64,000 bases of DNA. Origin: Methanosarcinales archaeon Methan_01. Its GTDB lineage: Archaea > Halobacteriota > Methanosarcinia > Methanotrichales > Methanotrichaceae. The stretch spans positions 1 through 64,000 of the forward strand of contig LUYE01000033.1 in the NCBI GenBank assembly GCA_001602645.1, read 5' to 3'. The notes below the pieces were generated by a model. It did not search any database, was not told the origin of the DNA, and saw only the letters and a list, made by a program, of their open reading frames with translations. The position numbers and the translations under genes are program-made. Shown in pieces: positions 1 to 64,000 of this stretch (position 1 is the first letter of the stretch; every line of letters starts with the position of its first letter).

Positions 1-618
1 GAGGTTGTGGACCGCGAATATCACCGGCTCCTCGCCCGCCTGCCCGCAAGCCGAGGCTGAAGAAAGCTTTCTGATCTCTCCGGCCTCGAAGGCCCTCTTC
101 CCGGTGATGGTGACGACGATCCGCTCGAAGCCTGCGGCAAGAGCCCTCCGGTAACCCTCCACCTGATCGATGGTGCACCGGTCGTCGAGGAGGATGCACC
201 CTCTCTCACGAAGGCCCGCCTGGATCTCCTCGATAGGCTCGGTTCTGACCAGGCCGGTCATGTGGGCGCCCAGGGCGGCCACGACCTCGGGCCTCGCGGC
301 GACGACCGTCCCCGCCCCCTCGCAGACCACGACGGCCGCATCGATGAGCCCCGATCTCATGGCGTCGGCGATCATCTCCGAGGCGCCGAAGCTGACGGGC
401 CTATCCGAGAGCTCCAGGAATCGATGGGGGCCGTACATCCCCAGCTCCTCCATGTGACGCTTCAGGACCGACTCGACGGTCTTGCGGGACTCGACCCCGT
501 GCCCATAGAGGCCGCTTCGCAAGGGACACCATTTGACCTTCGGGTCCGTCAGGACCTCGACCTCTCCGGCCCTCACCCTCACCAGGGCCCCGGCCATCTC
601 CAGCATGTGCTCTGCCAA
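1..618 (-). CDS. methanogenesis marker protein 8 (DUF2099), 3' end cut by the window edge
   Basis: The reverse strand encodes about 206 residues and runs off the left edge. The product matches my recollection of methanogenesis marker protein 8, a family found in methanogens whose biochemical role is not established. Recognisable stretches are DPKVKWCPLRSGLYG near residue 25, FGASEMIADAMRSGLIDAAV around 75, VVCEGAGTVVAARPEVV after it, and IDQVEGYRRALAAGFERIVV around 150. An in-frame TGA lies 27 bases above, so the start is either TTG at 618 (preceded by GAAGGCGG) or ATG at 606. The family is usually near 270 residues, so about a quarter is missing. It is the best single sign that the host is a methanogen. 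Confidence 0.85.
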   Translation of the reverse strand, partial: MAEHMLEMAGALVRVRAGEVEVLTDPKVKWCPLRSGLYGHGVESRKTVESVLKRHMEELGMYGPHRFLELSDRPVSFGASEMIADAMRSGLIDAAVVVCEGAGTVVAARPEVVAALGAHMTGLVRTEPIEEIQAGLRERGCILLDDRCTIDQVEGYRRALAAGFERIVVTITGKRAFEAGEIRKLSSASACGQAGEEPVIFAVHNL

Positions 619-653
619 GCGAATCCGCCTTCAAACGCCTCTCTCTTCTTTCC

Positions 654-1142
654 TCATCCCTCAGAAACCAGCTCCTCCTCGGGGACGAACTTCAGGGCTG
701 CCGAGTTGATACAGTACCGGTGCCCCGTTGGGGGTGGCCCGTCTTCGAAGACGTGGCCGAGGTGGGAGTCGCACTGCGCGCAGATCACCTCGACCCTCAC
801 CATCCCGTAGCTCTCGTCCTTCCGCTCCGCGACGGCATCCTCGGAGATCGGCTCCACGAAGCTCGGCCAGCCGGAGCTCGAGTCGAACTTCGTCTCCGAG
901 GAGAAGAGGTCATTTCCGCAGGCGACGCACCGATAGATCCCCTTCCCCTTGAAATTGTAATACTTGCCGGAGAAGGGGGGCTCGGTCCCCCGCCTCCTGG
1001 TGACGATGTACTCCTCCCGGGAGAGGAGCTTCTTCCACTCCTCGTCGGTTTTAACGACCTTTCCGGCCACGGTCACACCTTCGGCGATTCCATCGTCTTT
1101 CCTCGTCTTATGACCACAAGACTTCGATTCCGCACCCCTCAT
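654..1142 (-). CDS. msrB: peptide-methionine (R)-S-oxide reductase
   Basis: 162 residues. MsrB reduces methionine-R-sulfoxide in proteins in the cytoplasm. The fold signature is clear: SSGWPSF near residue 90, HLGHVF near 125 and the catalytic cysteine in [11 protein letters not shown] near 145. Two CxxC pairs, CVACG and CAQC, form the structural zinc site of this subfamily. The first 35 residues are an extra, charged N-terminal extension beyond the usual domain. The start codon overlaps the stop of the upstream nitroreductase gene as ATGA, so the two are probably translated together as a redox-stress pair. Confidence 0.95.
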
Positions 1143-1651
1143 CCCCAGGTCTCGAAGGCGACGATCTCGTCTTTCACCTTCCGGGGCCGAGGGAAGGGGG
1201 ACTCATCGGGGTAGCCCATCGGCAGGAGCGCCACGACCCTCACCTCGGGGGGTATGTTCAGGACCTTCTTCACCTCCTCCTCGTAGAAGGCCCCGATCCA
1301 GCAGGTCCCCAGCCCCTCGGCCGTGGCCTGGAGGACCATGTGCTCGACGGCGATGGCGAGGTCGATGGGGTAGGTGAGCTGGCCGCAGGTCATGACGTAG
1401 TCGGTGATGGTGGCGCAGGAGGCGATCACCACCGGGGCCTCGCCGACGAAGGTCTGGCCCTTCGCCGCCTCAGCGAGCCGTTTCCGCCTCCCCTCGTCCC
1501 GAACGACGACGAACCTCCACTCCTGGAGGTTCTTCGCGGAGGGGGCGAGCCTTGCCGCCTCCAGGACCCGGTCGAGCTTGTCGTTCTCGACCTTCCGAGG
1601 GAGGTACTTTCTTATGCTTCTCCTCTTCTGGATCGCCTCGGCGAGCTCCAT
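1139..1651 (-). CDS. nitroreductase family flavoprotein
   Basis: 170 residues, the usual length for a compact FMN-dependent nitroreductase. It opens with the family signature [11 protein letters not shown], followed by [19 protein letters not shown] (FMN binding) and the C-terminal [10 protein letters not shown]. Such proteins reduce quinones, nitro compounds or flavins with NAD(P)H; the substrate cannot be read from sequence. It sits between a winged-helix regulator gene (4-bp gap) and msrB (ATGA overlap), so the three probably form one operon. Confidence 0.9.
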
Positions 1652-1655
1652 CCGA

Positions 1656-1901
1656 TCACGCCCTCTTCTTCAGCTCTTTCGATAACTCGACTCCGAGATC
1701 GGTGAACTCCCAGATCCCGCCCTTCTCCCTCAGAAGCCCCTTGCTGGCGACCTCCTCCAGGGCCCTCCCCACCACGGGGGCCGTAAGGCGGCCGAACTTG
1801 GCGATCTTCTCCGCGGGCTGGGGCCCCTTCGACTCGATGATCTCCAAAACCTTTATCCTATGCTTGTTTCCCATAACAAAGCCTATCAGCTCTTCCATCA
1901 T
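1656..1901 (-). CDS. small winged-helix transcriptional regulator
   Basis: 81 residues. The pattern is a single archaeal winged helix-turn-helix: helix 1 MGNKHRIKVLEIIESKG, helix 2 PAEKIAKFGRL, recognition helix TAPVVGRALEEVASKGLL, then a short wing REKGGIWEFTDLG. No sensor domain is visible. It is the first gene of the wHTH-nitroreductase-msrB group and may regulate it, which is inference from position. The start ATG is doubled (MM). Confidence 0.8.
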   Translation of the reverse strand: MMEELIGFVMGNKHRIKVLEIIESKGPQPAEKIAKFGRLTAPVVGRALEEVASKGLLREKGGIWEFTDLGVELSKELKKRA

Positions 1902-2047
1902 TTGCGCCTCCTATCGTCAAATCCTCGTTCAAGTCCTTATAGAGATCCCCATCAAAGCCATAAATGAGATCCAGGACCAGATCCAGGATCATTTTTTGGG
2001 TCAAATCTTGCGTTAGGTTTATGTTCCCCCAGAAGACTCTGATACTC

Positions 2048-2358
2048 GCGGGCTAGTCCGGGTGGCTCGGCGTCACCTGTAACCCGAGATCGCCGATATG
2101 CGGGGGACGAAGCTGGTGGACGACTGCGGTGCTGCAGGTTCAGTCCAGTTGCCGACTGTGATTCTCCGCCCTGTGGGGACAGCATTGACGTTCGGGCCTG
2201 CCGGAGGGCAGGTCTGTTCATCTCAACTGCGGGGACCGGTTCAGGCCCGGAAGGGAGCAGACCTACCGCGGATAACTGTCGCTTGCAGATTTGCGGGGAG
2301 GAGAAGGTCTCTGGGGCACCTGGCCTGTGGCGTTGCAGGCAACCGTCGGCGCGCCCGC
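2048..2358 (+). ncRNA. ffs: signal recognition particle (7S) RNA
   Basis: About 311 nt. The termini pair as GCGGGC (2048-2053) with GCCCGC (2353-2358), giving the closed helix typical of archaeal 7S RNA. The 5' part contains GTCCGGGTGGCTCGGC and CACCTGTAACCCGAGATCG, matching the archaeal Alu-domain helices 2-4. The S-domain helix 8 signature with its GGAA-type loop, TTCAGGCCCGGAAGGGAGCA, lies at about 2239-2258. Downstream is AT-rich sequence. This RNA scaffolds SRP19 and SRP54 for co-translational targeting. A 90-codon open frame inside it has no coding features. Confidence 0.93.
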
Positions 2359-2432
2359 ATTAAAAAATAAACTTATCCGAGATAGATTTATCCGACGGGG
2401 ATCCGTCCGGGATAAACCGACCCGGGATAAAT

Positions 2433-3017
2433 TTACTCGATCTTGATCTCCTTCCCCTTCTCCGCCTTCAACTTCTTCTCCAGCTCGACGGAGAGGACGC
2501 CGTTCTTGTAGGACGCTTTGGCGCTGTCGGGGTCGACCTCGGCATCGAGGGCGATCGTCTTCGCGAACTTCTTCTCCCCGGTCGTCTCGATTCTGACCGA
2601 CCTTTCCGTCGAGTCGAGCTTGATATTCTCCTTCTCGACCCCCGGAAGCTCGGCGAAGATCTTGTAGAGGTCGCCGTCCTCCATCACGTCGACCAGGGGC
2701 TCGCGGCCGGCGCTGGGCTCGATCCCGCCGCGGCTGGGGCGGATGTTTCCGAACTCCCGGAAGGTCGGCTCCTTTCCCGGCTCTGCGGTGTAGCTGAAGC
2801 CGTAGACGAAGGGGCCGTATCTCCGGGCCGTCCCCGCGGGAGTCTCCTCCTCCCGGACCAGCTCCTTCAGGTCGTCGGGGATCCCCTCCTGAAACCTCCT
2901 GATCAGCTCATCGAAGGGGTCTCGGTAGATCCCCTCCTCGCGCTCCTCCTCGAAGGGAAAGCCCCGGAAGATGCTCTCAAAGGCGTCGAATATGGATGGG
3001 TATCTTCTCTTTCTCAT
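2433..3017 (-). CDS. Hsp20/alpha-crystallin family small heat-shock protein
   Basis: 194 residues, ATP-independent holdase chaperone. The N-terminal 100 residues are an acidic, Arg-rich arm; the alpha-crystallin domain runs from about residue 105 to the end, with DVMEDGDLYKIFAELPGVEK and GVLSVELEKK, and the chain ends in the I-x-I type tail KEIKIE used for oligomer assembly. Translation signals are good: GAGGTGA ten bases above the ATG, and a TATA-like CTATAATAATAAG at about 3050-3062 on the reverse strand. It appears monocistronic. Confidence 0.92.
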   Translation of the reverse strand: MRKRRYPSIFDAFESIFRGFPFEEEREEGIYRDPFDELIRRFQEGIPDDLKELVREEETPAGTARRYGPFVYGFSYTAEPGKEPTFREFGNIRPSRGGIEPSAGREPLVDVMEDGDLYKIFAELPGVEKENIKLDSTERSVRIETTGEKKFAKTIALDAEVDPDSAKASYKNGVLSVELEKKLKAEKGKEIKIE

Positions 3018-3373
3018 GATAATCTGTCACCTCTTTTTTATCGGTCGAGCTTATTATTATAGGGGCGCTCGGATATACGCTTTTTGGTGATCGGGCTGCG
3101 ATGGAGCGAAACGGTTGAGTAGGTAGGTCATTCTTTCGCCATCTCCCAGTTCGCAGACCACCTGCTCCACCCCGACAGGTTTGGTGGGGACGGCATTGTA
3201 ATCAGCGGCACCAGTGGGGAGATCGGCTTCGGTGGGGAACGGGGGCGTATAAATACACAGATCAACGCCTCAATGTTTCGACGTTTCTGAGAATGAGTTA
3301 GTATAGATTATTATTTTTTGAAAACTTAGTGTTATATACCATGAATACTATCGACCGATCGGAGTGATCGATA
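3018..3373. other. 356-bp intergenic region with two divergent promoters
   Basis: The left end holds the hsp20 promoter (TATA-like element at about 3050-3062, reverse strand). The right end holds a TATA-like GTTATATACC at about 3330-3340 for the secreted protein gene, followed by GATCGGAGTGATCGATA before its ATG. From 3074 to 3290 I see no gene. Confidence 0.5.
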
Positions 3374-4030
3374 ATGAATATAAAGATCATACTACTGTTT
3401 TGGATGCTACTGGCCCTGAGCTGGCCGGCCTCATCGGTAGAATGCATTAGTCTTGGGAACGGGGCATCCGATCAGGTGATAAACCTAAATGTGGGAGCAA
3501 GGCAACCCGCTCAGGCCTATAGTTTCGGCAGGGCCGGATTTGTGGCTCCACAGGTGCCTCAGACCATTGCCTTGAGCCCCAACGCCATGTTGACCGAGGC
3601 CCAAGAACTGAGAGATGAGACTCAAGCTGCCAGAGACGAGGCCGTACTTGCAAGAGATGAGGCCAAGAGTTCCTATGAGCTGGCTCGGGCGACGGTTTCC
3701 AGAATTGAAGAGATTGAAAAACATGTGGATGACCTCGCAAAAAACGCACAACACAGCTCTGATTCCTGTGCAGTATGCGCAGATAAATGCAGTAATATCC
3801 TAAGCCTGACAAATGACACCTATAGAAAAAATCTTGATATATCGTCAGTTGTGGAGAGGAATATCTGTGAGATGAGAGACGATCTCCGGGAGGCAAGATC
3901 TTATGCCGGTGCTTCCGCTCTCAACGCCGCTTATGCCGCAGACTGCTTGAACCGCACCCTACTTGTCTATAATGAAACATCGGACACGAGGGAAAGTATT
4001 GCCGATATGCTCAACGATACGAAAACGTAG
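3374..4030 (+). CDS. secreted coiled-coil protein of unknown function, possible premature amber stop
   Basis: 218 residues. A signal peptide is clear (MNIKIILLFWMLLALSWPASS). Residues 75-125 are a heptad-rich helix with repeated RDE(T/A) units (ELRDETQAARDEAVLARDEA), followed by a Cys-containing segment (SCAVCADKCSN) and a second helical part rich in NDT/NET sequons. The function is unknown. The chain ends NDTKT at a TAG, but the same frame stays open for 20 more codons of similar composition (4031-4090: TSEARSDAESEAALTNQTAS) before TGA, so the TAG may be a recent truncation. Base composition is lower in GC than the neighbours. Confidence 0.7.
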   Translation: MNIKIILLFWMLLALSWPASSVECISLGNGASDQVINLNVGARQPAQAYSFGRAGFVAPQVPQTIALSPNAMLTEAQELRDETQAARDEAVLARDEAKSSYELARATVSRIEEIEKHVDDLAKNAQHSSDSCAVCADKCSNILSLTNDTYRKNLDISSVVERNICEMRDDLREARSYAGASALNAAYAADCLNRTLLVYNETSDTRESIADMLNDTKT

Positions 4031-4186
4031 ACAAGCGAGGCAAGGTCCGATGCCGAATCCGAGGCGGCATTGACGAATCAAACGGCGTCGTGACGAGCCT
4101 CAGGCGTGGATCTCGAAAACCCCCCATATCCCAAAATTGGCGGTGCCCCAATTTAAAGGAGATTTATAGGGAGCCTCCGATTGAGG

Positions 4187-4421
4187 TCACCAGTCGCGGG
4201 AGTTCATCCTTATCCTCGTCGCCATGTCGGCCAAGGCCCCCTCCTGCGTCCCGAACTTTCTGGGCGGATTCGAGAGCGCAGTTCCCGCGCCGCCACCCGA
4301 CGATCCAGATCTCCAGGGATTCCCAGCGCTCCTCGGTGGTCTCCCGGACCGCGAGGATCGCTGACTGTCGCCTCATCTCGGCCAGGTGTTCCAGAAGCGC
4401 GAAGCGGACGGCTCGGCGCCC
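4187..4421 (-). pseudogene. decayed partial copy of the nreA 3' end
   Basis: The reverse strand reads RFALLEHLAEMRRQSAILAV and then RETTEERWESLEIWIV, almost the same as [36 protein letters not shown] in the intact NreA protein about 1 kb away. After that the frame shifts; another frame gives [16 protein letters not shown] and a stop at 4187-4189, matching [16 protein letters not shown]. The upstream part of the gene is absent and the PCNA-binding tail is missing. It is a duplicated, frameshifted fragment, not a functional gene. Confidence 0.85.
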
Positions 4422-4486
4422 CCGCGGTGCGGCTCATCCTGCACCGCGGGGGCGTCTTCCAAGGAAGACCCTCATGCCCCTACTAC

Positions 4487-4813
4487 TTATCTGGCGGTAT
4501 CTGGCGGCCGCGAATAGACCTTGCCCCTGAAGTCCAGCTTCAGAAGCAGGACGAGCCTCTCCTCTTCATCCACCTGATAAACGAGCCGAAAATCGCCGAA
4601 CCTGACCCGAAAGCGGCTTTTGTGGCCTTTGCACCGCTTAATGTCAAAATTCGCCTCATCGAGGTGATCCCCGGAGATATGCCCCGACCTTGCAAGGAAC
4701 GGGTCCTCAGCCAGCTGATCGATCGGCTCCTTAAGCCTCCTCTGATGAGCCTGAGGAAGGCCAGCTATCACCCGTTTCACTCTCTTTGGATGTAAAAGAA
4801 CCTCATAGCTCAT
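4487..4813 (-). CDS. RelE/ParE-type toxin
   Basis: 108 residues from the ATG at 4813 (MSYEVLLHPKRVKR). The RelE/ParE fold is indicated by VLLHPKRVKRVIAGL, LKEPIDQLAEDPF, and the basic core KSRFRVRFGDFRLVYQVDEE, which holds the Arg residues typical of ribosome-dependent mRNA interferases. The gene starts in an ATGA overlap with the upstream antitoxin gene, the usual type II toxin-antitoxin layout. A longer frame upstream (to 4843) would overlap the antitoxin by 33 bases and is unlikely. Activity in this host is not shown by sequence. Confidence 0.85.
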   Translation of the reverse strand: MSYEVLLHPKRVKRVIAGLPQAHQRRLKEPIDQLAEDPFLARSGHISGDHLDEANFDIKRCKGHKSRFRVRFGDFRLVYQVDEEERLVLLLKLDFRGKVYSRPPDTAR

Positions 4814-4953
4814 AATCCGAGCTCTGCCTCGATGCTCTTCCAAGAAACGCCCTTCTCCCTCGTCTCTTGCGCGAGCCTCTCCAGCTCCTCGGCCTCAGAT
4901 TCGCCTACATCGAGATCTCGAACAGAATCTCGCCTAATCTTGACTGAAGCCAT
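4810..4953 (-). CDS. antitoxin partner of the RelE-type toxin
   Basis: 47 residues from ATG 4953 (MASVKIRRDSVRDLDVGESEAEELERLAQE, shown in part). It is small, acidic and helical, with a short beta-like N-terminus, as in archaeal RelB-like antitoxins. The stop overlaps the toxin start (ATGA). A 14-codon longer frame begins at TTG 4995, but lacks a visible ribosome site. The antitoxin probably binds the toxin and represses the pair; that is inferred from the family and layout. Confidence 0.75.
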   Translation of the reverse strand: MASVKIRRDSVRDLDVGESEAEELERLAQETREKGVSWKSIEAELGL

Positions 4954-5105
4954 CGTAGGGATAATGATCTGCAGATACCATATACATTTCGTCAATAATT
5001 CAATACACCTGCACGATGGCCCCGGGAACCATCCCCGCCACCCGGCCCCATCATCTCCATGTACCGGCGGAGCTCCTCGCCGAAATTATCTTCGCGCCTT
5101 CCCTC

Positions 5106-6419
5106 TTAAAAGAACCTCGCCAGCGTCGTCTGCCCCGCCCCCCGGGCCAGCTCCGAGTGAGGTCGCCACTCCCGCGCGGGTGTCCGAATCCGCGTCGCCA
5201 TATCCGCCAGCGCCGCCTCCAGGGTCTCGAACCTCTTCGGCTGGCTCGCCAGGGCGGCCCGGGCCGCCTCCCGGACGACCCAGACCCCCAGAGGTGCCCA
5301 GTACTCCTCGGTGATCTCCCGGACGATGAGGGCCGAGGCCTGCCTCCTCATCTCGGCTAGTCTTTCGAGAAGGGCGAGGCGGGCGGCGTAGTACCCGCCG
5401 GCGAGGCTGCTATAACCCTTCTTCGGACCGGGGCCCTCCCAATCGGCGCCGATCCAGGCCTCGCCGCCGGACCAGACCGACCTCGGGAGCCAGATCTCGA
5501 TCAGCTCGTAGGTGAACGAGCCCGGGGCGAGGAGGACCTCGAAGTGATTTGCCAGCCTCTCGCCGGAGAAGAGGAGGTAGTCGCCTACGGGCGGATCGTC
5601 CTGGATGGCGGCGGCGAGATGCTTTCCTGCGATGTCGTCGGAGGCGGTGATCGACCACCTCGTCGGGACGAGCTTTCTGTTCTTGCCGAGGAGCCCCAGG
5701 GAGAGGAGCCGCGAGATCCCGTCCACCTCGACCCCGGAGGCGTAAAGCTCGCCGACGGCGGCTGCGGCCAAAAGGTCGGTGTCCCCCACCACCTCGTCGA
5801 CCTTCCGGGGGACCGTCGGGTTCGAGATGATCTCCATCTCCTCGACGGTCCCGACCGGCCCCGAGGGCATCATGAAGCCGTCGAAGCGCAGGCGCCCTCG
5901 GGGCGGCTTTGCGAAGGTCACCTCCGTCTCGACCGGAGTCGAGGAGATGGCGATCTCCTGGGCCATCTCCAGGAGCTTTCCTGGGTTCTTCGCGTCCGAG
6001 ACCTCGAACCTGGAGGAGGACCTCACCATCGAGGACCGGAGGGCGACGATATCGCCGACCCCCATCTGCGCCAGCTCCGCCGGCCGGGTGAAGAGGGAGG
6101 GGGAGAGAGGGGAGCAGGCCCTGGGGCCGGGGCCAGATCCGGTGGCGGTGGCGGTGGAGGAGGAGCCGGATCCTGATCCGAGGGCTGAGGCGAGGGCAGC
6201 GACCCCGTCCTCCAGCCCCGCGCCCTGGGCCGGGAGGAGGGGGCCGGCGGAGACCCGGGGGTAGCCGAACCTCCCGACGAAGACCTCCGGTGGCGACGGC
6301 CCCTCGAGGGTAGTTCCCAAATTCGGAAGCTCCGATGCCACCCGGAAGCTCTTGAGGATCGGGCAGACCGGCCTTCCGCAGAGCCCCCGCCCCTTGCACC
6401 GAACGCACCTCGTAGCCAA
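5106..6419 (-). CDS. nreA: NreA-type DNA repair protein with zinc finger and PCNA-binding tail
   Basis: 437 residues. Nre proteins are archaeal DNA-damage-response factors that bind the sliding clamp. The N-terminus has a Cys cluster ([16 protein letters not shown]) typical of the family, followed by the conserved [19 protein letters not shown] near residue 45. The last residues, QTTLARFF, form a PIP box (Q-x-x-L-x-x-F-F). The start is TTG at 6419, since the Cys cluster begins four codons later. It is divergent from hisI with about 45 bp between, so the two promoters share the same short AT-rich stretch. A degraded duplicate of its 3' end lies at 4187-4421. Confidence 0.92.
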
Positions 6420-6429
6420 CGGATCGAAA

Positions 6430-6452
6430 ACGGCTTTTATAGGATATAGCCC
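6430..6452. promoter_or_regulatory. shared divergent promoter of nreA and hisI
   Basis: The only AT-rich stretch between the two genes is CTTTTATAGGATATAG. On the + strand the TATA-like element is about 30 bases above the hisI ATG, which would give a very short leader. On the reverse strand CTATATCCTATAAAAG can serve nreA. Inferred from position and composition only. Confidence 0.5.
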
Positions 6453-6465
6453 CTATCATCGAGGC

Positions 6466-6816
6466 ATGATGGAGATCAAGGGCGACCTCGTCCCGGCGAT
6501 CGTCCAGGACGCCCGGACCGGGGAGGTCCTCATGCTCGCCTACATGAACCGGGAGGCCCTGGTGAAGACCCTGGAGACGGGAAAAGCCCATTACTGGAGC
6601 AGGTCGAGGGACCGGCTCTGGCTGAAGGGAGAGTCCTCCGGCCACTTCCAGAGGGTGGTGGAGGCAAGGATCGACTGCGATCAGGACGCGATCCTCCTGA
6701 AGGTCGAGCAGGAGGGGGGGGCCTGCCATACGGGCTACCGATCCTGCTTCTACCGGGACCTGGAGGGGAAGATCGTCGGAGAGCGGGTCTTCGACCCCGA
6801 AGAGGTCTATCGGTGA
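6466..6816 (+). CDS. hisI: phosphoribosyl-AMP cyclohydrolase
   Basis: 116 residues from ATG 6466 ([19 protein letters not shown]). HisI opens the adenine ring of phosphoribosyl-AMP in histidine synthesis. Family hallmarks are [32 protein letters not shown], the metal ligands in [11 protein letters not shown] and the C-terminal [12 protein letters not shown]. The length fits stand-alone HisI without HisE. The start was chosen over an upstream in-frame extension because the promoter TATA lies just above it and GAGG precedes it. The stop overlaps the next gene (GTGA). Confidence 0.95.
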
Positions 6817-8057
6817 GGGCGAGGGAAGGGGGGGAGGCCGGGCGGTACACCCTCGCCGACGGCCGCCTTCTCCGGGTCGAGGCGTCGGTGGAAGGGGGGA
6901 GGGTCCGGCTGAGGGGGGCCGGGCCCCTGGCTCACCTGCCCTTTGTGAAGTCGGCCCTGGGGATCGCCGACGGCCAGATCCCGGTGGCTGCGGCCGACCA
7001 GCTCATCCTCTCCACCTGGTCTCCGCCGATACCGAGCAGGGCCTTCGACCGGCTCGTGAGAAGCTACGTCAAAGCGTCCTTCGGGGTCCGGACCCCCGAC
7101 CAGGTGACGATATCGATCACCGAGGAGTGCCCCAACCGCTGCCTCCACTGCGCTCTGCCGGATACGGGCAGACACCACCGTCTGGAGCCCGAGGAGGTCG
7201 AGGAGGTCATCGGCCAGATCCTGGATTTGGGAACCACCCTGGTCATCTTCGACGGGGGGGAGCCGACTACCTATCGGGAGCTCCCCGACCTGGTACGGGC
7301 CGTCGACGACCGGGCGATCTCCACCGTCTTCACCTCGGGAGCGGGTTTCACCCCCAAACTCGCCCGGTCCCTGAAGGATGCCGGGCTCTACGCCGTCAAC
7401 GTCAGCCTCGACTCCGCCGCCGAGGCTGAGCACGACAGGATGAGGGGGAGAGCCGGCGCCTTCCGGGACGCCGTCAGGGCCGTCGAGAACGCCATCGCCG
7501 CCGACCTTTTCGTCGACCTTTACGCCGTCCTGAGGCGGGAGAACGTCTCAGAGATCCGGTCCTTTCATCAGCTGGCCGCTGAACTGAACGCCAGTGAGCT
7601 GACCTTCTTCGAGGTCGTCCCTACAGGTAGGTGGGCGGAAGAGGTCGGCTCGGTCCTTTCTGAGGAGGAACACGCTGCCCTTGACGAGTTCGTCTCGGCG
7701 GCTCCGCCGCCCCGGACCTTCTCCGTCCCTGCAGCCTTCCGGGAGGTGGGCTGTTTCGCCGGGAGGAACTGGATGCACATCACCCCGGAGGGGGACGTCT
7801 ATCCTTGCGCCTGCCTACCCCGGGTCGTCGGAAACGTCCGGAGGGATCCGGTAAAGAAAATATGGCAAACGATGGCGAAATTGCCGTTTCAAGGAAAAAA
7901 AATCTGTCCTGCGCGGAGTTTTCGGCCGAAAGATCAACATGTATTTATAGCCGATAATCGTGAGAGTCAGCCCGATCAGAATGGAACTGACACAGATACA
8001 GCGGGAGATACTGACCGCCCTCATCAACTTACAACGCCGGGAGGGAAAGGCCGTTAA
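6813..8057 (+). CDS. radical SAM protein with SPASM-like C-terminus, substrate unknown
   Basis: 414 residues from GTG 6813, overlapping the hisI stop. A 95-residue N-terminal domain precedes the radical SAM core: cluster motif CPNRCLHC (CX3CX2C) near residue 110, FDGGEPT (GGE motif) near 147, and [17 protein letters not shown]. Three further cysteines ([13 protein letters not shown]) suggest an auxiliary cluster as in SPASM or twitch proteins. The substrate is not recognisable. The last 40 or so codons are odd: they run through the TATA box and start of the following gene and look non-coding ([19 protein letters not shown]), so the true C-terminus may have been displaced by a frameshift near 7860-7910. 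Confidence 0.85.
7942..7949 (+). promoter_or_regulatory. TATA box of the HTH-CBS regulator gene
   Basis: TATTTATA lies 32 bases above the ATG at 7981, embedded in the 3' part of the overlapping radical SAM frame. The spacing would give a leader of only a few bases. Confidence 0.55.
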
Positions 8058-8853
8058 GGGGGAGGAGATCGCCTCGATCATCGACCGGAACGCCGGCACC
8101 ATAAGAAACCAGATGCAATCTCTGAAGGCCCTCCACCTGGTGGAGGGGGTCCCCGGACCCAAGGGCGGCTACCGGGCCATGGCCGCCGCTTACGACGCCA
8201 TCAACCTCGACGCCGACGACGATGTGGTGGACGTCCCCGTCGTCAGGAACGGATCGCCCGTGGAGGGGGCCACCGCCAACGAGATCACCTTCTACACCGT
8301 CATGAGGCCCAACCAGTGCAGCGGGATCGTCCAGATCATAGGGAACATCCGGGATTTCAACATCGACGACGAGATCGAGATCGGGCCGACCCCCGTCAAC
8401 AAGACCCACATCAAGGGCGTCGTCACTGGGAGGGACGACACCACCAACCGCCTCATATTCGACATAAAGGAGATGGCCTCGATCCCCAAGATCCCGGTGA
8501 AGAACCTGGCCAAGACCGCCATCACCATAGACCCCGGGATCTCCCTCCTGGAGGCGTGCCAGAAGCTCTCCGACTCGAAGGTCCGGGCCGCCCTCGTCGG
8601 GAAGAACGGCGACCCCAGGGGGGTCATCTCCCTGGAGGATCTCGTCCGAGGGATGGCCGACGGCAAGAAAGATCGGCCGGTGGAGGAGGCGATGGTGAGG
8701 GAGTACGCCTCCGTCGACGGCGACGAGCCGCTCCACGTCGCCATCAGCAAGCTCGGAAAGACGGGGGCTTGCCAGGTCGTCGTCACCAAATCCGACGTCC
8801 CCTTCGGGATGCTGGAGGCGACGGACCTCGTCCGCTGCATGGTCCGATTTTAG
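7981..8853 (+). CDS. transcriptional regulator: winged helix plus two CBS domains
   Basis: 290 residues from ATG 7981. Residues 1-60 form a winged helix-turn-helix ([40 protein letters not shown]). Residues 80-165 are a beta-rich middle domain (VMRPNQCSGIVQIIGNIRDF). Residues 175-290 hold two CBS motifs (DPGISLLEACQKLSDSKVRA, DEPLHVAISKLGKTGACQVV), which in other proteins bind adenylate-type ligands. This architecture occurs in methanogens as a presumed energy-state or cofactor-responsive regulator. The target genes are unknown. The start was chosen for its closeness to a TATA box and homology-like first helix. Confidence 0.88.
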   Translation: MELTQIQREILTALINLQRREGKAVKGEEIASIIDRNAGTIRNQMQSLKALHLVEGVPGPKGGYRAMAAAYDAINLDADDDVVDVPVVRNGSPVEGATANEITFYTVMRPNQCSGIVQIIGNIRDFNIDDEIEIGPTPVNKTHIKGVVTGRDDTTNRLIFDIKEMASIPKIPVKNLAKTAITIDPGISLLEACQKLSDSKVRAALVGKNGDPRGVISLEDLVRGMADGKKDRPVEEAMVREYASVDGDEPLHVAISKLGKTGACQVVVTKSDVPFGMLEATDLVRCMVRF

Positions 8854-8873
8854 GGGGGCCGATCAGCCCCGCC

Positions 8874-9542
8874 TCAGGAGATCTCCGTTCCCGAGTGGCC
8901 GCCTTCCGCCCCTCGTTTCAGATTTTCGACCTCGCCGCCGTAGACGACGGCGGCGGGGATCCTGCTCCGCTCCAGGATCTTCGCCGCCAGGGGGTCGACC
9001 GGGGACCGCGACCCCGCCGATAGGGTCGTCTCCATCGAGAGGCTGACCAGCTCCCGGTGGGTCATCTTCGTGTACTTCGTAGCTCCGGCATCGACCTCGG
9101 GGTCGGCGGTGTAGACGCCGTCGACGGAGGTCGCGACGATCAGTCTATCGGCTCCGACGTACTCGGCGAGCAGCGCGGCGACGGCGTCCGTCGTCTGGCC
9201 GGGGGCCATCCCCCCGAGGACGACGATCTTTCCTCCGGCGGAGGCAGAAAGGGCCTGGGCATAGCTCTCGGCCGGCTCGGGGGCGGCGGCTCTCCCGAGG
9301 GCGGCGATGAGGAGCATGGCGTTCATCTTCGTTGCGCCGATCCCGAGGAGGTCGCAGAAGGCCTCGCCAGCCGCGAGGGCCCGGGCCTTTCCTATGTACT
9401 CCCGGGCGATCTTGCCTCCGCCGACGACGACGAAGATCTGGTGGTCCTCTGCCAGCTCCATCAAACATCCTGCGAACTTCTTCAGCTCATCGGGGGTCCT
9501 CTCGTAGAGGATCGATCCGCCCAGGGAGTATACTAGAATCAT
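8874..9542 (-). CDS. pyrH: UMP kinase, archaeal type
   Basis: 222 residues. Phosphorylates UMP to UDP. It belongs to the amino-acid-kinase fold: N-terminal MILVYSLGGSIL, VVVGGGKIAREYI (phosphate loop region), GIGATKMNAMLL, GGMAPGQTTDAVAALLAEYV and VDGVYTADPEVD near residue 145. The length fits archaeal UMP kinases. It lies convergent to the HTH-CBS gene and downstream of adk on the same strand, so the two nucleotide monophosphate kinases are adjacent. Confidence 0.95.
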   Translation of the reverse strand: MILVYSLGGSILYERTPDELKKFAGCLMELAEDHQIFVVVGGGKIAREYIGKARALAAGEAFCDLLGIGATKMNAMLLIAALGRAAAPEPAESYAQALSASAGGKIVVLGGMAPGQTTDAVAALLAEYVGADRLIVATSVDGVYTADPEVDAGATKYTKMTHRELVSLSMETTLSAGSRSPVDPLAAKILERSRIPAAVVYGGEVENLKRGAEGGHSGTEIS

Positions 9543-9594
9543 GCAAAGCTCCTGCAGTAGTGATGCCAGAAAAAATAGAGGGGTTTGAGATTAT

Positions 9595-10239
9595 TCAAAT
9601 CTTGTCCAGAGCCTCGGCGATCTTCCCGAAGATGGCCTTGATGTCGCCTACGCCGAGGACCGTCGCCACGATCCCCCTCTTGTTGTAGTAGTCGATGAGG
9701 GGCTGGGTCTGGGCGTGATAGGCCTGGAGCCTCTCCTTCACCGTCTCCTCGGTGTCGTCCGCCCTCTGGTAGAGGTCGGCCCCGCAGGCGTCGCACTTGC
9801 CGGCGACCTTCGGCGGGTTGAACTGGACGTGATAGGTGGTCCCGCACTTGCACATACGCCTGCCAGTGACCCTCTTGATCAGCTCCGCATCGGGAACGTC
9901 GATGTTCAGGACGACGTCGATCTTCTGGCCTAGCTTGGGGAGGATCGTGTCCATCGCCTCGGCCTGGGGGATCGTCCTGGGGTAGCCGTCGAGCATCCAG
10001 CCGCCCTTGACGTCTTTCTTGGCCAGCCGGTCCTTGATGATGTCGATGAGGAGGCTGTCGGGGACGAGCTTTCCCGCCTCCATGAACTTCTTCGCCTCCT
10101 TCCCGAGATCTGTGCCGTTTCTGACGTTCTCCCTCAAGATATCTCCGGTGGAGATGTGAACCACGCCGTACTTATCCGCGATCATCTTGGCCTGAGTGCC
10201 CTTTCCGGATCCTGGTGGACCTAGCAGTACTATGTTCAT
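9595..10239 (-). CDS. adk: adenylate kinase with zinc-binding lid
   Basis: 214 residues from ATG 10239, preceded by GGAGGGATATA. Converts AMP plus ATP to two ADP. Visible are the P-loop GPPGSGKGTQ, STGDILRENV, LDGYPRTIPQAEAMD, and a lid with four cysteines (CKCG, CDACG) that bind zinc in many prokaryotic enzymes. It is of the bacterial long type rather than the archaeal trimeric AdkA type. A longer in-frame extension to 10647 has no start support and reads through GC-rich leader sequence. Confidence 0.95.
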   Translation of the reverse strand: MNIVLLGPPGSGKGTQAKMIADKYGVVHISTGDILRENVRNGTDLGKEAKKFMEAGKLVPDSLLIDIIKDRLAKKDVKGGWMLDGYPRTIPQAEAMDTILPKLGQKIDVVLNIDVPDAELIKRVTGRRMCKCGTTYHVQFNPPKVAGKCDACGADLYQRADDTEETVKERLQAYHAQTQPLIDYYNKRGIVATVLGVGDIKAIFGKIAEALDKI

Positions 10240-10453
10240 TATATCCCTCCTGTATTCCTTCCGATGAACAGCAACTCTTTGAGCCCGCGCTTCCCCGACG
10301 CCTTCGCCCTCGCCCTCCGGGGCGTTGATCTCGCGTCTCCATCCAAAGCTTTCGGGACCCCGCCCCTGGGGCGGATGGCATGGCCGCTGGCAGTTGCTCT
10401 CGTCTCCGTTAAGGAGACTCTCAACAACGTTAAAAAACCTTTCTCCGCCGGAT
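10240..10453 (-). other. long GC-rich leader between the kinase-like gene and adk
   Basis: This 214-bp stretch lies between two genes on the same strand. A TATA-like run (TTTTTTAAC on the reverse strand, about 10430) lies some 190 bases above adk. Below it are a hairpin GTCTCC-TTAAC-GGAGAC and GC-rich self-complementary sequence. It could be a structured 5' leader. No known riboswitch pattern was recognised. Confidence 0.3.
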
Positions 10454-11119
10454 TCAGAGGAGAGCTGCCAGGGACATCGCCGAGCCGGCGAAGAGGGGGA
10501 TCGTGAGGTTGTCGTCGACGACCTTTCCCCGGAAGGTGAGGGGAAAGGCATCGGCGAAGGTCGCCGCCGCGGCGCCGACGGTGCAGACGAGGAGGGATAA
10601 AACCCCGGGGCCGGAGAAGTAGATCCCCTCGAGGATCCTTGCGGCATGCCCGACGGCGAGGCAGACGGCGAAGGTCCCCGCCACCACCAGGAGGGGCTTT
10701 CTCCTCCGCCTCTCGCCCTCCAAGATCCGGACCCTGACCGCCGACCCCGGGACGACGGAGCCGATGATCCCGGAAGCCGCGTCCCCGAGGGAGAGCATCA
10801 GCATCGCGGCGACGGCGATCGGCGGCGAGAAGAGGGCCACCGTCAGGAGGGCTCCGACGATGTAGTAGACGTAGCCTGCAACCCTCTTCGCCTCGGAGTC
10901 GCGGACGGCCGGTAGCCTCACCATCCCAGTGAGCCTCGCCCGCTCCAGGAGGATCGCCGCCGCCAGAGCCGCGGAGACGAACCCGATGGCAGCATCCTTC
11001 CCGAAGAGGAGGATCGCCGCCGGGACCGAGAGGCCGGAGAGGTGGATCCCCTTCCTCTTCAACTCCGCCAAGAGAGAGGCCCGCCTCTCCGACCTCGTCA
11101 TCATCACCCCTCGACCCAT
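10454..11119 (-). CDS. CTP-dependent polyprenol/diacylglycerol kinase family membrane protein
   Basis: 221 residues with about six hydrophobic segments. The family (SEC59/DGK1/VTE5-like) phosphorylates lipid alcohols, often with CTP. Hallmarks are ELKRKGIHLSGLSVPAAILL (first cytoplasmic motif and helix), VAAMLMLSLGDAASGIIGS (active-site loop with Asp) and the C-terminal KVVDDNLTIPLFAGSAMSL. In archaea the substrate may be dolichol or geranylgeranyl lipid; the exact substrate is not readable. It follows glyS by 40 bp on the same strand. Confidence 0.85.
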   Translation of the reverse strand: MGRGVMMTRSERRASLLAELKRKGIHLSGLSVPAAILLFGKDAAIGFVSAALAAAILLERARLTGMVRLPAVRDSEAKRVAGYVYYIVGALLTVALFSPPIAVAAMLMLSLGDAASGIIGSVVPGSAVRVRILEGERRRRKPLLVVAGTFAVCLAVGHAARILEGIYFSGPGVLSLLVCTVGAAAATFADAFPLTFRGKVVDDNLTIPLFAGSAMSLAALL

Positions 11120-11158
11120 CTCTTCGGAGAGGGGGCTATCCCCCCCATCATGCGATCG

Positions 11159-12892
11159 TCAGCTCCTCAGAGACGATCCGGCCTCGGAGAAGTCGATCTC
11201 CTCAGCGAGGAGGGCCAGGAGCTTCTCAGCCACCTCGGACCTTTTCACCCTGATCTGGGCCATGGAGTCCCGATCCCGGATGGTGACCGTCCCCTCCTCC
11301 AGGGTCTCGTAGTCGACGGTGACGGAGTAGGGGGTTCCCACCTCGTCGTTCCGGCGGTACCGCCGGCCGATCGACCCCGAGGAGTCGTACTCCACCCGCA
11401 GGTTCAGTTCCTTCAGCGACCGGGCGACCTCCTCCGCCGGGCCGATCAGCTCGGCCCGGTCCATCAGGGGGAGGACCGCCACCTGGATCGGCACGACCCG
11501 GTTTTTGAGGCCGAGGACCGCCCTCGTCTCCCCCTCCACCTCCTCCTCCCGGTAGGAGTGCTCGAGGACGGAATAGAGGATCCGGTCTATTCCGAAGGAG
11601 GGCTCGATGACGTGGGGGACGACCTCCTCGCCCCGGACCTCCTCCTCCGCCATCTCGAAGGCGACGAGGTTGGGGTCGACCTCGATCCGCTCGCCGTCCA
11701 CCTCCACCAAGACGGGCTCCCTCTTCAGCTCCTCCATCGGCAGGGCGGAGAGGGCGTCGGCGACGGCCTTCGCCTTTTTGCGAAAGAGGGGGCCGAGCCT
11801 CTTCATGTCGGGCCTGACGACGAGCCGCTCCATCCGCCGAGGCTCATCGAAGGGGAGGAATACCGTCAGGTTCGATCCGCTCTGGGCCATGTGGGACCGG
11901 AGGTCGTAGTTCGTCCGATCGGCGACCCCCACGATCTCGATCCAGCCGAACCTGTCCAGGAGGGCCTCGGCGTCCCAGCAGTCGGCGGCGTAGTGGGCCA
12001 TCTCGTCCGCCTTGTGCTGCCGGAACCGGAGCTTCTCCCTCGAGAGCCCCGCCTCCATCAGGAACTGGTAGGTCCGGGCGACGTAGTAGCCGAGGGTCTC
12101 GTGGGCGATGATCCCTCTGGCGACGGCCTCGCCGACGGCCATCTCCTCCGTCTCCCCCCTCTCCTGGGCCTCCTGGGAGCGGAGGGGGAGGACCAGGTCC
12201 GCCACCTCGCCGAACCGGGGATGGCTCTTATCCTGGGGGTTGATGAAGATCTCCGCCTCGGCCTGGGAGAACTCCCGGAGCCTTATCACCCCCTGGCGGG
12301 GGGAGATCTCGTTTCGGTAGGACTTTCCTATCTGGACGGCGCCGAAGGGGAGGCGGTCGCGGTAGTGGCGGAGGAGCCGCGGGAAGTTGACGAACATCCC
12401 CTGGGCGGTCTCGGGGCGGAGGTAGCCGGGCTGCTTTCCTCCGGGGCCGATGGAGGTCTTGAACATCAGGTTGAACTCGTAGATCTCCGAGAGGTCGCCG
12501 CCGCACTCAGGACAGAAGACGTCGTTCTCCTGGATGACGCGGTATATCTCCTCGTTCGCGAGGGCGTCGGGGACCTCGACGATGTGCTTTATGAGGTGGT
12601 CAGCCCGATAGATCTCGCCGCACTCCCGGCACTCGGTGAGGGGGTCGGAGAAGCCGGATAGGTGTCCCGAGGCCTTGAAGATCTCCTCCACCCCGATGGT
12701 GGGGCACTCGATCTCGCAGAACCCCTCCCGGATGACGAAGAACCCCCTCCATAGGTCCTCGATCCCCCTCTTGAGCGGGGCTCCCAGGGGGCCGTAATCG
12801 TAGAAGCCCGCAGCTCCGCCGTAGAGCTCGAAGGCGGGCCAGATGAAGCCCCGCCTCCGGGCAAGCTCGATCACCTTCTCGTACGTGTCCAT
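11159..12892 (-). CDS. glyS: glycyl-tRNA synthetase, archaeal/eukaryotic type
   Basis: 577 residues from ATG 12892, with GGAGGCGAGG just upstream. Class II synthetase charging tRNA-Gly. Seen are the family N-terminus EKVIELARRRGFIWPAFELY and GAAGFYDYGPLGAPLK, motif 2 region FGAVQIGKSYRNEISPRQG, the Cys residues CRECGEIYRADHLI, CPECGG, and the anticodon-binding domain near the end (QVAVLPLMDRAELIGPAEEV). A longer frame to 13153 includes the divergent promoter region and was not chosen. Confidence 0.96.
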   Translation of the reverse strand: MDTYEKVIELARRRGFIWPAFELYGGAAGFYDYGPLGAPLKRGIEDLWRGFFVIREGFCEIECPTIGVEEIFKASGHLSGFSDPLTECRECGEIYRADHLIKHIVEVPDALANEEIYRVIQENDVFCPECGGDLSEIYEFNLMFKTSIGPGGKQPGYLRPETAQGMFVNFPRLLRHYRDRLPFGAVQIGKSYRNEISPRQGVIRLREFSQAEAEIFINPQDKSHPRFGEVADLVLPLRSQEAQERGETEEMAVGEAVARGIIAHETLGYYVARTYQFLMEAGLSREKLRFRQHKADEMAHYAADCWDAEALLDRFGWIEIVGVADRTNYDLRSHMAQSGSNLTVFLPFDEPRRMERLVVRPDMKRLGPLFRKKAKAVADALSALPMEELKREPVLVEVDGERIEVDPNLVAFEMAEEEVRGEEVVPHVIEPSFGIDRILYSVLEHSYREEEVEGETRAVLGLKNRVVPIQVAVLPLMDRAELIGPAEEVARSLKELNLRVEYDSSGSIGRRYRRNDEVGTPYSVTVDYETLEEGTVTIRDRDSMAQIRVKRSEVAEKLLALLAEEIDFSEAGSSLRS

Positions 12893-13052
12893 AAGCCAAT
12901 CCTCGCCTCCCCTAGACCGCAAGGGCCCATTTAACCTTTGTCGTAATCGTCCCGGTGGCTTCAATTCGAATAATAGTCGGCAGATCATCGAGATCGCGCC
13001 GGCGTTGGGGTCTGCGGTGGCGGGGCGCCGAGAGCCTCCCCTATCCGACAGA

Positions 13053-13060
13053 GTTTTTAA
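13053..13060 (+). promoter_or_regulatory. TATA box of the 117-residue secreted protein gene
   Basis: GTTTTTAA lies 38 bases above the ATG at 13098, at the usual distance for a short leader. GCGGTGAGTGATAACTC follows, giving a GGTGAG ribosome site. Confidence 0.5.
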
Positions 13061-13097
13061 GTAGGTGAGCGTATCAGCGGGCGGTGAGTGATAACTC

Positions 13098-13451
13098 ATG
13101 AAAGAGATCATAAAGTTAGGGTTAGTGATGGGCGTTCTGTTCTGCGCCGCCATCGGCGCCGCCAGCGCTCAGGAGGAGTACTCAGAGGATTACAAGAACG
13201 GCTTCTACGATGCCGCAGTGATCGTCGGCCAGGCAACCGGCATGGGCGGAAGCCTGGAGCAGCTGTACAACGCCCTCGGCGGAGAAGCCACCCCAGAGAC
13301 GGCTGACATCGTCGAATACTACAACAACCAGACCACCATCTTTAACGACCAGGTGGTCCCCTACGTGAACGGCGTCATCGACCAGATCTTCGGCTCTGAC
13401 GACAACCGGACCGCTGACCTCTATCTGGTGGAGCTGCCCTTCATATCCTGA
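13098..13451 (+). CDS. small secreted protein of unknown function
   Basis: 117 residues with a signal peptide (MKEIIKLGLVMGVLFCAAIG, cleavage after ASA). The mature part is acidic and begins QEEYSEDYKNGFYDAAVIVG; it contains three N-x-T sites (NNQT, NRT) and no cysteine. I do not recognise the family. It is monocistronic, with its own TATA box and a strong hairpin just after the stop, which suggests independent and possibly high expression. Confidence 0.7.
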   Translation: MKEIIKLGLVMGVLFCAAIGAASAQEEYSEDYKNGFYDAAVIVGQATGMGGSLEQLYNALGGEATPETADIVEYYNNQTTIFNDQVVPYVNGVIDQIFGSDDNRTADLYLVELPFIS

Positions 13452-13462
13452 TCTTGGTTTAG

Positions 13463-13497
13463 ATGGCCTGGGAGCTCTAAGTCGCCTCCCCGGCCAT
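13463..13497. terminator. strong hairpin after the 117-residue secreted protein gene
   Basis: ATGGCCTGGGAG (13463-13474) pairs with CCTCCCCGGCCAT (13485-13497) around a short AT-containing loop. It lies 12 bases after the stop codon. There is no long T run, so termination is presumed from position. Confidence 0.45.
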
Positions 13498-13678
13498 CTT
13501 CCCCATATTCCTTCTTCTACCCCAGCCGTTGGAGGAGCTCCGCCTCTTCTCCCCGGGGCCGCATCTCTGGATCATCTTCCATGCCCCTCGCAAGCCCCGC
13601 CGCCGCCCTGAGGGAGCTAGGGGATAACTCGGACCGGGGATCGGATCTGCCAGAGAGCTGCGGCAGTCCCGGAGGCCC

Positions 13679-14920
13679 TCAGACCCCGGCCCGGACTGTC
13701 TCCGTGATCGCGATCCCCCTGGCCTCCAGATCCCGGAGGTACCGGTCGTAGGCCGCCCCCCGGATCCCGTCCTCGGGGGCGACGATCCCCCGCCCCCGGA
13801 CCTCGCCGCGGCCGAGGAGCCTTGCGGCGACAGCCGCCGAAGAGCCCGTCACCCTCGCCATCGCCGATATCCCCGCGACCTCGTCGGGGCCGGCGAGGAG
13901 GTGGTGGTCGACCCGTGCGGCCTCCCCCCCCTTCAGCCCCTGGACGGAGTTTGCCATGATGCAGAGGTCGGTCTCCCCCGGCAGAGGCCGGAGCCTCGGC
14001 TCCACCACCGAGATGAAGAGATCCCGGGGCCTGATCGAGCAACCGGCGACCTCCATCGGCTCAAGATCCAATAGGCCGCACCCCCTGAGAAGGTCTATCC
14101 CCTCCCAGTGCCCCGGCCACCGGACCGTCTTCTCGGTGAACTCGGCGAGGCCTGGCCTGGTGTAAAGGAGACTAGGCATCCCAGGGGTGGAGGCGGCCTC
14201 GAACTCCTCCCCCAGGGGCTCGAAGACGAACCTCTCCCGGTCCGATAAGGGCTCCGCATCGACGATCCTCCCGCCCCGGAGGACCCTCGGCCGGACCATG
14301 TACTCCCGGAGGACGTGTCCGAAGGACCAGGTGACGGTGTACCCGAGGGGGTGATTGGCCGCCGCCTCCTTCGAGGGGACGCCTCCGACCCGGGCGGTGG
14401 CCCTCTCCGCGGAGTCGAGGAGGTCGATCCCCCGGCCGATGGTGGCGTTCGAGAGCCCCGGGGCAAAGCCCATCCCATCGAGGAGGGCGACGCCGTTCTC
14501 CTCCGCCCTCCGGTGGAGGGATTCGCCGTACTCGTCCGGGGTTATGCCGGCCGGGACGGGGAGCCCCTCCGTCTCGTAGGGGTCGGGGCGCCGGTGGTAC
14601 TCCTCCAGGACGTCAACGGCGTCGAAGCAGGCGTCGATGGCCGCCTCCAGGGCCCGGTAGCTCGTCCTCCGATCGGGGAGGGCGATGACCCCGACGTCGT
14701 AGCCGTCCATCAGCCGCCGGACCTCCCGGAGGTCGCCACCGGCGACGTCGCAAGGATGTAGGCGGAGCTTGTCGCCCCCGATCTTGGCGGCGGCCCTCTC
14801 CAGCCGCCCCACCCTGGGGCCTGCGAGCCCCACCTCATCGACCTCGTCGGACCCCGCCAGGTCCCACGCCGCGGCAGACCCGATCCTGCCGCCACCTCCA
14901 ATGACCAGCACCCTCATCAT
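13679..14920 (-). CDS. saccharopine dehydrogenase family protein
   Basis: 413 residues. The N-terminal Rossmann motif VLVIGGGGRIGSAAAWDLAG binds NAD(P); GLAGPRVGRLERAA, DVGVIALPDRRTSYRALEAA and GMGFAPGLSNATIGRGIDLL fit the saccharopine/lysine-6-dehydrogenase and carboxynorspermidine dehydrogenase superfamily. The reaction in this organism cannot be assigned: candidates are amino-acid or polyamine reductive coupling. The gene stands alone between a convergent secreted-protein gene and the divergent carAB operon. Confidence 0.85.
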   Translation of the reverse strand: MMRVLVIGGGGRIGSAAAWDLAGSDEVDEVGLAGPRVGRLERAAAKIGGDKLRLHPCDVAGGDLREVRRLMDGYDVGVIALPDRRTSYRALEAAIDACFDAVDVLEEYHRRPDPYETEGLPVPAGITPDEYGESLHRRAEENGVALLDGMGFAPGLSNATIGRGIDLLDSAERATARVGGVPSKEAAANHPLGYTVTWSFGHVLREYMVRPRVLRGGRIVDAEPLSDRERFVFEPLGEEFEAASTPGMPSLLYTRPGLAEFTEKTVRWPGHWEGIDLLRGCGLLDLEPMEVAGCSIRPRDLFISVVEPRLRPLPGETDLCIMANSVQGLKGGEAARVDHHLLAGPDEVAGISAMARVTGSSAAVAARLLGRGEVRGRGIVAPEDGIRGAAYDRYLRDLEARGIAITETVRAGV

Positions 14921-15173
14921 CCCGCATCTCCGATAAGCCCGTCCTCTCTCAGCATATCATCACCACTGAGGCGACTCCTCGTCCCCTATTTTATATCAAG
15001 AGCCCGGCGGGAGAAGGCCAGAAGACCGGATCCTAAGCCAAAAGGGATGTGGTGCTGCTGGGGTGGCGATCCCGCCCACCCGGCAAAGGGTTTCCGGCGG
15101 GGCTTTGCGCCCTTCGCCCGTCGATCCCGTCGAAACCTATTTAGACCACCTCCCTACTTGTGGTGGCGATACT

Positions 15174-16265
15174 ATGATCGGCGTCTTAGGGTTGGAAGAC
15201 GGCACCAGGGTCGAAGGAGTGGGCTTCGGGGCTCCCGGCGTCGTCTCTGGCGAGCTGGTCTTCGTGACGGTGATGTCCGGCTACGAGGAGGCGCTCACCG
15301 ATCCCTCCTACAAGGGACAGCTTCTGACGTTCACCTACCCCCTCATGGGAAACTACGGGGTGAGCGGCGACCACTTCCAGTCGGATCGGATCGGCCCCTC
15401 GGCGATGGTCTGCAAGGAGATCTGGGATAGGCCCCTCCACCACCGGTCGACGAGGACGATATCCCAGTTTCTGGAGGATGAGGGGGTCCCCGGCATCCAC
15501 GGCCTGGACACGAGGATGCTCACCATCAAGATTCGAAACCAGGGGGCTATGAGGGCGGCCCTCGCCGTCGGTGAGGGGTCGGATGTGATCGACCAGGACG
15601 TCGTCGGCCTCGCGAGAGATCAGCCGGACATCTCGAGCCTCGACCTGATCTCCGCCGTATCGTGCCGGCGGCCCTACCGGATCCCCGGCGAGGGGCCGAA
15701 GGTGGTGATGATCGACCTCGGCATAAAAAGAAACATCATCAACTCCATGGCCTGCCAGGGGTTCGAGATCATCGTCGTCCCCTCGGATACGAGGCCGGAG
15801 GAGATCGAGAAGTACGAGCCCGAGGCGCTCTTCGTATCCAACGGACCTGGCGACCCCGAGCAGGCCACCAGAGCGATCGAGGCGGTGAAGCACTTCGCCG
15901 GGGAGAGACCGATATACGGGATATGCCTCGGCCTCCAGGTGATCTCCCTCGCCCTGGGGGCGGAGACCTTCAAGCTGAAGTTCGGCCACCACGGCGGAAA
16001 CCAGCCGGTGAAGGATCTGGCGACCGGGATCGTCTACATCACATCCCAGAACCACAACTTCGCCCTCCGCCCCGAGTCGGCGGAGGGGACCGGCCTCAAG
16101 ATCACCCAGGCGAACGCCAACGACGGGACGGTGGAGGCGATCAGGAGCAACTACCTGGGGATCGAGGCGGTCCAGTACCACCCCGAGGCGAGGCCAGGTC
16201 CCCTCTGCACCCGGGAGAGGTTCTTCTCCTCCGTGGCGAAAGATATCGAAAAGAGGAGGAGGTGA
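15174..16265 (+). CDS. carA: carbamoyl-phosphate synthase small (glutaminase) subunit
   Basis: 363 residues from ATG 15174. Supplies ammonia from glutamine for carbamoyl phosphate used in arginine and pyrimidine synthesis. The N-terminal domain has VFVTVMSGYEEALTDPSYKG; the class I amidotransferase domain has SNGPGDP, the catalytic Cys in YGICLGLQVISLA, and the His-Glu pair in VQYHPEA. The start was chosen because LGLEDGTRVEGVGF begins there; TATA-like CCTATTTAG lies about 37 bases above. carB follows after 5 bp. Confidence 0.96.
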   Translation: MIGVLGLEDGTRVEGVGFGAPGVVSGELVFVTVMSGYEEALTDPSYKGQLLTFTYPLMGNYGVSGDHFQSDRIGPSAMVCKEIWDRPLHHRSTRTISQFLEDEGVPGIHGLDTRMLTIKIRNQGAMRAALAVGEGSDVIDQDVVGLARDQPDISSLDLISAVSCRRPYRIPGEGPKVVMIDLGIKRNIINSMACQGFEIIVVPSDTRPEEIEKYEPEALFVSNGPGDPEQATRAIEAVKHFAGERPIYGICLGLQVISLALGAETFKLKFGHHGGNQPVKDLATGIVYITSQNHNFALRPESAEGTGLKITQANANDGTVEAIRSNYLGIEAVQYHPEARPGPLCTRERFFSSVAKDIEKRRR

Positions 16266-16270
16266 AGGAG

Positions 16271-19200
16271 ATGCCAAAAAGGCCCGATATAAAGAAGGTC
16301 CTCCTGATAGGATCGGGGCCGATCCAGATCGGCCAGGCGGCGGAGTTCGACTTCTCCGGCTCCCAGGCGTGCAAGTCCCTCCGGGAGGAGGGGGTGGAGG
16401 TCGTCCTCGTCAACTCCAACCCCGCCACCATCATGACCGACCCGGAGATGGCTGACAGGATCTACATCGAGCCCCTCGTCCCCGAGGTCGTCGCCAAGAT
16501 CATCGAGCGGGAGAGGCCCGACGGGATCATCGCCGGGATCGGAGGCCAGACCGGCCTGAACGTCACGAGCGAGCTCGCCGAGGGAGGGGTCCTCGACCAG
16601 TTCGGGGTCGAGGTTCTCGGGACGTCCGTCTCCGCCATCCGGGAGACGGAGGACCGGGACCTCTTCAAGAGGGCCATGATCAGGATCGGAGAGCCGGTCC
16701 CGAAGAGCAGGGCCGTCGACACCCTCGGCGAGGCGAAGGAGGCCCTGAAGGAATTGGGCCTCCCCCTCATCATCAGGCCCGCCTATACCCTCGGCGGCTC
16801 CGGCGGCGGCTCCGCCGAGACGGAGGAGGAGTTCTTTCGGATCGTCGAGATGGGGATGAAGAGGTCCCGGATCCACCAGGTCCTCGTCGAGGAGAGCCTC
16901 GTCGGATGGACGGAGCTGGAGTACGAGGTGATGCGGGACAAAAACGACACCTGCATCACCATCTGCAACATGGAGAATATGGACCCCATGGGGATCCACA
17001 CCGGAGAATCGATCGTCGTCACCCCCATCCAGACCCTCACCGACGATGAGGTCCAGATCCTCCGCACCGCCGCCATAAACATCATCCGGGCCCTCAAGAT
17101 CGAGGGGGGGTGCAACATCCAGTTCGCGGCGAAGGACGGCGACTACCGGGTGATCGAGGTGAACCCCCGGGTCTCGAGGAGTTCGGCCCTCGCCTCCAAG
17201 GCGACCGGCTACCCCATCGCCCGGGTCACCGCCAAGATCGCCATAGGGATGACCCTCGACGAGATCGGAAACGACGTCACCGGCGAGACCCCCGCCTCCT
17301 TCGAGCCGACGGTCGACTACGTCGTCATGAAGATCCCCCGGTGGCCCTTCGACAAGTTCGTCAAAGCCGACAAGACCCTCACCACCTCCATGAAGTCGAC
17401 GGGGGAGGTGATGGCCATCGGGAGGAGCTACGAGGAGGCCCTGATGAAGGCGGTCCGGTCCCTGGAGATCGATAAGGACCTCGGCTATGCCGGCAAGTAC
17501 GAGCCCTGGACCGACGAGGAGGTGAGGCATCTATTGGCGACGCCGACCGACGAGCGGCTCTTCGCCATCTATGAGGCCCTTCGGCGGGGGATCACCGTCG
17601 AGGAGATCTCGGACCTGACCGGGATCCACCCCTACTTCATCGCGAGGATCGAGAACATCATCGAGATGGAGAGGGAGATCGCCGTCGGCCTCTCGGTCCC
17701 GATCCTCCGGAGAGCGAAGAGGATGGGGTTCTCCGACGAAAGGATGGGAAAGATCCTCGGAAAGAGGAGGGAGGAGATCGCCGACCTCCGGATCGAGAGC
17801 GGGATCGTCCCGACCTTCAAGATGGTCGACACCTGCGCCGCGGAGTTCGCGGCAAAGACCCCCTACTACTACTCCTCCTACGAGGACGAGTGCGAGCTAG
17901 CCCCCACCGACAACAAGAAGGTCCTGATCATCGGCTCCGGCCCCATCAGGATCGGCCAGGGGATCGAGTTCGACTACTCCACCGTCCACGCCGTCCAGGC
18001 CCTCCGGGAGATGGGGATCGAGGCCCACATAGCCAACAACAACCCCGAGACGGTATCCACCGACTACGACACCTCCGACAAGCTCTTCTTCGAGCCGTTG
18101 ACCCTCGAGGACGTCATGAACATCATCGAGAAGGAGAGGTACTTTGGCGTCATGGTCCAGTTCGGAGGCCAGACTGCCATGAACCTCGCCATCCCCCTGG
18201 AGAGGGAGATCGCTCGAAGGGGCCTCCCGACGAAGATTCTGGGGACGAGCCCCGAGAGGATCGACATGGCCGAGGACCGGGAGAGGTTCAACCTCGCCCT
18301 CCGGAAGATGGGGATCCCCCAGCCCGAGGCTGGGTACGCCACCAGCCCCGAGGAGGCGAAGGCGGAGGCTCGGCGGATCGGATACCCCGTCCTGGTGAGG
18401 CCGAGCTATGTCTTGGGTGGCAGAGCGATGGAGATCGTCTACGACGAGCGGGAGCTCATGGTCTACATGAGGGAGGCGGTGAGGGTCTCCCCGGAGCATC
18501 CCATCCTCATAGACGACTTCCTCCAGAACGCCGTCGAGATCGACGTCGACGCCGTCTCCGACGGCCAAGACGTCCTCATCGGGGCGATCATGGAGCACAT
18601 CGAGGAGGCGGGGATCCACTCCGGGGACAGCGCCTGCGTCATTCCGCCCCAGACGATCCCCCCGGCCGTCCAGGAGACCGTCCGGGAGTACGTCAAGAAG
18701 ATCGCCCTCGCCCTGGAGGTGAAGGGGATCCTCAACATCCAGATGGCCTACAAGGACGGGATCGTCTACGTCCTGGAGGCGAACCCCCGCTCGTCGAGGA
18801 CGATCCCCTTCGTCTCGAAGACGGTGGGGCTGCCCCTGGCGAAGATCGCCGCTGGCGTCATGGCGGGAAAGAGCCTGGCGGAGCTGGGATACACCCGGGA
18901 GCCAGCAATCTCTTACGTCTCGGTGAAGGAGGTCCTATTGCCCTTCGAGAAGCTCCCCGGCGCCGACACCCTTCTGGGGCCGGAGATGAGGTCTACGGGG
19001 GAGGTGATGGGGATCGATTACATCCCCGGCCTCGCCTTCTTCAAGGCAGAGCTCTCCGCCGACAACCCTCTCCCGACGGAAGGAGTAGTATTCATCTCGG
19101 TGAGGGACGAGGACAAGGGAGCCATCGCCGAGGTGGCGAGGAAGCTCTCCGATTCGGGGCTCTCGATCATAGCCACCGCGGGAACGGCCGAGTTCCTCAC

Positions 19201-19483
19201 GAAGATGGGGGTCGCCGTCAAGGAGGTAGAGAAGATCTACGTCGGAAGCCCCAACGTCCTCGACTACATGAAGCGGGGGGATGTGAGCCTCATCATCAAC
19301 ACCCCGACGACGAAGCAATCGGTGAAGGACGGCTTTCAGATCCGGCGGAACGCCGTCGACTACCACGTCCCCTACATCACCACCGTCCAGGCGGCCCGGG
19401 CCGCTGCCCAGGCGATCGAGATCGCCAAGGGAGGGGAGATCACCATCAAGCCTCTGGACGAATACCACCGGGAGGTCCGGTGA
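16271..19483 (+). CDS. carB: carbamoyl-phosphate synthase large subunit
   Basis: 1070 residues from ATG 16271, with GGAGGTGAAGGAG directly above. It is a single full-length polypeptide, not split as in some methanogens. Two homologous synthetase halves are evident, each starting with KKVLLIGSGPIQIGQ and KKVLIIGSGPIRIGQ, with ATP-grasp segments (RPAYTLGGSGGG, RPSYVLGGRAMEIV). The C-terminal MGS-like regulatory domain (residues ~930-1070) includes SGLSIIATAGTAEFL and ends near the stop. It forms the carAB operon. Confidence 0.97.
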   Translation: MPKRPDIKKVLLIGSGPIQIGQAAEFDFSGSQACKSLREEGVEVVLVNSNPATIMTDPEMADRIYIEPLVPEVVAKIIERERPDGIIAGIGGQTGLNVTSELAEGGVLDQFGVEVLGTSVSAIRETEDRDLFKRAMIRIGEPVPKSRAVDTLGEAKEALKELGLPLIIRPAYTLGGSGGGSAETEEEFFRIVEMGMKRSRIHQVLVEESLVGWTELEYEVMRDKNDTCITICNMENMDPMGIHTGESIVVTPIQTLTDDEVQILRTAAINIIRALKIEGGCNIQFAAKDGDYRVIEVNPRVSRSSALASKATGYPIARVTAKIAIGMTLDEIGNDVTGETPASFEPTVDYVVMKIPRWPFDKFVKADKTLTTSMKSTGEVMAIGRSYEEALMKAVRSLEIDKDLGYAGKYEPWTDEEVRHLLATPTDERLFAIYEALRRGITVEEISDLTGIHPYFIARIENIIEMEREIAVGLSVPILRRAKRMGFSDERMGKILGKRREEIADLRIESGIVPTFKMVDTCAAEFAAKTPYYYSSYEDECELAPTDNKKVLIIGSGPIRIGQGIEFDYSTVHAVQALREMGIEAHIANNNPETVSTDYDTSDKLFFEPLTLEDVMNIIEKERYFGVMVQFGGQTAMNLAIPLEREIARRGLPTKILGTSPERIDMAEDRERFNLALRKMGIPQPEAGYATSPEEAKAEARRIGYPVLVRPSYVLGGRAMEIVYDERELMVYMREAVRVSPEHPILIDDFLQNAVEIDVDAVSDGQDVLIGAIMEHIEEAGIHSGDSACVIPPQTIPPAVQETVREYVKKIALALEVKGILNIQMAYKDGIVYVLEANPRSSRTIPFVSKTVGLPLAKIAAGVMAGKSLAELGYTREPAISYVSVKEVLLPFEKLPGADTLLGPEMRSTGEVMGIDYIPGLAFFKAELSADNPLPTEGVVFISVRDEDKGAIAEVARKLSDSGLSIIATAGTAEFLTKMGVAVKEVEKIYVGSPNVLDYMKRGDVSLIINTPTTKQSVKDGFQIRRNAVDYHVPYITTVQAARAAAQAIEIAKGGEITIKPLDEYHREVR

Positions 19484-19687
19484 TCAATATCGTTGCAGAG
19501 GAGGCCGGGGTAGGGGAGGAGAAAGCCTGGCGGTGAGAACGGGGATGATGATAGAGGAGGGGGTGGAGAAGTGCGACGATGGGGATGAGAGCGGCGGCAG
19601 GACGCTGCGGGATCCGCTAATCCCCTCGACCTCGCCTCAGACCGAAGGGTTTATCTTCGAAAAGCTCAGAGGGGGCTTCCGTCGCGT

Positions 19688-19764
19688 GGGCTCGTGGTCT
19701 AGCTGGTTATGACATCGCCTTGACATGGCGGGGATCATGCGTTCGAATCGCATCGAGCCCACCA
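19688..19764 (+). tRNA. tRNA-Val (anticodon GAC)
   Basis: Acceptor GGGCTCG pairs with CGAGCCC (19754-19760). The anticodon stem TCGCC/GGCGG encloses loop TTGACAT, anticodon GAC. The T arm is ATGCG-TTCGAAT-CGCAT. Discriminator A and an encoded CCA follow (19761-19764). A TATA-like GGTTTATC lies about 35 bases upstream and may serve both tRNAs. Confidence 0.95.
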
Positions 19765-19770
19765 GAAACT

Positions 19771-19844
19771 GCCCAGGTAGCTCAGTCCGGGAGAGCGTCA
19801 GACTGAAGATCTGAACGTCCCCGGTTCGAATCCGGGTCTGGGCA
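19771..19844 (+). tRNA. tRNA-Phe (anticodon GAA)
   Basis: Acceptor GCCCAGG pairs with TCTGGGC (last pair G-T). Anticodon stem TCAGA/TCTGA encloses loop CTGAAGA, anticodon GAA. The T arm is CCCGG-TTCGAAT-CCGGG. Discriminator A at 19844; CCA is not encoded. It lies 6 bases after tRNA-Val, followed by a T-rich stretch (TTTTCTTTT). Confidence 0.95.
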
Positions 19845-19963
19845 CTAATTTTCTTTTAGAACCCGATATCTCCTCCGAGCCGGGCCATCCGCTCGTCTCC
19901 AACGGTCGAGTTTTGGTAACGTAAAGAGATGATTATATAGAGTCGATATAAAGATATTTAGAC

Positions 19964-20092
19964 GTGGCTCAGAAACCGAAACCACAGTTAGATCCCGTCG
20001 AACAAGGAGGTGAATGGATTGAGAAGGGCAAAAAGACGGGGAAAATAGATCCGGATACGGGCGGCAAGAAGGTCGTGGTCGTCAAAAGGTGA
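19964..20092 (+). CDS. 42-residue basic small protein, probably leaderless GTG start
   Basis: The frame from GTG 19964 reads VAQKPKPQLDPVEQGGEWIE and then KGKKTGKIDPDTGGKKVVVV plus KR and a TGA. The composition (Lys, Gly, Asp turns, terminal beta-like VVVV) looks like a real small protein rather than random frame. A TATA-like GATTATATAG at 19931-19940 is about 30 bases above the GTG, fitting a leaderless transcript. Function unknown. No paralogue is seen in the window. Confidence 0.6.
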   Translation: MAQKPKPQLDPVEQGGEWIEKGKKTGKIDPDTGGKKVVVVKR

Positions 20093-20362
20093 GGGAAGCC
20101 TGAGATACCACCCTCGATTCAGAGGCCATGGAGGGAACTTGGCGGCATAAGTCTCCTAAGAAAAAAGGTTTTTTCTGATTTCATAATTTTAGTTTAATTG
20201 AGTTTTCCTCTGGCCCCTGGAGCTAGCCGAAGGGAGACTTGCAGGAGAGGCGGAAGAAGAATCAGCGTGGCGATACCGATACATATTTGGTGGCCTGGGA
20301 CAGTCCCCTCAAAGAGGGTGAGGAGATGAGATCGGATCTGATCTTATTGGCGGTGACCGGCG

Positions 20363-21040
20363 ATGCCGGGGATCGATGACCTGCTGCGGGCTCTGAGGAG
20401 CGACGATGCAGATACCCGCCACACGGCGGCTTACGCCCTCGGAAGGATCGGCGATCCTCGGGCCATCTACCCCCTCATCGACGCCCAGAAGGACGAAGAC
20501 TGGAGGGTTCGAGAGCGGGCAGCCTGGTCTCTCGGGAAGATCGGCGACCCCAGGGCCGTCGATCCCCTCATAGAATCCCTGAAGGACGAAGAGATGCTGG
20601 TCAGATCGAGGGCAGCCTACGCCCTGGGCCTCCTGGGGGATCCCAGGGCGACCGATCCTCTGATCCGAGCCCTGAAGGACGAGAGGAGGGGGGTCAGGTG
20701 GAGGGCGGTGGAGGCCCTCGGCAGGATCGGGGACCCGAGGGGCGCCGAACCCCTCATCGAAGCCCTGGGGGACCCGGTCTGGAGCGTCCGATCGAGGGCA
20801 GCCTGGTCTCTCGGGAAGATCGGCGGCCCTCGGGCCGTCGCTCCCCTCATCGGAGCCCTGAAAGACCCTTACGAGCCCGTCCGGCGGAATGCCGCCATCT
20901 CCCTCTGCCGGATCGGCGATCCTCGGGCGGCGGAGGCACTCACCGAGGCCCTCTACGACGAGGCCCCCTCCGTCCAGGCCGCCGCCGTCGAGGCGCTGGA
21001 GAGGATCCGGGGCCAGCCCGACATCTCGGAGACGCGATGA
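20363..21040 (+). CDS. HEAT-repeat (PBS lyase-like) protein
   Basis: 225 residues made almost wholly of seven 31-residue HEAT units with the consensus AAYALGRIGDPRAIYPLI-x-ALKDED-x-VR. Variation between units is small (ALGRIGDPRA, SLGKIGDPRA, ALGLLGDPRA), indicating recent unit duplication. No signal peptide, so it is probably a cytoplasmic protein-binding scaffold. Related proteins act as phycobilin-lyase-like or assembly factors, but no specific role can be assigned here. No visible operon partner. Confidence 0.85.
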   Translation: MPGIDDLLRALRSDDADTRHTAAYALGRIGDPRAIYPLIDAQKDEDWRVRERAAWSLGKIGDPRAVDPLIESLKDEEMLVRSRAAYALGLLGDPRATDPLIRALKDERRGVRWRAVEALGRIGDPRGAEPLIEALGDPVWSVRSRAAWSLGKIGGPRAVAPLIGALKDPYEPVRRNAAISLCRIGDPRAAEALTEALYDEAPSVQAAAVEALERIRGQPDISETR

Positions 21041-21200
21041 CCCGTCTCTTTTCCGGGCGGCTCCCCGTCGCCCCCCTCCTCCCAACCCGTTGAGGGGTCG
21101 CCACGGCCCTGATGGCTCCCAGGCGGGAATCCGTTGAGGACGTCGGAGATGAAGCCGGCGAAGGTATTAATAACGTAAAAAGAAATTATTTTTGATATAT

Positions 21201-21557
21201 ATGATCCGGATAAAGCGCGCCTATGATCCGCCCGGACCCGAGGACGGGAGGCGCTTCCTCGTCGACCGCCTCTGGCCAAGGGGGGTCGGCAAGGCGGCTC
21301 TCAAGGTCGACGGCTGGATCAAAGAAGCCGCCCCATCCGACGGGCTGCGACGATGGTATGGCCACGACCCTTCCCGATGGGAGGAGTTCCGTAGGCGATA
21401 TGAGGAGGAGCTGGAAGCGAATAGAGCTGCCTGGGAGCCCCTCCTGGAGGAGGCCCGATCAGGGGATGTAACTCTGATATACAGCGCCCGAGACGAAGAG
21501 CAGAACAACGCCGTCGTCCTCAAGGACCGCCTCCAGAGAACGCTGGATGCTCTTTAG
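21201..21557 (+). CDS. DUF488 family protein
   Basis: 118 residues from ATG 21201 (MIRIKRAYDPPGPEDGRRFLV). The family pattern is clear: VDRLWPRGVGKAALKVDGWIK (shown in part), WYGHDPSRWEEFRRRY and the C-terminal VTLIYSARDEEQNNAVVLKD. DUF488 proteins of this short YeaO-like type have no established reaction. An in-frame TTG at 21192 would add three residues, but the ATG fits the usual N-terminus. An AT-rich promoter (GTATTAATAACG) lies about 40 bases above. Confidence 0.88.
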   Translation: MIRIKRAYDPPGPEDGRRFLVDRLWPRGVGKAALKVDGWIKEAAPSDGLRRWYGHDPSRWEEFRRRYEEELEANRAAWEPLLEEARSGDVTLIYSARDEEQNNAVVLKDRLQRTLDAL

Positions 21558-21655
21558 ATCCGGGATTGGAGGGGCGCAAAGCGGTGGCGACGGCCCCTGG
21601 ACCACGAGATCGGATCTCTTGCGGCCGTCGCCGGAGTTCTCGGCCCGATGGAACC

Positions 21656-22816
21656 TCAGAACGGCAGCTCTGGGGTGACGACCACGGAATCCTCAAGGAC
21701 CCCATCGTTGGTCGATATCATCGTCACCCCCTTCTTGGGGACGCGGCGTCCGCCCTCGTAGCTTATATCTCCCGTCACCCCCTCAAAGCCGGAGGTCTCC
21801 TGGAGGGCCTCGCGGATCGCCACCGGATCGTCCGATCCCGCCCGGTCGATCGCCTCCGCCAAGAGCTTTACGGCATCGTAGCCCAGGGCGGCAAAGGCGT
21901 TCTCGGGGGGATGGCCGTACTTCGCCTGGTAGGCTCTGAAGAAGGGCCCGCTCCGAGAGGAGGCCTCATCCAGGAGGGAGTGGGCGCTGAAGACGATCCA
22001 ACCCGTCCCAGCCCGCCTCAGCTCGGGGGAGTCGAGGCTGTCGCCTCCGAATACGGGGACATCGATCCCGGCTCCGCGGATCGCCTCGACGATGGCCCCA
22101 GCCGAATCCGGCCCCGCGGCCAGGTATATCATATCCGGACCCGCCTCCCCAACCGCCCGGCCGAGGCCCGCCTGATCCGAGCCGTTGACTAAGGCCTCCA
22201 CGATGATAGCGCCCCCGAGGTCCTGGTACCGCTCCCTGAAGTAGCCGGCGAGGAGGCGGGCGAACTCCATATCGCCCTCCACCAGAAGGGCACAGGTTGA
22301 GAAGCCCATCTCAAAGGCGCGCTCGGCCCCGGCCGCCGCCTGGACGTCGTCGCCGAAGCAGGCGAGGAAGAGCCCATCGTGCTCCTCCGCTAGCCTCGGA
22401 GAGGTGGCTCCCGAGGTTACAAACGGGATCCCGGCTCCGGCGGCCACTGGGGCTGCGGCCATGACCATATCCGTATCGGATAAGCCTACAAATGCCGAGA
22501 CGTTCTCCTCTGCAAGCTCTTCGGCACATAGGCGAACCCGAGCAGGATCGCTCTCTCCATCGCATAATAGAAGCTCGACCCTCCGGCCGTCGATCCCACC
22601 GAGGGCGTTGATCTCATCGACCGCAAGCCTAGCCCCCAAGGAGGACGGGAGATCCAGGGTCGACTGGGACCCCTCCAGGTTGTATATCGCCCCGATCTTC
22701 ACCGTCTCCCTTCCGGCCCCTCCGAGGCCGAGGGGGCCATCATCGATCTCTGCCATCCCCAGCGGACCGATGATCGCCATAGACAACATCGCCATGGATA
22801 CAATTAATGATGCCAT
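21656..22816 (-). CDS. ABC transporter substrate-binding protein, branched-chain amino acid type
   Basis: 386 residues from ATG 22816. A signal peptide (MASLIVSMAMLSMAIIGPLG) leads to a type I periplasmic-binding fold: VKIGAIYNLEGSQSTLD, ARLAVDEINALGGIDGRRVE, VSAFVGLSDTDMVMAAAPVA, IPFVTSGATSPRLAEE and YGHPPENAFAALGYDAVKLL. Members bind amino acids, amides or aromatic compounds. No permease or ATPase genes are nearby, so it either works with distant components or acts as an extracellular sensor. GAGTGGAGA precedes the chosen start. Confidence 0.88.
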   Translation of the reverse strand: MASLIVSMAMLSMAIIGPLGMAEIDDGPLGLGGAGRETVKIGAIYNLEGSQSTLDLPSSLGARLAVDEINALGGIDGRRVELLLCDGESDPARVRLCAEELAEENVSAFVGLSDTDMVMAAAPVAAGAGIPFVTSGATSPRLAEEHDGLFLACFGDDVQAAAGAERAFEMGFSTCALLVEGDMEFARLLAGYFRERYQDLGGAIIVEALVNGSDQAGLGRAVGEAGPDMIYLAAGPDSAGAIVEAIRGAGIDVPVFGGDSLDSPELRRAGTGWIVFSAHSLLDEASSRSGPFFRAYQAKYGHPPENAFAALGYDAVKLLAEAIDRAGSDDPVAIREALQETSGFEGVTGDISYEGGRRVPKKGVTMISTNDGVLEDSVVVTPELPF

Positions 22817-22993
22817 TCTCCACTCTTCAGGACTCAAGATCGCTCCCTCCCATCTGGGCACTCAAATAAGATGGGGTAGATCATATAATGGTATCCCCGA
22901 GATCCATTTTTGGGTGAGGCAGATTGCAGAAAAATTAATTATATTGGTAGTATAAATTAGGTTTGCATTTATACTACCCGTCATCCTCGGAGA

Positions 22994-23716
22994 TCACATT
23001 TGGCAGCATCCATAGGCCCAGCTGCACCATCGGCTGCAGCCGCAGTTGCAGCAGGCTGACGACTTCGAGAAGCTGGGGCCGCAGTGGGTCGCCACACAAC
23101 CCAGATAGCCGACGATGGACGTCGCCGCCGGGGCGCAGACGTTCGGACCCAGACCGCACTCCACTCCGATCAGCGGGAGCTGGCCCAGCATACAGGTCCA
23201 CCAGCTGTTAGCCTCCACCACCGCCAGCCCCGAGGGAGACGCTGCGACGTAGTACTCCTCGATCGCGGAGACGTTCGTCTTTGGAGCTTTGAGGATGAAG
23301 GTGTACTGGGTAGCATAGCTTCCGTCGGAGGACCTGATCGCCATCCGCCCAACGGCGGCGGCCATATCCGAATCTGGGTTTGAATACTCCTGGACGAAGA
23401 ACTCGTAGGTCTGCTCCACCAACTCTCCAGCCGCGGATCCGTTAAAGGTCTGCTTCATGCCGAAGAAGTTATCATCGATCATCTCATTCGCCGGCTCAAA
23501 CCCCTCTTTGGCTAGATGCTGATCTGCCATCTGAACTCTATCGTCGGAGCTTCTGAGCCTATCCATCTCAGTACTGACGTGGGATTCGGCCAGGATCTCC
23601 ACGTCAGATTCGACGGTGACGCCCACGTTATCTTCCGGCTCGGCAAAACTCGATGGCAAGGCCATAAAAATTAGGCCAAATGAGATCGCCATCCAAACTG
23701 ATCTATTTTTTCTCAT
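22994..23716 (-). CDS. secreted protein with a 12-cysteine C-terminal domain, halocin C8-like layout
   Basis: 240 residues from ATG 23716, after TGAGGGGGG. Signal peptide MRKNRSVWMAISFGLIFMAL with cleavage near SSFA. The middle (residues 30-160) is Cys-free and includes FFGMKQTFNGSAAGELVEQT. The last ~70 residues carry 12 Cys: WWTCMLGQLPLIGVECGLGP, then GYLGCVATHCG, SSACCNCGCSRWC and YGCC. A long leader-like N-part followed by a small hydrophobic Cys-rich tail is the layout of halocin C8 precursors, in which the N-part is the immunity protein. The resemblance is in layout, not a demonstrated match. It could instead be a metal-binding or cell-surface protein. It is monocistronic. Confidence 0.65.
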   Translation of the reverse strand: MRKNRSVWMAISFGLIFMALPSSFAEPEDNVGVTVESDVEILAESHVSTEMDRLRSSDDRVQMADQHLAKEGFEPANEMIDDNFFGMKQTFNGSAAGELVEQTYEFFVQEYSNPDSDMAAAVGRMAIRSSDGSYATQYTFILKAPKTNVSAIEEYYVAASPSGLAVVEANSWWTCMLGQLPLIGVECGLGPNVCAPAATSIVGYLGCVATHCGPSFSKSSACCNCGCSRWCSWAYGCCQM

Positions 23717-24003
23717 AAATACCCCCCTCAATTTTGGTAATTGCAGACTAAGGAGCTTATGAAATATATGATCTTTTCGCCGTGCAGATCTTCGACTATC
23801 CGGCACCAGTTAGATTAAAATTCAAGAATGGATGTTCATGTAGCAGGAAGCTCAGGCGCCTTTATGGTGATGAATCGCTAACCGTGGATTTGGAGAAACG
23901 AGCGCGAGAGGGGTGAGGCGGAGCTTCGGGACCTTCGACGATTTGACGGAGCATTTTATTACGGTTGGTGACGGCCCTGAAATCGAAATGGGTGAAGTGA
24001 TGA

Positions 24004-24105
24004 TTGGCAATTAATGCTCACGAAGAAGCCATTAGGCTCGATCCCGGTGGTGCTCTGATCTGGAATAACAAACTGCTTGCATTTCTAGAACTGAGATCCA
24101 AGTCA
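24004..24105 (+). pseudogene. scrap of a TPR protein gene
   Basis: The + frame reads AINAHEEAIRLDPGGALIWN and NKLLAFLELRSKS, close to the TPR consensus (AIxAYDEAIRLDPxxAxAWNNKG) of the secreted proteins at 45-51 kb. It lacks signal peptide and further repeats and then runs into unrelated sequence. It looks like a broken remnant. Confidence 0.55.
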
Positions 24106-24297
24106 CCTTCGCCAGAGGACCGAGGACGCTGGGCCGGAATTCGAGGAGATCGCATCGAAGGTGGCGGCGGGGGAGCTGGAGGGCTCGCCGGGGCTGGCGG
24201 AGTTCATCTCGGATTTGGTCGTAGCCTCCTCCACGATGGCGATCTCCTCTTCGGTCAGCCCGTAAAGCTCGTGGACGAGGCGGTTAACAACTTGTTC
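24103..24297 (-). pseudogene. C-terminal scrap of an Eco57I/PglX-type DNA methyltransferase
   Basis: The reverse strand reads EQVVNRLVHELYGLTEEEIA and IVEEATTKSEM before drifting. The phrase L-V-x-E-L-Y-G-L-T-E-E-E-I-x-I-V-E is the characteristic end of type IIG restriction-modification and BREX PglX methylases. No start codon or upstream catalytic region is present (TAA lies just above). It is probably the relic of a lost defence gene. Confidence 0.5.
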
Positions 24298-24376
24298 TTA
24301 TGTAACCAGGAGGGCTGAATGGGACGACAGGTTATATAAGAATCCAGCCCGTTGCAAAGGATAAAATTAGCGCCAG

Positions 24377-24943
24377 TCAAGAAACAGGCGTAACGTCTCT
24401 GGCGCTCCTCTGCCCGCGGGGCGTGTCCATATTCTCGATTATATATCCGTTTATGGCGGCCTCAGCACGTTTTCGGCGGGACCTGCATTCATCGGAGATG
24501 CCGCAGAAGTGCTCTCCGGTCCTGCAGAAGACGTCGAAATGGTCCAGCCAAGGCGGTCGATCAGAGCTGAGCTGGATAAATTTAACCAGATTTTTGATCT
24601 GTTCTACGGTCTTCGTGTCCAGCTTGTGCTCCATGATGCACGCATCTTTATCCGCGATCGGCTCGGGAACATTGATGAGCATCAAAAACGCCTTTATCGT
24701 GTCGTGTCGATCTTTAATCACCCTCCCGATCTCCTCGCCCTTGGGGGTCAAGAACACCCCTTCCTGCTTCTTATGGACGACGTAGCCCAGTTCGTCCAGC
24801 TTCTTAACCATCTCGACAACGCTCGGAGGCCTAATATCAAGCTTTTGTGATATATCTCGCACTCTAGCGTACCCCTTCTCCTGCGATATTTCGAAGATCG
24901 CTTCCAGATAGTCCTCTGCTTTTCTCGATAGTTTGCTCATCAT
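24377..24943 (-). CDS. DtxR/MntR-family metal-dependent transcriptional repressor
   Basis: 188 residues from ATG 24943 (a second ATG follows at once). The N-terminus is typical: KLSRKAEDYLEAIFEISQEK, YARVRDISQKLDIRPPSVVE, MVKKLDELGYVVHKKQEGVF. The dimerisation/metal domain has HDTIKAFLMLINVPEPIADK, DACIMEHKLDTKTVEQIKNL, with Cys, Glu and His at the usual ancillary and primary sites. An extra C-terminal segment carries three Cys (FCRTGEHFCGISDECRSRR), unusual for DtxR and suggesting an additional cluster or redox site. Given the TTAGG/CCTAA sites nearby it is the best candidate for their regulator, and probably represses itself. Confidence 0.9.
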   Translation of the reverse strand: MMSKLSRKAEDYLEAIFEISQEKGYARVRDISQKLDIRPPSVVEMVKKLDELGYVVHKKQEGVFLTPKGEEIGRVIKDRHDTIKAFLMLINVPEPIADKDACIMEHKLDTKTVEQIKNLVKFIQLSSDRPPWLDHFDVFCRTGEHFCGISDECRSRRKRAEAAINGYIIENMDTPRGQRSARDVTPVS

Positions 24944-25102
24944 AAGATCACGCCATTCGTGGTCATCCTTGATCCTTGAATGCGACCTAAAAACGATCTG
25001 GGATGATCTTCTGGATCGCCCTGAGGGCCTCACTCCTCCAGCGACCCCTTGCCGTCACGAATTTAGGTCACCCAAACAGAGGCTTTAGGCGGATATATCG
25101 GT

Positions 25103-25123
25103 AACCCTAACAATGTTAGGGTT
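25103..25123. promoter_or_regulatory. palindrome upstream of the DtxR-like gene
   Basis: A perfect 9-bp inverted repeat AACCCTAAC-AAT-GTTAGGGTT. Its half-sites CCTAA-N5-TTAGG match, in spacing and sequence, the right-hand pair of the composite operators at 25300, 33444 and 34493. A TATA-like GATATAT lies at about 25091-25097, just below it on the reverse strand, so it would sit beside the promoter of the regulator gene (start 24943). Autoregulation is inferred. Confidence 0.7.
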
Positions 25124-25299
25124 GTGGTGAAATCCGAAATCGCGTTCAAAATTTTGGCCTTAAAGGTCTATCAATCTCGGACTGAGCCGAAGATGGGGGG
25201 AGTTGTTGAGCTATTGGAGGAAAGCATCCCGGCGAATTTCATCTGGTGGATTCACGTCCCCTCAATTTTGCGGCTCTGATATGCGGATCATGTATATCA

Positions 25300-25335
25300 T
25301 TAGGTGAGCATATAATCACCCCTAAGAACGTTAGG
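25300..25335. promoter_or_regulatory. composite operator site 1 (TTAGG-N16-CCTAA-N5-TTAGG)
   Basis: TTAGG at 25300-25304, CCTAA at 25321-25325 and TTAGG at 25331-25335. The 16-bp spacer holds a reverse-strand TATA-like GATTATATG, so a repressor bound here would cover a leftward promoter pointing at the DtxR-like gene. Half-sites are 21 and 10 bp apart, i.e. on one face of the helix. Confidence 0.7.
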
Positions 25336-25357
25336 CTTTTTGGAAGTAATCCAAAAA

Positions 25358-26584
25358 TTACGCTGAGGCGGCGGCAGATTCCGCCCCCTCTGCAACGTTC
25401 CCATCCGCCCCATCGAAGATCTGGCTTGCCTCCATGGTCAAAATGTTGTTTCTCGCCTCGGCTTTCGTCTGCATAAAAGCCTCTTCTTCGGCCTCGGTGG
25501 GCTGATCGTCATGCCACCCCTTCGAGAAGCCCTCCACCTTGTACCTCAGATCGAAGAACTCCTCAGGAATGACGCCCTCTTTCACCCTCGTATCAAAGAT
25601 GGCGCCGGAGTCAGTTCGGACAAATGTGTATACGAAGTGCTCCTCCAGGGATAGGTTCTTTGGGCTGCCTGAAGGCACATAATCGACGCATTCCGGGGTG
25701 AGGATATGCTCAAAACACTCTCTTTGTCCCTTCCCCGGATGATGATAGGTGACTTTGAGCATCCCCTGGGTCGGGACCTCATCGCCGAATAGCTCCGAGA
25801 TGGCCACTTGGGTGACCCTGGCGGCCACTGCCGCGCAGAGACAGTCATCTCCATGAGCTTCTTTTGCCGCCTCTTCCACGGACAAGCTTATCAGCTCGCC
25901 CTGGGCATCGTAGATCTGGATCTTTTCCGGCACCTCCTCCGAGTTTGCGGCATCGGCCATGGCTTCGTAGACCAGGTCCATGGCTGGATCGTCGAGCATC
26001 ATCCCGGGGTTCGCCCAGGTTCCGTTCCAGGCGTCGAGGGTGATGAGAGACTCTCGCGCCGCCTTCATCATGGCGCCCATCATCGGCGCGCCTTCAGCAT
26101 AACTTTCAGCCAACTCCTCTGCGGTGATTTCCCCTTCAGCCAAAGTGGGGTACCACATCACATATCCTGGGTTGTTGATCAGGTCATCGAAGCTGGTGTT
26201 CCCGTACCTCATGTGCCAGTGAACCATCCCCTCGTCGCCTTCCGAGTGCACCCCAGTGGCGATCAGATACTTGTATTCAGAACAGGCCACGTCCCCTGAT
26301 TTAAGCTCGAACTTGTACCAATCGAACTCTTCACCTCCAAAAGTCACGGCCTCCTTGCCCACAAACTCGTATTCACACCGGCATCGAACCGTGCCGTCGG
26401 GGTTGTAATAGGTGACCACATCTCCTGCAATCTCCACGTCACCAAAGCTCGATCCCATCATCATCTGCAAAAAATTCTTGGCGTCGTCGGCGGTGAAGCC
26501 GTCATCCTCGGCCATGGCAGAGATCCCCAAAAGTAAGAGCCCCGCCATCATAGCAACAAAGCTTACTTTCGTTATCATCTTCAT
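25358..26584 (-). CDS. secreted protein with a possible FmdE-like segment, under the metal operator
   Basis: 408 residues with a signal peptide (MKMITKVSFVAMMAGLLLLG, cleavage near AMA). The N-terminal third is a beta-rich domain (DVVTYYNPDGTVRCRCEYEF). Around residue 235 comes KEAHGDDCLCAAVAARVTQV, which resembles the H-G-x-x-C-x-G metal-binding start of FmdE-domain proteins; the remainder includes KVTYHHPGKGQRECFEHILT. The FmdE relation is tentative. Composite operator site 2 lies about 120 bases above the start, so the gene is probably controlled together with feo and the DtxR-like gene. An extracellular metal or heme-binding role is plausible but unproven. Confidence 0.65.
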   Translation of the reverse strand: MKMITKVSFVAMMAGLLLLGISAMAEDDGFTADDAKNFLQMMMGSSFGDVEIAGDVVTYYNPDGTVRCRCEYEFVGKEAVTFGGEEFDWYKFELKSGDVACSEYKYLIATGVHSEGDEGMVHWHMRYGNTSFDDLINNPGYVMWYPTLAEGEITAEELAESYAEGAPMMGAMMKAARESLITLDAWNGTWANPGMMLDDPAMDLVYEAMADAANSEEVPEKIQIYDAQGELISLSVEEAAKEAHGDDCLCAAVAARVTQVAISELFGDEVPTQGMLKVTYHHPGKGQRECFEHILTPECVDYVPSGSPKNLSLEEHFVYTFVRTDSGAIFDTRVKEGVIPEEFFDLRYKVEGFSKGWHDDQPTEAEEEAFMQTKAEARNNILTMEASQIFDGADGNVAEGAESAAASA

Positions 26585-26700
26585 TTTTCCACCTCTACTT
26601 ACCGCAAGCCGCTCAAAAAACGCTGTGCAGATCGCTCCCCCATTCGGGCCCGTCTCTTCAGCGTTTCATTATAAGAACAGCCGCATGAAGTGCAATTAGA

Positions 26701-26736
26701 TTAGGTATGAAAAGAGCTATCCCTAAATAAGTTAGA
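26701..26736. promoter_or_regulatory. composite operator site 2 (TTAGG-N16-CCTAA-N5-TTAGA)
   Basis: TTAGG 26701-26705, CCTAA 26722-26726, TTAGA 26732-26736. It sits about 120 bases upstream of the secreted FmdE-like gene on the reverse strand, with an AT-rich spacer. Spacing is identical to the other five sites. Confidence 0.7.
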
Positions 26737-26889
26737 ATTCTAGAGATAGATCTAACAGAATCGAGTTAACGAACCTGGCAGAAAGGACCTTTATGTAGAG
26801 GAAAACAATAAGGTTCTGCTTTGCTGCATTACTGCTGTAGATTTCCACCCCAGACGAAGATGAGAGTATGCCCGCCGAACAGCGAGCTG

Positions 26890-27138
26890 CTGCCACCTCA
26901 CAGACACGGTGGTAGCTACTACGAAAGAAATCGGATTGATGGCGATGACCAGCGATGCTGTCGAGGCTTCGAGGGTCATTGCGAAATGCCTTCCGTTTCT
27001 GTTTAAGCCAGATGCCAGAGCAGTTGTTTCAACCGACAGACCGCGAATAATCTCTGTATTGATGGGACTATGGAAGACGGTGAATCCAATGGCGAAGATG
27101 ACAAGGGCATCAAGGAACATTGCAATATATTTCAGCAC
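26890..27138 (-). pseudogene. fragment of an MFS drug-efflux-type transporter gene
   Basis: The reverse strand reads LDALVIFAIGFTVFHSPINT, EIIRGLSVETTALASGLNRN and GRHFAMTLEASTASLVIA. This matches the helix 10-11 region of DHA2-type MFS transporters (GxGFxxFxSPNTxxI...GVASGLxxxxRxxGxxxGxA). The rest of the 12-14 helix protein is missing on both sides, so it is a remnant. Confidence 0.5.
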
Positions 27139-27348
27139 TACAAGCGGACAAAGGTAATAAGGCCCATCGCCGCAAAAGACAATCTTGCGGGGATATAATA
27201 TCTCGACCGGTATGGAAATTTCGCGCGCATTTGACTGTAAAAATTCAAACAGCCGGCTTGGAGATACGATCTCGTGATGACGATCGTTCGCCTCGGAGGA
27301 CGCCGGAAAGAGGCTGAATCTGCCCAGGGTCAGAAGACCGCTGGCGAT

Positions 27349-28632
27349 CTATCGGGCCACCAGGTCCTGGAACTGCTGCTGCGCCCGATCAAGGATCGCC
27401 TCCTCGCCGGGGATGACACCACCCCTCATCAGGACCTTCCCGTCGACTATCGTCGTGTCCACGCCGCCCTGGGCGCTGTAGACGAGGTGGGAGATGATGT
27501 TCTCTTCGGTGAGGGGACAGAACCAGGGCTTTCTGAGGTCGATCAGGGCTAGGTCTGCCAAAGCACCCTGGCGAATCCCTAGATCGAGGCGGAAGGCAGC
27601 GTAGGCGTTCTCCGTCGCCATCCTCCAGATCTCCTCAGCCTTGAAGAGGTCGGGCCGAGAATGGGCGCACTTCTGGGCGATGGCTGTCGTCTTCATCTCC
27701 TGGAAAAGGTTGAGGCTGTTGTTCGATGAGGCTCCGTCGGTCCCCAGGCAGATGTTGGCGCCCGCCCTCTGAAGCTGGTCGAGGGGCGCGATCCCAGAAG
27801 CGAGCTTGTGGTTGCTTATTGAGCAGTGGGCGACGTTCACCCTTCTTTCAGCGATGATCGATACATCCTTCGGTGAGAGCCAAGTGCAGTGGGACGCAAC
27901 CACCCGGTCGCTCAGAAATCCCAGAGAGTCCAGGAACTCAACAGGGCTTTGGCCAGAGCTCTTGGCGAAGCTCTCCACCTCCGACCTCGTCTCCGAGAGA
28001 TGGGTGTGGAGCATCACGCCGTGCTTTTCTGCGAGGTCCATCGCCTTGGAGAGGGTCTCTTCAGAGCAGGTATAGACTGCGTGGGGGCCCACCGCGGGAA
28101 CGATCAGGTTGTCTCCCTTCCACCTCCTTATGAAGGGCTCCACATCGTCGATGAGGTCGGGCCTCATGTCGAATAGAACGGCTGAAAGGAAGGCCCTGAG
28201 CCCCATCTCCTTCGTCGCCCTCGCCGTCTCGTCCATGAAGTAGTACATGTCGTTGTAGCAGGTTGTCCCCGACCTGATCATCTCGAGGCAGCCGAGCTTT
28301 GTCCCCCAGCGGATGTCTTCACTGTTTAGATTATCTTCCAGGGGCCAGATCCTCTCCTCTAGCCAAGGCATCAGTTCCATATCGTCAGCGTAGCCTCGAA
28401 ATAGGGTCATGGCGAGATGGGTGTGAGCGTTTATGAGGCCTGGGATCGCCAACATCCCCGAGGCGTCGATCACCTCGTCGTCGCCTGACATGTCTTTGAT
28501 CCCCGGACCGATCCCCGTGACCCGGCTCCCCTCGATGGTGATGTTCACGTCTCGGAGAAAACATCCGTCCTTCAGGATTGAGGCGTCTTTGATCAGCACG
28601 AGTTCCACCGCGTATTTTTTCGATTCTTGCAT
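27349..28632 (-). CDS. dadD: 5'-deoxyadenosine / S-adenosylhomocysteine / methylthioadenosine deaminase
   Basis: 427 residues, amidohydrolase fold. In methanogens the homologous enzyme deaminates 5'-deoxyadenosine (the radical SAM by-product) as well as SAH and MTA. Visible are the metal-binding PGLINAHTHLAMTLFRGYAD, SGTTCYNDMYYFMD, VGPHAVYTCSEE, HTHLSETRSEVE, HCTWLSPKD and LGTDGASSNNSLNLFQEMK (shown in part). It is monocistronic here. The enzyme makes functional sense in a genome with several radical SAM proteins, two of them in this window. Confidence 0.93.
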   Translation of the reverse strand: MQESKKYAVELVLIKDASILKDGCFLRDVNITIEGSRVTGIGPGIKDMSGDDEVIDASGMLAIPGLINAHTHLAMTLFRGYADDMELMPWLEERIWPLEDNLNSEDIRWGTKLGCLEMIRSGTTCYNDMYYFMDETARATKEMGLRAFLSAVLFDMRPDLIDDVEPFIRRWKGDNLIVPAVGPHAVYTCSEETLSKAMDLAEKHGVMLHTHLSETRSEVESFAKSSGQSPVEFLDSLGFLSDRVVASHCTWLSPKDVSIIAERRVNVAHCSISNHKLASGIAPLDQLQRAGANICLGTDGASSNNSLNLFQEMKTTAIAQKCAHSRPDLFKAEEIWRMATENAYAAFRLDLGIRQGALADLALIDLRKPWFCPLTEENIISHLVYSAQGGVDTTIVDGKVLMRGGVIPGEEAILDRAQQQFQDLVAR

Positions 28633-28763
28633 CTATCGCATTATTGCGGTCTACTCTATCTCTCCGGACGATGATAAAAGAATGCCTGTCAAGCAGAGTG
28701 CAGTCGCGCATTTTTTAGATTGCTTGAAGAGCATTTCATGTCGGGCTAAACTCGTTAGCGCGA

Positions 28764-29075
28764 TCAACCTCGTTTATAAAAATTAACCGTATAGCTGAAG
28801 CGGGTTACATATTGTGCAAGGCGACTGAAGCCGACGGCCTGGACCGACTCCAGCAGCTCCGCCATGGGGATGAAGTCAGGGTCCCCGAGCTTCATCTCAG
28901 TGATGGACAGCATCCCTTCTGGACGTAGCACGCGCCGGATTTCCTGCAGACATGAGCTGCAGTCCGGCAATTCGCCCAGCACCGCCACCAGGAACACAAC
29001 GTCGAAGGATTCGCTCTCCAAGGGCAAAGAGACCGCATCGGCCTTTGTCAAGGACGCAAGCGCCTGCCTCGAAAA
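28764..29075 (-). pseudogene. C-terminal half of a class I SAM-dependent methyltransferase
   Basis: The reverse strand gives KADAVSLPLESESFDVVFLV, AVLGELPDCSSCLQEIRRVL, RPEGMLSITEMKLGDPDFI and ends FSYTVNFYKRG. These are motifs II-IV of a UbiE-like methyltransferase. The glycine-rich SAM-binding N-terminus is absent; the frame dissolves at about 29075, where an opposite-strand gene begins. It is most likely a truncated relic. Confidence 0.65.
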
Positions 29076-29103
29076 CATACAGTATGGTTTCAGCAGCACC
29101 AGC

Positions 29104-29430
29104 ATGAAGATCGAGGAAGAGGTGACCGAGGGCTCTGTACACGTCGGCGAGCTTATAGCGGGCGACGAAGACCACGGCTGGAAGAAACCTCTCGTGGAGA
29201 TCGACGAGAACTACGCGGGCACCTTCAAGATCAGCAAGAAGATGGGAGTCTCGACCTGCTGCCCAGAAGACGGCCCGGGAGAAGACTGGCTCTCCTGCTG
29301 CACGGGCGGCTACGGCCACATGGATGACGATGATAAGCTTTGGGGCGAGGAGGAGATCTTCGGCTGCACCTGTCGGGACGTCGCCTGGGGCGATTCCTGG
29401 ACCTACAAACTCAAGGAACAGCCGCTGTAA
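29104..29430 (+). CDS. unknown acidic Cys-containing protein, possibly a 5'-truncated gene
   Basis: 108 residues from ATG 29104. It reads MKIEEEVTEGSVHVGELIAG, DEDHGWKKPLVEIDENYAGT and contains three Cys groups (STCCPED, LSCCTGG, FGCTCRD). The composition is clearly coding, but there is no signal peptide, no ribosome site, and the frame begins right where the opposite-strand methyltransferase relic is cut. It may be the C-terminal part of a larger, perhaps secreted, protein. No family recognised. Confidence 0.45.
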   Translation: MKIEEEVTEGSVHVGELIAGDEDHGWKKPLVEIDENYAGTFKISKKMGVSTCCPEDGPGEDWLSCCTGGYGHMDDDDKLWGEEEIFGCTCRDVAWGDSWTYKLKEQPL

Positions 29431-30006
29431 TTGAATATACATCCACGAAATCACGATGGTATAAGAGAGGCGCTTGCTCCGAATCGGGTCCAAGCGCCAT
29501 TCTCTCCCTCCAACTCGTTTCTCCAGCTTATTTTAATTCGGGCGCTCATATATATGACGGGCAGAAATCTTATCACCTCTACGATGGAACTGACCACCAT
29601 CTTTTATGCGTTCGGTGGCGGAGAAGATCTCCCCGTAGTTGACAGCGCTCAGAATTCCGTCCTGGATGTAGTTGAGGACATTTGAATGGTGCCTTCACTT
29701 CTAGGCCAAAATGCCCGCTCAAATTTCATTACGTTGGTTCCTTCTAGCAGATCAAGTTCAAAGATAATCTTTTCTGTTACCAGGTCGAGAAATTCGGATA
29801 TTATGCGGTCCTCTGAGGGAGGGCTCTGCTGATCCGATGCCGCCAGGCTGGTATATCCCATCACAGATCGATAGAAAAAGGCCTACTTTACCCTGGGGCA
29901 GAGCTAACTGAACTCTGCAAGAAATATAGAAATCAAAAGATGGGGTGGGGTGGAGATCGCCTCTGACCGCAGAGGTCCTCCTCCCAGATCGATCCCCATA
30001 CCATCA
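29431..30006. other. 576-bp region without a recognisable gene
   Basis: A 71-codon reverse-strand frame (29649-29864) includes EFLDLVTEKIIFELDLLEGT, which looks weakly protein-like, but it has no clear start or family. The rest shows no coding signal. The region separates the truncated genes at 29 kb from the iron-transport operon. Confidence 0.35.
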
Positions 30007-30031
30007 TCGACCACCATACCATGGTGGTCGA
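30007..30031. terminator. perfect inverted repeat after the feo operon
   Basis: TCGACCACCAT-ACC-ATGGTGGTCGA, an 11-bp perfect stem with a 3-base loop. It lies about 37 bases beyond the end of the last gene of the leftward feo operon, so it may end that transcript or protect its 3' end. Confidence 0.5.
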
Positions 30032-30067
30032 GATGCTTCACCACCGGTCCCCACTCTCCTATTTTGC

Positions 30068-30487
30068 TCACCAGGTCATCCTCGTCGTCAGAGACCTCAC
30101 CCTATAAGCCAAAGGCAGCGAGAGGATGAATATCCATATCGCCGGCCTCGCATCAGCGAGCTTTGGAAGAGCCTCCGCCTCTCCGAGGAGATACATCAGG
30201 CCGTCGGCACCCATCATCAGAAGATATAGGACGCCGAAGACCCCGGTGAGGAAAAGGCCCCCAATGATGAAAGAGAGGCCCTCGTGCCTCCCATGAGATG
30301 CCCTTTTCACCCCGCCGAGATAGGTCACCGCCATGACCGCCAGGACAAAGCCGCCGAAGAGGTCGCCTGGAATCGACTCACCCCATCCGCCGAGGATCTC
30401 CACCAGGCCGACCGCGAGAGAGATTACCCCCAGCGCCGAGGCGTATATCGCAATCATTTTGCCAGTTTTGATGCTGAAATCCGTCAT
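30068..30487 (-). CDS. four-helix membrane protein at the end of the feo operon
   Basis: 139 residues with four hydrophobic segments: MIAIYASALGVISLAVGLVE, DLFGGFVLAVMAVTYLGG, LSFIIGGLFLTGVFGVLYLL and AIWIFILSLPLAYRV. I recognise no family. It starts 9 bp after the FeoB membrane-subunit gene on the same strand and is followed by a strong hairpin, so it is probably co-transcribed with feo. A role in ferrous iron uptake is inferred from position only. Confidence 0.7.
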   Translation of the reverse strand: MTDFSIKTGKMIAIYASALGVISLAVGLVEILGGWGESIPGDLFGGFVLAVMAVTYLGGVKRASHGRHEGLSFIIGGLFLTGVFGVLYLLMMGADGLMYLLGEAEALPKLADARPAIWIFILSLPLAYRVRSLTTRMTW

Positions 30488-30496
30488 AATCTAACC

Positions 30497-31807
30497 TCAC
30501 GAAAACCCGAGCAACCTGCCCACACCTATGATCAGGCCGGAGACGATAAAGGCCAAGGCCACCAGATAGGCCACCACGAAGCCAGCCCACCGATACGAAT
30601 TCGTTTCCTTGGCGACGATGCCGATGGTGGCCACGCATGGAACGTAGATCAGCACAAAGACCATGAAGGCAAACCCAGTGAGGGGAGTGAACAACCCCAG
30701 GCTGACGAGGGATTCTCCCAGGGACGCCTCATCTACACCGAGCAATATGCCGTAGGTTCCCACCACCACCTCTTTGGCCAGAAAACCGAAGAGGAGGGCA
30801 ACCGCAGCCATCCAGTCCCAGCCAAAGGGTCTGAAGACCGGCTCCAAGAAGTGGCCTAAGGAAGCGATGTACGAGTTCTCGATCAGCTCTCCGCCAGAAG
30901 TCGCCTCCCAGGGATGGGCTGATAGGAACCACACGACGAGCACCGTGCCGAAGATTATGGTGCCCGCCCTCACCAAAAACCACTTGCTCCGATCCCACAT
31001 GTGCAGGATCACCGTCCTCGCCGTGGGCATCGAATAAGCCGGCAGCTCCAGAACGAAAGGCGATGGCTCTCCCTTGAAGAGGGTCCTCCGGAATATCAGG
31101 GCCATGGCTATCGCTAGGGCGATCCCCAGGAGGTATATGGAGAATATCACCGTACCCGCATAACTTGCGCCGAATAAAGCGCCAGCTATGAGGACGTAGA
31201 CCGGAAGCCTTGCACCGCAGCTGATAAGGGGACTGACCAGGATGGTGATCATCCTGTCCTTCTCACCATCTATGCTCCGTGTGGCCATTATCGCCGGAAT
31301 GGTACATCCGAAGCCCATCATCATGGGTATGAAAGAGCGACCGTGAAGGCCCAGCTTGTACATCAGACGGTCCATCACGAAGGCCGCCCGGGAGAGGTAG
31401 CCGCTATCCTCCAGGATGGAGAGGGCGAGGAAGAGCATGAATATCGGCGGCACGAAGACCAGAACGGAGCCGAGGCCGCCAAAGATCCCTCCAGCCACGA
31501 AAGAGGCGAGATGGGGATTGGAGATACCATCTTCTGCGAGGCCCCCAAGCCATCCGAATATAAGCTCTATCATGACCATAAAGGGCTCCGAGAGGGCAAA
31601 GGTGAACTGGAAGACGCCCCATAAAAGGGCCAGAAAGATGGGAATCCCAAGCCACCGATGAAGGAATACGTGGTCTAAGATGTCTGTATAAGTCCATTTG
31701 CCCTCGCCCTTGGTGACGACAGTCTCCAAAATACCCGCGATGGCATGATATCGCCTTTCAGCGAGGATGGCCGCGGCATCATCTCCGGAAAATTCTGGCA
31801 TGATCAT
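30497..31807 (-). CDS. feoB2: FeoB, membrane permease part (split FeoB)
   Basis: 436 residues corresponding to the C-terminal two thirds of FeoB. It begins MIMPEFSGDDAAAILAERRY and has the gate regions: LGIPIFLALLWGVFQFTFAL, MMGFGCTIPAIMATRSI (first Gate motif with Cys), SCGARLPVYVLIAGALF, FGFLAKEVVVGTYGILLG and IYVPCVATIGIVAKE (second Gate motif). It carries ferrous iron across the membrane together with the separately encoded G domain. The ATG overlaps the stop of the G-domain gene (ATGA), so the two halves are translationally coupled. FeoB is usually one polypeptide. Confidence 0.93.
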   Translation of the reverse strand: MIMPEFSGDDAAAILAERRYHAIAGILETVVTKGEGKWTYTDILDHVFLHRWLGIPIFLALLWGVFQFTFALSEPFMVMIELIFGWLGGLAEDGISNPHLASFVAGGIFGGLGSVLVFVPPIFMLFLALSILEDSGYLSRAAFVMDRLMYKLGLHGRSFIPMMMGFGCTIPAIMATRSIDGEKDRMITILVSPLISCGARLPVYVLIAGALFGASYAGTVIFSIYLLGIALAIAMALIFRRTLFKGEPSPFVLELPAYSMPTARTVILHMWDRSKWFLVRAGTIIFGTVLVVWFLSAHPWEATSGGELIENSYIASLGHFLEPVFRPFGWDWMAAVALLFGFLAKEVVVGTYGILLGVDEASLGESLVSLGLFTPLTGFAFMVFVLIYVPCVATIGIVAKETNSYRWAGFVVAYLVALAFIVSGLIIGVGRLLGFS

Positions 31808-32577
31808 TCCACCGCCGCTGCGATCTTTCTCCGATGAGGGCTCGCCTCTATCAGCCTCATAACTTGATCATCTTTCTCCAGCACCTTTATGGCCAGCCAT
31901 CGGGGAGGGTATCTGCTCGATAGCTCCGCATCCATGCGGACGGCGTCCTCAACCTCGGCTATGGCGGCCTCTGCATCCTCACCGTATCCGACCACCATCT
32001 TCCTCTTCCCCCCTCCGGACTTCGCTGCATCCAAAACCATCTCTTTCAACTTCTCCACGCCCTCGCCCGTAGTGGCGACGGTGGGGACGACGGGCACCCC
32101 CAGAAGTTCGGAGAGCTTCTCAGCTTCGATGCCGATTGACCTCTCCTGAGCCATATCCCACCGATTCAAGGCCACCACCAGGTTCGTCTCCAGCTCCAGC
32201 AGAAGAAGGGTGAGGTAGAGGTTCCTCTCGAGGCTGGTGGCGTCCGCGATGTCCACCACCACGTCCGGCCTCTCCTCCAGGATGTAGTTTCGGGATATCA
32301 GCTCGTCTTTTGCCTGGGTGGCAAGGCTGTAGGTCCCCGGTAGGTCGACGACCTCGATCTCCTCGCCTTTGTACGTAAACATTCCAGTTTTTTTCTCCAC
32401 AGTGACCCCGGGCCAGTTTCCGACATGCTGCTTCATGCCGGTGAGCTGGTTGAAGAGCTCTGTCTTGCCGACATTGGGGTTGCCGATGATGGCCACCGTC
32501 TTCATCGACCCTCCGCTCTGCTGATCAATGTCTTTATGTCGACGAAACGACGGTAGCTTATGACAACATCCTGTCAT
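31804..32577 (-). CDS. feoB1: FeoB, GTPase part (split FeoB)
   Basis: Up to 257 residues. The G domain shows G1 GNPNVGKTELFNQLTG, G2/switch I NWPGVTVEKKTG, G3 DLPGTYSL, G4 NRWDMA and the following helical domain to residue 250. Two starts are possible: ATG 32577, which overlaps the feoA2 stop as ATGA and adds an N-terminus with CCH, as in FeoB proteins with a metal-binding N-terminal segment; or ATG 32505 with GGAGGG just above. I favour the longer form because of the overlap. The product ends KIAAAVE where a normal FeoB would continue into the membrane domain. Confidence 0.92.
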   Translation of the reverse strand: MTGCCHKLPSFRRHKDIDQQSGGSMKTVAIIGNPNVGKTELFNQLTGMKQHVGNWPGVTVEKKTGMFTYKGEEIEVVDLPGTYSLATQAKDELISRNYILEERPDVVVDIADATSLERNLYLTLLLLELETNLVVALNRWDMAQERSIGIEAEKLSELLGVPVVPTVATTGEGVEKLKEMVLDAAKSGGGKRKMVVGYGEDAEAAIAEVEDAVRMDAELSSRYPPRWLAIKVLEKDDQVMRLIEASPHRRKIAAAVE

Positions 32578-32837
32578 CGACCTTCCTCTCTGCTGACAAA
32601 TATCTTCATGGTGATCCCCCTTCCCAGGGCAATCCTCGAATCGCGGAACTGAACGAGCATCGGGCCTGGCGGATGGGACCTGATAACTTTTACCTTCGTT
32701 GAGGGAGTGAAGCCCATATCGGAGAGGCGCTGAACGAGCCCCTTTCCACCCCTCACCTCCAGGATAGCGCCCTCTTCGCCCTCCGAGAGGAAAGCCAGAG
32801 GCAGCCCTCCGCCGGAGATCGAACCGCAGCTATTCAT
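32574..32837 (-). CDS. feoA2: FeoA-domain protein (second copy)
   Basis: 87 residues, SH3-like FeoA fold: LPLAFLSEGEEGAILEVRGG, LVQRLSDMGFTPSTKVKVIR and the C-terminal FRDSRIALGRGITMKIFV. FeoA is a cytoplasmic partner that interacts with FeoB. It overlaps the first feoA by 8 bp and feoB1 by an ATGA, indicating tight coupling. The two FeoA proteins are only distantly alike, so they may have distinct roles. Confidence 0.9.
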   Translation of the reverse strand: MNSCGSISGGGLPLAFLSEGEEGAILEVRGGKGLVQRLSDMGFTPSTKVKVIRSHPPGPMLVQFRDSRIALGRGITMKIFVSREEGR

Positions 32838-33072
32838 GCCGGTCCACCTCCAGAAGGACGTTGGCAGCCTCCACCTTCCTCAGGGTGAGCTTGTAGCCCT
32901 TCAGAAGGAACTCCAGGGGATCGCCGAGGGGGGCGCGTCTAACCATCTCGATCTCTGCGCCCCTCACGACCCCCATATCCATGATCCTCGAGCGGAGGGA
33001 GCCGCATGATGATATCTCGATCACCTTCCCCTTCTCACCCCGCTCCATCTCGTCCAACCTTTTCTCTGCCAT
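32830..33072 (-). CDS. feoA1: FeoA-domain protein (first copy)
   Basis: 80 residues: LDEMERGEKGKVIEISSCGS, LRSRIMDMGVVRGAEIEMVR, DPLEFLLKGYKLTLRKVEA. It is the first gene of the feoA1-feoA2-feoB1-feoB2-membrane protein operon. AGAGGAAAAATA precedes the ATG. The leader above contains a perfect hairpin (33098-33128), a palindrome (33143-33157) and two tandem ncRNA units with operators. Confidence 0.9.
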   Translation of the reverse strand: MAEKRLDEMERGEKGKVIEISSCGSLRSRIMDMGVVRGAEIEMVRRAPLGDPLEFLLKGYKLTLRKVEAANVLLEVDRHE

Positions 33073-33097
33073 TATTTTTCCTCTGTAATCGATCAGG

Positions 33098-33128
33098 CCG
33101 ATCCGGTCGAAGATCTCAACCGGATCGG
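33098..33128. promoter_or_regulatory. perfect hairpin in the feo leader
   Basis: CCGATCCGGT (33098-33107) pairs fully with ACCGGATCGG (33119-33128) around an 11-base loop. It ends 26 bases above the feoA1 start. It could terminate an upstream RNA, hide or expose the start region, or be a DNA operator. There is no T run on the reverse strand directly after it. Confidence 0.55.
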
Positions 33129-33142
33129 ATGATTTCGCATGA

Positions 33143-33157
33143 TTCGGATTATCCGAA
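33143..33157. promoter_or_regulatory. 15-bp palindrome upstream of feoA1
   Basis: TTCGGAT-T-ATCCGAA is a perfect palindrome about 71 bases above the feoA1 start. Its half-site differs from TTAGG/CCTAA, so a second regulator may act on feo. The binding protein is unknown. Confidence 0.45.
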
Positions 33158-33265
33158 CAATGGCTGATAGATGCAAGTTAGGTGGAGAAATTGGTATCCC
33201 GAAGAGAGTTCGACTCCGAAGCTAAATCCGAATTATCTCGACAAGGCGTCGACTAAATCAGAGGC

Positions 33266-33433
33266 GAATAAAAAGGAGCTGAGCCGGAGATGGTCGTGCG
33301 GATATTGCTTTCAAGATGGAGTTGTGATGCATGGCAGTCCCGATGATATCTGCGAAAGGAGGTCGCCTTTGAGCAGTTCCATGAACATCGGGTGAGTTCA
33401 GCTCTATCAACTTATTCTCCGGCTCACGCGCTT
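33266..33433 (-). ncRNA. structured ncRNA unit A, upstream of feo (copy nearest feo)
   Basis: Reverse-strand unit of about 168 nt. The closing stem is GAGCCGGAGA (33425-33416) with TCTCCGGCTC (33290-33281), followed by a T run (CTCCTTTTTATT). Inside are CCCGATG/CATCGGG (33339-33345 with 33386-33392) and a nested stem CTGC/GCAG plus AAAGG/CCTTT with an AGGTCG loop (RNA strand: CGACCT). It lies just downstream of operator site 3, whose spacer holds AATATTAC as TATA. It is about 80% identical to unit B, with a one-base indel that excludes a shared protein frame. It could be an independent small RNA or a leader element of feo. Ends are estimated. Confidence 0.6.
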
Positions 33434-33443
33434 ACATACCTCT

Positions 33444-33479
33444 TTAGGTGAACAAGTAATATTCCCTAAAGGAGATAGG
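33444..33479. promoter_or_regulatory. composite operator site 3, promoter of ncRNA unit A
   Basis: TTAGG 33444-33448, CCTAA 33465-33469, ATAGG 33475-33479. The first two sit inside a perfect 7-bp inverted repeat CTTTAGG/CCTAAAG. The spacer contains the reverse-strand TATA-like GAATATTAC, about 25-30 bases above the predicted RNA start. Confidence 0.7.
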
Positions 33480-33579
33480 TTATAGAGGCAGCACCTAAAA
33501 ATCCGACGGGACGGAGTAGGACGCTCATTAATGGCGAAAATTTAAAGAGGGATAAGTGAGGTTATAAACTGAAGTGTAA

Positions 33580-33745
33580 ATAATAAAAATGAAGAGAACC
33601 GGAGACGGTTGTGCGGAATGGCGTTTAAGATGGAGTCGTGTTTCATGGCCGCCCCGATGATATCGGCGTAAGGAGGTCACCCTTGATGGGTTCTATAAAC
33701 ATCGGGGGGTTTGGCCCATTATCCCATTCTCCGGCTCACGCGCTT
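33580..33745 (-). ncRNA. structured ncRNA unit B, tandem copy of unit A
   Basis: Reverse-strand unit of about 166 nt. The closing stem is again GAGCCGGAGA with TCTCCGGTTC, where one C-to-T change in the 3' arm is kept as a G-U pair. The second stem is CCCCGATG/CATCGGGG (one pair longer than in A), and the inner stem AAGG/CCTT encloses TGACC. A T-rich end (CATTTTTATTATT) follows. Conservation of stems with compensating differences, together with loss of any common reading frame, supports an RNA. The upstream promoter carries operator site 4. Ends are estimated. Confidence 0.6.
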
Positions 33746-33755
33746 ACATCCCCCT

Positions 33756-33791
33756 TTAGGTGAACAAGTAATATGCCCTAACGGCCGTAGG
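33756..33791. promoter_or_regulatory. composite operator site 4, promoter of ncRNA unit B
   Basis: TTAGG 33756-33760, CCTAA 33777-33781, GTAGG 33787-33791, with the same N16 and N5 spacings. The spacer is nearly identical to that of site 3 (TGAACAAGTAATATGC), with reverse-strand CATATTAC as TATA. Confidence 0.7.
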
Positions 33792-33884
33792 TTTTCGGGG
33801 ACGGGGCCTAATGAGCCGACGGGACGGCGCCAGTCGCCTTTTTTGGGGGTGGCTCAAACTTCAAGGAAAAACGCGAATCCTGGT

Positions 33885-34419
33885 TCAAGATCTGCATCCG
33901 CTCGCGAGGTTCGGCGGCTCGGAGAGCGGAGAAAGAGGGCCCGATCCGCTGCCACCGGCTCGGTAAACTACGTAGTTTTTCCCCCGCCGCTCCACCAGGT
34001 GGTCCCATTCTGGCGGCAGCAACTCCATCATGGGGCCGCTTCTGATGATCACCCTCTCCCTTGCTATCCGGAGCATCTCCTCCACAAACCTCCTCACCCC
34101 CGCCCGGATGTCGCCCCGACTGCGGAAGGGCTTCATCGGCGGGTTTAAGGAGACGACGTAAGAGAAGCTCTCCGACGGATAATCGAGCTCGGTTATGTCG
34201 GCGAGCCGTGCTGGTATCCCCCGTTCGACGAGATGCTCTACGAAGGCGGGGGAGTTGTCGTGGCCGCAGACGTCGTCGTATAGGCAGGCCAGGGATACCG
34301 GCCCGCAGGCCACGTCCAGGATCCTCCCCTCAAGGTCTATCCCCATCTGGTCCAGGTAGCCCTCGAACTTATCTCGAGCTGTGGAACAATATCGCACACA
34401 GGTCACCAAATACGTCCAC
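33885..34419 (-). CDS. SAM-dependent methyltransferase-like protein with an apparent early frameshift
   Basis: About 177 residues if two frames are joined. From GTG 34419 (after AGAGGACGAG) the frame reads MDVFGDLCAILFHSSR and stops at TAA 34371-34369; the next frame continues DKFEGYLDQMGIDLEGRILD, VACGPVSLACLYDDVCGHDN (SAM-binding), LDYPSESFSYVVSLNPPMKP and FVEEMLRIARERVIIRSGPM. One base too many at TCGAGATAAG separates them, so the gene is frameshifted, the shift is programmed, or the sequence has an error; alternatively a shorter product starts at TTG 34409. Composite operator site 5 lies about 75 bases upstream, linking it to the metal regulon. Substrate unknown. Confidence 0.65.
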
Positions 34420-34492
34420 CTCGTCCTCTTTGATCCCGATCGGCTCCAGAAGAGAAGGCTTCGGATCCCGACCGGTGGCGGGGGGTTATTCT

Positions 34493-34528
34493 TTAGGGAT
34501 CCAAATAATATTCCCTAAAAATAATAGG
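34493..34528. promoter_or_regulatory. composite operator site 5, upstream of the methyltransferase gene
   Basis: TTAGG 34493-34497, CCTAA 34514-34518, ATAGG 34524-34528. The inverted arms extend to TTTAGGGA/TTCCCTAAA. The reverse-strand spacer holds AATATTATTTGG as TATA. The leftward gene starts at 34419. Confidence 0.7.
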
Positions 34529-34747
34529 TTCCAAGGATATCTCCGAAACCGGTCAGACCATTAAGCTACTGGCTCGACATTATCCAACGTTAGAGCTGGC
34601 GCGGGACGGCCCAGAGCCGCGATGAGGCCATCTGGCTAGATTCCGATGATGGTGGCCCGAAGATGACAAAGGCACCCCCATCCTTCTTGCGCCATTCCTG
34701 GAGAAAGTTTTTAACGGTTAGAGGATAGAACCATCTGATGATCAGAT

Positions 34748-35164
34748 ATGAGCGAAGTCGAAGAGCTTTTGAAGGCCACCATCGGCGAGATGGAGAGGCT
34801 CCTAGCCAGCAAGACTGTCATCGGCGAGCCGATCACCTCCGGCGAGAAGACCGTGATACCCCTCTTGAGCGTCGGCGCCGCCTTCGGGGCTGGGGCGGGC
34901 GCGGGGAAGGGGGACGAGGGGGCCAGCGGCGGCGCCGGCGGGGGCTTGGGGATGAAGCCCGTCGCCGTGATCATCATCGAGGAGGAGTCGGTACGGGTCG
35001 AGCCCGTCGAGAAGAGGCCGGGCTCCCTCATCGAGCAGCTGGCGGATAAGATCCCCTCGCTGATAAAGAAGGAGATCGATGAGAGGGAGGAGAGGAAGGC
35101 GAAGGAGGCCGAGGAGAAGAGCGGAGGGGAGAAGGGGAAGGGAAAGGAGATCAAGGTCGAGTAG
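34748..35164 (+). CDS. GerW/YtfJ family protein
   Basis: 138 residues. The family, first known from spore-forming bacteria but also present in archaea, shows VEELLKATIGEMERLLASKT, VIGEPITSGEKTVIPLLSVG, a Gly-rich loop (AAFGAGAGAGKGDEGASGGA) and KPVAVIIIEEESVRVEPVE. A charged tail (ERKAKEAEEKSGGEKGKGKE) follows. The molecular role is unknown. It is followed after 24 bp by a DUF2953 gene, a pairing often seen in both domains. Confidence 0.88.
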   Translation: MSEVEELLKATIGEMERLLASKTVIGEPITSGEKTVIPLLSVGAAFGAGAGAGKGDEGASGGAGGGLGMKPVAVIIIEEESVRVEPVEKRPGSLIEQLADKIPSLIKKEIDEREERKAKEAEEKSGGEKGKGKEIKVE

Positions 35165-35188
35165 AGTCGAGGAGGGGGACGCTCCACC

Positions 35189-35863
35189 ATGACCCACCCC
35201 GCCATCCTGGGCCCCGCGGCCCTGATCCTCCAGCTCCTGCTCCTTCTTTTCGTTCTGCTGGCCCTTCTCCTCCTGATCCCCGTCGACCTGGAGGGGAGGG
35301 TCGCGAGAGGCGGTGACCGCCCCGAGACGAGGTTGAGGATCGGATGGCTCTTCGGCCGCCTCCAGAGAGACCTCTTCCGCGGCGGCGAGCGGGAGCCTTC
35401 GAAGGCATGGGGAAAGAAAGCCCCCCCGGCAGAAGAGGAGGAGGGCAAAGAAGAGGAAGGAGAAAGAGAGGATGAAGGGGAGAGAAGGGGTCGAAGCTCC
35501 CCGAGGATCGCCCTCGAACTCCTCCGAACCCGGGGATTTCTCAGAAGCCTCGGGGATCTGCTGAGGGGCCTCTTTGGGGCAGTTCAGGTCCAGTCCCTCC
35601 GAATCGACCTCTCCGTCGGCCTCTCCGACCCCGCCGATACCGCGGAGGCCTTCGGCCTCATGATGGCGGTTCTGATGCCCCTCGAGGCCGTCACCCCCCT
35701 CAGGTCGCAGGTCGCCCCGTCCTTCTCCGAGGAGAGGCTCGCGGGGTCCGCTGAGGGGGTTCTGAGGATCGCGCCGATCAAGATCGTCCCGCCTCTGGCC
35801 CGGTTCGTTCTCTCTCCTCCGGCCTGGCGGGCCGGGTGGAGGGCCTGGCGGGGGAAGGGGTGA
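35189..35863 (+). CDS. DUF2953 family membrane-anchored protein
   Basis: 224 residues. One N-terminal membrane helix (LQLLLLLFVLLALLLLIPVD), then a DUF2953-type domain interrupted by a Glu/Lys-rich linker (residues ~75-100), and the C-terminal VQSLRIDLSVGLSDPADTAE, GLMMAVLMPLEAVTPLRSQV. Function is unknown; the neighbouring GerW gene suggests a shared task at the membrane. The C-terminus ends in a basic Trp-rich segment (PAWRAGWRAWRGKG). It is followed by the ketopantoate reductase-like gene after about 40 bp. Confidence 0.8.
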   Translation: MTHPAILGPAALILQLLLLLFVLLALLLLIPVDLEGRVARGGDRPETRLRIGWLFGRLQRDLFRGGEREPSKAWGKKAPPAEEEEGKEEEGEREDEGERRGRSSPRIALELLRTRGFLRSLGDLLRGLFGAVQVQSLRIDLSVGLSDPADTAEAFGLMMAVLMPLEAVTPLRSQVAPSFSEERLAGSAEGVLRIAPIKIVPPLARFVLSPPAWRAGWRAWRGKG

Positions 35864-35902
35864 AGTAGGTTGAGGCGTGAAAGCCCCCAGGAGGTCGAAA
35901 GA

Positions 35903-36940
35903 ATGAGGGCTCTGATATACGGAGGCGGCGCCGTCGGGCTGGGGATTGCAAGCTGCCTGATTTTATCCGGTGCGAAGGTCGATATAATCGCGCGAGAGGG
36001 GACGGTCTCTGCGCTGAGAAGAGGCGGCCTGGAGAGGACCGGGATCTTCGGCTCGGTCCTGCTGAGGCCGAGCGAGTTCGGAGCGCACGCCTCCCTCGAC
36101 GACCTTCTCGGAGGCCGTGAGGGATCAAAGCCAGAGCCCGCCCCCGGCCTGGGAGAAGGCCTCGAATCCGACTACGACTGCGACTACGTCCTCGTCTGCA
36201 CCAAGTCCCACGGCTCCCCGGCCGCCGCCGCAGACCTCTCCCGCCACCGGAAGATCCTCGGCGACGGTGGCAAGATCGTCCTCTTCCAGAACGGCTGGGG
36301 GAACGCCGAGATCTTCGCTGAGCATTTCCCGAAGGATCAGATCTACAGCGCCCGGGTGATCACCGGCTTTTCAAGGCCCGAAAATAACGTCGTCGAGGTG
36401 ACCGTCCACGCCGACTCGATCCACCTCGGGAGCCTCTTTGGCTCGGACCTCGCGCCGATGGCGCCTCTCGGGGAGGCGATCACAACGGGCGGGATCCCCG
36501 CCGAGGTCGTCCCGGAGGTGGGAAAGGACCTCTGGGCGAAGATGCTCTACAACTGCGCCCTGAACCCCCTGGGGGCGATCTTCGGCGTCCCCTACGGCGA
36601 CCTGGCCGAGGTCTCCGCCTCCCGGGAGATCATGGAGGCCCTCATCGGAGAGATCTTCGCAGTGATGAAGGCGGCGGGATACCGGACCCACTGGTCGACG
36701 CCTGATGAGTACAGGGCCGTCTTCTACGAGAGGCTGCTGCCGCCGACGGCGAGGCACGTGTCATCGACCCTCCAGGACATCCGGGCGAAAAAATCGACGG
36801 AGATCGAGGCCCTCAGCGGTGCCGTCGTCCGCCTCGGCGAAGAGGTCGGCGTCCCCACCCCCACCAACGCCACCCTCTACAGGATGGTGAAGTTCATGGA
36901 GGCGAGGAACCTCTCGGCGGGGGAGGGGAACGGCTCCTAG
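35903..36940 (+). CDS. panE: ketopantoate reductase family protein
   Basis: 345 residues from ATG 35903, after GGAGGTCGAAAGA. The N-terminal NADP-binding motif is MRALIYGGGAVGLGIASCLI, followed by DYVLVCTKSHGSPAAAADLS, VLFQNGWGNAEIFAEHFPKD and the catalytic Lys region VGKDLWAKMLYNCALNPLGA. The C-terminal helical domain ends with KKSTEIEALSGAVVRLGEEV. PanE reduces ketopantoate in CoA synthesis; the family also contains other 2-keto acid reductases, so the symbol is a best guess. The ribosome site AGGAGGTCG is complementary to the exposed loop of the ncRNA units. Confidence 0.82.
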   Translation: MRALIYGGGAVGLGIASCLILSGAKVDIIAREGTVSALRRGGLERTGIFGSVLLRPSEFGAHASLDDLLGGREGSKPEPAPGLGEGLESDYDCDYVLVCTKSHGSPAAAADLSRHRKILGDGGKIVLFQNGWGNAEIFAEHFPKDQIYSARVITGFSRPENNVVEVTVHADSIHLGSLFGSDLAPMAPLGEAITTGGIPAEVVPEVGKDLWAKMLYNCALNPLGAIFGVPYGDLAEVSASREIMEALIGEIFAVMKAAGYRTHWSTPDEYRAVFYERLLPPTARHVSSTLQDIRAKKSTEIEALSGAVVRLGEEVGVPTPTNATLYRMVKFMEARNLSAGEGNGS

Positions 36941-36947
36941 ACATTCT

Positions 36948-37340
36948 CTAACCATCCTCCGGGGGCGGATCCTTCTCCCCGAGCTCCCCTTTATCGCCTT
37001 CGGCGATGCCTCCAACTCCGGCTTTATGGGCCCTGCCGAGGAGCTTATCGATCCTCAGCTCAAACGCTATCCCCTTACCCGGCTCCTCGAGCTTTCCCGC
37101 CTCCACCACCGCCTCGAGGACCCGGTCCGCCTCACAGGTGGAGACTACGGTCAGGACCACCTCCTTCTCCGGCTCGATCATGATGTTCAAGAGCTTCTTA
37201 TGCTCTCGAACTCCAACGCCCCTCCCGAAGAGGATCGTCCCCCCCTCAGCGCCTGCCTCCATCGAGGCGCAGAGGACCTCATCGCCCCAACCCTTCTTGA
37301 CTATGGTGACGATGAGGGAGAGATCAGTCTCGCACTTCAT
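36948..37340 (-). CDS. PII-like signalling protein linked to DUF1538 transporters
   Basis: 130 residues with a ferredoxin-like PII pattern: LSLIVTIVKKGWGDEVLCAS, MEAGAEGGTILFGRGVG and KEVVLTVVSTCEADRVLEAV. It lacks the GlnB uridylylation-loop signature. PII-like genes beside DUF1538 membrane proteins are known from bacteria and probably sense a nucleotide or ion to gate the transporter. Its ATG overlaps the stop of the second DUF1538 gene (ATGA), so the three genes form a tight operon. The acidic tail after residue 105 is extra. Confidence 0.82.
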   Translation of the reverse strand: MKCETDLSLIVTIVKKGWGDEVLCASMEAGAEGGTILFGRGVGVREHKKLLNIMIEPEKEVVLTVVSTCEADRVLEAVVEAGKLEEPGKGIAFELRIDKLLGRAHKAGVGGIAEGDKGELGEKDPPPEDG

Positions 37341-38065
37341 CCTTCATCACCCCTCCTCATCCGAATGATTACGCCTAAAGACAATACAAAGATGATGGGG
37401 GCGAGGGCGATCAGGGCGATCAGGCCGAAGCCGTCGACCAGGGGATCGCTCCCCTCCATCACCGACGCCGCTCCGACGGCCACGGACATCAGGAACGTGA
37501 CGGCCATAGGCCCCGTCGCCACCCCGCCCGCATCGAAGGATATTCCTACAAAGTCCCTGTCGCTCGCGAATAAAAGGATGATGGCGAGGATGTAGCCAGG
37601 GATTATTATGTGGAGAATGGGTATGCCGTAATGGATCCTCGCCATCCCGATCCCCACCAGAACCGCCACCCCCAGGGATAGGGTATAGAGCATCAGACTG
37701 GACTTGATGTACCCCGACGACGCCTTCTCCACCTGGTAGCAGAGGACCCGGACCGCCGGCTCCGCGTAGGTGGCGAGAAATCCCAGAAGGACCCCGACGG
37801 CCAGGAGCACCCACCCCTCTTCATAGCCTCCGAAGAATCGGCCCATCTCCTGGCCGGTGGGGAGGAAGCCCAGGAAGACCCCCGCGAGGAAGAGGATCAT
37901 CCCGACGGCGGTGAGAGCGATGCCGAAGAGGAGCCTCATCACATGCCTCCTCGGATAACGGAGATGAAAGACCTGGAAGACCAAAAAGAAGAGGACTAGA
38001 GGGATTATCGCCTTGAAAACGTCCAGAGTCGACTCCATCAGAGCCTCCAACGCCTCGGCGATCAA
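37337..38065 (-). CDS. DUF1538 membrane protein (second copy)
   Basis: 242 residues with about seven hydrophobic segments. DUF1538 signatures include VAGVFLGFLPTGQEMGRFFG-type and GVLLGFLATYAEPAVRVLC (Ala-Glu-Pro), and the repeated DFVGISFDAGGVATGPMAVTF with GGVATGP. The family is a presumed transporter of unknown substrate. The start overlaps the first DUF1538 gene (ATGA). The pair probably forms a heterodimer. Confidence 0.88.
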   Translation of the reverse strand: MIAEALEALMESTLDVFKAIIPLVLFFLVFQVFHLRYPRRHVMRLLFGIALTAVGMILFLAGVFLGFLPTGQEMGRFFGGYEEGWVLLAVGVLLGFLATYAEPAVRVLCYQVEKASSGYIKSSLMLYTLSLGVAVLVGIGMARIHYGIPILHIIIPGYILAIILLFASDRDFVGISFDAGGVATGPMAVTFLMSVAVGAASVMEGSDPLVDGFGLIALIALAPIIFVLSLGVIIRMRRGDEG

Positions 38066-38757
38066 ACCAGGAGCACCCCCAGAAGCATCACGCCCAGGAT
38101 GGGACCTATGGAGGCGAAGCCGATGAGGCCGAAGCCGTCCGATAAGGCAGACCTCCCCGCCATCACCGAGGCTACGCCGGTGCCGAGGGCGAGGATCAGG
38201 GGGACGGTCATTGGGCCGGTGGTCACCCCCCCGGAGTCGAAGGATATGGCGAGATAATCGGGAGGAGTAAAGAGGGAGAGGGCGATGATCAACAGGTAGC
38301 TACCGGCGTAGAGGTACTTTATCGAGATGCCGTAGACGATCCGGAGCATCGAGAGGACGACGAAGATCCCGACGCCGAAGGCGATGGAGAAGAGGAGGGC
38401 GGACCTGGAGATCACGTCGTCGGATACCGAGGTTATCGTGCTCGTCAGGACCCTGACGTCCGGCTCGGCCACCGTCGCCAGGAAGGATATGGCAAAAGTT
38501 GTGAGGACGAGGAAGAGGATCGATCCGTGTTTCGCAAGCTCGCCCCCAATCGCCTCCCCCATCGGGAGCATACCGACCTTCACCCCCATCAGGAAGAAGG
38601 TGAATCCGAGCCCCACCATGAAAGCGCTCAGAAGGAACATGGCGATCTTCTCCGGCGGTGAGCCGACGAGGAAGATCTGGATCAAGAGGACGACGAGGCT
38701 GATGGGAAGGACCGACTGGACCACCTCCTTCAGAGCGTCCTGGAAGATCTCCCTCAT
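38062..38757 (-). CDS. DUF1538 membrane protein (first copy)
   Basis: 231 residues and a similar helix pattern to its partner: FTFFLMGVKVGMLPMGEAIG, FAISFLATVAEPDVRVLTST, PDYLAISFDSGGVTTGPMTV and GFGLIGFASIGPILGVMLLG. The conserved SGGVTTGP and AEPDV motifs match those of the second copy, showing an ancient duplication. First gene of the DUF1538-DUF1538-PII operon; a 250-bp gap with AT-rich sequence precedes it. Confidence 0.88.
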   Translation of the reverse strand: MREIFQDALKEVVQSVLPISLVVLLIQIFLVGSPPEKIAMFLLSAFMVGLGFTFFLMGVKVGMLPMGEAIGGELAKHGSILFLVLTTFAISFLATVAEPDVRVLTSTITSVSDDVISRSALLFSIAFGVGIFVVLSMLRIVYGISIKYLYAGSYLLIIALSLFTPPDYLAISFDSGGVTTGPMTVPLILALGTGVASVMAGRSALSDGFGLIGFASIGPILGVMLLGVLLV

Positions 38758-39010
38758 GGCGAAACTTCCCCCGCTAGGCCGATCATGAGATCACTGGATC
38801 CGGATGATATATAAAAATATCTGCATCACCCGCATCATATCTCCAGATCGACAGCTTCCGACTTAAAATTCATCTGCCAAAGGTGAGGCCGAACGCCAGG
38901 CCTGAAGGGCCAGAGCTGGACGGGCTGAGGGGATGGCGCTGCCTCGAAGGGCGTTTTCGCTGGATCCAATCCGGCCACTGAGCCCACCTGAGGAGGCCGT
39001 CCCGAGGCGA

Positions 39011-40861
39011 TCAGGCGAATATCAGCCTCCTCGCCCGCATCGTCGATAAGTCGAGGTAGGGGACGATGGCAGGGGTGGGCTGGATGTTCATCTTCTTCTG
39101 GAAGTCAGTCTGGGACTGCCAGGTGCCACTATTTATCGCCGTCACCCCCTTGTAGCGGGCCATCCCGACGGTGTGGACATGGCCGGAGTGGAGGATCCCC
39201 GGCGGCCTTCTTATGACCAGGAGGTCCTCCTCCTCCGGGGCTATCGAGACCCGGTTGCCGTATATGGGGGAGAGGTGTCTTCTCTTCAGCATCTCCACCA
39301 TCGCCTTCTCCGGCTCGGCGTAAGAGAGGCCCGGGATCTTCAGGACCAGGTCGTCTATCGACCGGCCGTGGTAGACGAGCCAGTCGACGCCCCCCAGCCT
39401 GAAGGCCGCCGGGTTTCCGACGAAGGTGACGTTCCCCCTGAAGAGGGGCCGGAGGCCCTCGGGGAGGGCGGGCTGGGGCTCCGCCTGCCTCACGACGTCG
39501 TGGTTTCCCGGAGATATGACGATCTGGATCCGGTCGGGGATCTCGGATACGAGCTCCGCCGCCCGCTCGTACTGCTCCCAGACGTCCTTTATGGCCAGGT
39601 CCCCTTCCTGGCCGGGGTAGATCCCGATCCCGTCGACGAGGTCCCCGGCGATGACGGCGTATCTAACCGTCGATGCGATCCCCAGGGGGTCGTCCATCTC
39701 CCCGCAGATCCAGCCGATGAACCGATCCCAGGCATCCTCCATGAAGTAGGTCGATCCGACGTGGACGTCCGAGAGGAGGAGGGCGCCCCCCTCCCCACAG
39801 GCGACGGCGGATCGGGCCTCGAGGTCCGGCCGGAGGAGGGCCTTGGCGAAGAACCGCCCCTTCCCGTCGGTCGTACCGGTGACCCCCACCACCTCGTCGG
39901 GGACGAGGCTCTCCACCTCCTCGGAGCCGGGGACCCCCTTCTGGAATATCGCCGTCACCATCCCCGTCGGGTCCTCCAGCTCCACCACCCTGTTCCCCTT
40001 GGCGCTCGTCCTCACCTCCATCACCATCCCGATGACGGAGATCTCCCTCCCCGCCAGGTCGCCCCGCCTCAGGCTATCGATCGGCCTCGCGTTCAGCCTC
40101 CCCGCCAGAATCTCCCGGATCCGAGAGTACCGGTCCCGGAAGTACCGGACGAAGTCCTGGTACTCCCCGACGCAGGTGGACCTCCCGGTGATGTCCCTCA
40201 GGGCTTCGAGGTTGGAGGGAGCCGGAGACGCCAGAGTAGCTGGAGGGACGAGAAGGTGGAGATCCTCAGGAGCTGAGGAGCCGGGGCCGAAGCCGAGGCC
40301 GGGACCGATGACATCCTCAAGCCTCGAAGATCCGCCCCCCATCTTAGGCCTGGGAGAGCTCGGTGACCCCGCCCCTTCTTCCAAGGGGACAGGGGAGAGC
40401 CCCGCCTCGGGAGGGGGGGCCCCTTGAGAGGAGACCTCCGGATTAGATGCTGCTTTGGGGCGGTATAGCTCTGAAGGGGGATAAGAAAAAACGCCACCGA
40501 CTTCGGCAGGCACCGCTCCAGCCGAGGCCGACGGGATCGCATCCTCGGGATGGATTGGATGGCCCAGCAGGGCGGAGGCGGGGACGGCTTTTGGCAAGTC
40601 CGGCGAACCCTGACGATCCGATCCGGATCGGTCTGAGGGCGTCGGAGACCTCTGGCCGAGGCCATCGGCGCCGACGAGATTGATCCAGCAGGAGCAACGC
40701 TGGACGTCGGGGGCCCCCACCACCAGGGTGATGGGCCCCAGCCCCCGGATCACCCCCTCCACCAGCTCGTCTATGGGGCCGGGATAGGAGGCGATCAGCT
40801 CCAGAGCCTCCGGATCTATCATGTACCCCTCCTCGGCGAACCGCTGAACGATCTCCCGCAT
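39011..40861 (-). CDS. polB: DNA polymerase D small subunit (DP1), 3'-5' exonuclease
   Basis: 616 residues. DP1 is the proofreading subunit of the archaeal replicative polymerase PolD. The N-terminal helical domain (IVQRFAEEGYMIDPEALELI) is followed by a 130-residue Pro/Ser-rich low-complexity linker, an OB-fold (VIGMVMEVRTSAKGNRVVEL) and the calcineurin-like phosphoesterase core: LLSDVHVGSTYF, VIAGDLVDGIGIYPG, VISPGNHDVVRQAEP, YHGRSIDDL and HSGHVHTVGMARY. All metal-ligand motifs look intact. The large subunit DP2 is not in the window. Confidence 0.95.
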   Translation of the reverse strand: MREIVQRFAEEGYMIDPEALELIASYPGPIDELVEGVIRGLGPITLVVGAPDVQRCSCWINLVGADGLGQRSPTPSDRSGSDRQGSPDLPKAVPASALLGHPIHPEDAIPSASAGAVPAEVGGVFSYPPSELYRPKAASNPEVSSQGAPPPEAGLSPVPLEEGAGSPSSPRPKMGGGSSRLEDVIGPGLGFGPGSSAPEDLHLLVPPATLASPAPSNLEALRDITGRSTCVGEYQDFVRYFRDRYSRIREILAGRLNARPIDSLRRGDLAGREISVIGMVMEVRTSAKGNRVVELEDPTGMVTAIFQKGVPGSEEVESLVPDEVVGVTGTTDGKGRFFAKALLRPDLEARSAVACGEGGALLLSDVHVGSTYFMEDAWDRFIGWICGEMDDPLGIASTVRYAVIAGDLVDGIGIYPGQEGDLAIKDVWEQYERAAELVSEIPDRIQIVISPGNHDVVRQAEPQPALPEGLRPLFRGNVTFVGNPAAFRLGGVDWLVYHGRSIDDLVLKIPGLSYAEPEKAMVEMLKRRHLSPIYGNRVSIAPEEEDLLVIRRPPGILHSGHVHTVGMARYKGVTAINSGTWQSQTDFQKKMNIQPTPAIVPYLDLSTMRARRLIFA

Positions 40862-40966
40862 CAGAGGTCCATATCTCCAGAGCCCTTAGATAAAGGGTCC
40901 TCTCCGTCCCGAGTGGAGATACGACCGAAAACGGTTATATCGGTAGGGCTCCGATATGGCTGCCCG

Positions 40967-41743
40967 ATGAAACTTCTAGAGTGGCTCAAGGGAGAGGGGC
41001 AGATCCAGGGATTTATCCGGGATCTGATATTCGTCGCCGTGGTGGTGGGCGCCATCTCGATATTATCTCAGGTGACCCTGGGGGTCTGGACCCCCATGGT
41101 GGCGGTGGAGTCGGGGAGCATGTACCCCAACATGAAGGTTGGGGACATCATAGTCATCCAGGGGGCCTCCAGGACCGACGTAGTCACCTGGGAGGAAGGA
41201 AAGGCTGAGAACTACACCTCCTTCAACAACCCCGGAAACGTCATCCTCTACAGGCCCTACGGGAAGGAGAAGATGACCCTCGCCGACCAGGCGGCTCACG
41301 TCCTCCTCCGGCGGCCCTACCCCCCCGACAAGGCCACTCCCGTGATACATCGGGCGATGCGATGGGTCGACGAGGGCGAGCCGATGTGGGATGGGGGGCC
41401 AGCCGCCCCCTTCGCCGGCTACATCACCAAGGGGGACAACAACTCCGAGATCGACCAGAACGCGGGCCAGCTCCTCGGCGTAGTTAAGGAGAGCTACTTC
41501 AAAGACCAGATGGCGAAGGGGATGATCGAGGAGGTGGGGAACGGTACCTACCTAGACCATGAGTTCGGCTACGTCTTCGTGAGGAGGGGCGGCGAGACCT
41601 ACGTCATCTTCGGGATTAACTACCTGATGCCGGTCCATGAAGACTGGGTCATCGGAGTCGCTCGCTTCAGGATCCCGGTCGTCGGATACGTGAGGCTGCT
41701 ACCGAACATCATCGGAAACGAGATCCGAGAGCTTCTGAGCTGA
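40967..41743 (+). CDS. signal peptidase I, archaeal/ER type (S26B)
   Basis: 258 residues from ATG 40967 (MKLLEWLKGEGQIQGFIRDL). A membrane helix (LIFVAVVVGAISILSQVTLG) precedes the catalytic Ser in VESGSMYPNMKVGDII; the His of the Ser-His pair found in archaeal enzymes is in PVIHRAMRW, and conserved Asp residues are in GDNNSEIDQ. It removes signal peptides from exported proteins, of which this window encodes many. The C-terminus has a second hydrophobic segment (VVGYVRLLPNIIGNEI). The start fits the TATA-like GGTTATATCGG about 35 bases above. Confidence 0.9.
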   Translation: MKLLEWLKGEGQIQGFIRDLIFVAVVVGAISILSQVTLGVWTPMVAVESGSMYPNMKVGDIIVIQGASRTDVVTWEEGKAENYTSFNNPGNVILYRPYGKEKMTLADQAAHVLLRRPYPPDKATPVIHRAMRWVDEGEPMWDGGPAAPFAGYITKGDNNSEIDQNAGQLLGVVKESYFKDQMAKGMIEEVGNGTYLDHEFGYVFVRRGGETYVIFGINYLMPVHEDWVIGVARFRIPVVGYVRLLPNIIGNEIRELLS

Positions 41744-41892
41744 AATCCCTCCCGAATGAGCCCGAGGCGCCGCCGAGGAGAGGGGGACCGGCAACCTTCG
41801 GGATGAGGTGCCGGAATCGATCCCTCCCCGACTCCCGAGGTAGAGGAGAACGACCCGGGGACGAAGACGGGGGAGACCCGATACCGAAGGCG

Positions 41893-42591
41893 TTACTGCT
41901 TCAGGACGGCCGAACTTTTCCTCGCCACCACCGCCCAGTGGTCCTGGTGATAGGGGCGGAGGTCGGTGACGGAGATCAGATCGACCCCCTCCAGCCCCTC
42001 GACCTCCGCCTTAGCGACCTCCTTCGGATCCGCCGTCACGTCGACGGACCTCGCCTTGATCATCAGGACGAGCGTCCCCCCAGGCTTCAGGTAGCGGGCG
42101 ACGTTGAGGTTTGCGATCTCCGCTTGGTTTCTCTGGGCCACGTCCTGGTACACCAGGTCCACGGGCTCAAGGAACGAGGCGTACCTCTCGGGGTGGAATG
42201 CGTCCTCGAATATGGGCACTATGTTGTCGCGGGCCTGGCAGAGCCCCAGAAGGTCCCGGATCGCCCTCGGCGAGAGCTCTACGGCATAGACGAGGCCGTC
42301 AGGAACGAGGTCGCTGACGTGGCTTGCCGTCGTCCCGGTGGCGGCGCCCAAATACAGCACCGAAGATCCTGGGGAGAGGTTCAGCACCCCGACGAGGCCG
42401 GCGAGGCCGCCCGCCAAAAGGCTCTTGGTGAGGAGGGCGGCGAGCTTGCTCCGGTGGGGGTCCCATATCCGAAGCCCATCGACGATCCGTTCGCCGTAAA
42501 CGGGAACGGGGACCTTGGGCTGAGTCGCTATCCGCGCCTCGCCGAAGAGGTCGAGGACGCGGATCCCGGAAAGGGCCTCCGAGACCTTCAT
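41893..42591 (-). CDS. flpA: fibrillarin-like rRNA/tRNA 2'-O-methyltransferase
   Basis: 232 residues from ATG 42591. Catalyses C/D-box-guided 2'-O-methylation. Motifs: SKLAALLTKSL, SSVLYLGAATGTTASHVSDL (SAM site), GLVYAVELSPRAIRDLL, FLEPVDLVYQDVAQRNQAEI and GGTLVLMIKARSVDVT. The partner gene nop5, usually directly upstream in archaea, is not present; the upstream neighbour is nikR 125 bp away. An upstream in-frame extension to 42675 adds 28 residues without family support. Confidence 0.94.
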   Translation of the reverse strand: MKVSEALSGIRVLDLFGEARIATQPKVPVPVYGERIVDGLRIWDPHRSKLAALLTKSLLAGGLAGLVGVLNLSPGSSVLYLGAATGTTASHVSDLVPDGLVYAVELSPRAIRDLLGLCQARDNIVPIFEDAFHPERYASFLEPVDLVYQDVAQRNQAEIANLNVARYLKPGGTLVLMIKARSVDVTADPKEVAKAEVEGLEGVDLISVTDLRPYHQDHWAVVARKSSAVLKQ

Positions 42592-42715
42592 GCGCAAGTC
42601 GCCCTTCCTTCGATCCGCCGCCGCTCCGGCGATACGGATCCATCGATCCCAGATCTCCCAGCGGTCAAGATACATCCCGCCCGATATCTCTTTGGGCGGC
42701 GATCTCCGGGGCGGC

Positions 42716-43138
42716 TCAGAGCTCGGCGCCGAGGGAGGTGGTCGTCAGCTTAACGTGCTTTACGCCCTTGAGGGCCATCATCTTCTCGGCCGCCTTCCGG
42801 ACATCCTGCCCCTCGCCGCGGAGGGTGACGATCTCCAGGCAGTTGTCATGGTCGAGATGGACGTGGAGGGTCGACTGGATGATGTCGACGAACTCGTGCT
42901 GGATGTTCGTCAGGGCGTCGACGAGCCCTCGCTGGTGGTGGGAGTAGACCATGGTGATCACCCCGACCCGGTCGCCCTTGACGTCGCTCATCCACTCGTA
43001 ATGGACTATGTAGTTTCTTATGGCGTCCCTGATCCCCTCGGACCGAGAGGAGTAACCTCTCTGCTCGATGATCCCGTCGAACCTGGTCAGAAGCGACTCC
43101 GGAAGAGAGACCCCAATCCTCATGAGTTCCTGTTCCAT
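42716..43138 (-). CDS. nikR: nickel-responsive regulator NikR
   Basis: 140 residues. Ribbon-helix-helix DNA-binding N-terminus ([38 protein letters not shown]) and an ACT-like nickel-binding domain with the ligand set in YSHHQRG and [14 protein letters not shown] (His, His, His, Cys). Represses nickel uptake genes when nickel is ample. No nickel transporter gene adjoins it, though a peptide/nickel-type binding protein lies at 53 kb. The AT-rich upstream region (43140-43200) holds its promoter. Confidence 0.95.
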
Positions 43139-43313
43139 AATTGTATTCCTCTAGACGGGATTATAGTCATATATAGTAATAAATCTATTGGAAGCGATTC
43201 TGAATAAATAGAACAAAGTATGCCTTCGGGGGAGAGGGGGACGGGCAGGAGTCGGAGAAGTCGTAGGGGGGGATAAAAGCTTTAGACGACCCCGCGAAAT
43301 AAGCCCCTCTAGC

Positions 43314-43877
43314 ATGCCAGATATTGCGATCATCGGCGAGAAGACCTTCCTCTTCGATAAGCTCCTGGAGGATGCGGGGAGGGAGCACCAGTTCGTAAAG
43401 CCCGAAGTCCTGGGAAGCCCCTTCCTCCCCCGGTTCAGGGTTTTAGTCATACCCACGGGATTTGCAAACCCCCAGTACTCGAGGGCCCTTCCTGCCCTCC
43501 GGACCGCCAAATCCAGGATCGCGGATTTTCTGGAGAAGGGCGGCATCGTCACCGTCTTCGGCCCCCTGGTCTCCGAGCACGACTACAGCTGGCTTCCCAT
43601 CCCCCTCAGATACGTCGGCGAATACGAAAGCAGGAGGCTCGTTCCGGCGTCCGAACATCCCTCCTCGCGCCTCTTCGCCGCGAAGTCCGCCGAATGTGAC
43701 GGCTACCTCATCCCCGGCGAAGGGTTTGAGACGGTCCTCGGCGACGAGAGGGGCAGGCCGGTCCTAGTCGTCGGGAAGTTCGGCCGGGGGAAAGTCGTCG
43801 CCACCACCATCCACGAGTTCCCGTCGGCGGAGTATCTCTGCTGGGCCGCCGGAGAGGGCGAGGCCGCGAAGCTCTGA
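43314..43877 (+). CDS. conserved protein of unknown function, amidotransferase-like fold
   Basis: 187 residues. The pattern resembles class I amidotransferase-like or ThuA-like domains: FRVLVIPTGFANPQYSRALP, RIADFLEKGGIVTVFGPLVS, GRGKVVATTIHEFPSAEYLC. No catalytic Cys-His-Glu triad is evident, so enzymatic activity is doubtful. TATA-like GGATAAAAGC lies about 40 bases above. It is followed after 18 bp by another methanogen-type unknown gene. Confidence 0.65.
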   Translation: MPDIAIIGEKTFLFDKLLEDAGREHQFVKPEVLGSPFLPRFRVLVIPTGFANPQYSRALPALRTAKSRIADFLEKGGIVTVFGPLVSEHDYSWLPIPLRYVGEYESRRLVPASEHPSSRLFAAKSAECDGYLIPGEGFETVLGDERGRPVLVVGKFGRGKVVATTIHEFPSAEYLCWAAGEGEAAKL

Positions 43878-43895
43878 CGAGGTCGGAGGGACGAT

Positions 43896-44252
43896 ATGGA
43901 GCGGAGAGAGGAAGGCGGAGAAGAGGGCGGGAAAGAGCCCAGGTGTGAGCTGGCCGAGGCCGAGCCGTCCGAAGAGGATCTCTATGGGGTCGACGAGGAC
44001 GAGATATCCCGAGAGATGGAGGCCCTGGGGGCGCGGAAGAGGAGCAGGCATCGCGAGGAGATCGAAGCGGCATTGAAGGCCGCCCTGGAGGGGGCAGAGG
44101 CTGGAGACGGCGCCCTCATCCTCCTCAACCTCGATACCGGCGAGAGCTTATCCTTTGACGGCTACCCCGAAGCCCTGGAGCATGTCCAAAAGCATAAGGG
44201 GAGGTGGTACCTGGCGCCGAGGGGGATCGACCGAACGGCGGCCAAGAGGTGA
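43896..44252 (+). CDS. hypothetical charged protein with a conserved C-terminus
   Basis: 118 residues. The first 60 are strongly charged (Glu/Arg). The C-terminal half is folded-looking: DGALILLNLDTGESLSFDGY, PEALEHVQKHKGRWYLAPRG, IDRTAAKR. A decayed second copy of this 3' end lies at 52691-52774 (EALDYTGTYNDRWYLAPRGI). No family recognised. Probably co-transcribed with the preceding gene. Confidence 0.7.
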   Translation: MERREEGGEEGGKEPRCELAEAEPSEEDLYGVDEDEISREMEALGARKRSRHREEIEAALKAALEGAEAGDGALILLNLDTGESLSFDGYPEALEHVQKHKGRWYLAPRGIDRTAAKR

Positions 44253-44447
44253 TCCCTCCCTTATTGTTATGGGAGTATATCGAATTATATCAGCTATGCC
44301 CACTAAAAATGCTGTAAATATCTCAAAATATCAGTATCGATCGATAAAAAAGGTGGAAAAGAAGTAAGATCGATCAAGAGCAAGGAGGAGGAATCAGAGA
44401 TAATTAAAGAAGGGGGAATGATAAATTGAATTCCTCTCATGTACTTG

Positions 44448-44473
44448 TTAGGTTTTTAGGAATCTTCGCCTAA
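44448..44473. promoter_or_regulatory. composite operator site 6 (TTAGG-N16-CCTAA)
   Basis: TTAGG 44448-44452 and CCTAA 44469-44473, spacer 16 bp, the same as sites 1-5. The third half-site is poor (TAAAT). A further TTTAGG lies inside the spacer. On the + strand a TATA-like TTAAATATT follows at about 44478, in front of the small gene at 44536. This site is more than 9 kb from the others. Confidence 0.5.
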
Positions 44474-44535
44474 ACGCTTAAATATTACTTGATGGAAGTA
44501 ACGTAATACAAACCGATTGTTAAAGGTGCAGAAAA

Positions 44536-44691
44536 ATGATGACAAGGTTCATCCTCTGCATGATACTTGTGGGCATTGCAGGCGCTGCCAATTATATGTA
44601 CCGCGACCGGGATGGAGACATGGATGTTCGAATGGCAGCCGAATCAGCTCTCAAGAAGCTTGGCAGCATTTCTGACAAGAGGTCGGCTTGA
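44536..44691 (+). CDS. 51-residue signal-peptide protein with a HEAT stub
   Basis: From ATG 44536 (a second ATG follows), after TAAAGGTGCAGAAAA. It encodes a signal peptide (MTRFILCMILVGIAGAA) and NYMYRDRDGDMDVRMAAESA, LKKLGSISDKRSA. The segment DMDVRMAAESALKKLG is one HEAT-type helix pair, and NYMY recalls the start of the large secreted protein at 49288. It may be a truncated relative of that family or a genuine small exported protein. Confidence 0.5.
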   Translation: MMTRFILCMILVGIAGAANYMYRDRDGDMDVRMAAESALKKLGSISDKRSA

Positions 44692-44737
44692 CCGTCAATT
44701 CGGTTAAATCGTGCAATCGTCTGGAGTGTGAGTCTCA

Positions 44738-46495
44738 ATGCTTAGAACTGCGATATACCTTGCGATCTTTGTCCTAATCGTTCCGCTCGTCAGCCCTTCA
44801 GGCAATATCCAGAATTCGAGGGTAGGTGAACTGATCATAAATGGCGGTGCGAACGTATCGAAGGTGAATGACAATACGCTCAGAGTCTGCGCAGATGGAT
44901 GCAATTATTCCAGCATACAATCTGCAATCCATGCAGCGATTCCCTGGAGCGTCATAGAGGTTCAAAACGGGAGTTACGATGAGGATCTCAATATAACCAA
45001 GCCTCTTCTTTTCAAATCTGTGGGGGGCATGGTCTTTTATGAGGGCACCATAATGCCCTTTCATTATCCGGTCACCTTTTCCGGGGGGAACCACAAGAAC
45101 CACTTTGCTTCAGTCTATCTCGATTCACCCCCCTGGCACCATAGATGCGAGGCCTGTGAATCTTACGAACAGTTCTCAGAATGCTACCAAGAGTTCGTTG
45201 ACGCTGCTCCGGGTAATGCCAATATCTGGCGAGATTATGCCGCAGATCAAAAAGAGATCTGGCAGAAGTACGAGGACGCGTTGGCCAGCATAGACCAAGC
45301 ATTGCAGATTGATCCCAGGTTTAGCGAAGCATGGGTGATCAAGGGAATATTATTGAACAAACTAGGTCGCTACCAAGATGCTGTCACCGCTTGTGAGAGA
45401 GCAATTGAGCTGGACCGGTTTGATGATGGCGCCTGGAGTGAAAAGGGTTTTGCCTTTTGCCAGATGAAGTCCTATGAGGAGGCTATACTGGCCTACGACA
45501 AGGCAATCAAGCTCGACCCCGAGGATGCCGGCACATGGAACAGCAAAGGAAATGTTCTCTATAAATTGGGCAAGTACGACGAGGCAATACTGGCCTATGA
45601 CGAGGCAATCAAGCTCGACCCCGAGTACGCCAGCGCATGGAACAACAAAGGCACTGCTCTCTATTACCTGGGCAGGTACGACGAGGCGATCCTGGCCTAC
45701 GACAAGGCGATCAGGATCGAGCCCGAGGATGCCGGCACATGGAACAGCAAGGGCTATGCTCTCAAGCGCCTCGGCAGGACAAACGAAGCCAACGCAGCTT
45801 TCGCAAAAGCCCTGGAACTCGGACGGACGGGAGATACAGAGCCTGTAGAGCCACAGAAGGAGAATGAGACCCAAGCAAGGAATGTAACCAGCATCGCGCC
45901 AGCCGAGCAAGAGACAAATTCCATCAGTAGTGAAGATTATTCATCTGGCGAGATCCTCTACTCAGCAGCATTTCTCAATGGCGATATTTGGAAAGATATC
46001 CATTCCTACCATATCAATCAGAATGGCCAGCGCCATATCACTGTATCGAGGCCGGGCTCATTCAGTTGTCATTGGCCTACCAAAAAGCCGTTTTCTGATT
46101 TCGTCCTCGATGTTGAGACGACTGTGGAAGGTGGCCCCGCGGATAACGCTTATGGTGTGGTCCTGCGACAGCAGAATTCTGGAAATGAGTTCTATCGCTT
46201 TAAGATATCTTCTGATGGATATTTCGGATTTGATCTCTGCGAGTCTGGCGTATGGAAGGACATCGTGCCCTGGACCAAATCGGACGTTATCAACGCTGGA
46301 AAGGGATCCAACCAGATCAGAGTGGTGTGCCAAGGAAGCACGTTTTCCTACGAGGTAAACGGCGTAAAGCTGGGTGAGTGCACTGACAGCACTCTTGCCT
46401 CCGGGATGGCGGGCCTCGTTGTAGAAGCGTTATCCCAGGGCGGCGTTAAGGTAGCCTTCGGCAATTTTACCATTAGGGAGATTCCAGGCGAATGA
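44738..46495 (+). CDS. secreted protein: beta-helix-like N-domain, TPR array, carbohydrate-type C-domain
   Basis: 585 residues. Signal peptide MLRTAIYLAIFVLIVPLVSP. Residues 45-130 (CNYSSIQSAIHAAIPWSVIE, VQNGSYDEDLNITKPLLFK) resemble the opening of pectin-lyase/NosD-like beta-helices. Residues 160-370 hold TPRs (DEAILAYDKAIKLDPEDAGT, WNSKGNVLYKLGKY). Residues 400-585 form a beta-sandwich like 3-keto-disaccharide hydrolase/LamG domains (FVLDVETTVEGGPADNAYGV). It is extracellular and probably binds protein or glycan. The last ~600 bp are almost identical to the 3' part of the frameshifted gene at 46863-49267. Confidence 0.8.
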   Translation: MLRTAIYLAIFVLIVPLVSPSGNIQNSRVGELIINGGANVSKVNDNTLRVCADGCNYSSIQSAIHAAIPWSVIEVQNGSYDEDLNITKPLLFKSVGGMVFYEGTIMPFHYPVTFSGGNHKNHFASVYLDSPPWHHRCEACESYEQFSECYQEFVDAAPGNANIWRDYAADQKEIWQKYEDALASIDQALQIDPRFSEAWVIKGILLNKLGRYQDAVTACERAIELDRFDDGAWSEKGFAFCQMKSYEEAILAYDKAIKLDPEDAGTWNSKGNVLYKLGKYDEAILAYDEAIKLDPEYASAWNNKGTALYYLGRYDEAILAYDKAIRIEPEDAGTWNSKGYALKRLGRTNEANAAFAKALELGRTGDTEPVEPQKENETQARNVTSIAPAEQETNSISSEDYSSGEILYSAAFLNGDIWKDIHSYHINQNGQRHITVSRPGSFSCHWPTKKPFSDFVLDVETTVEGGPADNAYGVVLRQQNSGNEFYRFKISSDGYFGFDLCESGVWKDIVPWTKSDVINAGKGSNQIRVVCQGSTFSYEVNGVKLGECTDSTLASGMAGLVVEALSQGGVKVAFGNFTIREIPGE

Positions 46496-46600
46496 AGATG
46501 GGTCAGGTGATAGGTATGAGAAATATTTTTTATTTATATATAGTAGCGGCATTGATTATTGGAGTCGCGGACCCTGCACAATACAATTACGAAAAGCCGA
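45888..46600 (+). repeat. direct repeat copy 1 (about 0.7 kb)
   Basis: Covers the sandwich domain of the first large protein and the beginning of the next gene (signal peptide region). It matches 48658-49376 at roughly 95% over the first 600 bp and less beyond. It is a recent segmental duplication or gene conversion. Confidence 0.85.
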
Positions 46601-46833
46601 GGATTAAAGGAGTAGGCTATCGCAATTCGACTTCGGAGCTAGAGAAAGCCAACTGGTTCTACAACCAGGGCGAGTACGACGAAGCAATTCTGGCATACGA
46701 CGAGGCGATCAGGCTCGATCCTGAGTTTGCCGTCGCCTGGTCCAACAAAGGCCTTGCCCTTAAGGCGCTCGGCCGCACATCCGAAGCAGATGCCGCTTTC
46801 GCCAAAGCCAAGGAGCTGGAGAATGCAGCCTGA
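46516..46833 (+). CDS. small secreted TPR protein
   Basis: 105 residues from ATG 46516 (MRNIFYLYIVAALIIGVADP), after GGGTCAGGTGATAGGT. A signal peptide is followed by a tyrosine-rich linker (QYNYEKPRIKGVGYRNS) and two TPR motifs (LEKANWFYNQGEYDEAILAY, DEAIRLDPEFAVAWSNKGLA). The signal-peptide region is homologous to that of the 1078-residue protein at 49288, so it looks like a short-form paralogue. The longer frame overlaps the stop of the gene before it by ATGA. Confidence 0.75.
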   Translation: MRNIFYLYIVAALIIGVADPAQYNYEKPRIKGVGYRNSTSELEKANWFYNQGEYDEAILAYDEAIRLDPEFAVAWSNKGLALKALGRTSEADAAFAKAKELENAA

Positions 46834-46862
46834 CTGCACATTTTTTTGGTGTGGTGTTAAGC

Positions 46863-49267
46863 ATGAAACGAACCCGTAATATCCTGTCAGGCAGACTGCT
46901 GGCCGCTGTCCTCGCTGTGATGCTGCTCTGCATGCCTGCATTTGCCTGGGGAGACTCGTGGGGCAAGAGTTCTGCCTTCGAGGTGCAGACGACTAATGGC
47001 GGGCTAGATAGCCTATCTGCAGAAGAATGGTTCAACGAAGGCAATGCCCTCTATGACCTGGGCAAACACGATGAGGCCATCAAAGCTTACGATCGGTCGA
47101 TCAGCATCAATCCGCAGTATGCCGAAGCCAGGATCAATAAAGGCAATGCCCTCTATGGCCTGGGCAAATACGATGAGGCCATCAAGGCTTACGATCAGGC
47201 TATCAGCATCAATCCGCAGTATGCCGAAGCCTGGTACAACAAAGGCAATGCCCTCTATGGCCTGGGCAAATACGATGAGGCCATCAAAGCTTACGATCAG
47301 GCTATCAGCATCAATCCGCAGTTTGCCGAAGCCTGGAACAACAAAGGCAATGCACTCAGAGACCTGGGCAAATACGATGAGGCCATCAAAGCTTACGATC
47401 AGGCTATCAGCATCAATCCGCAGTATGCCGAAGCCTGGTCCAATAAAGGCAATGCACTCAGAGACCTGGGCAAACATGATGAGGCCATCAAGGCTTACGA
47501 TCGGGCTATCAGCATCAATCCGCAGTATGCCGAAGCAAAGGCAATGCCCTCTATGGCCTGGGCAAATACGATGAGGCCATCAAGGCTTACGATCAGGCTA
47601 TCAGCATCAATCCGCAGTTTGCCGAAGCCTGGAACAACAAAGGCATTACTCTCGATAACTTAGGCAAGTACGACGAGGCGGTTCAGGCCTATGACGAGGC
47701 CATCAAAGCTTACGATCAGGCGATCAGCATCAATCCGCAGTTTGCCGACGCCTGGTACAACAAAGGCAATGCGCTCAAGGCTCTACACAAATACGATGAG
47801 GCCATCAAGGCTTACGATCAGGCGATCAGCATCAATCCGCAGGATGCCGATATCTGGTACAACAAAGGCAATGCGCTCAAGGCTCTACGCAAATACGATG
47901 AGGCCATCAAGGCTTACGATCAGGCGATCAGCATCAATCCGCAGGATGCCAAAGCCTGGTTCAACAAAGGCGTTGTTCTTGAACTACTCGGCAGGACAAA
48001 TGAGGCCAACGAGGCCTACGCCAAGGCCCGTGAGCTCGACGAGAGCACAACGATTTCAAAACAGCAACCGAAATCGAATGCCAGCGATCCATATTCACAC
48101 CCGACGGGAAATAGTTTATTCAATTGGGAATTTACGATCGCCCTCACGGGATATGAGCAAGAGTATGAGTCAATCGACATAGGAGAATTGGCCCTCGCCA
48201 ACAAGACCGGCCTTTACGATGAAGAACTGATCGACGAGAATCTTACGGAGAGTTCTTCGTCTGCAATTGAAATCAAGAGCAAAATCAACGGAGGTGATGC
48301 GTCATCTCCATCGGATGTCGAGATTCGTATCGGCGAGATTATCAACTGGATCTTTGAGATCGCCAACCCTGGAGCCTCACCGCTTTCCGAAGTGGAGGTT
48401 AACGACAGTCGTTTTGACGTTTATCCCATCTATAAGAGCGGAGATGTTAACGGCGATGTTCTTCTTGACCCGGGCGAGGTCTGGATATTTGAGGCCCAGA
48501 GCATCGCAGAGGAGGGAGATCAAGAGAACACGGCGGGGGTTTGCGGCGTGGACGGCAGAGGAAATCGTCTCTGCGATACTGACACCAGTTATTATTCGGG
48601 TGTTTCTGGCGAAACGAAGGCGATTCATGAAGATCAACAAAACATCGAACATTCAGAGACCAGCATCGCGCCGGCCGAGCAAGAGACAAATTCCATCAGG
48701 AGTGAAGATTATTCATCTGGCGAGATCCTCTACTCAGCAACCTTTCCCAATGGCGATATTTGGAAAGATATCCATTCCTACCATATCAATCAGAATGGTC
48801 AGCGCCATATCACTGTATCGAGGCCGGGCTCATTCAGTTGTCATTGGCCTACCAAAAAGCCGTTTTCCGATTTCGTCCTCGATGTTGAGACGACTGTGGA
48901 AGGTGGCCCCGCGGATAACGCTTATGGTGTGGTCCTGCGGCAGCAATCTTCTGGAAGGGAATTCTATCGCTTTAAGATATCATCAGATGGATATTATGGC
49001 TTTGATCTCCGCAAGTCTGCCGAATGGGAGGACATTGTACCCTGGACCAAATCGGACGTTATCAACACTGGAAAGGCATCCAACCAGATCAGAGTGGTGT
49101 GCCAAGGAAGCACGTTTTCCTACGAGGTAAACGGCGTAAAGCTGGGTGAGTGCACAGACAATACTCTTGCCTCTGGAATGGTGGGCTTCATTGTAGAAGC
49201 GTTATCCCAAGGCGGTGTTGAGGTAGCCTTCGGCAATTTTACCATTAGGGAGCTGCCAGGCAAATGA
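46863..49267 (+). pseudogene. frameshifted gene for a large secreted TPR protein
   Basis: From ATG 46863 the first frame encodes a signal peptide (MKRTRNILSGRLLAAVLAVM) and five TPR units, then at about 47536 ten bases of the next repeat (CTGGTACAAC by comparison) are missing and the frame shifts; it stops at 47663. The other frame is open, with no start codon, from 47537 to 49267. It encodes five more TPRs, a DUF11-like domain (EIRIGEIINWIFEIANPGAS, GDVNGDVLLDPGEVWIFEA) and the same beta-sandwich domain as the gene at 44738. The whole would be about 800 residues. Loss in a near-identical repeat array suggests slippage, reversible or not. Confidence 0.8.
47023..48040 (+). repeat. tandem 102-bp repeats encoding TPR units
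   Basis: Ten units of 34 codons, many nearly identical (KYDEAIKAYDQAISINPQYA). Unit 6 has a 10-bp loss; unit 7 has an 8-codon gain. Such arrays change length by recombination or slippage. Confidence 0.9.
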
Positions 49268-49376
49268 AGAGGCATCAGGTGAGATGTATGAGATATAGCT
49301 TTTATTTATTTATAATCGCGGCATTGATTATTGGTGTCGCGGAACCTGCAAACTACATGTACGAAAAGCCGAGTAT
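48658..49376 (+). repeat. direct repeat copy 2 (about 0.7 kb)
   Basis: Partner of 45888-46600. It includes the 3' sandwich domain of the frameshifted gene and the signal-peptide region of the following gene. Confidence 0.85.
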
Positions 49377-52300
49377 CATGCATGTAGAGACGGTTTTGGG
49401 CTCATATGGCTTTTCTGGGGCAAAACTGATAGAGAGCAAGATTGGATCTTCCCTCTCCTCCGATAATACTCTCGGAGTCGAGATGGAATCCGGCACCTGG
49501 TGCAAAGTAATATCTTCGAAGGAATCTTTGAACAATACAGAAAAGATTGGTGACTATAGGTCTCTTGAACCGCTGTTTGGCGCTCTAAATGATTCGGACG
49601 GAAAGGTTCAAAAGAACGCAGCCGAAGTGCTGGAATATCTGGGATGGAATATATCTGCAGAAAAAAATGAGGCGGAGACAAAGCAGCTTGCCTCTGCTGC
49701 CTCAAGCCATCAAGCCGAGAAAATGCTCGACGAGGGGCGCGCTCTTGCATCCCAGGGGAAGCTCGAAGAAGCCATCCAGGCATTTGACGAGGTCCTGAAG
49801 CTTGATTCTGAAAATCTCACGGCCTGGTACTTGAAGGCCACGATTCTAGCTTGGCAGGGCAAGAGTCAAGAGGCGTATGAGTGCTACGATAAAGTTGCCA
49901 CCGTAAAGAGCGAAGGCAGCATCATTGGCGCATCAATCTTTGGCGGACCCGTTCTTCTGCAATTAGATCAAACGCAGCCTCGCAAATCCGGCATATTCAA
50001 CAGCTATATGCACGGCAGCGTTCTGGACCCCTATGGCCGTCTGCCCATTCTCGATAGTACTATCGGCACGCTGGTGCTCAGTGGAGGAGCGCCGAAGACA
50101 GAAGGCTCTTCCAGGATCAAAGTATGTTCTTCCGGCTGTGCCTATAAAGACTTTAAATCGGCAATTGATGCTGCAATGCCTGGCGAGACCATCGACGTAG
50201 CGGAGGGCACATACTTCGAGGATATCAATATCACAAAATCGCTTTGGTTCCGATCAGAAGGCGAAGGCGTACGTTACGAGGGAACGATCTCTAGCAACGG
50301 ATTTCCCGTGACATTCGAGGGCGAGTCTGCCAATAGTTTTGCAGCAGTTAACCTGTATCCGAAAAGTGTTCAGGATGAGATTCTCGGTCTAAAGGATCCG
50401 GATAGTGATGTCCGATTTGTATCACTAATGGTGCTGGCTCGTGAAAATGATTCCAGAGCTATTGAGCCGATGACGTCACTCCTGTACGATAAAAACGAGC
50501 ATCTTCGAGTGGCTGCGGCCGAAGCGCTTCTAAATATGGGAGTTCGTGGCCAATCTGCTAAAGGCGTTGCCCTCTATTTGACGGGGGAGAAAGAAGCAGC
50601 TCAGCAAAACCTTGATGAAGCCATCAAAAGGGATTCTGCAGATGCCGATGCCTGGTTCTCCAAAGGGTTCGTCCAGGAGTTGGAGAAAAATTATAATGAA
50701 TCAATAGAATGCTATGAAACGGCTACGGGCCTTAACCAGAGCTTTGTTGTGGCTTGGGTGAAGAAGGGATCGCTCCATAAAGAACTGACGCAGTACGACG
50801 ACGCTCTTAGGTGTTATGAAAAAGCCCTGAGCCTCTGCCAGAGCGATGCCAGGATCTGGCACGAGACTGGAGCAATTCTTCTGGAGTGTGACAATCTCAG
50901 CGGTGCGTGGGATTGCTACAACAGAGCTTTGCATATGGGATGGAAAGATACATCGCTCTGGTCAGATGAATGGAAGGATAAGGGCGATTCATTTTGTATT
51001 TCCGGCAATTACAGCCGAGCGGTCGAATGCTATAACGCCTCTATCCGGCTGAATTCTCAGGACCCTGCCATCTGGAACGCAAAAGGCTGCGCTCTGGCCG
51101 CTCAGGAGATGGTTACTGAGGCTACTGAATGCTTCCTCCATTCAACAGCTCTTGATCCTATGTATTCGCCCCCCCGGTACAATAATGGTGTTCTCCTCAA
51201 GCATATTGGTCAGATAGATGAGGCCCTGAAATGTTTCGACGAAGCCGCGAGGCTGGCGCCGGCATATCCTGATATCTGGGAAGCGAGAGGAGAAGCCCTG
51301 CAGGCTCTGGGCCGCAGTTCAGAGGCTGAGGCAAATTGCGCTGCCGCGAAAAAGCTGAATAAAGAGTCAGGCTATGTAGGCCAAAGCGTAACTGAGATCA
51401 AGTCCAGCTCAGGCAACGTCATTACAGAGACGACTGAACTTGAGGCCGAGAGGCAATCATCAATAAATGCCAGCCAGTCAACCCCTGTCTATGATGATCC
51501 TCAGATCTATGATATCATAGCCACCTGGAAATCGCTGCTCGGAAATGAATCAAATGGCAGCTCTGGGAAGAGGGCTGCAAAGTCATCACCTCACGAATCC
51601 ATAAACCTGCGCTGCATATGTAACGCATCCGGTGACCAGAGCGATCCTGTCGTGGGTGGCAACGACCAGGTTGGGTACTATGTGGCCTGGATGGACAACC
51701 GCACCGGGCGTCCTGATATCTACGTATACAGCCTGGCTCAGGAGAAGGAGCTTCCCTTTGCAGTAGGCCCGTATGAGGATATGTACCCGGATATAGATGG
51801 GAGCGTCATCTCCTGGGTGTCTCATAATCCTCGGAACAAGTACTTGATAGAAGATTACTGGTCCATCTGGGCTCTTGATATGTCCAATGCCAATGTTACG
51901 GAGTTGGTCCGCGGCTTGGAGGATGCCACCGATATCTCGATCCGAGGTAATTATCTGACTTACGTTCAACTGCCTGTGCCCGCGTTTGGTGCAAGGATCT
52001 ATAAGAAGCCGCTCTGTGGAGATGAGACCACCCCCGCTATTCCTCCAGCCGGGTCAAATCCGAGATCTGGAGAAGACTTTGTGGTCTTCCAGAGCGATAA
52101 AAACGATAGCTGGGATATCTATATCTGGGAACGAGGTGGCAATCCTGTGCCCCTGCAAAGCGATGGCTACGACCAGATTAATCCGTCCACAGACGAGCAT
52201 ACTGTTGTCTGGCAGGACAACCGCAGTGGGAATTGGGATATATATGCGTTTGATCTGAACAGCAGCCAAGAGATACAGATCACCAAAGATCTGGCGGACC

Positions 52301-52521
52301 AGACCCACCCAGATGTGGAGAGCGGAGTCGTTGTCTGGCAAGATGACAGGAACGGCAATTGGGATCTTTATCTTTATAACCAAAAAGCTCAAACCGAGAG
52401 AGTTATCTGCACGGATGCCGGGAACCAGACCCAGCCACGCATTCGCATGGGGAGGATCGTCTGGACTGATGATCGCAATGGAGGCCAAGATATATATCTT
52501 TGCGAAAGTCTTGCGATCTGA
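49288..52521 (+). CDS. large secreted protein: HEAT, TPR, beta-helix-like and TolB-like propeller domains
   Basis: 1077 residues from ATG 49288 (MRYSFYLFIIAALIIGVAEP). After the signal peptide come a HEAT stretch (LEPLFGALNDSDGKVQKNAA), TPR pair, a beta-helix-like segment (YKDFKSAIDAAMPGETIDVA), a second HEAT unit, about seven TPRs (residues ~420-700), and a C-terminal six-bladed-propeller-like region with repeated WQDNRSGNWDIYAFD and WQDDRNGNWDLYLYN blades, as in TolB/surface proteins. Probably a cell-surface scaffold. The fold order appears as a mosaic of the domains in the two preceding genes. The stop is followed by decayed sequence. Confidence 0.8.
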   Translation: MRYSFYLFIIAALIIGVAEPANYMYEKPSIMHVETVLGSYGFSGAKLIESKIGSSLSSDNTLGVEMESGTWCKVISSKESLNNTEKIGDYRSLEPLFGALNDSDGKVQKNAAEVLEYLGWNISAEKNEAETKQLASAASSHQAEKMLDEGRALASQGKLEEAIQAFDEVLKLDSENLTAWYLKATILAWQGKSQEAYECYDKVATVKSEGSIIGASIFGGPVLLQLDQTQPRKSGIFNSYMHGSVLDPYGRLPILDSTIGTLVLSGGAPKTEGSSRIKVCSSGCAYKDFKSAIDAAMPGETIDVAEGTYFEDINITKSLWFRSEGEGVRYEGTISSNGFPVTFEGESANSFAAVNLYPKSVQDEILGLKDPDSDVRFVSLMVLARENDSRAIEPMTSLLYDKNEHLRVAAAEALLNMGVRGQSAKGVALYLTGEKEAAQQNLDEAIKRDSADADAWFSKGFVQELEKNYNESIECYETATGLNQSFVVAWVKKGSLHKELTQYDDALRCYEKALSLCQSDARIWHETGAILLECDNLSGAWDCYNRALHMGWKDTSLWSDEWKDKGDSFCISGNYSRAVECYNASIRLNSQDPAIWNAKGCALAAQEMVTEATECFLHSTALDPMYSPPRYNNGVLLKHIGQIDEALKCFDEAARLAPAYPDIWEARGEALQALGRSSEAEANCAAAKKLNKESGYVGQSVTEIKSSSGNVITETTELEAERQSSINASQSTPVYDDPQIYDIIATWKSLLGNESNGSSGKRAAKSSPHESINLRCICNASGDQSDPVVGGNDQVGYYVAWMDNRTGRPDIYVYSLAQEKELPFAVGPYEDMYPDIDGSVISWVSHNPRNKYLIEDYWSIWALDMSNANVTELVRGLEDATDISIRGNYLTYVQLPVPAFGARIYKKPLCGDETTPAIPPAGSNPRSGEDFVVFQSDKNDSWDIYIWERGGNPVPLQSDGYDQINPSTDEHTVVWQDNRSGNWDIYAFDLNSSQEIQITKDLADQTHPDVESGVVVWQDDRNGNWDLYLYNQKAQTERVICTDAGNQTQPRIRMGRIVWTDDRNGGQDIYLCESLAI

Positions 52522-52690
52522 AGGTAGGTTGGTTTAGTACGAGAGAAACATGCCAAAGGTGCCTCTGGTCGATCGGTTCTCTGGCAAGACAAGGCCGAGC
52601 AGCTACATGCCTAGCGGATAAGGGCTGAAAGCATCTAAAAAATGGGGTTATCTCGGTAGCGTTGATAATCTCTCTTTTGAGAGCTAATCC

Positions 52691-52774
52691 GAAGCCCTCG
52701 ATTATACGGGAACGTATAATGACAGGTGGTACCTCGCGCCAAGGGGGATCGATCTGGGTGCGATTAGGAGGTAA
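52691..52774 (+). pseudogene. decayed 3' end copy of the gene at 43896
   Basis: The frame reads EALDYTGTYNDRWYLAPRGI and DLGAIRR then TAA, against EALEHVQKHKGRWYLAPRGI-DRTAAKR in the intact gene. Upstream GAGAGCTAATCC matches GAGAGCTTATCC of the intact gene followed by a short deletion. No start; a relic. Confidence 0.8.
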
Positions 52775-52861
52775 TCCCTCTGGCGTGAGGAAGATCCTCT
52801 GATCTTTGTGAAGCATCATGGAAAGTGCAAAAATGTCGGCTATGAGAATGAGCACACGAAA

Positions 52862-53308
52862 ATGAGAAAGTTTCATCTGATCGCGAGAGCCGTGATATTA
52901 AACGGCGATAGCGTTTTATTAGCCCGTCAGAAGGGCATGAGCAACACGTTTCTTCCAGGCGGCCATATAAATATCGGTGAAAGTGCCGTCACAGCTCTGA
53001 AACGAGAGATATACGAGGAGCTCGGCCTGGAGCTAGACGTAGAGGGATACCTTGGAGCTGTGGAGGCGGACTGGGAAGATGGCGGCGCAGAACAGTTTGA
53101 GATAAACCACATCTTTAAGGCAGGCATAAAGGGGACAAGTCTCAGTTCACCTCTGAAATCCCAGGAAGATCATTTAGAGTTTTTGTGGTCGTCGATCGAT
53201 GATCTATACGCGAACAACCTATTGCCCCATCCACTTAAGAAACTGATAATGAATTATGCGGCAGGAGATAGGTCGATCTGGTGGGAAAGCACGCTCGTCG
53301 ATCGATAA
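52862..53308 (+). CDS. Nudix hydrolase
   Basis: 148 residues from ATG 52862 (MRKFHLIARAVILNGDSVLL). The Nudix box is complete: GGHINIGESAVTALKREIYEELG fits GX5EX7REUXEEXGU (given here as positions 37-60 of the protein). The family hydrolyses nucleoside diphosphates linked to other groups; the substrate is not evident. A longer frame begins at 52808 but lacks support. The gene is alone and AT-richer than its surroundings. Confidence 0.9.
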   Translation: MRKFHLIARAVILNGDSVLLARQKGMSNTFLPGGHINIGESAVTALKREIYEELGLELDVEGYLGAVEADWEDGGAEQFEINHIFKAGIKGTSLSSPLKSQEDHLEFLWSSIDDLYANNLLPHPLKKLIMNYAAGDRSIWWESTLVDR

Positions 53309-53347
53309 TAACGCATCAAAAAATATGCTGGCTTCGATCGACGTCCT

Positions 53348-54898
53348 TCAGACGCCGACGAAGGCCAGCTTGTTTCCGAGGGCGGTGGGGGTGCCCAAGG
53401 TTATCCCGTTCCAGGTAAAGTATAGGTTAACCAAACCATCATGAGCGACGAAGGAGTCGGGATAGAAAAGCGCCAACGTGGGAACCTCCTCTGCATGTAA
53501 AACCTGGGCCCGATCGATCAGCTCGCCCCGCTCGTCCTCGTCCATCTCCCTGACCTGCGCCTCCAGAAACTCGTTCAGCTCGTCGCTCTCCTGATATCGA
53601 GCGCTGTTGAAGTGCTCCCAGCTGGTGGTGAGAAGGGCCAGGATGTTGGGGTCGCCGATCAGGCCGCCATGAGAGTTCACCGTAAGATCGAAGTCCCAGT
53701 CCTGGACCTTGGAGTCGATCGTCTTGGAGTCCATGGCCCTCAGGTCGACGTTTATCCCGACGGCTTCGAGGTCCTCTTTTATCAGCTCGCCGATCCGCTC
53801 AGCCTTGGTGTCGCCCCCCTTGATCAGAAGCTCGACCGTCTCCCCGTCGTATCCCATATCCTCGAGGAGCTCCTCTGCCCTGGCTGGGTCGTGGGGGTAA
53901 AGGCCCTCCATCTCCGGGTTATACCAGTCGTTATCGGGGGGGATGAAACCAGGACTTCCGGGAAGGCCATAGCCTCGGACCACGATCTCCAAGAGCTCGT
54001 CCCGATCGATGGCGTAGGCGAGGGCCTGCCTGAACCTCTTGTCCGACATCGGCTCCTTCTGGTGGTTGATCATCAGCTTGTAGACGGAGGCATGCTCGGG
54101 CATTTCGAGGATCTCAAACCCGCTCAGCTGATCTATCATCTCCGGCTGGATCTCTGCAGCTTCGACGTCCCCCTGTATCAAAGAGGCGGCGGCATTGGCT
54201 GCCGATATCTTGACGTATCGGATCTCCTTGACCCGAGGAGCGCCGAGATAATAGCCGTCGTAAGCCCTGTACTGGTATGTCCCCTGGACTTTGTCGTAAT
54301 CCTCAAGGGTGTAGGGGCCGGTACCGACCAGAGCCTCATCTTCGAGGAAGTTGGTCGGGTCGTCTACATCTTTCCAGATGTGCTCGGGGAGGATGGGCAG
54401 GGTGCCAGCCACCTGATCGAGGAAGGGAGCATATGGTTTGGAGAGATAGATCCTCACCGTGTGGTCGTCCACAGTCTCTGCGTGGTCAATGATCCCGTTG
54501 TCCACCAGCGGATATGGATGCTCTTCGTTGTATTCGACGGTGAAGACCACGTCGTCGGCGTCGAAGGGCTCGCCATCGTGCCAAGCCACCCCCTCTCGGA
54601 GGTTGAAGAGGAAGACGTCATCTCCTTCCATCTCCCAGCTCTCCGCCAGGGCCGGAACGCGACCTGTATCGTTCTTCCAGATCAAGGTATCGAAGATGAA
54701 GGTCATCCGGACGATCCCCGGACCTCTCACGTAGTGGGCGTAAGGAGACGGGTAGCCCCAGTCGCCGGTGGTGTCTCCCATAGTGTAGACCTCTACATCT
54801 TCCTCAGCGACTGCTGCACCGCCGAGGGCCGTCAATATCAGCAATCCGGCCGCCAGGAGCAGCCCGATCGCCGATCCCATCGAAAACTTCCATTTCAT
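53348..54898 (-). CDS. ABC transporter substrate-binding protein, peptide/nickel type (SBP_bac_5)
   Basis: 516 residues. Signal peptide MKWKFSMGSAIGLLLAAGLL to about AAVA. Family motifs: NLREGVAWHDGEPFDADDVV, FTVEYNEEHPYP, LPILPEHIWKDVDDP, GTGPYTLEDYDKVQGTYQYR, DKRFRQALAYAIDRDELLEI and EELLEDMGYDGETVELLIKG. Ligands of the family are oligopeptides, nickel or nickel chelates. No permease or ATPase genes are adjacent. The ATG follows AGGAGAAATCTGC. It faces leftward, like the next two genes. Confidence 0.9.
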   Translation of the reverse strand: MKWKFSMGSAIGLLLAAGLLILTALGGAAVAEEDVEVYTMGDTTGDWGYPSPYAHYVRGPGIVRMTFIFDTLIWKNDTGRVPALAESWEMEGDDVFLFNLREGVAWHDGEPFDADDVVFTVEYNEEHPYPLVDNGIIDHAETVDDHTVRIYLSKPYAPFLDQVAGTLPILPEHIWKDVDDPTNFLEDEALVGTGPYTLEDYDKVQGTYQYRAYDGYYLGAPRVKEIRYVKISAANAAASLIQGDVEAAEIQPEMIDQLSGFEILEMPEHASVYKLMINHQKEPMSDKRFRQALAYAIDRDELLEIVVRGYGLPGSPGFIPPDNDWYNPEMEGLYPHDPARAEELLEDMGYDGETVELLIKGGDTKAERIGELIKEDLEAVGINVDLRAMDSKTIDSKVQDWDFDLTVNSHGGLIGDPNILALLTTSWEHFNSARYQESDELNEFLEAQVREMDEDERGELIDRAQVLHAEEVPTLALFYPDSFVAHDGLVNLYFTWNGITLGTPTALGNKLAFVGV

Positions 54899-54962
54899 GC
54901 AGATTTCTCCTTTATCCTATTTTTTATCGTGAAGCCTTTAGGTCCAGAAAATCAAATGGCGT

Positions 54963-56147
54963 TTAACCATCCATGCGCCCTCGTCCACGCACCTCCTCCT
55001 GGAGCCGTTCCATCCAGTCGGGAACCCCGACCCCTTCTTGGGGATAAGAGTCCTTGACGTAAGGCTTTATATCGATGACAGGGCTTCCGTCAACCGCGTC
55101 CAAGCCCGCGACCTCCAGCACGTTCTCTCTTCGTCGAGAGAGCCGGACAACGGTCGTAAGCACCGGGTTTGGCCGGGCGGGGCTGCAGGTGGAGAAGATG
55201 CCCACCTCGGGAATATCCGCTCTCCCCATAGGATGGACCCTGGTCAGGGAGCGGCCCTCTTCCGGCACTTTATGCGCCCAGTACAAGACCACAAGATGAG
55301 AGTACTCTTCGATGCCGTCGAGTACCCCAGCCAGAGTCTCGTCGATGACGATCTCCGAAATCGCCTCGCGCACTTGACGAACGTGCTTCATGGTGGCGTC
55401 GAGTTCTCCCCGCATCTCCAGGCCCGCGCCTCCAGCCACAAGGAAGGGCTCATCGACCCTATTTTTTATGATGCCAACGGGCAGAAGCGTCATCTCTAAA
55501 GGCGTCTTATCCTCGGTCTCTAGTCCGGGAATGGCGTCATTTTCGCTCAAAATTTTAGAGAATATAATCATGTAGTTGCATCCAAGGTCTACAAGATCCA
55601 TCATCTCAAAACCGTACCGAACTATCGAACTTTCGAGCTGCTCTGGAGACAGGCGCATGGCGATCGGCGGACCGAAGGGCTGCTCTTCTTTTTTGCATTC
55701 GATGATCGCCAGACGACCACCGCGCTTCAAAACCCGACGGACCTCGCCGAATAGAGCCCTCTCAATATCGGTGAGATTGAGGGAGTGGAGGACGGTGGAT
55801 ATGAAGCAGATATCGACTGATTCATCATCGACGGGGAGCCGTTCGGTGATATCAGAGACAATCGCCCTGATATTTTTCAATCCCCGAGAGCGGGCTTTTT
55901 CAGCCAATTCCTCGATGACGTCCTGCCATCTGTCCAGAGCATAGACCACACCTGAATCCCCGACGATCTCGGACGCTCGGATCGCATAATCGCCCGGTCC
56001 GCAGCCCATATCGAGGATGGTGTCCCCTTCATTCAGCGCAAGAGCATCGAAGACCATCTCCGGATTCTGCATCCAGAAACTGCTCCGGCCCCGTCTCGTC
56101 CCCTTTTGTCCAGGGCACCGACGACATCGCGGATCATTCTCACTCAT
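54963..56147 (-). CDS. fusion: SAM-dependent methyltransferase plus TrmO-like domain
   Basis: 394 residues. Residues ~35-190 are a UbiE-type methyltransferase (DTILDMGCGPGDYAIRASEI, RAIVSDITERLPVDDESVDI, LFGEVRRVLKRGGRLAIIEC). Residues ~235-385 are a TsaA/TrmO-type domain (TPLEMTLLPVGIIKNRVDEP, HLVVLYWAHKVPEEGRSLTR, STCSPARPNPVLTTVVRLSR). TrmO itself methylates t6A37 of tRNA; whether the fusion does so is unknown, since similar fusions sit near metal-uptake genes in methanogens. The N-terminus has a Cys pair (CRRCPG). Confidence 0.85.
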   Translation of the reverse strand: MSENDPRCRRCPGQKGTRRGRSSFWMQNPEMVFDALALNEGDTILDMGCGPGDYAIRASEIVGDSGVVYALDRWQDVIEELAEKARSRGLKNIRAIVSDITERLPVDDESVDICFISTVLHSLNLTDIERALFGEVRRVLKRGGRLAIIECKKEEQPFGPPIAMRLSPEQLESSIVRYGFEMMDLVDLGCNYMIIFSKILSENDAIPGLETEDKTPLEMTLLPVGIIKNRVDEPFLVAGGAGLEMRGELDATMKHVRQVREAISEIVIDETLAGVLDGIEEYSHLVVLYWAHKVPEEGRSLTRVHPMGRADIPEVGIFSTCSPARPNPVLTTVVRLSRRRENVLEVAGLDAVDGSPVIDIKPYVKDSYPQEGVGVPDWMERLQEEVRGRGRMDG

Positions 56148-56178
56148 GGATCCACCCCATTTTCCTTACCTGATAACC

Positions 56179-57366
56179 TCAGAATCGGCCCCCAGTCGGT
56201 GAGGTCAATTTTCGGCGATCCCTTCCGACGATACCCCGGCCCTCAACCTGGCGATATTCCCCGCCCGCGCAAGAAAAACAGCGGCCTCGGCCTTCTCCTT
56301 CGGCGACGACTTTTGAAGCCATGATCATCTCCCCACAGCCTGGGCAGATCACGCTCTCGGCTATCGGGGCGTAATCCGGCAGATCGGGGCGGACCTCCTC
56401 AATGGCAAATAGCTCCTCAAAGGGAAGCCTGATGAGGGCGAAGGCCGCCACCCGGCCCGCCTCTCTGAAGGCTGCAGCATCGTTTTCGTCCCCTGCCCGA
56501 TCCTTGATGACCTTCTCCAGGAGGGGGAAGAACTCCGGAGCCGCTTCTGCCACCTTGTCTCGGAAGTCGGGGAGGACCCGGACCCGGACCCCCGTATCCC
56601 TTCCCCGGATGGCGAAAGTCACCGCGAGCCGCCCCAGGTCTCGATAGACCAGGGCGTTGTTCCCCAAAGTGCATCCCGAGACCGCCTGGACGCCGTCGGC
56701 GAAGCAGGCGTTGATCTCGACGACGGCCATGAGGTTCTCCATCCCGTCGGAATATATCGACGCGAGCCCCAGCCGGTTGAGGCCGTACGCCGAGGCCATA
56801 ACGCCGAGGGCGCTTCCGGGACAGAAGTGGCCGTGGATCTCCGCGGTCTTCACGAGACAGCGGGCGAGATCTTCGTCGCGGATAGCCTGAATGAACTCCC
56901 CTCTTGGATTCTCTTTCAGACGCTCCATCCTCTCGAACTCTGCGGCATCAAGGTCGGAATTTGGGCCAAGAGGTTTTTTGGACCTCATCATCTCTCCATC
57001 GCGGGGATGAAAGCCCCTGTGAAGGTCATGCATATCACTCATCAGGGCATGTAGTTCAGCATCGTCAAAGGTCTCGTTTGCCAGTGCTATCGACTGATAG
57101 ATGTTCCTGATGAAACCGTGTCTCGCCTCTTTTATCTGGGCTACGTGTTCTCTGCCGACCTCGGTCAAACGGTAGAAGGTCTTGCCGTCTTCGGTTCTGC
57201 CGGATATCCAACCCTCTCGCTCCATCTTCTTCAACAGCGGATAGACCGATCCCGTGCTGGGCTTCTTTCCGGAAAGAGACTCCACCTTCTTCATTATGTC
57301 ATAGCCGGAAGCCTCGCCCTCCGCCATGACGTGAAGCATCAGCATCTTCAAGATACCTGTCGCCAT
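56179..57366 (-). CDS. fusion: PadR-type DNA-binding domain plus FmdE domain and zinc ribbon
   Basis: 395 residues from ATG 57366. Residues 1-100 are a PadR winged helix ([57 protein letters not shown]). Residues ~165-320 are an FmdE domain with the metal-site motif [40 protein letters not shown] and [17 protein letters not shown] zinc ribbon follows ([12 protein letters not shown]). FmdE was first noted with formylmethanofuran dehydrogenase and binds metals; fused to PadR it probably makes a metal- or cofactor-sensing repressor. A palindrome lies immediately above the start. Confidence 0.85.
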
Positions 57367-57374
57367 TATATCTA

Positions 57375-57390
57375 CATCGACATATCGATG
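57375..57390. promoter_or_regulatory. palindrome at the PadR-FmdE start
   Basis: CATCGA-CATA-TCGATG, a 6-bp inverted repeat 9 bases above the ATG 57366, within AT-rich promoter sequence. PadR regulators commonly bind such sites in their own promoters. Autoregulation is inferred. Confidence 0.5.
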
Positions 57391-57545
57391 GCGATACATA
57401 TACGTTTTGGTCATATATTCGCCCTTCGTATGTTCTAACTCTCTATTTTGCTTACGCAACTAATTCGACTGCGCCCCTCGGCGGCCCCGACCGTCGCGTC
57501 CGTCGGATCAAAGAGATTTTCTCCCATGGTGACAAAGAAGATCCC

Positions 57546-58313
57546 ATGAGATCGTTCGTCCTCTCCCCAGCAGCAGGAAAGCGTCTTATAGCAAAGGCCC
57601 TCGCAACCCATCCCGCCATCGAGGCGGCCCTGAAATCGGGAACCATCGTCATCGTCGCCGGGACGACCAACGGCTACGTCGCTGAAGAGATCCTGGCGAG
57701 GACAGGCCAGGCCGACGGCTTCTCGCGACGGAGGTTCTTCCGGGGGATCACCCTCCCGCCGTGGATGCCCACCACCGAGGCCGGGATGCTCCCAAACATG
57801 GCCGACTTCCCCGGCGACGTGGTCATAAAGAAGGGGGTCTGGCTGAAGGGGAAGACGATCCTCAACGTCGTCGACGACCTGGAGGAGGGGGACGTCATCC
57901 TGAAGGGCGCAAACGCCCTCGACCCCTGGTCCGATCGAGCCGCCATCCTCATCGGCCACCCCAAGGCCGGGACGATCGGCCTCGCCCTCCAGGCGGTCGT
58001 GGGCCGCCGGGTCCGGCTGATCCTCCCCGTCGGCCTAGAGAAGCGGGTTTTTGGCGACCTCGACGATTTGGCGAACAAACTGAACGCCCCCGGCGCCGAG
58101 GGGCCGCGGCTTCTGCCGGTACCCGGGGAGGTCTTCTGTGAGATCGAGGCGATCGCTCAATTGTGTGGTGCGAGGGCGGAGCTGGTGGCCGCCGGGGGCG
58201 TCTCCGGCGCCGAGGGGAGCGTCTGGCTTGCAGTCAGCGGGAGCGAGGAAGAGATGGAGAAGGCCGGGGAGCTGCTGAAGTCCGTGGCGGAGGAGCCGGG
58301 GTTTGAGCTGTGA
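57546..58313 (+). CDS. conserved protein of unknown function
   Basis: 255 residues, soluble. Recognisable conserved phrases are [79 protein letters not shown] and [21 protein letters not shown] recall similar proteins in methanogens and some bacteria without assigned function. The gene is divergent from the PadR-FmdE gene with 180 bp between, so it may be its target. A degraded copy of its 3' end (SIWLAVRGGEEEM) lies at 61915-62027. Confidence 0.7.
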
Positions 58314-58643
58314 GACTGGCGAGGACAAAAGACCGGCGTGGCGAGGACCCAGCAGTCAAGTCATCTTCGACTCTTTTTTGGCCGATGAGAACGAGCCACT
58401 TTTTAGCTTGCATTTGTGAGGCCAAATCATCAAACTGATGGAGGTGCCATCCAGTGCCTCTTGCCGATGAACACAACGCCTGCATCCAAATAAATTTTAT
58501 TGATGTTTTTTCTCGGCGATGTGATCGAAGCTATATGCAACGGTGTAAAAATAATAAAATATTGTACTAAATAAAAAATATTAATACGGTTTTCCCAAAA
58601 CTTTATTACTTAAAAGTATATTTGTAGCATTCAGTGAAGATAT
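58314..58643. other. 330-bp intergenic region, AT-rich on the right
   Basis: The left half has no gene. From 58490 the sequence becomes strikingly AT-rich (ATAATAAAATATTGTAC and further), ending in a TATA-like CTTAAAAGTATA at about 58608-58620 for the dockerin-binding-protein operon. The sharp change in composition marks the promoter of that operon. Confidence 0.5.
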
Positions 58644-59927
58644 ATGGAATTGAGATCATATGAAATTGCATTTATGGTCAGTGTAGTATTTACGCTGCCC
58701 GCAGCAGGAGCCGACTATACCCTGGATATATTCGGAAATGCGAATATGGACGATACCATCGACGTTCAAGATGTCGTCTATGTGAAGGGCATAATATACG
58801 GATCAGAAAAGCCAACAGACTTTGCCGACGCCAACTACGATGGCGCGATCGATGAAAAGGACATCGACCAGATTGAAGCCATCATCGAGGGCTCGGAGAG
58901 TGAGCTGGTTCTCATGGACAGCGCCGGTCGCCTCGTCAGAGTGAAAAAGCCCCTGCAAAAGGTGGCCACATGCTCCCGCCATTTTCTTGAGGTAGCACAA
59001 TCGCTGAAAATACCCGAGGAGACCATAGTTGCCATCTCCGATGAGGTTATCGATGAGGATTACAGCGTTCTATTCCCGAGATGGCAAGACAAGATCGTCA
59101 TGGGATGCACTGGAAACCCCTCTGCAGAGATTGACTGCGAGTCCATCCTATCCGCCGACCCTGAGCTGGTAATACTGTACGCCTCCTTCGATAGTTCCGA
59201 GCCGGCCCAGGAGAACTTAGTAGCTGCCGGAGTGAACGTAATCCGCTTCAACTTCAACCGGCCAGACCTGGACAACCTCTTCCAAAAAGAGGTGACAAAG
59301 GTGGGCTATCTCTTCGACAAAAAAGAAGAAGCTAAGGAACTGTTGAGCTTCTACAAGAAGTACGAAACCCTCGTGCAAGACCGACTGGCAGACGTCCCCG
59401 AAGAAGAGAGGCCAAAGGTATACTATGAGTCCTTCACCAACCCTTATGTGACCTTCAACCAGTTCGCCCGGGTGGAGACGACCGGCGGAAAGAACATCAT
59501 CCCAACAAGGGGCATTGAGAAGACCATGGGCGTCATGAATGTCGACCCGGAGCAGATCGTGGCAGAAAACCCTGACGTGATAATTAAGATGGCCTCGCGG
59601 AATGTTCATGCTGGCTACCACTTCGACGCCCAGGATACGGGTGATCTGGCCGCTATCAGAGATGAGATTCTCGGGCGTCCCGAGTTGCAGAACGTGAACG
59701 CCGTAAAAAATGGAAATGTATACGTCATCAGCGGCTTTGTGATGCAGTCCGGACCCTGCAGCGGCTGCAAGTACTTCCTGCAGGACCTCTACCAGGCCAA
59801 ATGGTTCCACCCTGAACTCTTCGAGGACATAGACCCGAAGGCCGTCCATCAGGAATACCTCAAGCAGTTCCAGGGGCTGGACCTGGACCTAGATCAGATG
59901 GGCGTCTTCGTCTATCCGGTGGCCTGA
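58644..59927 (+). CDS. metal-chelate-type substrate-binding protein with a dockerin-like segment
   Basis: 427 residues. Signal peptide to about AAGA. Residues 25-85 carry two calcium-type dockerin loops (DIFGNANMDDTIDVQDVVYV, DANYDGAIDEKDIDQIEAII), unusual on a binding protein. The rest is a type III periplasmic-binding fold as in BtuF/FepB: VKKPLQKVATCSRHFLEVAQ, SADPELVILYASFDSSEPAQ, DPEQIVAENPDVIIKMASRN. A CSGC pair is near the C-terminus. Ligands of this class are iron-siderophore, heme or cobalamin complexes. First gene of an operon with a methyltransferase (6-bp gap) and a radical SAM gene; no permease is present. Confidence 0.85.
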   Translation: MELRSYEIAFMVSVVFTLPAAGADYTLDIFGNANMDDTIDVQDVVYVKGIIYGSEKPTDFADANYDGAIDEKDIDQIEAIIEGSESELVLMDSAGRLVRVKKPLQKVATCSRHFLEVAQSLKIPEETIVAISDEVIDEDYSVLFPRWQDKIVMGCTGNPSAEIDCESILSADPELVILYASFDSSEPAQENLVAAGVNVIRFNFNRPDLDNLFQKEVTKVGYLFDKKEEAKELLSFYKKYETLVQDRLADVPEEERPKVYYESFTNPYVTFNQFARVETTGGKNIIPTRGIEKTMGVMNVDPEQIVAENPDVIIKMASRNVHAGYHFDAQDTGDLAAIRDEILGRPELQNVNAVKNGNVYVISGFVMQSGPCSGCKYFLQDLYQAKWFHPELFEDIDPKAVHQEYLKQFQGLDLDLDQMGVFVYPVA

Positions 59928-59933
59928 TACCCC

Positions 59934-60758
59934 TTGACCAGAATTGGAGGGCTACAAGCCAAGCGCGTCTCGCCCGGATACTATGATGCGGTGGCGGCCT
60001 CAGCTCAAATCCGTCCCTTCCCTAGCCCTGTGAACGATCCCCGGTGGCTCAACACCGCAGCCAAGTGGTTCAGCCAGGGGAGATGGGTTCTGGAGGTGGG
60101 GCCCGGACGGGGCGAGTTTGCAGAGGCCGTGATCAGACGTGGAGGACCAGAGAGGTACTACCTGGTGGATATCTCCCAGGGCATGCTGGATCTGGTCCGG
60201 CTGAGGACCAGTTTGGAAAGCGAAGTGGAGAGGGTCTTCCTCCACGCCGACATCGATTCAGACCCTCTGGAGGAGATTTTAGACGGCTGTCTGGACAGGA
60301 TAATCATGATCAACGCCTTCCAGGACGTGGATCCGAAAGCCGTCCTCAAAACCTTCAGAAGGGTGGTGGCACCTCAAGGCCTCCTCCGGGTGAACGTGAT
60401 CAGCCGGAAGTTCCGGGAGGAGTTTCTCTCCCAGGACGAGAACTTCGACAGGGATCAAGGGCAGTTCTACCTCACCCGCTGCCCAGCCGAAGGGGTGGAG
60501 CCGTTGGGATTTTTGCGACGAGAGGGGGGCGAAGAGGTCCCTTACTACAGGATCCTGAAGTCCTATTACAGCTCCGATCTGAGGGAGATCTTCCACGAAT
60601 CCGGCTTTGAGATCGTCTCAGCAGAGCCGATCGTCATCCCTCGAGAGATCTGGGCAAAAACGGCGGCTGGAAGGAAGATGAGTGAGGTGCAAGAGGATAT
60701 TTTGAGGAGGTTTGGCGGATATCCTGGGTCCGTAGACATCATCGCGAGGCCCATATGA
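59934..60758 (+). CDS. SAM-dependent methyltransferase in the radical SAM operon
   Basis: 274 residues if TTG 59934 is the start; it lies 6 bases after the previous stop. SAM-binding motif WVLEVGPGRGEFAEAVI near residue 55, then YYLVDISQGMLDLVRLRTSL, LDRIIMINAFQDVDPKAVLK and a C-terminal region RRFGGYPGSVDIIARPI. The substrate is unknown. Its place between a chelate-binding protein and a CX5CX2C radical SAM enzyme recalls the methyltransferase plus radical SAM pairing in FeGP-cofactor (Hcg) synthesis, but no direct homology to HcgC is claimed. Confidence 0.82.
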   Translation: MTRIGGLQAKRVSPGYYDAVAASAQIRPFPSPVNDPRWLNTAAKWFSQGRWVLEVGPGRGEFAEAVIRRGGPERYYLVDISQGMLDLVRLRTSLESEVERVFLHADIDSDPLEEILDGCLDRIIMINAFQDVDPKAVLKTFRRVVAPQGLLRVNVISRKFREEFLSQDENFDRDQGQFYLTRCPAEGVEPLGFLRREGGEEVPYYRILKSYYSSDLREIFHESGFEIVSAEPIVIPREIWAKTAAGRKMSEVQEDILRRFGGYPGSVDIIARPI

Positions 60759-60771
60759 GGGAGGAATTTTC

Positions 60772-61854
60772 GTGAAATTTGACGAGATACTGATTGAAGC
60801 TCTGGATAGACCTATCACCAAGGATGAGGCCTTGATACTCTTCGAGGAGAGCCAACGGCCTGAGAACTACCTCAGGCTCTTCAAGGCGGCTTCCGCCGTC
60901 CGGGAGAAGGAGTGCGGCGACCTCTTTCGCCTCGACGGCTGGATGGGAAACAACAGCGAGTGCAAGATCGATCCACCCTGCCAGTACTGCCGTCGGGCCG
61001 TGAAAGGTCAGGTGATGGAAAAGTGGGAGTTTGGGCCGGAGAGGGTGAGAACAATCGCTCAGGCTTTCAAGGAGACAGGGACCACCACCGTGGAGATCGG
61101 GGGCGGAACCGACCCGGAAGGGGCGGGACCCAGCGTCCTGAGGATCCTGGAGGTTCTCCGGGATGAGGGGCTGGAGGTCTGGGTGAACGTCGGGCCAGCC
61201 CTGGAAGAAGAGCACATCCGAGAGATGAAGAAGATGAGGGTGGAGGCGATCACCAGCTCCTTTGAGACGATGAACCCCCAGATCTTTCGAGAGATCAAGC
61301 CAGGGGACAGCCTGGAAAAGAGGGTCAATCTCGCCCACATGATAGACGAGAACGACGTTCCCCTGATAAGCGTCCTCATGGCGGGGATCGGGGAGAGCTA
61401 CAAAGACCGGGTCGACCACCTCTTCTACCTGAACGAGATGAAGAACTTTTATCAGCTCGCCATCTCGTGGCTGAGGATCGTTCCCGGAAGCCCCCTGGAG
61501 AGCAAAATAGTGCCGCCGACGCCTCTGGAGGCCGCCCGGACCGTGGCCATAGGCCGCCTGATAATCCGGGACAAGTATATAAACGTGAGCGATCCCCAAC
61601 ATCTCCAGCTCTGGGTCATGGCTGGGGCCAACAGGATGGTTCATGCCGGCGCATCCTACCACAAGAAGGGCGGGTTCTCCATCGCAGGAACCTGGGTCCA
61701 TCCAGGGGTAGATCACATCGATCTGGGAGAGGGATTCGAGATAACAAACCTCTTGCCCGTCACCTCCCGGCAGATAGAGGGCGCTGGGATGGAGGTGGAA
61801 CCCTCCGTCAAGAAGGCGGTGGAGACCTTCTGGAAGGGAAAAGTGGCAGTTTGA
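60772..61854 (+). CDS. radical SAM protein with CX5CX2C cluster motif (BioB/HcgA-like)
   Basis: 360 residues from GTG 60772, after GAGGGAGGAATTTTC. The cluster motif is CKIDPPCQYC, i.e. CX5CX2C rather than CX3CX2C. This variant is known from HmdB/HcgA, which acts in FeGP-cofactor synthesis of Hmd hydrogenase. BioB/ThiH-like features follow: VEIGGGTDPEGAGPSVLRIL, SSFETMNPQIFREIKPGDS, SVLMAGIGESYKDRVDHLFY and the C-terminal GTWVHPGVDHIDLGEGFEIT. Hmd is not known to me from Methanothrix-type methanogens, so this is probably a paralogue with another product. Confidence 0.88.
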   Translation: MKFDEILIEALDRPITKDEALILFEESQRPENYLRLFKAASAVREKECGDLFRLDGWMGNNSECKIDPPCQYCRRAVKGQVMEKWEFGPERVRTIAQAFKETGTTTVEIGGGTDPEGAGPSVLRILEVLRDEGLEVWVNVGPALEEEHIREMKKMRVEAITSSFETMNPQIFREIKPGDSLEKRVNLAHMIDENDVPLISVLMAGIGESYKDRVDHLFYLNEMKNFYQLAISWLRIVPGSPLESKIVPPTPLEAARTVAIGRLIIRDKYINVSDPQHLQLWVMAGANRMVHAGASYHKKGGFSIAGTWVHPGVDHIDLGEGFEITNLLPVTSRQIEGAGMEVEPSVKKAVETFWKGKVAV

Positions 61855-61914
61855 AGGGCGAATCCGCCCCCTCAACTTCTCTTTTAGAATAGCATCCCAC
61901 TGCCCTAACGTCTC

Positions 61915-62027
61915 GCAAGGACAGCATCTGGCTAGCCGTCAGAGGCGGAGAGGAGGAGATGAAGATGACGGAGAAACTGCTGAACGCCCGTGGGTGGTGG
62001 AACCGGGGCCTGGCTGCGATACGATAG
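61915..62027 (+). pseudogene. decayed 3' end copy of the gene at 57546
   Basis: The frame SIWLAVRGGEEEMKMTEKLL (61923 onwards) matches [20 protein letters not shown] of the intact gene, then diverges and ends at TAG 62025-62027. No start codon and no upstream part. Confidence 0.75.
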
Positions 62028-62099
62028 TTCAAATATTGATAAAACCGATGTGATCATAAACACCGAACGTTCTCGATGTCAACTGCCCAGGTGGATTAA

Positions 62100-62621
62100 A
62101 TGATCATCATCCGAGAAGAGAGGCCCGAGGACGCAGAGGCGATCCGACGGGTCAACAACGAGGCCTTCGGCCAGCCGGCGGAGGCCGAGGTCGTCGACCG
62201 GCTCCGGGAGAGCTGCAAAGACCTCTTATCCATCGTGGCAGTCGAGGGGGGAGAGGTGGTGGGGCACATCCTCTTCAGCCCGGCGACGATCGGAGGAGAG
62301 GGGGCGACCCACGAGGTCGCAGGGATGGGGCTCGCGCCGATGGCGGTGCTGCCGGAGCGGCAGGGCCAGGGGATCGGGTCCCTCCTGATCCACAACGGGA
62401 TAAAGATGCTGAGGGATAGGGGCTCCCCCTTCATCATCGTTCTTGGATACCCGGAGTACTACCCCCGCTTCGGCTTCGAGAGGGCGTCCCGGTACGGGAT
62501 CCACAGCCAGTGGTCGGAGGTTCCCGACGAGGCGTTCATGATCCTGATCCTCAACAAGACGGCGATGGTTGGGGCTTCAGGGATAGCCAGCTATCGGAGG
62601 GAGTTTGACGAGGCGATGTAA
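62100..62621 (+). CDS. GNAT N-acetyltransferase, YhbS type
   Basis: 173 residues, MIIIREERPEDAEAIRRVNN start. The acetyl-CoA site is LPERQGQGIGSLLIHNGIKM, preceded by the beta-bulge GMGLAPMAVLPE; PFIIVLGYPEYYPRFGFER is the YhbS-type C-terminal signature. Substrate unknown. AGGTGG precedes the ATG. The base composition matches the GC-rich core, unlike the neighbouring decayed sequence. Confidence 0.9.
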   Translation: MIIIREERPEDAEAIRRVNNEAFGQPAEAEVVDRLRESCKDLLSIVAVEGGEVVGHILFSPATIGGEGATHEVAGMGLAPMAVLPERQGQGIGSLLIHNGIKMLRDRGSPFIIVLGYPEYYPRFGFERASRYGIHSQWSEVPDEAFMILILNKTAMVGASGIASYRREFDEAM

Positions 62622-62703
62622 GAGTATGAAGAGGCGCTGAGGCGAGGCTTCCCGCACCTCAGCGCCGAATTTGGGTAGAGGGTGGTCAGCATGAACTTTC
62701 CCA

Positions 62704-62877
62704 TCATCTCAGGTTCTTCTTTCTGAGATATAACGCCCCCCATATAAGGCCTATAACGATCGTTGCTGTGAAAGCCAACGCGCTTAATAATATACGGTCG
62801 TATATATATAAAATATAGCATAGTATTAAGCCCGCTATACCGAACATAATCATATTTTCATCGCGCTTCATTTTCAT
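62704..62877 (-). CDS. 57-residue membrane protein
   Basis: From ATG 62877 (a second ATG six bases on), with GAGGTGG just above. Two hydrophobic helices (MIMFGIAGLILCYILYIY, ILLSALAFTATIVIGLIWGA) flanked by charged ends (MKMKRDEN, LRKKNLR). Function unknown. It may belong to the small leftward group headed by the DUF61 gene. Confidence 0.6.
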   Translation of the reverse strand: MKMKRDENMIMFGIAGLILCYILYIYDRILLSALAFTATIVIGLIWGALYLRKKNLR

Positions 62878-62972
62878 CCGACCACCTCGACCACCCAGTA
62901 TATTATCCGATTCTACTTGCTGGAATGGAACTGCTCGACCTCTCATTCGATCAGCTGGCACAGAGGCAAGAA

Positions 62973-63365
62973 TCACCGCTTCTGGACATCCTCCCTCGTC
63001 CTCCGCCGCGATTTGAGGGCGAGGTCCCGACCTGTAGCCATAGAGAGCCTTCTCCACTCCACCAGGTGATGAACCTGTTCAATGATCCTGTCCAAACGCT
63101 GTTCTTCTACCTCAGGGACAAGCTCGCCAGAGTCGAGCTCTTCAAGGAACTCGCCTAGCTTCCTCCTGACGATGAATGCCTCCGCATCATCCCTATATCT
63201 CGAACAGATCTCGTCCAACTTTTGCATGGAGATCTTCAGAGACGCCCGATATATGTCGTGAACCCCAGTCACCTGAACCTTGATCTTCGCCTCCACCATC
63301 GCCTCTCTTGCCCTTTTCAGAAGCACCTCAACATCCTGAAAGAGATAACCGCTCGCCTCGGACAT
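62973..63365 (-). CDS. unknown helical protein
   Basis: 130 residues from ATG 63365, after GGTGGAGCAAATA. Strongly helical and charged: FQDVEVLLKRAREAMVEAKI, SMQKLDEICSRYRDDAEAFI, LDRIIEQVHHLVEWRRLSMA. No recognised family. It is preceded, 13 bases apart, by a small membrane protein gene and then the DUF61 gene, all on the same strand, so probably an operon. Confidence 0.65.
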   Translation of the reverse strand: MSEASGYLFQDVEVLLKRAREAMVEAKIKVQVTGVHDIYRASLKISMQKLDEICSRYRDDAEAFIVRRKLGEFLEELDSGELVPEVEEQRLDRIIEQVHHLVEWRRLSMATGRDLALKSRRRTREDVQKR

Positions 63366-63377
63366 TATTTGCTCCAC

Positions 63378-63548
63378 CTAAAATAATCCAACGTAGCGCA
63401 TCGCAAGGTAGACCATGTAGACGCCTCCGATGAAGAGCGAGAACGTAGCGCAGATCGATGCTATCCACACCATGAAGTAGATCTTGACCCGGACGTCCTT
63501 CTTATTCAACATCCGCTCCAGATAATAATCACTATGCAACGATCGCAC
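63378..63548 (-). CDS. 56-residue two-helix membrane protein
   Basis: From GTG 63548 (GAAGGA above), or from ATG 63512. It reads VRSLHSDYYLERMLNKKDVR and VKIYFMVWIASICATFSLFI, GGVYMVYLAMRYVGLF. Two membrane segments are clear. The frame starts 5 bases after the DUF61 stop and ends 13 bases before the next gene, which supports it as a real member of the operon. Function unknown. Confidence 0.6.
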   Translation of the reverse strand: MRSLHSDYYLERMLNKKDVRVKIYFMVWIASICATFSLFIGGVYMVYLAMRYVGLF

Positions 63549-63553
63549 ATCCT

Positions 63554-63973
63554 TCAGGCTGTGGTAATTATGAAGGCATACTGCGTTGCCGAGGGGAACT
63601 CTCTCCTCAGCCTGCGGACGTCGGGCCTGAATATGACCATCTCATCAGTGGTTTTCCGCTCCTCTCCAAGGATCTCCTGGACGATGTCGCAGTATACCCT
63701 ACCCCTTATCCTGGCTGCAGAACGGCCGTAATCTGGGGCCATTTCGATGAGGAGGGGGAGCTTTAACATTTCGGCTTCCTCTCCCCACTTCGACCCGATG
63801 ATCTTCTCAATCGATTCAAGCTCCTCCCTCCTTATCCTGTGAGTGGATCCGTCCCGGCAGACAACTCTCGGTTTCTCCTCCCTCAACAGATCTCCGAGGG
63901 TCTTTCGCTCCGCCGGAAGGTGATCGTTCAGCGACCTGACCAGCTTTGCGAAGACCCTCGATTCTGGGTCCAT
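63554..63973 (-). CDS. DUF61 (UPF0216) family protein
   Basis: 139 residues with AAGGAGGTGAG just above the ATG. The archaeal family is recognisable by LNDHLPAERKTLGDLLREEK, VVCRDGSTHRIRREELESIE, LPLLIEMAPDYGRSAARIRG. Its function is unknown. The family is commonly linked with archaeal core genes. It heads the small leftward operon. Confidence 0.9.
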   Translation of the reverse strand: MDPESRVFAKLVRSLNDHLPAERKTLGDLLREEKPRVVCRDGSTHRIRREELESIEKIIGSKWGEEAEMLKLPLLIEMAPDYGRSAARIRGRVYCDIVQEILGEERKTTDEMVIFRPDVRRLRREFPSATQYAFIITTA

Positions 63974-64000
63974 CTCACCTCCTTATGCGCGGAATTATGG

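Follow-up and report, generated by a model that had tools for sequence, protein, structure and literature searches.

Two tandem units on the reverse strand of a contig (LUYE01000033.1) of the acetate-using methanogen Methanosarcinales archaeon Methan_01, here called units A and B, are probably iron-repressed small RNA genes of a DtxR regulon, the transcripts of which would mask the ribosome-binding sites of other mRNAs. The units lie between a methyltransferase gene and feoA1, within the 64,000-nucleotide stretch of DNA that was analysed (the window, to which all positions refer). Their operators, the regulon to which these belong, their conservation, their non-coding nature, and their separation from the feo genes can be read from the DNA itself. 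In their arrangement, the units resemble the iron-saving RNAs of bacteria, of which they could be an archaeal counterpart.

Unit A, the upstream copy (33579-33750, reverse strand), is predicted to specify an RNA of about 170 nt that extends from a conserved ATGTAAG to a T-run, and is of the A-type, as is the copy in the congener G001. Unit B, the downstream copy (33264-33436, reverse strand), has a predicted RNA of similar length (about 170 nt) that extends from a conserved TGTAAG to a T-run, and is of the B-type, as are the copies in G003, G004, and G007. Alignment of the full units showed them to be 78% identical (overall range, 78-81%), and a repeat search returned an 89-nt block with 81% and a 75-nt block with 87% identity between the two, at a spacing of 312-314 nt. 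The outer stem is formed by a 5′ arm at 33728-33737 and a 3′ arm at 33596-33605 in unit A, and by a 5′ arm at 33416-33425 and a 3′ arm at 33281-33290 in unit B (all on the reverse strand); GAGCCGGAGA pairs with TCTCCGGCTC in unit B, and with TCTCCGGTTC in unit A. A second stem, CCCGATG/CATCGGG, pairs 33700-33706 with 33653-33659 in unit A, and 33386-33392 with 33339-33345 in unit B (reverse strand), and is one pair longer in the upstream copy (33700s). An inner hairpin (AAAGG/CCTTT) was found in the units, and a T-run stands at the 3′ end of both. The architecture described in the earlier note, namely two reverse-strand units of about 170 nt with closing, second, and inner stems followed by a T-run, was thus recovered in full.

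Each unit is preceded by a 28-bp operator and core promoter (GTTAGGGCATATTACTTGTTCACCTAAA at 33755-33782 for unit A and TTTAGGGAATATTACTTGTTCACCTAAA at 33443-33470 for unit B, reverse strand), and these operators differ from each other at two bases. The strict operator pattern matched twice in the window, compared with an expectation of 0.00. A relaxed pattern, TTAGGG-N15-CCTAA with one mismatch allowed, gave 15 matches in the window, which represent about eight sites found mostly on both strands; the mean over 100 shuffles was 0.63 with a maximum of 6, and none of the shuffled sequences reached 15. Additional sites, all on the reverse strand, were located 5′ of feoA1 (33177-33204, CTTCGGGATACCAATTTCTCCACCTAAC, with the half-site variant TTCGGG), the methyltransferase gene (34492-34519, near-palindromic), the gene of a secreted protein with a ZinT domain (26701-26726), dtxR (25085-25110, TTAGGGTTACCGATATATCCGCCTAA), and a second structured element between the ZinT gene and dtxR (25300-25325). 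The dtxR operator is kept in G003 and in G001, where its counterpart reads TTAGGGTTACCGATATATTCGCCTAA. In the relatives, the operator is likewise kept before the unit, the methyltransferase gene, feo, and dtxR. An eighth, weak operator-like site (44448-44473, one mismatch, both strands) lies ahead of small ORFs that begin at about 44537. A further operator-like match common to the genomes, CTTCGGGACGGTCATG..., proved to lie in the last part of a gene for an RNA polymerase subunit and was discarded as a coding coincidence.

The DtxR-family regulator encoded at 24377-24940 on the reverse strand (PF01325, PF02742) is the sole clear one in this genome. A clear DtxR protein was detected in six genomes, with exactly one over the cut-off in each, and dtxR is located directly downstream of feoB in G001, G005, G007, and G008. 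Operator, regulator, and iron uptake are linked by their position and by the sites that they have in common. Metal control is well supported, because the operator precedes the units, the methyltransferase gene, feoA1, the ZinT-like gene (25358-26584, reverse strand), and dtxR itself. The earlier proposal that each unit has a metal-type operator-promoter of its own therefore stands, and can be tied to a single DtxR regulon. Binding of DtxR to the operator, and the direction of its control, would be those expected of the DtxR family. One observation counts against the small RNA reading: a DtxR gene is not detectable in G004, which carries the unit.

The second candidate structured RNA (25182-25276, reverse strand) is located below its own operator between the ZinT gene and dtxR, and has a GAGCCG...CGGCTC outer stem and conserved sequence (GCTTTCCTCCAAT, TTTCCTCC). 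Its homologue in G003 (L081) has no operator and directly follows the stop of the ZinT gene; between these two sequences, the outer stem differs in sequence and still pairs.

The folding of the units was compared over six copies, the two in this genome and those of four relatives. Folding energies were mildly better than those of shuffled sequence, with z-scores of -2.0, -0.9, -0.5, -2.3, -1.8, and -1.8. The closed-stem layout is common to all copies, and every pair of the outer and second stems forms in all six. Two-sided change, the covariation among homologues that the earlier note had proposed to look for, was seen in one of 22 pairs among the six sequences and was equalled by 202 of 500 shuffles, so the stems are plausible and not proven. 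The accompanying claim that differences between the copies preserve pairing weighs little, because the stem positions hardly vary.

Little or no variation was seen in two stretches that are predicted to be open, one being the loop region of GACCUCCUU and the other GCCAUG.A.CAC.ACUCCAUCUU. The first includes ACCUCCU, an anti-Shine-Dalgarno sequence. On the DNA, the invariant, anti-Shine-Dalgarno-like GACCTCCTT occupies 33670-33678 in unit A and 33356-33364 in unit B, where ACCT is placed in the inner loop and CCTT in its stem. The conserved GCCATG.A.CAC.ACTCCATCTT, predicted to be single-stranded, lies at 33313-33335 in unit B, and its counterpart in unit A, also predicted to be single-stranded, at 33627-33649 (all on the reverse strand). 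The anti-Shine-Dalgarno match alone is weak evidence, since this genome is rich in ACCTCCT (38 matches within the 64-kb window, or a chance of about 5% per unit). That such a match is not rare by chance leaves some room for an iron-regulated non-coding RNA that acts through a protein (DtxR, Lsm or another chaperone, or an iron enzyme) or as a sponge, and the stems keep their sequence and not just their pairing, as would be expected of a protein-binding RNA. The predicted unpaired stretches, however, are among the most conserved parts of the units, which is typical of base-pairing RNAs, and an action of this kind is considered unlikely.

The relation of the units to feo bears on a second alternative. 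The genes feoA1 (PF04023, 32830-33072) and feoA2 (PF04023, 32574-32837) and the GTPase half (FeoB_N, 31804-32577) and membrane half (Gate and FeoB_C, 30497-31807) of feoB are all on the reverse strand. FeoB is thus encoded by two overlapping ORFs (30497-32577, reverse strand), and the GTPase and membrane halves are in different frames in four of four relatives too. The earlier note had offered, as its alternative, a duplicated leader or riboswitch-like element of feoA1; a cis-acting element of this kind would let polymerase from the unit promoter read through a weak T-run into feoA1. The unit always lies directly 5′ of feoA1 on the same strand, and its T-run in G004 and G007 is a weak one, which counts for a leader and against a small RNA. 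A leader would have no promoter between itself and its gene, whereas here a conserved feo operator intervenes, about 60-90 nt downstream of unit B. This operator was detected in seven congeners; two of these, G005 and G008, lack the unit, indicating that feo does not require the unit. The conservation profile is high over the unit operator and most of the body, drops in the spacer, and rises again at the feo operator. One conserved block covers the unit from its operator to just short of the T-run, and another, separate from it, is the feo operator. Two tandem leaders with a promoter each would also be odd, and no Rfam riboswitch match was obtained. Because feo keeps its own operator, also in the genomes without the unit, a feo leader is disfavoured and appears distinctly improbable.

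The unit is present in five of the nine genomes of the genus (this one included), with two units in this genome only and a single copy in each of the other four carriers. Public records that contain it are those of Methanothrix harundinacea, which is one of the single-copy carriers, Methanothrix sp. MAG 280, and Candidatus Methanocrinis natronophilus. All five carriers have the gene order methyltransferase, unit, feoA1, feoA2, feoB, so that homologues beside feo, which the earlier note had suggested seeking in other methanogens, do occur at the same place in four other species. The upstream neighbour in all five is the SAM-dependent methyltransferase gene (33885-34412 in the window, reverse strand; PF13649/PF08241, weak). 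This small methyltransferase shares the regulon of the operator, and its substrate is perhaps a metal chelator. Relatives of a cysteine-rich secreted protein encoded at 22994-23806 (reverse strand) are located directly 5′ of feo in G005 and G008, at the place where other species have units. A fragment at 52512-52716 (forward strand) matches positions 2725-2881 of the archaeal LSU rRNA, just over the Rfam cut-off, with no full rRNA reported around it.

Outside the genus, DNA and covariance searches with strict filters found no unit among the 50 family genomes and 150 class genomes covered, and a pattern scan of GTDB genomes gave matches in Methanothrix and Methanocrinis records alone. No known RNA family was matched by the units, with the whole window scanned at the Rfam gathering threshold and 33100-33900 at E<=5. 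Comparison of the more distant species shows higher conservation in the unit than at the fourfold sites of feoB (for example, 84% versus 51% for unit B and G004). It might be argued that duplicated intergenic DNA has been kept mainly for its operator and specifies no functional RNA, given that the operator is the strongest signal and that the structure statistics are modest. Against this, about 150 nt below the operator exceed the fourfold sites in conservation between distant members and contain invariant blocks, and the same closed-stem layout recurs in every copy, which makes it very unlikely that the operator is all that is maintained.

The units are not protein-coding, since no frame is intact across the six copies. 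The earlier note had reached the same view from a one-base indel between units A and B, which was held to exclude a common frame; the view holds, and the indel is insufficient, because MF..KGDLL can be read from both units. What excludes a shared frame is that G003 has a nonsense codon and G001 a frameshift. It is highly improbable that a short protein (MF.EPLKGDLLSQISSG..., about 19-28 residues) is encoded here, either alone or by an RNA with a second function: four copies (unit A, unit B, G004, and G007) have the ATG frame (MF.EPLKGDLL...) open and show several changes at third positions, but it is broken by nonsense at codon 4 in G003, by the frameshift in G001, and by a stop at codon 20 in unit A, and its ATG has no Shine-Dalgarno sequence and sits within a conserved stem.

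The phylogeny of the six copies groups unit A with G001, and unit B with G003, G004, and G007, with full support, and 13 sites split the copies into the A-type and the B-type. The fourfold sites of feoB place G003 closest to this genome, at odds with the copy types. This mismatch can be traced to recombination junctions in the flanks. In G003, the DNA above the unit corresponds to the flank above unit A up to a shared repeat, GTCCCGTCGG, and beyond this repeat it matches the promoter, body, and downstream flank of unit B. In G001, the body is of the A-type, but the downstream flank resembles that of unit B (82% versus 57%). These patterns suggest, from few sequences, that the tandem pair is ancestral and collapsed to a single copy separately in G001 and in G003, which also speaks against an assembly artefact. 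Horizontal exchange, instead of the collapse of an ancestral pair, is a possible explanation of the same patterns.

Under the small RNA reading, the units would be off when iron is sufficient, with Fe(II)-DtxR bound to the TTAGGG-N15-CCTAA operator, which overlaps the presumed TATA region; feo, dtxR itself, and the genes of the methyltransferase and the ZinT-like protein would be repressed along with them. When iron is short, each unit promoter would fire and give an RNA with its end at the T-run and a length of about 160-170 nt. The conserved outer stem would close this RNA, and its interior would expose the anti-Shine-Dalgarno hairpin loop and the second open stretch. Translation of chosen mRNAs may then be blocked where the exposed stretches pair with their ribosome-binding sites and early codons. 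The most useful targets would be iron-rich enzymes, with cdhA of CODH/ACS as the best single candidate. Here, we infer the start and end of transcription, the direction of iron control (from the DtxR family), the base-pairing in trans, and the targets.

A search for AAGGAGGTY-N-ATG returned one start region common to all five unit-bearing genomes, AAGGAGGTCAAGC-ATG, which, from its sequence, we take to be that of cdhA, the alpha subunit of CODH/ACS. Early codons of this gene, AAGATGGA, also match the second accessible stretch. In a ranking of about 356-357 start regions, drawn with crude gene calls from a 400-kb sample of stretches, cdhA was placed 8th and 15th with two segments of unit B (top 2-4%). 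Its ranks with segments of unit A, 51st and 59th (about 14-17%), count against it. Three of the four congeners that have no unit (G002, G006, and G008) conserve the cdhA leader equally well, so the RNA does not account for this conservation, which is no evidence for cdhA as a co-evolving target. Overall, cdhA is a plausible lead as a target, and not a result. Nearly every genome of the genus has two cdhA copies (G000 C34:181222 and C31:30200; L164, L173), with clearly different ribosome-binding sites, AAGGAGGTCAAGC versus GAGAGAGGTGAGA, each largely conserved across species. A target search with AAGGAGGTCRCC gave matches far above the reversed control, which, from their codon composition, are mostly probably coding, and was uninformative; a search with AAGATGGAGTYGTG found no conserved start region.

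Iron-sparing small RNAs occur in several bacterial groups, and have no common sequence or synteny. PrrF1 and PrrF2 form a tandem pair, PrrF and RyhB are controlled by Fur, and IdeR is a DtxR-family protein. The tandem arrangement of PrrF1/PrrF2 is that of units A and B, and PrrF and RyhB are iron-repressed RNAs, as is proposed for the units. Unlike them, the units match no Rfam model at any threshold tried. PrrF and RyhB are Hfq-dependent (PMC9410917). IsrR and FsrA are Fur-controlled RNAs with C-rich regions that bind the Shine-Dalgarno sequences of iron-enzyme mRNAs (PMC9410917). The units resemble IsrR of Staphylococcus and FsrA of Bacillus in combining the operator of an iron repressor, a small RNA, and C-rich or anti-Shine-Dalgarno single-stranded regions; they differ in that IsrR and FsrA are bacterial, Fur-controlled, and without relation to the units in sequence or synteny, and in that expression and targets are proven there and predicted here. 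In Mycobacterium tuberculosis, the iron-sparing RNA MrsI has IdeR, which is functionally homologous to Fur, as its predicted regulator (PMC9410917). Its predicted regulator and the regulator considered here are both of the DtxR family, whereas MrsI is bacterial and has no known sequence relation to the units.

Among methanogens, the small RNAs sRNA154, sRNA162, and sRNA41 of Methanosarcina mazei act by masking ribosome-binding sites; ACDS is repressed by sRNA41 (PMC5867862), and sRNA162 has a homologous paralogue, sRNA171 (PMC5867862, PMC3510493). These RNAs parallel the reading of the units as methanogen RNAs that mask ribosome-binding sites, in the existence of a paralogue pair, and in that ACDS is the enzyme of the proposed target; unlike what is proposed for the units, sRNA154 and sRNA41 respond to nitrogen supply. 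The covariance model of the unit had no match outside its own genus in the 150 class genomes searched with strict filters. Archaeal metal regulons of the DtxR family, those of Idr1/Idr2, SirR, and TroR, have been described in iron homeostasis (PMC11349517), and the regulator here resembles them in family and in its connection to iron homeostasis. In the open literature searched, we found neither an archaeal DtxR regulon reported to include a small RNA nor an archaeal iron-regulated small RNA of this kind.

The most far-reaching form of the proposal, possible and on balance doubtful, is that these are the first archaeal iron-sparing small RNAs, an ancestral DtxR-controlled tandem pair that shuts off CODH/ACS (cdhA) and other iron-rich enzymes when iron is short, so that iron supply throttles acetate-driven methane formation in Methanothrix and Methanocrinis. 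If the locus makes such an RNA, the same iron-sparing solution would exist in Archaea under a DtxR repressor, and the units would provide a rare archaeal small RNA for which the DNA sequence itself identifies the controlling transcription factor. If the proposal is true, it would also establish a concrete link between iron supply and aceticlastic methanogenesis.
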